Assembly (NCBI GenBank): GCA_025453925.1
Contig: JALOPK010000044.1
Span: forward strand, 1 to 14,650
Reading direction: 5' to 3'
DNA: 14,650 bases
Source: Candidatus Eiseniibacteriota bacterium
GTDB taxonomy: Bacteria; JAFGKV01
Shown: positions 1 to 14,650 of the stretch, piece by piece
How positions within the stretch are numbered: the first letter of the stretch is position 1
Layout of the letters: each line of letters starts with the position of its first letter
The notes under the pieces: generated by a model
What the model was told of the DNA's origin: nothing
Databases searched by the model: none
Seen by the model: the letters and a program-made list of their open reading frames with translations, nothing else
Position numbers and translations under genes: made by a program

Positions 1-23
1 AAAGTCCACATGTATGATCTGTC

Positions 24-914
24 CTATATGCTCCCCTGATCCTCGGCATCGCCAGAGACTCCCTTGCCCGCCCTCTGTCCTCTCCGGAAACCCCAGAGAT
101 GCGCGACGTCCATCTCCTCCGGCGAGTCACCCCCGTGGGTTCCCCTTCCTGTGACGGGATCGATGCAGGCGCCATGATCGGGGGTGAAGACAACGACATG
201 GTGGTGACGCCTCCAGACCTTGCCTGCCATGGCGGCCAGATCGCGGAATGCGGCGACGTGGCGCTCGGCCGCGCGGAGGGCACGGGGACTGAAAGGCGTG
301 GTCTCGTGGAGTGCGTCGTCGTACTCCTGGTGGTAGGCCACGATGAGATCGTGATGGTCAAGCTCCAGGAGTGAGAGCGTGGCCTCGGTGACCTCGGGAT
401 CATAGTCTTCCGAGAAGTAATCCATTGCCCGCTCACGGAAGATCAGGTCGATGCTGCTCCCCGCGACGGCAACGATGGCGACCCGTCGCCCCGCACGGAG
501 GAGCGCATCGAACAGCGTGTCGCATCGGAGTACGGGCCGCTCCGGCCGGCGAATACCGTGTACCTCAGGAAGTGCCCCCGTGAACATGGAAGCAAAGCAC
601 ACGGGGGTCTTGGACGGGATCATCGAGCGCAGATGCACCTCGGTGGGCGCGATCGCGCGGATCTCCTCGAACAGATGGCCCATCGGCTGGAGGAGGTGAA
701 GACCAACCGCGTCGGGCGCATAGACCAGACAGCGATGGAGTGGCTCGTCTTGCAACGCGGTCCGCGCTTCCCTCACGATATCCGGGAGCGGCGACGCTTG
801 GCTGACCATGGGGGTCTCAACGCCGAATAGCGCCGATAGCGTCGGCGCCAGCGCCGCGATTGTATGGTTGTGGTGTTCCACTCCTCGTCCGGACGGACCG
901 ACCTCTGACGTCAT
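24..914 (-). CDS. Alkaline-phosphatase-superfamily hydrolase (296 aa)
   Basis: This is a probable soluble metal-dependent phosphoesterase; the substrate is unknown. Visible superfamily landmarks are an early Asp in APDAVG (D68), a KTPVCFASMFTG segment around residues 102-113 whose Thr/Ser could be the nucleophile, an acidic/His patch YDDALHE (D199, D200, H203), the metal-binding FTPDHG (D246, H247), and a final His in GTHGG (H260). This fits a short phosphodiesterase/phosphopentomutase-like fold without signal peptide or membrane segment. I chose the ATG at 914 because GGGGGAG lies about 7 bases upstream; an in-frame ATG at 977 would add 21 residues without better support. The gene stands alone on the minus strand, with a 530-base gap behind it and its stop 23 bases from the window edge, so any operon partner to the left is unseen. 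The superfamily is fairly secure, the exact activity is not. Confidence 0.85.
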   Translation of the reverse strand: MTSEVGPSGRGVEHHNHTIAALAPTLSALFGVETPMVSQASPLPDIVREARTALQDEPLHRCLVYAPDAVGLHLLQPMGHLFEEIRAIAPTEVHLRSMIPSKTPVCFASMFTGALPEVHGIRRPERPVLRCDTLFDALLRAGRRVAIVAVAGSSIDLIFRERAMDYFSEDYDPEVTEATLSLLELDHHDLIVAYHQEYDDALHETTPFSPRALRAAERHVAAFRDLAAMAGKVWRRHHHVVVFTPDHGACIDPVTGRGTHGGDSPEEMDVAHLWGFRRGQRAGKGVSGDAEDQGSI

Positions 915-1444
915 CGGATACTCCCCCGATGCGACGGACCACGCCGGCATCGTCGAGGAAAAGCCGTGACGGCGCACGCGGCATCAGGCACTCGCACCAT
1001 CCACTCCATTCGGGATCTCCGTTACTTCATGCCGAACACGCCACTCATTTGGCGGGAGCGAGCCATGCGTGTCAATGCCCGTGATCCGGCGTTCAGGACC
1101 GGAGCGTGGGCTCGACACGTCGAGATTGCCGCCACTGAGTAGCCCAGCAACGCCCTCCCCACGCCGCGCCGGTCACTCTGGTCAAGATCCGAACGGCTCA
1201 GGCAAGAACACATCGCATCGGAAGGACTCGCCTCGGGCCCCGGCCAACCGGACCAGTCACGCGGGCCGGTCTGCGGGAGGTGGGACGCACCTCAGGCCCT
1301 GAGACTTCCGCGCGCCCCTGACGAGACACCCATTCTCATATACATTGATCCGGCAGTAGCACGCGCTCCGTCCAGTGTCCCCATGCGGGGAAGACGCCCT
1401 TCGGCTGGACCTGGTGGCAAGGATGATGCCGGGAGAGGGTTCCG
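915..1444. other. Intergenic region without supported gene
   Basis: These 530 bases separate the divergent phosphatase and nucleotidyltransferase genes. Short open frames exist on both strands, such as one of 63 codons at 1022-1213 minus, but none has family-like composition with a ribosome-binding site. I see no tRNA, CRISPR or mobile-element end. A weak sigma-70-like match to the plus strand is CTGACG at 1318-1323 and TATACA at 1339-1344 with a short 15-base gap. It could serve the nucleotidyltransferase pair but is not convincing. Confidence 0.5.
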
Positions 1445-1954
1445 ATGCACATGAGTAGCGTCGAGATGGTCGCTGATGCCTTGAACCGTGCGAATGTTCG
1501 GTATCTCGTCGTCGGCGGATTGGCGGTGGTTGCGCATGGGTACGTGCGGTTCACTGCCGACATCGACATCGTCCTCGATCTGGAGCCGTCGAACGTCGAA
1601 TCCGCGATGGCGGCCTTGACCGCGCTTGGCTACCGGCCACGCGCCCCTGTGGTTTTGGCAGAGTTCGCCGATCCTGTCAAGCGAGCATCGTGGGTTCAGG
1701 ACAAGGGCCTGCGGGTCTTCTCGCTGTGGAGTGCGGAACACCAGGCGACCGAGATTGACATCTTTGTCGAAGAGCCCTTCGACTTCGACGAGGCGTACCG
1801 CAGGGCGAGAATGGTTGAGATCTTGCCCACCCTTGCCCTGCCGGTTGCGGCTATCGACGATCTTCTTGCTCTCAAGCGCGCCGCCGGCCGACCGGTCGAC
1901 CTCGAGGACGTGAGAGCTCTGGAAGCTCTCAGGACTGACCGTGGAGAAGACTGA
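1445..1954 (+). CDS. MNT/AbiEii-like nucleotidyltransferase (DUF6036-type), 169 aa
   Basis: This is a small nucleotidyltransferase of the type found in two-gene toxin-antitoxin-like modules. The polymerase-beta-like signature is complete: VVGG at 22-25, then DIDIV with two catalytic carboxylates (D39, D41), and a third carboxylate strand EIDIF (D105). The C-terminal part (LPVAAIDDLLALKRAAGRP, residues 132-150) matches the 'DLLALK-AAGR-DLEDV' ending common to this family. The ATG at 1445 is preceded by GGGAGAGG; an ATG two codons later is a close alternative. Its end overlaps the next gene by 14 bases, so the two are probably translated together. By family analogy it may transfer nucleotides to a protein or tRNA target, but whether it acts as toxin, antitoxin or a housekeeping enzyme cannot be read from sequence. 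Confidence 0.88.
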   Translation: MHMSSVEMVADALNRANVRYLVVGGLAVVAHGYVRFTADIDIVLDLEPSNVESAMAALTALGYRPRAPVVLAEFADPVKRASWVQDKGLRVFSLWSAEHQATEIDIFVEEPFDFDEAYRRARMVEILPTLALPVAAIDDLLALKRAAGRPVDLEDVRALEALRTDRGED

Positions 1955-2141
1955 TCCCCTGCCTGAGAGTGAACACGAGTGGGAGCATGGCTTCGAGGGC
2001 CATGCAAAGGCCCAGCGCCTTCGGATGGCAGCCCTTCCTTTTCCGCAGAAGTTGGCATGGCTGGAGGAGATGGACAGACTGCTGCGGCGTTCAGGGCTCG
2101 GCTCGCTGGCGGGAGCACCTCCCTCCTCTGACCAGGAGTGA
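1941..2141 (+). CDS. Small partner protein of the nucleotidyltransferase (66 aa)
   Basis: This small soluble acidic/basic protein starts with GTG inside the end of the nucleotidyltransferase gene (14-base overlap) and has AGGA about 10 bases upstream. Its middle (LPFPQKLAWLEEMDRLLRR, residues 33-51) looks like one amphipathic helix, and I recall similar 'P-x-EKLAWLEE' short proteins next to this nucleotidyltransferase family. The N-terminal third is rich in Glu and His. No catalytic motif is visible. The tight overlap and recurrent pairing suggest that it binds or controls the enzyme, in the manner of a toxin-antitoxin pair. It converges with the hflK gene ending at 2165, leaving only 23 bases between them and no clear terminator. 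Confidence 0.72.
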   Translation: MEKTDPLPESEHEWEHGFEGHAKAQRLRMAALPFPQKLAWLEEMDRLLRRSGLGSLAGAPPSSDQE

Positions 2142-2164
2142 CATCCGGTCAGGTACGTGCAGCT

Positions 2165-3136
2165 CTACTTGGCCGTGCCGGGCGTGACGATGCGCACCAG
2201 ACCCTGGGTGCCGGGTTGGGCCACGACGGTTTTGCGCTGCACTCCCGGCAGTGTCTCGTTGAGGAACTCCAGATGGAGCCTCCGCCTCGTGACCGCGGGC
2301 GCGCGCGCGTACTCGGTGTGAATGCTGACAAAGCGGGCCGCATCCCCCTGGGCCTTGGTGACCACGCGTTGCTCGTATGCTTCGGCATCGCGAACCAACC
2401 GGTCCGCGTCAGCCTTGGCGCGGGGCATCTTCTCGTTCTGATACGAAAGCGCGTTGTTGATCACCTTCTCTTTGTCGATCATGGCGTTGATCACATCATT
2501 GAAGTACTCCTGCACCTGCTCCGGAGGGCGAACCTCCTGTAGCTCGACGAACGACACGTCCAGGCCGGTCTCCATCTCATCAAGTCTCCGCTGGAGCTCC
2601 TGTTTCACTTCGATCTGGATGCCTGACTTACCCACGGTGAGGACATCGTCGATGGTGAGGTGCGACAGGCTGTGGATCAGCGTCGTGCACGCGAGGCTAC
2701 GGAGCGTTCGTTCGGCGTCCTTCAACGAGAAGAGATAGCGGGCGGGGTCGCTGATGGAGTATTGGAGCACGCAGTTCACCGTCACGATGTTGTTGTCACC
2801 CGTGATCAAGTATGACGAGAGCCCCGTCATCTGGCGGAACGCGGCCGCAAGCTCTCCTTTCTCATAGAAATCGTCTATCGTGATGCGCTTGACCTGCCTG
2901 ACGGGAACGTGGATCACCCGATCCACGGGCCACGGCAGTGCGTAGTGGATCCCGGCGGGCACCGCACTGTCGATGACCTTGCCGAATCGCAGCAGCACGC
3001 CGACGTGGCTCGAATCGACGGAGTAGATGCCGGAGGCGCAATAGGCAACGACCACGGCGCCCACGAGCCAGACTGCGAACGCGCCCGTTTTTCGCGCCGA
3101 ACCACGGAGGTCGGAATCGTAGCCGGCTGCGGTCAT
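2165..3136 (-). CDS. hflK: HflK-type SPFH membrane protein (323 aa)
   Basis: This is a prohibitin-like (SPFH/Band 7) protein anchored in the inner membrane with its bulk in the periplasm. HflK and HflC form a cage around the FtsH protease and modulate its access to membrane substrates. One membrane span lies at about residues 17-38, followed directly by the SPFH start (SSHVGVLLRFGKV, 42-54, and GIHYALPWPVDRV, 62-74). The segment ITGDNNIVTVNCVLQYSISDP is the HflK type rather than HflC. An Ala/Glu/Lys-rich helical region from about 225 to 280 should form the coiled-coil wall. The start ATG overlaps the end of hflC by 4 bases (ATGA). It is the last gene of the three-gene SPFH operon and the second HflK in it. 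The family is certain; the exact partner arrangement is inferred. Confidence 0.9.
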   Translation of the reverse strand: MTAAGYDSDLRGSARKTGAFAVWLVGAVVVAYCASGIYSVDSSHVGVLLRFGKVIDSAVPAGIHYALPWPVDRVIHVPVRQVKRITIDDFYEKGELAAAFRQMTGLSSYLITGDNNIVTVNCVLQYSISDPARYLFSLKDAERTLRSLACTTLIHSLSHLTIDDVLTVGKSGIQIEVKQELQRRLDEMETGLDVSFVELQEVRPPEQVQEYFNDVINAMIDKEKVINNALSYQNEKMPRAKADADRLVRDAEAYEQRVVTKAQGDAARFVSIHTEYARAPAVTRRRLHLEFLNETLPGVQRKTVVAQPGTQGLVRIVTPGTAK

Positions 3137-4029
3137 TGTGAGTTCTGCCCCGATCGAGGACTGCTTGTTCCGAGATAGCGGAAGAGCTCCGAGTCGGTCG
3201 AGAGGATGAGCGTGGACTTCTCCTTGAGTGCGGCCCTGTACAGGTCGAGGGACTTCAGGAAGTCGAAGAACTCGGCATCTCGGCCATAGGCTTGGGCATA
3301 GATCCGCGTGGCCTCCTGATCACCGTGCCCTTTCAGTATCTCCGCCTGCTTGTATGCCTCCGCGAGAATCTGCGACACATCCTTGTCGGTGGCCGCCTCG
3401 ATTCTTGCGGCGGCTTCGGTGCCTTCAGCTCGGTACTTACGCGCTTCCTTCTCCCGCTCCGCACGCATGCGGTTGTACACGGCATCCGCCACGATCGACG
3501 GGTAGCTCAAGCGTCGAAGCCCGACGCGAATTGTCTCGATGCCGTACTTGTCTCTTGCCTGCGGCGCCGTGATGTTCAGGACTCGGCGTTCCAGTTCTTC
3601 CAGTTTCACCGAGTCGGGATCTGCATTGATGATGTCGTCCAGGGTGTAGTCGGCCAGCGATGAACCCAGCGCCGAGACCACCATGTCGCCCAGCTTCTGC
3701 CGGGCAACCTCTGCCCGGGCCAGCGATCGGAAGAAGAGAAGTGGATCATCAACGCGCCACGCGATGAAGGTGGTGACGATGACGGGGTTCTTGTCTCCCA
3801 GCAGCAGCTGGATCGGTTGGCCATTGAAGACTTCGATCCGTGCATCCATCCGGTTGACGCGCTGCAGGAAGCCGGGAAGCTTCCACCGGAGCCCCGGCTC
3901 TGTGATGGTGGCAACGGGCTTGCCGAACTGCGTGACGATGGCCGCCTCTCCCGCAGAAATCGTGAACATGGAGAAGCGCACGACCATCGCGCAGACGAGT
4001 GCGACCAGACCGATTCGAAGCAGTTTCAT
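3133..4029 (-). CDS. hflC: HflC, FtsH protease modulator (298 aa)
   Basis: This is the HflC subunit of the HflKC-type inner-membrane complex. The N-terminal span (about residues 4-24) is followed by the SPFH entry SAGEAAIVTQFGKPV and GLRWKLPGFLQRV. The middle shows HflC-like features: LLGDKNPVIVTTFIAWRVDDPLLFF, then YGIETIRVGLRRLSYP and a charged helix RMRAEREKEARKYRAEGTEAA leading to GHGDQEATRIYAQAYGRDAEFFDFLKSLDLY, a signature stretch of HflC proteins. Length is close to the usual family length. It overlaps the gene on each side by 4 bases, which argues for coupled translation and defined stoichiometry. FtsH itself is not encoded in the window. Confidence 0.93.
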   Translation of the reverse strand: MKLLRIGLVALVCAMVVRFSMFTISAGEAAIVTQFGKPVATITEPGLRWKLPGFLQRVNRMDARIEVFNGQPIQLLLGDKNPVIVTTFIAWRVDDPLLFFRSLARAEVARQKLGDMVVSALGSSLADYTLDDIINADPDSVKLEELERRVLNITAPQARDKYGIETIRVGLRRLSYPSIVADAVYNRMRAEREKEARKYRAEGTEAAARIEAATDKDVSQILAEAYKQAEILKGHGDQEATRIYAQAYGRDAEFFDFLKSLDLYRAALKEKSTLILSTDSELFRYLGTSSPRSGQNSQ

Positions 4030-5843
4030 TCCCCAACCTCCCCCTGGAATCGTTGCGGCGGCGGTGTGAGCGGCGCCGCAATCAGCGCCTGCGGCGAAAG
4101 AAGCGGCGTGTCGAGCAAGAGTGTCGGCGTACGCGCCTTCGGGTCGACCAGAACCAGGTTCACGGCCGCGAGGACCTCGGCGAGCGCATCGAGATAGAGA
4201 CGTTTCAATGTGACCCTGCGAGCGGCTGAATCCCCGACTCGCCTGGCCAGGAACCGCTCTGCATCACCGTGTGCGCGGGCGACTCGCTCCGTCGCATAGG
4301 CACTCGCCTGCTCCACCGAACGCACGGCCTCACCCCGCCGTTCGGGTATCACCTGGTTCTGGTACCCATGGGCTTCGTTGATCATCCGTTCCTTCTCCTG
4401 ACGGGCTGCGATCACCTGCTCGAAGGCGTCAGCGATGAAGATGGGTGGATGGATGTCCCGGAAGTAGACCCCTACGACCTCAACGCCGGTGTGCAGGGAG
4501 TCCATTTCCGACTGCGTCATCTGCCGGATCTGCGATTCCAGCAGCCCACGTTCCTCGCCCACGATGGCTTCGAACTCGCGGCTGGCGAGAAGGCGGCTTA
4601 TGACGCTGTGGGCGATGCTGTCCAGCAGCTCTTCGGGCTGCGCGTGACGCATGAGATAGTGATACGCATCGGAGATCCGGTAGTGGAGGACGACATAGGG
4701 GAAGAAGAAGCTGTTGTCACCCGACAGGAATGGCTCTTCGGTACCATGGGCCTGCGTCCACAGCAGGGCGAAAGTAGCCTCGTCGGTCGTATTCCCAAGG
4801 TTCACATGCCGGATCCGGTAGGTGTCGATCTTGACCGGACGGTCAATGGGCCAGGGGAGCTTCATGTGCAGGCCGGACAGGACGGGGTGACCATCATGGA
4901 GCGGTCGTCCCAGCCGAACCAGAATCGCTTGCTCCGACGGCCCGACCGTGTAAAGGGCGGTGGAGAGGTATGCAATAACCGCGAGCACGATCAGAGGGCC
5001 GCGCACTGCCACTGCGAGCCGGCGTCCGGTCCTTATGCGGTTCACGACCTGCCATCCCGTGACCGACTCCAACCAACCCGCCGCGCGGCGGAGGTTCTCC
5101 CTTCGGAGCGCAGAGCCCACCAACGGCGCCAGCCGCATGTGCGCGACCGTGTGCGGATCGCCGCGGACGCGAGCGGTTGCCGTCGCGATCAGGGTCTCCA
5201 AGCCGAAGGAGAGGACGAACAGCGAAATCAGCACGGCCACCGGTCGATCCACGTCGACGCCGAGGGCATAGAGCAGCATGGCAACGCCCGTGAGGAGCGC
5301 GCCGATCATGTCCGCCTTGGAGTGCATCCCATCGGAGATGAGGCCGACTGACCCTTCCCGAGTGCCCACGGATGTCTCGAAGCGGTACACGAAGTAGGAG
5401 CCGATCGCGAAGACGAAGAAGACGATGCCCGACAACATGGGCCGCTGGATTCCCGTCTTTGGAAGCACGGCCACCTTCTGCACCACGCCGATGGCGACTG
5501 CCACAAGCAACAGCCCTATGCCGAATGCCACGTAGTGCTCCAGGCTCGTCTGTCGAAGGAATCCTCTCACCGAGTCACGCCATGTGGGCGTCTTCGCTTC
5601 AGACGTCTCCCCCTCGAACTGAACCCCCTCGATGGGCGGTCGATCCGTCACGCGCCGCTGTTCCGCGGGGTGCGTGCTCACCGAGAGCAGTACGAGGAGG
5701 GAGGTGCCCACGTCCGAGACCGAATGCCATGCCTCCGCCAGAATCGCCAGGCTCCCGGTGATGGCAAACATGCCGAACTTCAGGAGGGCCAGAAGAAGAT
5801 TGAGCCCCGTGGAGAGAAGGCCGGTTCTGACCTTTATGTCCAT
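4026..5843 (-). CDS. Fusion: CDF cation-transporter membrane domain + HflK-like SPFH protein (605 aa)
   Basis: This is one uninterrupted reading frame with two recognisable halves. Residues 1-220 look like the six-helix membrane domain of a cation diffusion facilitator, with spans near 8-28, 34-54, 103-121, 137-154, 167-195 and 201-220. Both HxxxD metal sites are intact: H40/D44 in helix 2 (AEAWHSVSD) and H174/D178 in helix 5 (SDGMHSKAD). The usual cytosolic CDF C-terminal domain is missing. A basic linker (about 222-280) leads instead to another span (281-298) and an HflK-like SPFH domain (VGPSEQAILVRLGRP, then GLHMKLPWPIDRPVKID) with a long helical region to about 550. Typical HflK is about 320-420 aa. 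The start has GGTGGAG about 9 bases upstream, and the end overlaps hflC by ATGA. A membrane metal-ion transporter tethered to the FtsH-modulating cage is inferred. Frame and domains are clear; function is not. Confidence 0.85.
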   Translation of the reverse strand: MDIKVRTGLLSTGLNLLLALLKFGMFAITGSLAILAEAWHSVSDVGTSLLVLLSVSTHPAEQRRVTDRPPIEGVQFEGETSEAKTPTWRDSVRGFLRQTSLEHYVAFGIGLLLVAVAIGVVQKVAVLPKTGIQRPMLSGIVFFVFAIGSYFVYRFETSVGTREGSVGLISDGMHSKADMIGALLTGVAMLLYALGVDVDRPVAVLISLFVLSFGLETLIATATARVRGDPHTVAHMRLAPLVGSALRRENLRRAAGWLESVTGWQVVNRIRTGRRLAVAVRGPLIVLAVIAYLSTALYTVGPSEQAILVRLGRPLHDGHPVLSGLHMKLPWPIDRPVKIDTYRIRHVNLGNTTDEATFALLWTQAHGTEEPFLSGDNSFFFPYVVLHYRISDAYHYLMRHAQPEELLDSIAHSVISRLLASREFEAIVGEERGLLESQIRQMTQSEMDSLHTGVEVVGVYFRDIHPPIFIADAFEQVIAARQEKERMINEAHGYQNQVIPERRGEAVRSVEQASAYATERVARAHGDAERFLARRVGDSAARRVTLKRLYLDALAEVLAAVNLVLVDPKARTPTLLLDTPLLSPQALIAAPLTPPPQRFQGEVGE

Positions 5844-5958
5844 GCTCTACGACTCCACCGAGGCGCGGGGCGGATCGATACCCACTCCTCGGGATTGAGG
5901 CGCTACTATTGTCACCCAACCATGGTCCGACACACTACTTTTAGACTGAAGATAACCA

Positions 5959-5977
5959 GAGGCGGGGAGGCCGCCTC
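5959..5977 (-). terminator. Hairpin between the cofactor cluster and the SPFH operon
   Basis: A perfect 7-bp stem (GAGGCGG / CCGCCTC) with a 5-base loop lies in the 206-base gap between the last NifX-like gene and the CDF-HflK gene. Read on the minus strand it is followed by TGGTTATCTTC, which is only moderately T-rich. It could end or attenuate transcription from the cluster. It could equally be chance in GC-rich DNA. Confidence 0.25.
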
Positions 5978-6049
5978 AATTCTCAACCAAGTATGGCACA
6001 CCCTCCCACACACGGCCGCTGAGGGGGCCATGCAGTTCGCGTATACTCC

Positions 6050-6388
6050 TCAATGATCGCACAGGTTGTCACCGGTCTTCAACGCGCCGGCGAGGTAGTC
6101 AGTCACCAGGCGTTCCGGCGTCTCACAGGGGGCGCCGATCTCGACTTTGATCCCGTGCTGGGCGAACAAGCCTTGCGCGCGCCCGCCCATGCCGCCGGCG
6201 ATCACCACAGTGACGCCTCGTTCGGCCAGCCATGGCGGCAGCAGGCCCGGCTGATGGGGTGGCGCATCCAGATCCGTTCGTTTCTGGATTGCCTTGGTGG
6301 CCGCGTCGGCATCGATGAGCGCGAATTGCGCGCAGTGGCCGAAATGGACGCAGAGTCTGCCGTCAGCTATGGGGATGGCGATTCGCAT
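6050..6388 (-). CDS. NifX/NafY-like cofactor-binding protein, ORP-type (112 aa)
   Basis: This is a single-domain member of the dinitrogenase iron-molybdenum-cofactor family (PF02579-type). These small proteins hold metal-sulfur clusters; the Desulfovibrio orange protein of this fold carries a Mo-Cu sulfide cluster. Supporting pattern: MRIAIPIADGRLCVHFGHC at the N-terminus, then VTVVIAGGMGGRAQGLFAQHGIKVEIGA (about 59-87), the usual central Gly-rich strand-turn of the fold. The ATG at 6388 has AAAGGAGA upstream and conserved N-terminal sequence; the frame is open far upstream but only in the shadow of the Mrp gene. It starts 26 bases before the Mrp stop, so the two are translationally coupled. 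In Desulfovibrio MrpORP the corresponding domains are fused, which supports a joint role. It is the last gene of the cluster. Confidence 0.9.
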   Translation of the reverse strand: MRIAIPIADGRLCVHFGHCAQFALIDADAATKAIQKRTDLDAPPHQPGLLPPWLAERGVTVVIAGGMGGRAQGLFAQHGIKVEIGAPCETPERLVTDYLAGALKTGDNLCDH

Positions 6389-7721
6389 CGTGGGTCTCCT
6401 TTTGTTTGTCTTCTGTGTCGCACGTCGCGTGCGAGGCTCCTGCCGCCACAAGGCGGCCGATTTCATCAACGGTTCGACGCAGGGAGAGCCCTGCCGCCGA
6501 GTCGGGATACGTTTCAATGATCGGCGAGCCGTCGTCCGAAGTCTCGGCGACCAGCGGATCAACTGGGATCGATCCCAGGTACCGAATCCGCATTTCTTCA
6601 GCGATCCGCTTTCCCGCGCCATCGCGCAAGATGGCAGTGGTCTTGCCGCAGTGCGGGCAGGCAAACGCACCCATGTTCTCGACGACGCCGAGGACGGGAA
6701 CACTCAGCTTCCGGCAGAAGGTGATGGACTTCCGCACGTCGATTTCCGCCACGCGCTGAGGGGTCGTGACGATGACGGCGCCATCGACCTTCCCCAGCAA
6801 CTGAAACACGGAGAGCGGCTCGTCCCCGGTACCGGGTGGGCAGTCGATCACCAGGAAATCGAGGTCACCCCATGCTCCGTCCTGGAGGAGTTGCCGGATG
6901 ACCCCCACCTTCATGGGACCCCGCCAGATCACCGCGTCGTCGGGGCTCTCCAGGAAGAACCCCAGAGAAAGCACCTTTACACCGTTCCGCTCCACCGGTA
7001 TCAGCTCGCCGTCGTGAGAATAGGGCTTCTGTCCCTCGAGGCCAAGCATCGTCGGCACGCTGGGGCCATGGAAGTCCACATCCAGCAGCCCGACCGTGCA
7101 CCCGTCTTGCGCGAGCCCCACCGCGAGGTTGACCGCCACGGTGCTCTTGCCGACGCCGCCCTTGCCGGAGAGGACCACGATCTTGTGCCGGATGCGGCAG
7201 AGACGTTGCTCGAGCTTCTGCCGTTGGGCGAACTCCTCCTCGGTCTCGTTCGGCCGTCGATTCTGGGCGGTACAACTGCGGTCGGTACATGAACCGCAGT
7301 GGGCTCCCTCGGAAGAGGAAGCGGGTTGGCGCCGCTGCGCCACCGCCTTGGCATAGTTCTCACATGCGGCCCGAAGGGTGGCGCTGGCCAGGGCCGCGCA
7401 GTGAACTACCTCAGTAGGGAGCCCTCCCAGGGCCTGCACGATATCATCCTGGCTGACGGACGCCGCGTCCTCCAGGCTTTTGCCTTCGGCCAGCGTGGTG
7501 GCGATGCTGCCGCACGCCAAAGACGGGGCGCACCCGTCGGTCGTGAACGAGGCCCGCTCAACGACCTCGTCCCGAACCATAACCCACATTTCCATGGTGT
7601 CACCGCACTCGCCGGTGATACGGGCATGGCCATTGGCAAGCGTGGGCTTGCCATAGTTCCTCGGCCGCTGCGCATGCTCGATCACCGTGGCCGAGACGTG
7701 GACGACCTCATCGTTCTCCAT
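6363..7721 (-). CDS. mrp: NifU/IscU-like scaffold fused to Mrp/NBP35 Fe-S carrier ATPase (452 aa)
   Basis: Residues 1-125 form an IscU/NifU-N-like scaffold with all three cluster cysteines in place: ECGD (C39 with D41), TDGC (C64) and HCAA (C108). A linker with three more cysteines (HCGSC and RSC: C142, C145, C150) leads to the Mrp/NBP35 ATPase: deviant Walker A SGKGGVGKS (185-193), LLDVDFHGPSVPTMLG, VIDCPPGTGDEPL, and the CPHC pair (C355, C358) that bridges the dimer's 4Fe-4S cluster. A scaffold builds clusters and Mrp carries them to apo-proteins, so one chain could do both. The ATG at 7721 follows GGAGAGG at about 6 bases; an upstream in-frame ATG at 7784 lies within the preceding gene. 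It overlaps the MinD/ferredoxin gene upstream by 14 bases and the ORP-type gene downstream by 26. Confidence 0.92.
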   Translation of the reverse strand: MENDEVVHVSATVIEHAQRPRNYGKPTLANGHARITGECGDTMEMWVMVRDEVVERASFTTDGCAPSLACGSIATTLAEGKSLEDAASVSQDDIVQALGGLPTEVVHCAALASATLRAACENYAKAVAQRRQPASSSEGAHCGSCTDRSCTAQNRRPNETEEEFAQRQKLEQRLCRIRHKIVVLSGKGGVGKSTVAVNLAVGLAQDGCTVGLLDVDFHGPSVPTMLGLEGQKPYSHDGELIPVERNGVKVLSLGFFLESPDDAVIWRGPMKVGVIRQLLQDGAWGDLDFLVIDCPPGTGDEPLSVFQLLGKVDGAVIVTTPQRVAEIDVRKSITFCRKLSVPVLGVVENMGAFACPHCGKTTAILRDGAGKRIAEEMRIRYLGSIPVDPLVAETSDDGSPIIETYPDSAAGLSLRRTVDEIGRLVAAGASHATCDTEDKQKETHDANRHPHS

Positions 7722-8595
7722 CTGTTCCTCTCCGTTGTCGGATCTGGTCCCATACGTGGATGATATCCGCCTTGGCCGGCCCATCCATCTCCACGACTGT
7801 CTTGCCCGCCACTTGTGCCCGCGTCACCGTTGTGTCGTAGCGGATGCGGCCGACGGCACGGGCTCCGGTTTCGCGGGCTTTCAACTCGATGGCTGCGGTC
7901 ATGGCAGGATTGATGTCCCACTTGTTCACGCATACGGCGGTAGGAATGCCGAAATGCTTCGTGAGCGCAAGTAATCGCTCCAAATCGTGGGAGCCCGACA
8001 CGGTAGGTTCCGTCACCGCCAGGACCGTCGATGCCCCGACGACTGAGGCAATGACGGGACAGCCGATACCAGGAGGCCCGTCGACGATGATCAGCGATCG
8101 GTCTTCTTCCTTCGCGATGCGTTGTGCCTCCCGGCGCACCGTGGTGACCAGCTTGCCGGAGTTCTCCGCCGCTACTCCCAACCGCGCGTGTACCATGGGC
8201 CCGCACCGGGTATCCGACACCATCCACTCGCCGCACCGGCGCTCAGGGAAATCAATGGCCCTGGCGGGGCAGAACCTCACGCATACGCCGCAGCCCTCGC
8301 AGGATGTAGGATCGATGGCGTAGCCGCCACCAGATTCCCTCGTGACCCCACCGAACCGGCAATACGCATGACAGAGGCCGCACCGGGTGCATTCGTCGGG
8401 CCGGATCACGGCTTCATTGCCGCTCAGGAACTCATGCCGTTCTCTCACCGTCGGGCTGAGAACGAGGTGCAGGTCAGCTGCGTCAACGTCGCAATCGGCG
8501 ATGACCGCCCCGCTCGCGAGCACCGCCAAAGATGCGGCCACGCTGGTCTTCCCGGTGCCGCCCTTGCCGCTGATGATGACCAGTTCGTCCATCAT
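7708..8595 (-). CDS. MinD-family P-loop ATPase with two 4Fe-4S motifs (295 aa)
   Basis: This is a cytosolic ParA/MinD-type ATPase with an inserted two-cluster ferredoxin domain, the type paired in ORP gene sets. The deviant Walker A is SGKGGTGKTS (9-18), and the Switch/Walker B region is IIVDGPPGIGCPV. Two CxxCxxCxxxC motifs bind 4Fe-4S clusters: C69/C72/C75/C79 (CTRCGLCHAYC) and C99/C102/C105/C109 (CEGCGVCVRFC, followed by P). The likely role is ATP-driven handling or delivery of the metal-sulfur cofactor of the NifX-like proteins, by analogy with the Desulfovibrio ORP complex. The start ATG overlaps the radical SAM stop (ATGA); a second ATG follows immediately. It is related to, but clearly diverged from, the ATPase at 9777-10739, so the two could form a heterodimer. 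Confidence 0.92.
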   Translation of the reverse strand: MMDELVIISGKGGTGKTSVAASLAVLASGAVIADCDVDAADLHLVLSPTVRERHEFLSGNEAVIRPDECTRCGLCHAYCRFGGVTRESGGGYAIDPTSCEGCGVCVRFCPARAIDFPERRCGEWMVSDTRCGPMVHARLGVAAENSGKLVTTVRREAQRIAKEEDRSLIIVDGPPGIGCPVIASVVGASTVLAVTEPTVSGSHDLERLLALTKHFGIPTAVCVNKWDINPAMTAAIELKARETGARAVGRIRYDTTVTRAQVAGKTVVEMDGPAKADIIHVWDQIRQRRGTDGER

Positions 8596-9539
8596 GCCGC
8601 CCTCGTGGTGTGGTAGAATACCTTCCCCCGCCGGGGAAGGGCCTCGATCAAGCCCTGCGAGGCCAGCGCGTAAACCCGCTTCGCGACCTCTCCATGATGC
8701 CGTTGCAACCCCGCGGCGATATCCTGCACCGTGCAGGGGCGTCTGCTCAGGAGATCCATGATATCCGCATCTCGGTCAGCCCCGTCATTGGTTTCCGCCG
8801 GACTACGTTCTCTCTCGCTGATCACCTCTGCCGCGGGGTCGAAACGGGCGGCGAATGCAGCGAGGTGCTCACTGGACACCGGGAGCGCGTATTCCTCCGC
8901 GGGGGGGCGCGAGGCGGTGTTCAGTTGAACCCTTTCAGGTCTGATGCGATCGACGATGCGGGCAATCTTGTCCACCTCCGTTGCGATTCCCGTTACGCCG
9001 CCAAGCAAGAACACCTCCAGCCAAATCGGCTTGCGAAAGCGGCGTCGGAAATCCTCAAGCCCCGCGACCATGGTTGAGAAGGACACGGCGGGGTGAGGGC
9101 GGTTCACACAGGTGAAGAGGTGTTCATCGCCGGCATCGAGTGAGGGGAGCACGAGATCGGCCTCCATGAGGGTGTCCTGCACCTCACGTCTCCAGAGCAG
9201 CGAACCGTTCGTGAGTACGGCAACCGGCGAGGCGGTGAGGAGCTTGATCCCCGCGATCACCTCACCCAATCCCGAGTGGAGCGTCGGTTCCCCCGATCCC
9301 GCCAGCGCTACGTAGTCCGGGGGCCCTGTCTCAGAGAGGCGGTCCCGGAGCTCGGCGAGGACGGGCTGGACCGCAACGTACTCCCTTCGCTCCACGGTCT
9401 TGTTGGTCGTGGGTCCAAGTTGGCAGTAGACGCAGTCGTAGGTGCACGTTTTGAACGGCACCAGATCCACGCCCAGAGATCGTCCCAAGCGACGCGAGGG
9501 AACAGGACCGTAGACGAGGCTGGGGGCCTCCACGCTCAC
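8592..9539 (-). CDS. Radical SAM protein (COG0731-like) with winged-helix tail (315 aa)
   Basis: The radical SAM cluster motif CxxxCxxC is visible at C32/C36/C39 (CTYDCVYC), preceded by GPVPSRRLGRSLGVDLVPFKT, an opening I associate with COG0731 proteins (distant relatives of wybutosine-synthesis enzymes). The SAM-binding Gly-rich strand is ALAGSGEPTLH, with VAVLTNGSLL after it. Residues from about 254 to the end (DADIMDLLSRRPCTVQDIAAGL... LIEALPRRGKVFYH) resemble a winged helix, suggesting binding of nucleic acid or a partner. The substrate is unknown. The start is GTG, with the GTGA overlap linking it to the FmdB-like gene, and GGGAA lies upstream. Being locked between two MinD/ferredoxin ATPases, it probably modifies or builds part of the same cofactor system. 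Confidence 0.88.
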   Translation of the reverse strand: MSVEAPSLVYGPVPSRRLGRSLGVDLVPFKTCTYDCVYCQLGPTTNKTVERREYVAVQPVLAELRDRLSETGPPDYVALAGSGEPTLHSGLGEVIAGIKLLTASPVAVLTNGSLLWRREVQDTLMEADLVLPSLDAGDEHLFTCVNRPHPAVSFSTMVAGLEDFRRRFRKPIWLEVFLLGGVTGIATEVDKIARIVDRIRPERVQLNTASRPPAEEYALPVSSEHLAAFAARFDPAAEVISERERSPAETNDGADRDADIMDLLSRRPCTVQDIAAGLQRHHGEVAKRVYALASQGLIEALPRRGKVFYHTTRAA

Positions 9540-9796
9540 GACCGTTTCCCGCAGGGAGGGGCGCCGCAGCGTTCATCCCTGCCACAGCACGTCGAGCCGG
9601 TCTGCTCCAGCGAGCAGGTCGTGCCGCCGCGTGGGACTTGATCTCCCGAATTGACGAGGATGCCTCCTCCGCCACTGATGACTCGCCGCACCGTGCCCCC
9701 ACACGCGGGGCATGTGGTGAGCACAGCATCGCTCATCTGCTGTCGTCGTTCGAACCGGTCCCCACAGGCTCCGCATTCATACTCGTACGTTGGCAT
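9536..9796 (-). CDS. FmdB-like zinc-ribbon protein with Cys-rich tail (86 aa)
   Basis: The N-terminus MPTYEYECGACGDRFE and the second pair CPACGGTVRRVISGGGG match the small FmdB-type (CxxC...CxxC) zinc ribbons: C8/C11 and C29/C32. FmdB-like proteins are named from formamidase operons, but their job is not established; metal-dependent regulation or binding is plausible. The tail after residue 55 carries five more cysteines (TTCS, STCCGRDERC, PPCG), which could hold another metal. The ATG at 9796 has a strong GGAGGGAG about 6 bases upstream. It overlaps the ATPase gene before it by 20 bases and the radical SAM gene after it by 4 bases. It is co-translated with the cofactor genes. Confidence 0.85.
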   Translation of the reverse strand: MPTYEYECGACGDRFERRQQMSDAVLTTCPACGGTVRRVISGGGGILVNSGDQVPRGGTTCSLEQTGSTCCGRDERCGAPPCGKRS

Positions 9797-10739
9797 TGGC
9801 TCCCTCCGTGGTAGATGCCCCGGTTGCAGGGTTCAAGGGTCGGAGTTCCGTCTCTCCCCCGCCCCGGTGCTCGTGCCCGTCTCCCTGAGTCACGAACCTT
9901 CGTGCTGCGCACAATGCAGTGACTGACTCAGCGAGCTGGCGGAAGAGCGCTCGGTACTCCGGCAGAGCCTCCACGATGGGGATGCCTTGGGAATAGGCCT
10001 CGGCAATCCGCCGGTCATCGGGTATCTCCTGAAGAACCGGGATGTGGTGCGCCGCACAGAACGCGTGCACGCGATTATCACCGATTCCGACCCGATTGAC
10101 CACCACACCCATCGGCAGACCAAGCGCTCCCACCATTTGGACGGCCAGGGTCAGATCGTGGAGGCCGAATGGCGTCGGCTCCGTCACCAGGACTACCGCG
10201 TCGGCACCCCGTATCGCGGTGATCACCGGGCATGACGTCCCGGGTGGTGCGTCAAGCAGAGCGACTCCGTCATGTGGGATCCGAGCCTTGACGGCCCGGA
10301 TGAGCGGAGGAGACATGGCGACACCGACATCGAGATGCCCCCCGACGAGGGTGACCCCTTCTACCTCAGACGTTTCGATGACGCCGATCCTTCGCGCCAC
10401 CTCCGTGATGGCGCCTCGTGGGCACACTCTGGCGCATCCGCCGCAACTGTGGCACAGCTCTCTGAACACCAAAGGTTTCGTGCCCGGGGCAACGATGGCG
10501 TGGTAGACGCAGAAACGGGAGCACTCCCCGCAGGCATCGCACCGTGCCATGTCAACCTGGGGAACGGGAACCGTGATGATCTCCTGCTGCGCGCTATCGG
10601 CCCGCAGGAACAGGTGCGCATTGGGCTCCTCGACATCACAATCCAAGAGCCAGACCGGCGCGCCCCATGCCAGGGCAAGGTTGACGGCCACGGTGGTCTT
10701 GCCCGTGCCACCTTTACCTGACGCTATTGCTATGATCAT
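9777..10739 (-). CDS. MinD-family P-loop ATPase with two 4Fe-4S motifs, second copy (320 aa)
   Basis: It has the same architecture as the ATPase at 7708-8595. The deviant Walker A is SGKGGTGKTT (8-17), then LLDCDVEEPNAHLFL. Two 4Fe-4S motifs follow: C67/C70/C73/C77 (CDACGECSRFC) and C96/C99/C102/C106 (CHSCGGCARVCP). DAPPGTSCPVI is the hydrolysis-side strand. The C-terminal 40 residues (GDGHEHRGGGE...) are Gly/His-rich and not family-like. The start ATG begins the conserved first strand, so it is almost certainly right, yet there is no Shine-Dalgarno sequence before it; the leader is made of imperfect heptamer repeats. It is probably the partner of the other ATPase in an ORP-like complex. It overlaps the FmdB-like gene by 20 bases. 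Confidence 0.92.
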   Translation of the reverse strand: MIIAIASGKGGTGKTTVAVNLALAWGAPVWLLDCDVEEPNAHLFLRADSAQQEIITVPVPQVDMARCDACGECSRFCVYHAIVAPGTKPLVFRELCHSCGGCARVCPRGAITEVARRIGVIETSEVEGVTLVGGHLDVGVAMSPPLIRAVKARIPHDGVALLDAPPGTSCPVITAIRGADAVVLVTEPTPFGLHDLTLAVQMVGALGLPMGVVVNRVGIGDNRVHAFCAAHHIPVLQEIPDDRRIAEAYSQGIPIVEALPEYRALFRQLAESVTALCAARRFVTQGDGHEHRGGGETELRPLNPATGASTTEGANANVRV

Positions 10740-10744
10740 CGTAT

Positions 10745-10772
10745 GGTTCGTAGTTTACGGTTCACGGTTTAC
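10745..10772. repeat. Four imperfect heptamer repeats upstream of the second MinD/ferredoxin ATPase
   Basis: Four adjacent 7-base units read on the plus strand as GGTTCGT, AGTTTAC, GGTTCAC and GGTTTAC (minus strand GTAAACC-like). They end 5 bases before the start codon at 10739, in the only sizeable gap (90 bases) between genes 11189 and 6050, and occupy the place where a ribosome-binding site should be. They may be a simple repeat from slippage or part of a dispersed intergenic family. Confidence 0.7.
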
Positions 10773-10829
10773 CACTCTCCGCTTCACTTTTGTGTCTCGG
10801 GCGTCGGAGCTCCCGCGCAGCGATCCCGC

Positions 10830-11189
10830 CTACCAGTGGCCTTCCACATCGGCTCCTTCGGCCTGCGAAAGCGAGCCGGCTTTGAACGCGGCCAGGGCGG
10901 CCGCGACTGTTGGCAGGTCGGTGGTGTAGACCTTGATGCCGACGGCTGAAAGGACGCGAAAAGCTTTCGGGCCGCAATGGCCTGTGATGACGGCATCTAC
11001 CCCGGCGCGAGCGACGTGTTCCGCGGCCTGCACGCCGGCGCCCTGTGCGGCCTGCAGATTCTGTGCGTTATCCAGCAGCGTGAACGCCCCACTCTCCACG
11101 TCGTAAATGAGGAACTTGGGAGCCCGGCCGAACCGGCTGTCCAACGCTGCATCCACTGTTTCACCGGAGGTGGTGATGGCAAGTTTCAT
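10830..11189 (-). CDS. NifX/NafY-like cofactor-binding protein (119 aa)
   Basis: This is a second single-domain NifX-fold protein. It has the family's opening (MKLAITTSGETVDAALDSRFGRAPKFLIYDV), the central GVQAAEHVARAGVDAVITGHCGPKAFRVL (52-80) with a Cys after the Gly, and the strand GIKVYTT. Proteins of this fold carry or protect metal-sulfur cofactors. Here it is more likely to serve the ORP-like system than nitrogenase, since no nitrogenase gene is in the window. The ATG at 11189 has AGGAGTG about 6 bases upstream, with a strong hairpin just before that. It follows DUF5320 by 72 bases and is followed by a 90-base gap. It differs from the ORP-type protein at 6050-6388 in lacking the early Cys in that protein's DGRLC. 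Confidence 0.9.
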   Translation of the reverse strand: MKLAITTSGETVDAALDSRFGRAPKFLIYDVESGAFTLLDNAQNLQAAQGAGVQAAEHVARAGVDAVITGHCGPKAFRVLSAVGIKVYTTDLPTVAAALAAFKAGSLSQAEGADVEGHW

Positions 11190-11209
11190 CGGTCACTCCT
11201 GATAGGGGA

Positions 11210-11238
11210 GCGCGCGGCATCGCAGGGATGCCGCGCGC
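11210..11238 (-). promoter_or_regulatory. 12-bp stem-loop before the NifX-like gene
   Basis: Arms GCGCGCGGCATC (11210-11221) and GATGCCGCGCGC (11227-11238) pair perfectly around a 5-base loop, in the 72-base gap between DUF5320 and the NifX-like gene. Its 3' side on the minus strand ends about 10 bases before the AGGAGTG ribosome-binding site. No U-run follows, so it is unlikely to be a full terminator. mRNA processing, stability or partial attenuation is more likely. Confidence 0.65.
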
Positions 11239-11261
11239 GATGCGGCTTCGCCTCAAGCGGG

Positions 11262-11651
11262 CTATTCGGTCTCAGAAACTGTCTCGAGTTCTTCCAGACG
11301 CTTCCTCAGGAACTCAAGTTGCGACTGCAACATACCGACTTGGCCTTTGAGGGCCTGCTTCTCAAGCTCGGGGTCCGGCGTCCGGGGAGGCGCCGGAGGC
11401 CCGTAGGGCATCGGATACCCAGAGGCCCATCCCGCCATCGGGGGGGCGCCATACCAACCTTCCCTCCCACGGCCCCAACCACCTCGGCCCCGACCGAAGC
11501 CTCGTCCAAGCCCTCGGCCGAAGCCCCGACCGAAACCCCGGCCGGCGGCCGGGTTCCCATACCCGGGCACGCTGTTACCCGCGCAGTACCCCGCGCCTCT
11601 GCCGGTCATGGGTCCTGCTCCCAACGGCCCAGTGCGATCTCCGCCTGGCAC
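11262..11651 (-). CDS. DUF5320 family protein (129 aa)
   Basis: The N-terminus MPGGDRTGPLGAGPMTGRGAG is the hallmark of DUF5320 proteins, which commonly sit beside NifX-like and MinD/ferredoxin genes in anaerobes. Three parts are visible. First comes the conserved Gly-rich head. Then comes a repetitive basic stretch of GRGFGR/GLGR units (about 36-66) with aromatic GWY residues. Last is a predicted coiled coil from about 92 (LEKQALKGQVGMLQSQLEFL and onward). The start is GTG with a perfect AGGAGGTG 5 bases upstream. It lies 18 bases after the stop of the NifX-zinc-ribbon gene, so it is part of the same transcript. Function is unknown; the coiled coil suggests an oligomeric scaffold. Confidence 0.88.
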   Translation of the reverse strand: MPGGDRTGPLGAGPMTGRGAGYCAGNSVPGYGNPAAGRGFGRGFGRGLGRGFGRGRGGWGRGREGWYGAPPMAGWASGYPMPYGPPAPPRTPDPELEKQALKGQVGMLQSQLEFLRKRLEELETVSETE

Positions 11652-11669
11652 AATACACCTCCTGTGATT

Positions 11670-12257
11670 CTACTCGCGAGTCATCGGAAGCCCGCATTTC
11701 GGGCACCGGCTCTGATTACACGGAACCCCACGTTCATGAGGCTCCTTGTGTCCACATTGCGGGCATACGCAAGAGCCACCAGGGCCGCCAGCGAACTGGC
11801 CTCCCATCCGGCCGCGTCCCTGCCCACCCCGGGGGTTGGCCCCCCGCTGATTCATTCCTGCCATGGATCCTCCCTTCAGTCGGGCTCCGGAACGCGCGCG
11901 GAGACCATGTCGTCTCCCGCCGCCGCATCCCGGCATGGCATACTCGGCGGCACCCAGCGTGCCGCTCGACCACGCGTCCACGACCGCGACCAATGGCCCG
12001 GTCACGAAAGGGTAGACGCGAATACCGTAGGCGACCACCATGGTGCGCAGAGGATATGAGATCGCCCCGCATACCAGGTCAGTGATGGCGAGTTCCGCCA
12101 GGCGCATGGCCTTCGTCGCAGGCGAATCGGGCGGCAATGAGGTCCGCTGCTGGTCTCCCATGCGACCGGAGATCACGTTGACAACGCAGATCTGCCCAGC
12201 CGTGTCGAAGACCGGCGCGATACGTTCATTCCAGACTGCGAAACCGACTCTCGTCAT
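11670..12257 (-). CDS. NifX-like domain joined to Gly-rich zinc-ribbon tail (195 aa)
   Basis: This is the first gene of the cluster. Residues 1 to about 110 are a NifX-fold domain (MTRVGFAVWNERIAPVFDTAG, LVCGAISYPLRTMVVAYGIRVYPFVTG, ending AEYAMPGCGGGRR). Residues 132-195 are a Gly/Arg linker and a zinc-ribbon-like end: C165/C168 (CPQC), C180 and C185/C188 (CPKC), closing with PMTRE. The ATG at 12257 has AAAGGAAAGGGG upstream and lies 23 bases after the predicted sigma-54 start site. Oddly, the frame contains AAGGGAGG followed 4 bases later by ATG at residue 132, as if a second gene began there. The two halves look like neighbours that became one frame. The domain likely carries a metal cluster; the tail may bind Zn or a partner. 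Confidence 0.85.
   Translation of the reverse strand: MTRVGFAVWNERIAPVFDTAGQICVVNVISGRMGDQQRTSLPPDSPATKAMRLAELAITDLVCGAISYPLRTMVVAYGIRVYPFVTGPLVAVVDAWSSGTLGAAEYAMPGCGGGRRHGLRARSGARLKGGSMAGMNQRGANPRGGQGRGRMGGQFAGGPGGSCVCPQCGHKEPHERGVPCNQSRCPKCGLPMTRE
11864..11879 (-). promoter_or_regulatory. Internal ribosome-binding site and start for the zinc-ribbon half
   Basis: Inside the 195-aa frame the minus strand reads AAGGGAGGATCC directly before an in-frame ATG at 11864, a near-perfect Shine-Dalgarno at proper distance. Starting there gives a 64-aa protein, MAGMNQRGANPRGG through the PMTRE end, holding the complete Gly-rich and zinc-ribbon part. It may be the remains of a separate gene or a working second start. 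Confidence 0.55.
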
Positions 12258-12278
12258 GGTGGCCCCTTTCCTTTGGCG

Positions 12279-12320
12279 GGATCATCCTAGCGCATGAAGC
12301 GTGCCATGGCCGGATGATCC
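12279..12320. promoter_or_regulatory. Paired GGAT-N-ATCC palindromes bracketing the promoter
   Basis: GGATCATCC (12279-12287) covers the predicted transcription start, and GGATGATCC (12312-12320) lies just beyond the -24 element, inside a larger perfect palindrome GGCCGGATGATCCGGCC (12308-12324). The two centres are 33 bp apart. The placement would suit a repressor or second regulator that blocks polymerase. No candidate protein is in the window. Confidence 0.35.
12292..12306 (-). promoter_or_regulatory. Sigma-54 (-24/-12) promoter of the cofactor cluster
   Basis: The minus strand reads TGGCACG-CTTC-ATGC, one mismatch from the consensus TGGCACG-N4-TTGC, with the essential GG and GC at the right spacing. 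The predicted start near 12280 leaves a 23-base leader that contains the ribosome-binding site of the gene starting at 12257. A sigma-54 activator gene lies immediately upstream, and suitable palindromic activator sites lie 90-150 bp further up. Confidence 0.8.
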
Positions 12321-12395
12321 GGCCTGAAGCGGTATGAAGCCATTGCACAACAACGGATTGCCGGCACTCAGACGAGGTTCGCAATGATGAATAGC

Positions 12396-12413
12396 AGTCG
12401 CAGAGATGCGACT
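12396..12413. promoter_or_regulatory. Activator-site palindrome 1 (proximal)
   Basis: AGTCGCAGAGATGCGACT is an 18-bp palindrome with perfect 7-bp arms and a 4-base centre. It is centred about 125 bp upstream of the predicted sigma-54 start site, a usual distance for enhancer-type activator sites. The same arms recur at 12429-12446. Confidence 0.7.
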
Positions 12414-12428
12414 TCGATGGTGCCACGA

Positions 12429-12446
12429 AGTCGCTACAATGCGACT
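12429..12446. promoter_or_regulatory. Activator-site palindrome 2 (distal)
   Basis: AGTCGCTACAATGCGACT is a second copy of the 18-bp site, with 6 of 7 arm positions paired and identical outer arms. Its centre is 33 bp from that of the first, about three helical turns, which favours side-by-side binding of activator dimers. It overlaps the activator gene's stop codon by two bases. Confidence 0.68.
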
Positions 12447-13821
12447 ATTCGCGATTCGAGCGAAGGGTCGACCTGGGAGGGGCCTGGATGCCGAGACGTT
12501 TGATCTTCCGGAAGAACGTACTCTTGTGAATCCCGAGTTCTGCCGCTGTGGCAAGGCGGTTGAAACCGTTGCGCTCCAAGGCGCGGCGGATGGTCTGTGC
12601 CTCGACCAGATCGCGGGTTGCCCTGATTGACTGCCGTGGCGGAACAACACCGGTTCCCAAGAAGTCGCCCGGGAGGTGGGCGATGTCGATGGGGCCTTGG
12701 TTGCACAGGACGAACGCCCGCTCGACAACGTTCTCCAGTTCCCGTACGTTCCCCGGCCAGTCGTGAGCCATGAGGAGCGAAAGCGCCTCGGCAGTCATGC
12801 CGGCAATGCTCCTCTGCTGCAGACGGTTGAAGCGGGCGATGAACTGGTCCACCAGGAGCGGAATGTCCTCTTTGCGCCGGCGGAGGGGCGGGAGCTCGAT
12901 TCGCACGACGTTGACACGGTAGTAGAGGTCTTCCCGGAACGCTCCGGCGCGGACGTCGGCAGCCAGGTCCGCATTCGTCGCGACGATGATGCGGGCGTCC
13001 GTGGTCTCGGAACGCGTTGCACCCAGCGGTTCGTACACCCTTTCTTGCAGAACGCGGAGGAGGCGCACCTGGAGCGCGGTGCTGACGTGTCCGATCTCAT
13101 CCAGGAAGAGTGTCCCTCCCGTCGCCATGGCAAACCGTCCGGGCTTGTTCCTGGTCGCACCCGTGAACGCGCCGGCCTTGTAGCCGAACAGCTCTGACTC
13201 CAAGAGGGTATCCGGGAGCGCGCCGCAGTTGACTGCGACGAAGGGACCGTTTCGCCTGGAGCTCAGGGTGTGGATCGTCCGGGCGACGACCTCTTTGCCC
13301 GTCCCCGTCTCTCCCAGGATCAACACCGTGCTGGGGCTTGCGGCAACGGCGGGAAGCACCTCGAAGACGCGCTGCATGAGAGGGCTGTGGCTCACCAGAT
13401 CGCCGATGCGGGTGCGGCCGGCGAGTTCCTCCCGCAACGCTTCGATCTCGCTCAGATCACGGAAGGTCTCAGCGCCGCCGATTACCCTGCCTTCGTCGTT
13501 ACGAAGCACCGCGGTGGAAACGCTAATCGGGATTCGTTTTCCTTCGGCGTCAATAATGTAGCCCGATTGGCCAATGATGGGCCTGCCGCTCTTCACCGTG
13601 CGCCGCAGGGCGCACTCCGACGCGCACATGCTGGAACGGAATACGTCCGCACAAGGCCTGCCGATTGCGTCGCCACGCGGCACGCCAGTGATATCCTCCG
13701 CGGCCCGGTTGAACGATGTGACGATCCAATCGGGATCGACGGTGAAAACCCCGTCGGAAATGCTCTGGAGGATGGCCTCGGTGGGTGTCAGAGGCATCGA
13801 TCGCGTTGGTCGTCGTGGCAT
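12445..13821 (-). CDS. PAS-type sigma-54-dependent activator (458 aa)
   Basis: This is an enhancer-binding transcription activator with three parts. A PAS sensor domain spans about 14-125 and includes three cysteines (C57, C66, C70; CADVF...MCASEC). The AAA+ domain spans about 140-375: Walker A GETGTGKE (170-177), the sigma-54 contact loop GAFTGA (217-222), Walker B GTLFLDEIG (236-244) and NVRELENVVERA. A Fis-type helix-turn-helix closes the protein (about 405-443, ATAAELGIHKSTFFRKIKRLG). I start at the ATG at 13821, where GAAGG lies 7 bases upstream; the ATG at 13797 has no such site, and the one at 13935 would add 38 unlike residues. The gene lies directly before the sigma-54 promoter of the cofactor cluster, so that cluster is the obvious target. 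The PAS cysteines suggest sensing of redox, Fe-S or metal state. Confidence 0.93.
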   Translation of the reverse strand: MPRRPTRSMPLTPTEAILQSISDGVFTVDPDWIVTSFNRAAEDITGVPRGDAIGRPCADVFRSSMCASECALRRTVKSGRPIIGQSGYIIDAEGKRIPISVSTAVLRNDEGRVIGGAETFRDLSEIEALREELAGRTRIGDLVSHSPLMQRVFEVLPAVAASPSTVLILGETGTGKEVVARTIHTLSSRRNGPFVAVNCGALPDTLLESELFGYKAGAFTGATRNKPGRFAMATGGTLFLDEIGHVSTALQVRLLRVLQERVYEPLGATRSETTDARIIVATNADLAADVRAGAFREDLYYRVNVVRIELPPLRRRKEDIPLLVDQFIARFNRLQQRSIAGMTAEALSLLMAHDWPGNVRELENVVERAFVLCNQGPIDIAHLPGDFLGTGVVPPRQSIRATRDLVEAQTIRRALERNGFNRLATAAELGIHKSTFFRKIKRLGIQAPPRSTLRSNRE

Positions 13822-13883
13822 TCGGACCTTCTTATTCTGAAGGGGTTTTCCGGCTATCGTCCGCCTGTCTGGGGGCGATGTCG

Positions 13884-13904
13884 TGCCGTGGCGATGCCAC
13901 GGCA
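13884..13904. repeat. Perfect 9-bp stem-loop upstream of the activator gene
   Basis: TGCCGTGGC (13884-13892) and GCCACGGCA (13896-13904) pair around a GAT loop, about 63 bases before the activator's start codon. No T-run follows on either strand. It could be an operator, a leader hairpin, or a poor terminator for the small gene upstream. Confidence 0.5.
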
Positions 13905-13931
13905 TGGCGTCGGGCCACTTCAATCCCTTCT

Positions 13932-14141
13932 TCACATGCGTATGGTACCCTCATTCAGGCTCAGCGGATTCCTTGCTTCCTCGGACTTGACGAGACGTCG
14001 ATGGGCGGCACCGGGGAAGCTGATGGGGCAGTACGCGTGGATCAATGCTTCACTGTTCCGTGCGAGCACACCGAGACCTTTCAACGCCGTTTCGGAATGG
14101 CTCTTCTTGGGCCAATCTGAAAGGGACCTCTTCTCTTCCAT
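13932..14141 (-). CDS. Hypothetical small protein (69 aa)
   Basis: I do not recognise this protein. It starts MEEKRSLSDWPKKSHSETAL and ends with EEARNPLSLNEGTIRM. It is basic, mixed in composition, and shows no signal peptide, membrane span or metal motif. The case for it is an ATG at 14141 with GGAGG 7 bases upstream and placement between the palindrome array and the activator gene. The case against it is its small size and that the opposite strand is also open here. It might be a decayed fragment. Confidence 0.3.
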   Translation of the reverse strand: MEEKRSLSDWPKKSHSETALKGLGVLARNSEALIHAYCPISFPGAAHRRLVKSEEARNPLSLNEGTIRM

Positions 14142-14190
14142 GTCGAGGCCTCCGTTCTCTCCCTCTCTCCCGCTGCATACGGGCCTGTAG

Positions 14191-14332
14191 GGGCAAGGCT
14201 CTGACCTTGCCCACGGGTGGAGTCGGAGCTCCGCCCCTCCATGGAGTGCGGCGGCGTGCCGCCGCTTCCACCTGTGGGAGCTGAGCTCCCGCCATCCAAG
14301 GCGCAGGCACGTCTGCGCACGCCACAGCGTGC
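14191..14332. repeat. Array of six short palindromes
   Basis: Six inverted repeats follow one another. GGGCAAGG/CCTTGCCC is at 14191-14212. GGAGCTCC (14225-14232) lies within wider TGGAG/CTCCA arms. GCGGCGGC-gt-GCCGCCGC is at 14248-14265. GGGAGCT-g-AGCTCCC is at 14276-14290. GCGCAG/CTGCGC is at 14301-14318. GCACGC/GCGTGC is at 14317-14332. No unit repeats another's sequence, only the palindromic form. It is not a CRISPR. It looks like a mosaic intergenic element, and no gene covers it. Confidence 0.7.
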
Positions 14333-14533
14333 CGGGTTCCATTTGTCGGAGGAGATCGTGGGGATTCCGAGGGAACGCCCTCACCGGCGAATCCAGGACC
14401 TTTCACGCCGGCGTCGACACGAGACCCGGAGTTCCGGAAGGCATTCCGGCGCATGCCTCCATGGGGGACAGGACTGCGTGCCCCTGCGGGCTCTGGACAC
14501 GGGACACACTTAACACTGTGGGGGTGAGATGCG

Positions 14534-14650
14534 GTGGCACTTGCCAGGAGTCCTGTGGCCTTGAAGGCACTTTCATCTCGACGCTGGGAGGTGTGGCTTG
14601 ATCATCTCAGGCTCGGAGAGGTTGACGAAGCGACGGCGACGATGGAATGG
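14534..14650 (+). CDS. Possible N-terminal fragment of a plus-strand gene
   Basis: A frame opens at a GTG (14534) with GGGGTGAG about 6 bases upstream and stays open to the window edge for 39 codons (including SSRRWEVWLDHLRLGEVDEA). The composition is protein-like, but I cannot name a family. The 200 bases before it (14333-14533) show no gene or RNA I can support. Weak call, because the frame is cut by the edge. Confidence 0.3.
   Translation, partial: MALARSPVALKALSSRRWEVWLDHLRLGEVDEATATMEW

Follow-up and report, generated by a model that had tools for sequence, protein, structure and literature searches.

Sequence comparison indicates that a gene joining the membrane domain of a cation diffusion facilitator (CDF) to an HflK protein is genuine, widespread, and conserved across many phyla. 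HflK proteins of the same kind (here termed HflK1) are joined to three unrelated kinds of metal exporter (CDF, SO_0444-type, and P1B), a convergent link that evolved repeatedly. SPFH proteins form ring-shaped membrane cages, of which HflK is a subunit, and such cages are present throughout all life. Since HflK relatives of this kind carry three sorts of metal pump, these findings suggest that some bacteria place metal pumps inside SPFH cages. In a search of the open literature (subscription papers and domain databases lay outside it), we found no description of a CDF-HflK, SO_0444-HflK, or P1B-HflK fusion.

The gene lies in a 14,650-nt stretch of DNA (the window) from contig JALOPK010000044.1 of a Candidatus Eiseniibacteriota bacterium (GCA_025453925.1). 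The features discussed below are as follows.

4026..5843, minus strand: CDF-HflK fusion gene (HflK1), 605 aa with an ATG start, gene 1 of a three-gene operon (the triad); ORF list, Pfam, NCBIfam, and AlphaFold2
5178..5843, minus strand: CDF transmembrane (TM) domain, residues 1-222, six TM helices without the CDF cytosolic domain; Pfam Cation_efflux and AlphaFold2
5712..5726, minus strand: metal-site half 1, H40-x3-D44, in TM2; D44 invariant and H40 at least 90% conserved in the alignment
5310..5324, minus strand: metal-site half 2, H174-x3-D178, in TM5; H174 invariant and D178 at least 90% conserved in the alignment
5013..5177, minus strand: basic, predicted cytosolic linker, residues 223-277; 11 K+R versus 3 D+E
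4134..5012, minus strand: residues 278-570, comprising TM7 (278-296) and, from HflK, the SPFH domain and a long helix; TIGR01933 at 297-571, Foldseek matches to HflK (9cz2/7vhq)
4746..4760, minus strand: W362-x3-H366 motif in the SPFH part, typical for CDF- and P1B-fused HflK1
3133..4029, minus strand: HflC, triad gene 2, with a 4-bp overlap with the fusion gene; TIGR01932, 200.5 bits (cutoff, 134)
2165..3136, minus strand: HflK2, triad gene 3, with a 4-bp overlap with hflC; TIGR01933, 229.6 bits (cutoff, 159)
5959..5977, minus strand: terminator-like hairpin in the gap that separates the triad from the NifX-like gene upstream; consensus scan, 1 found versus 0.2 expected

An earlier note, made from the letters of the window, had read a single frame as a six-helix CDF domain followed by HflK, with both HxxxD metal sites intact, and Pfam, NCBIfam, and AlphaFold2 all confirmed this. 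The Cation_efflux family (PF01545; E value, 3.5e-13) matched two stretches of the protein, the best of them at residues 10 to 56, and Band_7 matched residues 299 to 493 (E value, 1e-16). No third Pfam family was found in the fusion protein at an E value of ≤0.01, so that ZT_dimer, the CDF cytosolic domain, was not seen. The fusion protein scored 176.2 bits against the HflK model TIGR01933, above the curated cutoff of 159.4; the copy in a congener (G001) reached 147.1 bits against the same cutoff. With the CDF whole-family model TIGR01297, the fusion protein reached 61.7 bits and thus fell below the cutoff of 82.35; that model includes the CDF tail, which is missing here. The four metal-site residues were found where the note had placed them (H40/D44 and H174/D178), and over 23 aligned fusions, D44 and H174 were invariant and H40 and D178 were conserved in at least 90% of the sequences; the losses within the 16-sequence set were of D178 in G274 and of H40 in G348 (one row each).

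Structure prediction of the fusion alone gave six CDF helices of TM length (residues 3-29, 32-56, 88-126, 135-163, 166-193, and 199-227), a seventh TM helix at residues 274 to 294, the strands of an SPFH domain, and then a long helix. The AlphaFold2 model had a mean pLDDT of 73 and a pTM of 0.40, and the placement of the two halves relative to each other is not fixed by it. Foldseek searches with this model returned HflK and other SPFH domes first (best HflK E value, 8e-15) and the metal transporters SLC30A10, YiiP, and ZnT7 as weaker matches (E value, about 2e-4). Like the known CDFs (YiiP, ZnT, and MamB/MamM), the fusion has six TM helices with HxxxD in TM2 and TM5; unlike them, it lacks the cytosolic C-terminal dimerization domain (a usual though not invariable part of CDFs), is joined to TM7 and HflK, and falls below the TIGR01297 cutoff. 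Zinc CDFs such as ZnT have the same HxxxD/HxxxD sites, and by analogy, Zn2+ is probably the likeliest metal. The loop between TM6 and TM7 (residues about 222 to 277, some 56 residues) contains 11 basic and 3 acidic residues. By the positive-inside rule, we infer that this loop is cytosolic, and the SPFH part should then face the periplasm (outside), on the opposite face of the membrane from the position of a CDF tail. The earlier proposal that the SPFH part replaces the CDF cytosolic domain therefore stands insofar as the tail is missing by Pfam, but the SPFH domain follows an extra TM helix and is predicted to lie on the other side of the membrane, and we rejected the idea of an SPFH domain in place of the CDF tail on grounds of topology.

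The draft genome is 82% complete and the window is one of its short contigs, and the junction could in principle have been an artefact of assembly or annotation. Absence of the fusion from related genomes had been named as grounds for doubt, but the protein is unbroken in the congener as well (71% identity over residues 1 to 587), and more than 20 other genomes carry an intact CDF-HflK. Estimates of dN/dS between the window and the congener were 0.16 for the CDF part and 0.16 for the HflK part, with 0.09 for the CDF TM helices and 0.13 for the junction (residues 200 to 320), values which indicate that the fusion is under purifying selection. When the fusion was sought in other genomes, as the earlier note had proposed, 16 of the 386 that were sampled had a full-length or near full-length CDF-HflK protein, and these hosts belong to many families and phyla. 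A scan of named genomes, in which the architecture was checked, added Desulfobacterales, FCPU426, CSSED10-310, Hydrothermota, Abyssobacteria, and Polyangiaceae, together with the isolates Aliagarivorans marinus and A. taiwanensis (type strains) and Desulfosporosinus metallidurans. CDF-HflK is also present on a complete circular conjugative plasmid of Aquibium oceanicum. On the strength of the intact orthologues and the codon-level constraint, we rejected a misassembly at 5000 to 5200, and with unbroken copies in the congener, many other genomes, and a complete plasmid, we give an artefact next to no credence.

The expectation of a metal transporter within an HflK/HflC-type (SPFH) operon was borne out, with HflC and HflK2 encoded in genes that overlap each other and the fusion gene. 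The order CDF-HflK, HflC, second HflK recurred: the fusion was nearly always the first gene of the operon, and where the context could be read, HflC and HflK2 lay downstream of it, the genes mostly overlapping or separated by very short gaps. The sole clear exception among these loci was a CDF-HflK gene with no adjacent HflC or HflK2 (G093; L048:6272-8086). A scan of the window for sigma-54 promoters gave 6 matches versus 5.8 expected, which is no signal, and no sigma-70-like promoter was found between 5800 and 6400.

Searches with the HflK half as the query recovered loci in which other transporters occupy the N terminus of HflK1. In one set, a Cu/Zn permease of the SO_0444 type (ArsP_1) is fused to HflK1 (e.g., L051 and L052; 365 bits, cutoff of 300); these loci (L050, L051, L052, L088, L089, L090, L097, and L165) in several cases continue with HflC and HflK. 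In another, the partner is a P1B heavy-metal ATPase, as in L087 (TIGR01525, 616 bits with a cutoff of 346; HflK, 198 bits), and such fusions, mostly near 990 aa in length, were found in many Acidobacteriota genomes (Terriglobia, Bryobacterales, and Solibacter); further P1B-HflK loci are L120, L139, L142, L157, L161, L168, L171 to L175, L182, and L185. Both sorts share with CDF-HflK the joining of a metal exporter to HflK1 and the same kind of triad operon; they differ from it in their unrelated transporter folds, and the SO_0444 (ArsP_1) type also differs in having no W-x3-H motif. No metal site can be recognized in the N-terminal domain of HflK1 in three genomes (G002, G230, and G259), where HflK2 is followed by a P1B ATPase gene. 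A P1B ATPase as the fourth gene was frequent where the metal site is missing, in these three genomes and on a conjugative plasmid of Burkholderia ubonensis, pMSMB2035 (L187), on which HflK1 (again without a metal site in its N-terminal domain), HflC, an SPFH gene, and a P-type ATPase gene lie in that order between insertion sequences. The plasmid copy suggests horizontal spread of the HflK1 operon. CDF homology of the degenerate N-terminal domains, by statistics against a tiny sequence set, was good for L053, L092, and L096 and was not shown for L055, L091, or the Burkholderia protein; the domain of G230 is a remote CDF homologue, and homology was not shown for G259 or for G002, which is cut by a contig end.

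In a tree of 144 HflK rows, 43 ordinary HflKs grouped as a single clade (SH-aLRT, 99) that excluded the triad HflKs. When two very long branches were removed, HflK2 formed one clade (SH-aLRT, 93), as did ordinary HflK (97); HflK1 is the remainder of the tree, and its single origin depends on the root. The N-terminal modules of HflK1 required three changes on the tree, the minimum for four states. By a simple pattern search, the W-x3-H motif was present in 22 of 23 CDF fusions (the match in L117 lies elsewhere in the protein), all 15 P1B fusions, and 4 of 5 degenerate fusions; the same pattern matched 0 of 8 ArsP fusions, 0 of 44 HflK2 proteins, and 1 of 49 other HflKs. That this motif handles metal is a guess. 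We did not retain the HPP motif at the C terminus as a marker because it also occurs in 13 of 49 other HflKs, and an HflK from a Leisingera plasmid (H2), considered as a candidate, proved to belong to an ordinary HflK/HflC pair.

We compared the triad with known systems that combine SPFH proteins with transporters or proteases. The stomatin dome lies on the cytosolic face, and the stomatin complex further differs from the fusion in being non-covalent and eukaryotic and in not holding a metal transporter. Human stomatin does provide the precedent of an SPFH dome enclosing a transporter, either aquaporin-1 (AQP1) or the urea transporter UT-B (PMC12407830). The E. coli HflK/HflC complex, which reaches into the periplasm (PMC12048511), shares with the triad the HflK SPFH domain, the HflC partner, and a single TM helix before a periplasmic SPFH domain, and its structures with FtsH (7vhq, 7wi3, and 9cz2) gave the best Foldseek matches. 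In contrast, E. coli HflK has no transporter domain, while the triad has two HflKs, which stand apart from the ordinary clade, and no adjacent FtsH. Judged by literature descriptions, the hmtA cluster of Pseudomonas aeruginosa looks like the same arrangement: PA2434-PA2439 comprises a P1B metal ATPase, HmtA, and three SPFH genes, which are up 9- to 14-fold upon zinc depletion (PMC4542158), and the SPFH proteins tend to rise as well (PMC11761036). The PA2439 promoter is bound by Zur (PMC8531726). The hmtA cluster differs in that its transporter is reported to be encoded by a gene of its own and to be an importer; one review regards HmtA import as still to be confirmed (PMC10393844). A 2026 survey lists PaFlo5-6-7 as a three-SPFH operon without a clear role (PMC13086221); by our mapping, this operon is probably PA2437-PA2439. 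Metals, cations, and transporters go unmentioned in a 2009 survey of SPFH proteins (PMC2636767).

We hypothesize that, within a dedicated three-gene SPFH assembly, the fusion (HflK1) is the subunit that bears the transporter, and that it is a metal exporter, probably of Zn2+, that would release metal under its own dome, a reading on which we are evenly divided. Like HflK and HflC of E. coli, the HflK1, HflC, and HflK2 proteins would together build a ring or dome over the outer face of the inner membrane. Each HflK1 would hold its CDF module within the membrane patch beneath the dome, and the SPFH assembly would bring about the dimerization for which the CDF tail is missing. In exchange for protons, the CDF module would export a divalent metal, with Zn2+ the most likely, to the space beneath the dome, where the metal might be confined, buffered, or handed on before it reaches the open periplasm; in other lineages, a Cu/Zn permease or a P1B ATPase would play the role of the CDF. 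What the dome does with the metal (confine it, buffer it, hand it on, or merely tether the pump) is the least certain part of this mechanism. Desulfosporosinus, one of the hosts, is generally taken to be without an outer membrane, which means that a closed periplasm cannot be a requirement for the role. The broader proposal, which we put forward more tentatively and with the balance leaning slightly against it, is that of a general class of SPFH-caged metal pumps, in which HflK1 with interchangeable exporters (CDF, SO_0444-type, or P1B) would form domes with HflC and HflK2 that enclose the pumps and create a local metal compartment, with the Pseudomonas hmtA operon as a split version. Export may not be general, since it is a shortage of zinc to which the Pseudomonas operon responds, and HmtA has been reported to be an importer.

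Several other explanations were weighed against caged export. The SPFH part may serve only as a tether that clusters or stabilizes the exporter in a membrane microdomain and replaces CDF dimerization, without an enclosed metal chamber. SPFH proteins are known oligomerizing scaffolds, the CDF tail that normally aids dimerization is missing, and a fusion would guarantee stoichiometry; however, tethering alone leaves unexplained both the conserved W-x3-H motif and the presence on the same HflK1 of three unrelated exporter types, which have no common oligomerization problem, and we regard it as unlikely but well worth keeping in view. The earlier note had placed metal export at or within the FtsH-modulating cage, coupling metal status to membrane proteolysis. 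The fusion protein does score as an HflK, FtsH was found in 16 of 17 triad hosts tested, and in G037, G221, and G248 the triad HflKs are the only ones over the family cutoff. Against this, the triad HflKs fall outside the ordinary HflK clade (SH-aLRT, 97 to 99), and several hosts keep an ordinary HflK elsewhere (G001 on contig 24, G026 on contig 142, G173, G219, G267, G274, and G341). FtsH was never near the triad: in the 16 hosts, it was on another contig in all but G230, where it lay more than 80 kb away. These results do not support the FtsH version, which we consider improbable, and a link to FtsH is not needed for caged export, the reading that we favor.

The transporter might instead serve uptake or intracellular metal supply, as has been claimed for Pseudomonas HmtA. 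The hmtA-SPFH locus is induced on zinc depletion (PMC4542158, PMC11761036), its first promoter is bound by Zur (PMC8531726), and the window triad lies beside Mrp/NifU/NifX iron-sulfur genes. The CDF, P1B, and SO_0444 families are nonetheless named and mostly characterized as exporters, and import by HmtA needs confirmation according to the review cited above (PMC10393844), so that we give uptake little weight. Less probable still is a metal sensor, in which a CDF-like domain without transport would report metal to the SPFH assembly: some lineages do have N-terminal domains without a metal site, but nearly all CDF fusions keep the full transport tetrad, and a lost site is often accompanied by a following P1B ATPase gene. 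Beyond FtsH, the contents of bacterial SPFH domes are largely open, and an HflK covalently linked to three unrelated kinds of metal transporter offers a specific, testable cargo. If caged export holds, the annotation "FtsH protease modulator HflK" would be recast for a whole group of proteins, the SPFH genes beside hmtA in Pseudomonas would gain a rationale, and stomatin enclosing transporters would have a bacterial counterpart.

The surroundings of the triad varied. In the window, positions 6050 to 12257 and 12445 to 13935 (minus strand) hold Mrp/MrpORP, NifU-like, NifX-like, Fe-S ATPase, and radical SAM genes and a sigma-54 PAS regulator, and the Mrp/NifU/NifX cluster resembles the orange-protein (ORP) loci of sulfate reducers. 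The triad adjoins Mrp, MrpORP, NifU-like, or NifX-like genes in the window, in the congener, in Abyssobacteria SURF_17 (L103/L143), and in the G077/G219/G348 group, and a sigma-54 PAS regulator lies near it in the first three; in a Desulfobacterales genome (L109), it lies near an MntR-like regulator and FeoB. These neighbors suggest a role, though not a universal one, in the metal or cofactor economy of anaerobes. A Pfam tally of 117 neighbor proteins revealed no recurrent metal transporter; the Mrp/ParA and NifX families that appeared in it came largely from the ORP-like neighborhoods. On the opposite strand of the window, a nucleotidyltransferase gene (DUF6036/AbiEii-like; 1445 to 1954, plus strand) lies between HflK2 and a phosphodiesterase-like gene (24 to 977), and both genes adjoin the triad in the congener too (L045). 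In two unrelated hosts, D. metallidurans (L132:2653-4977) and the Aquibium plasmid (L189:9474-11168), the triad adjoins a large peptidylprolyl isomerase (PrsA/SurA-like), which on the plasmid lies 3′ of the triad together with a heavy-metal P-type ATPase. In Aliagarivorans, an alkaline phosphatase-like lipoprotein is encoded immediately 3′ of the triad (L117:12853-14379).
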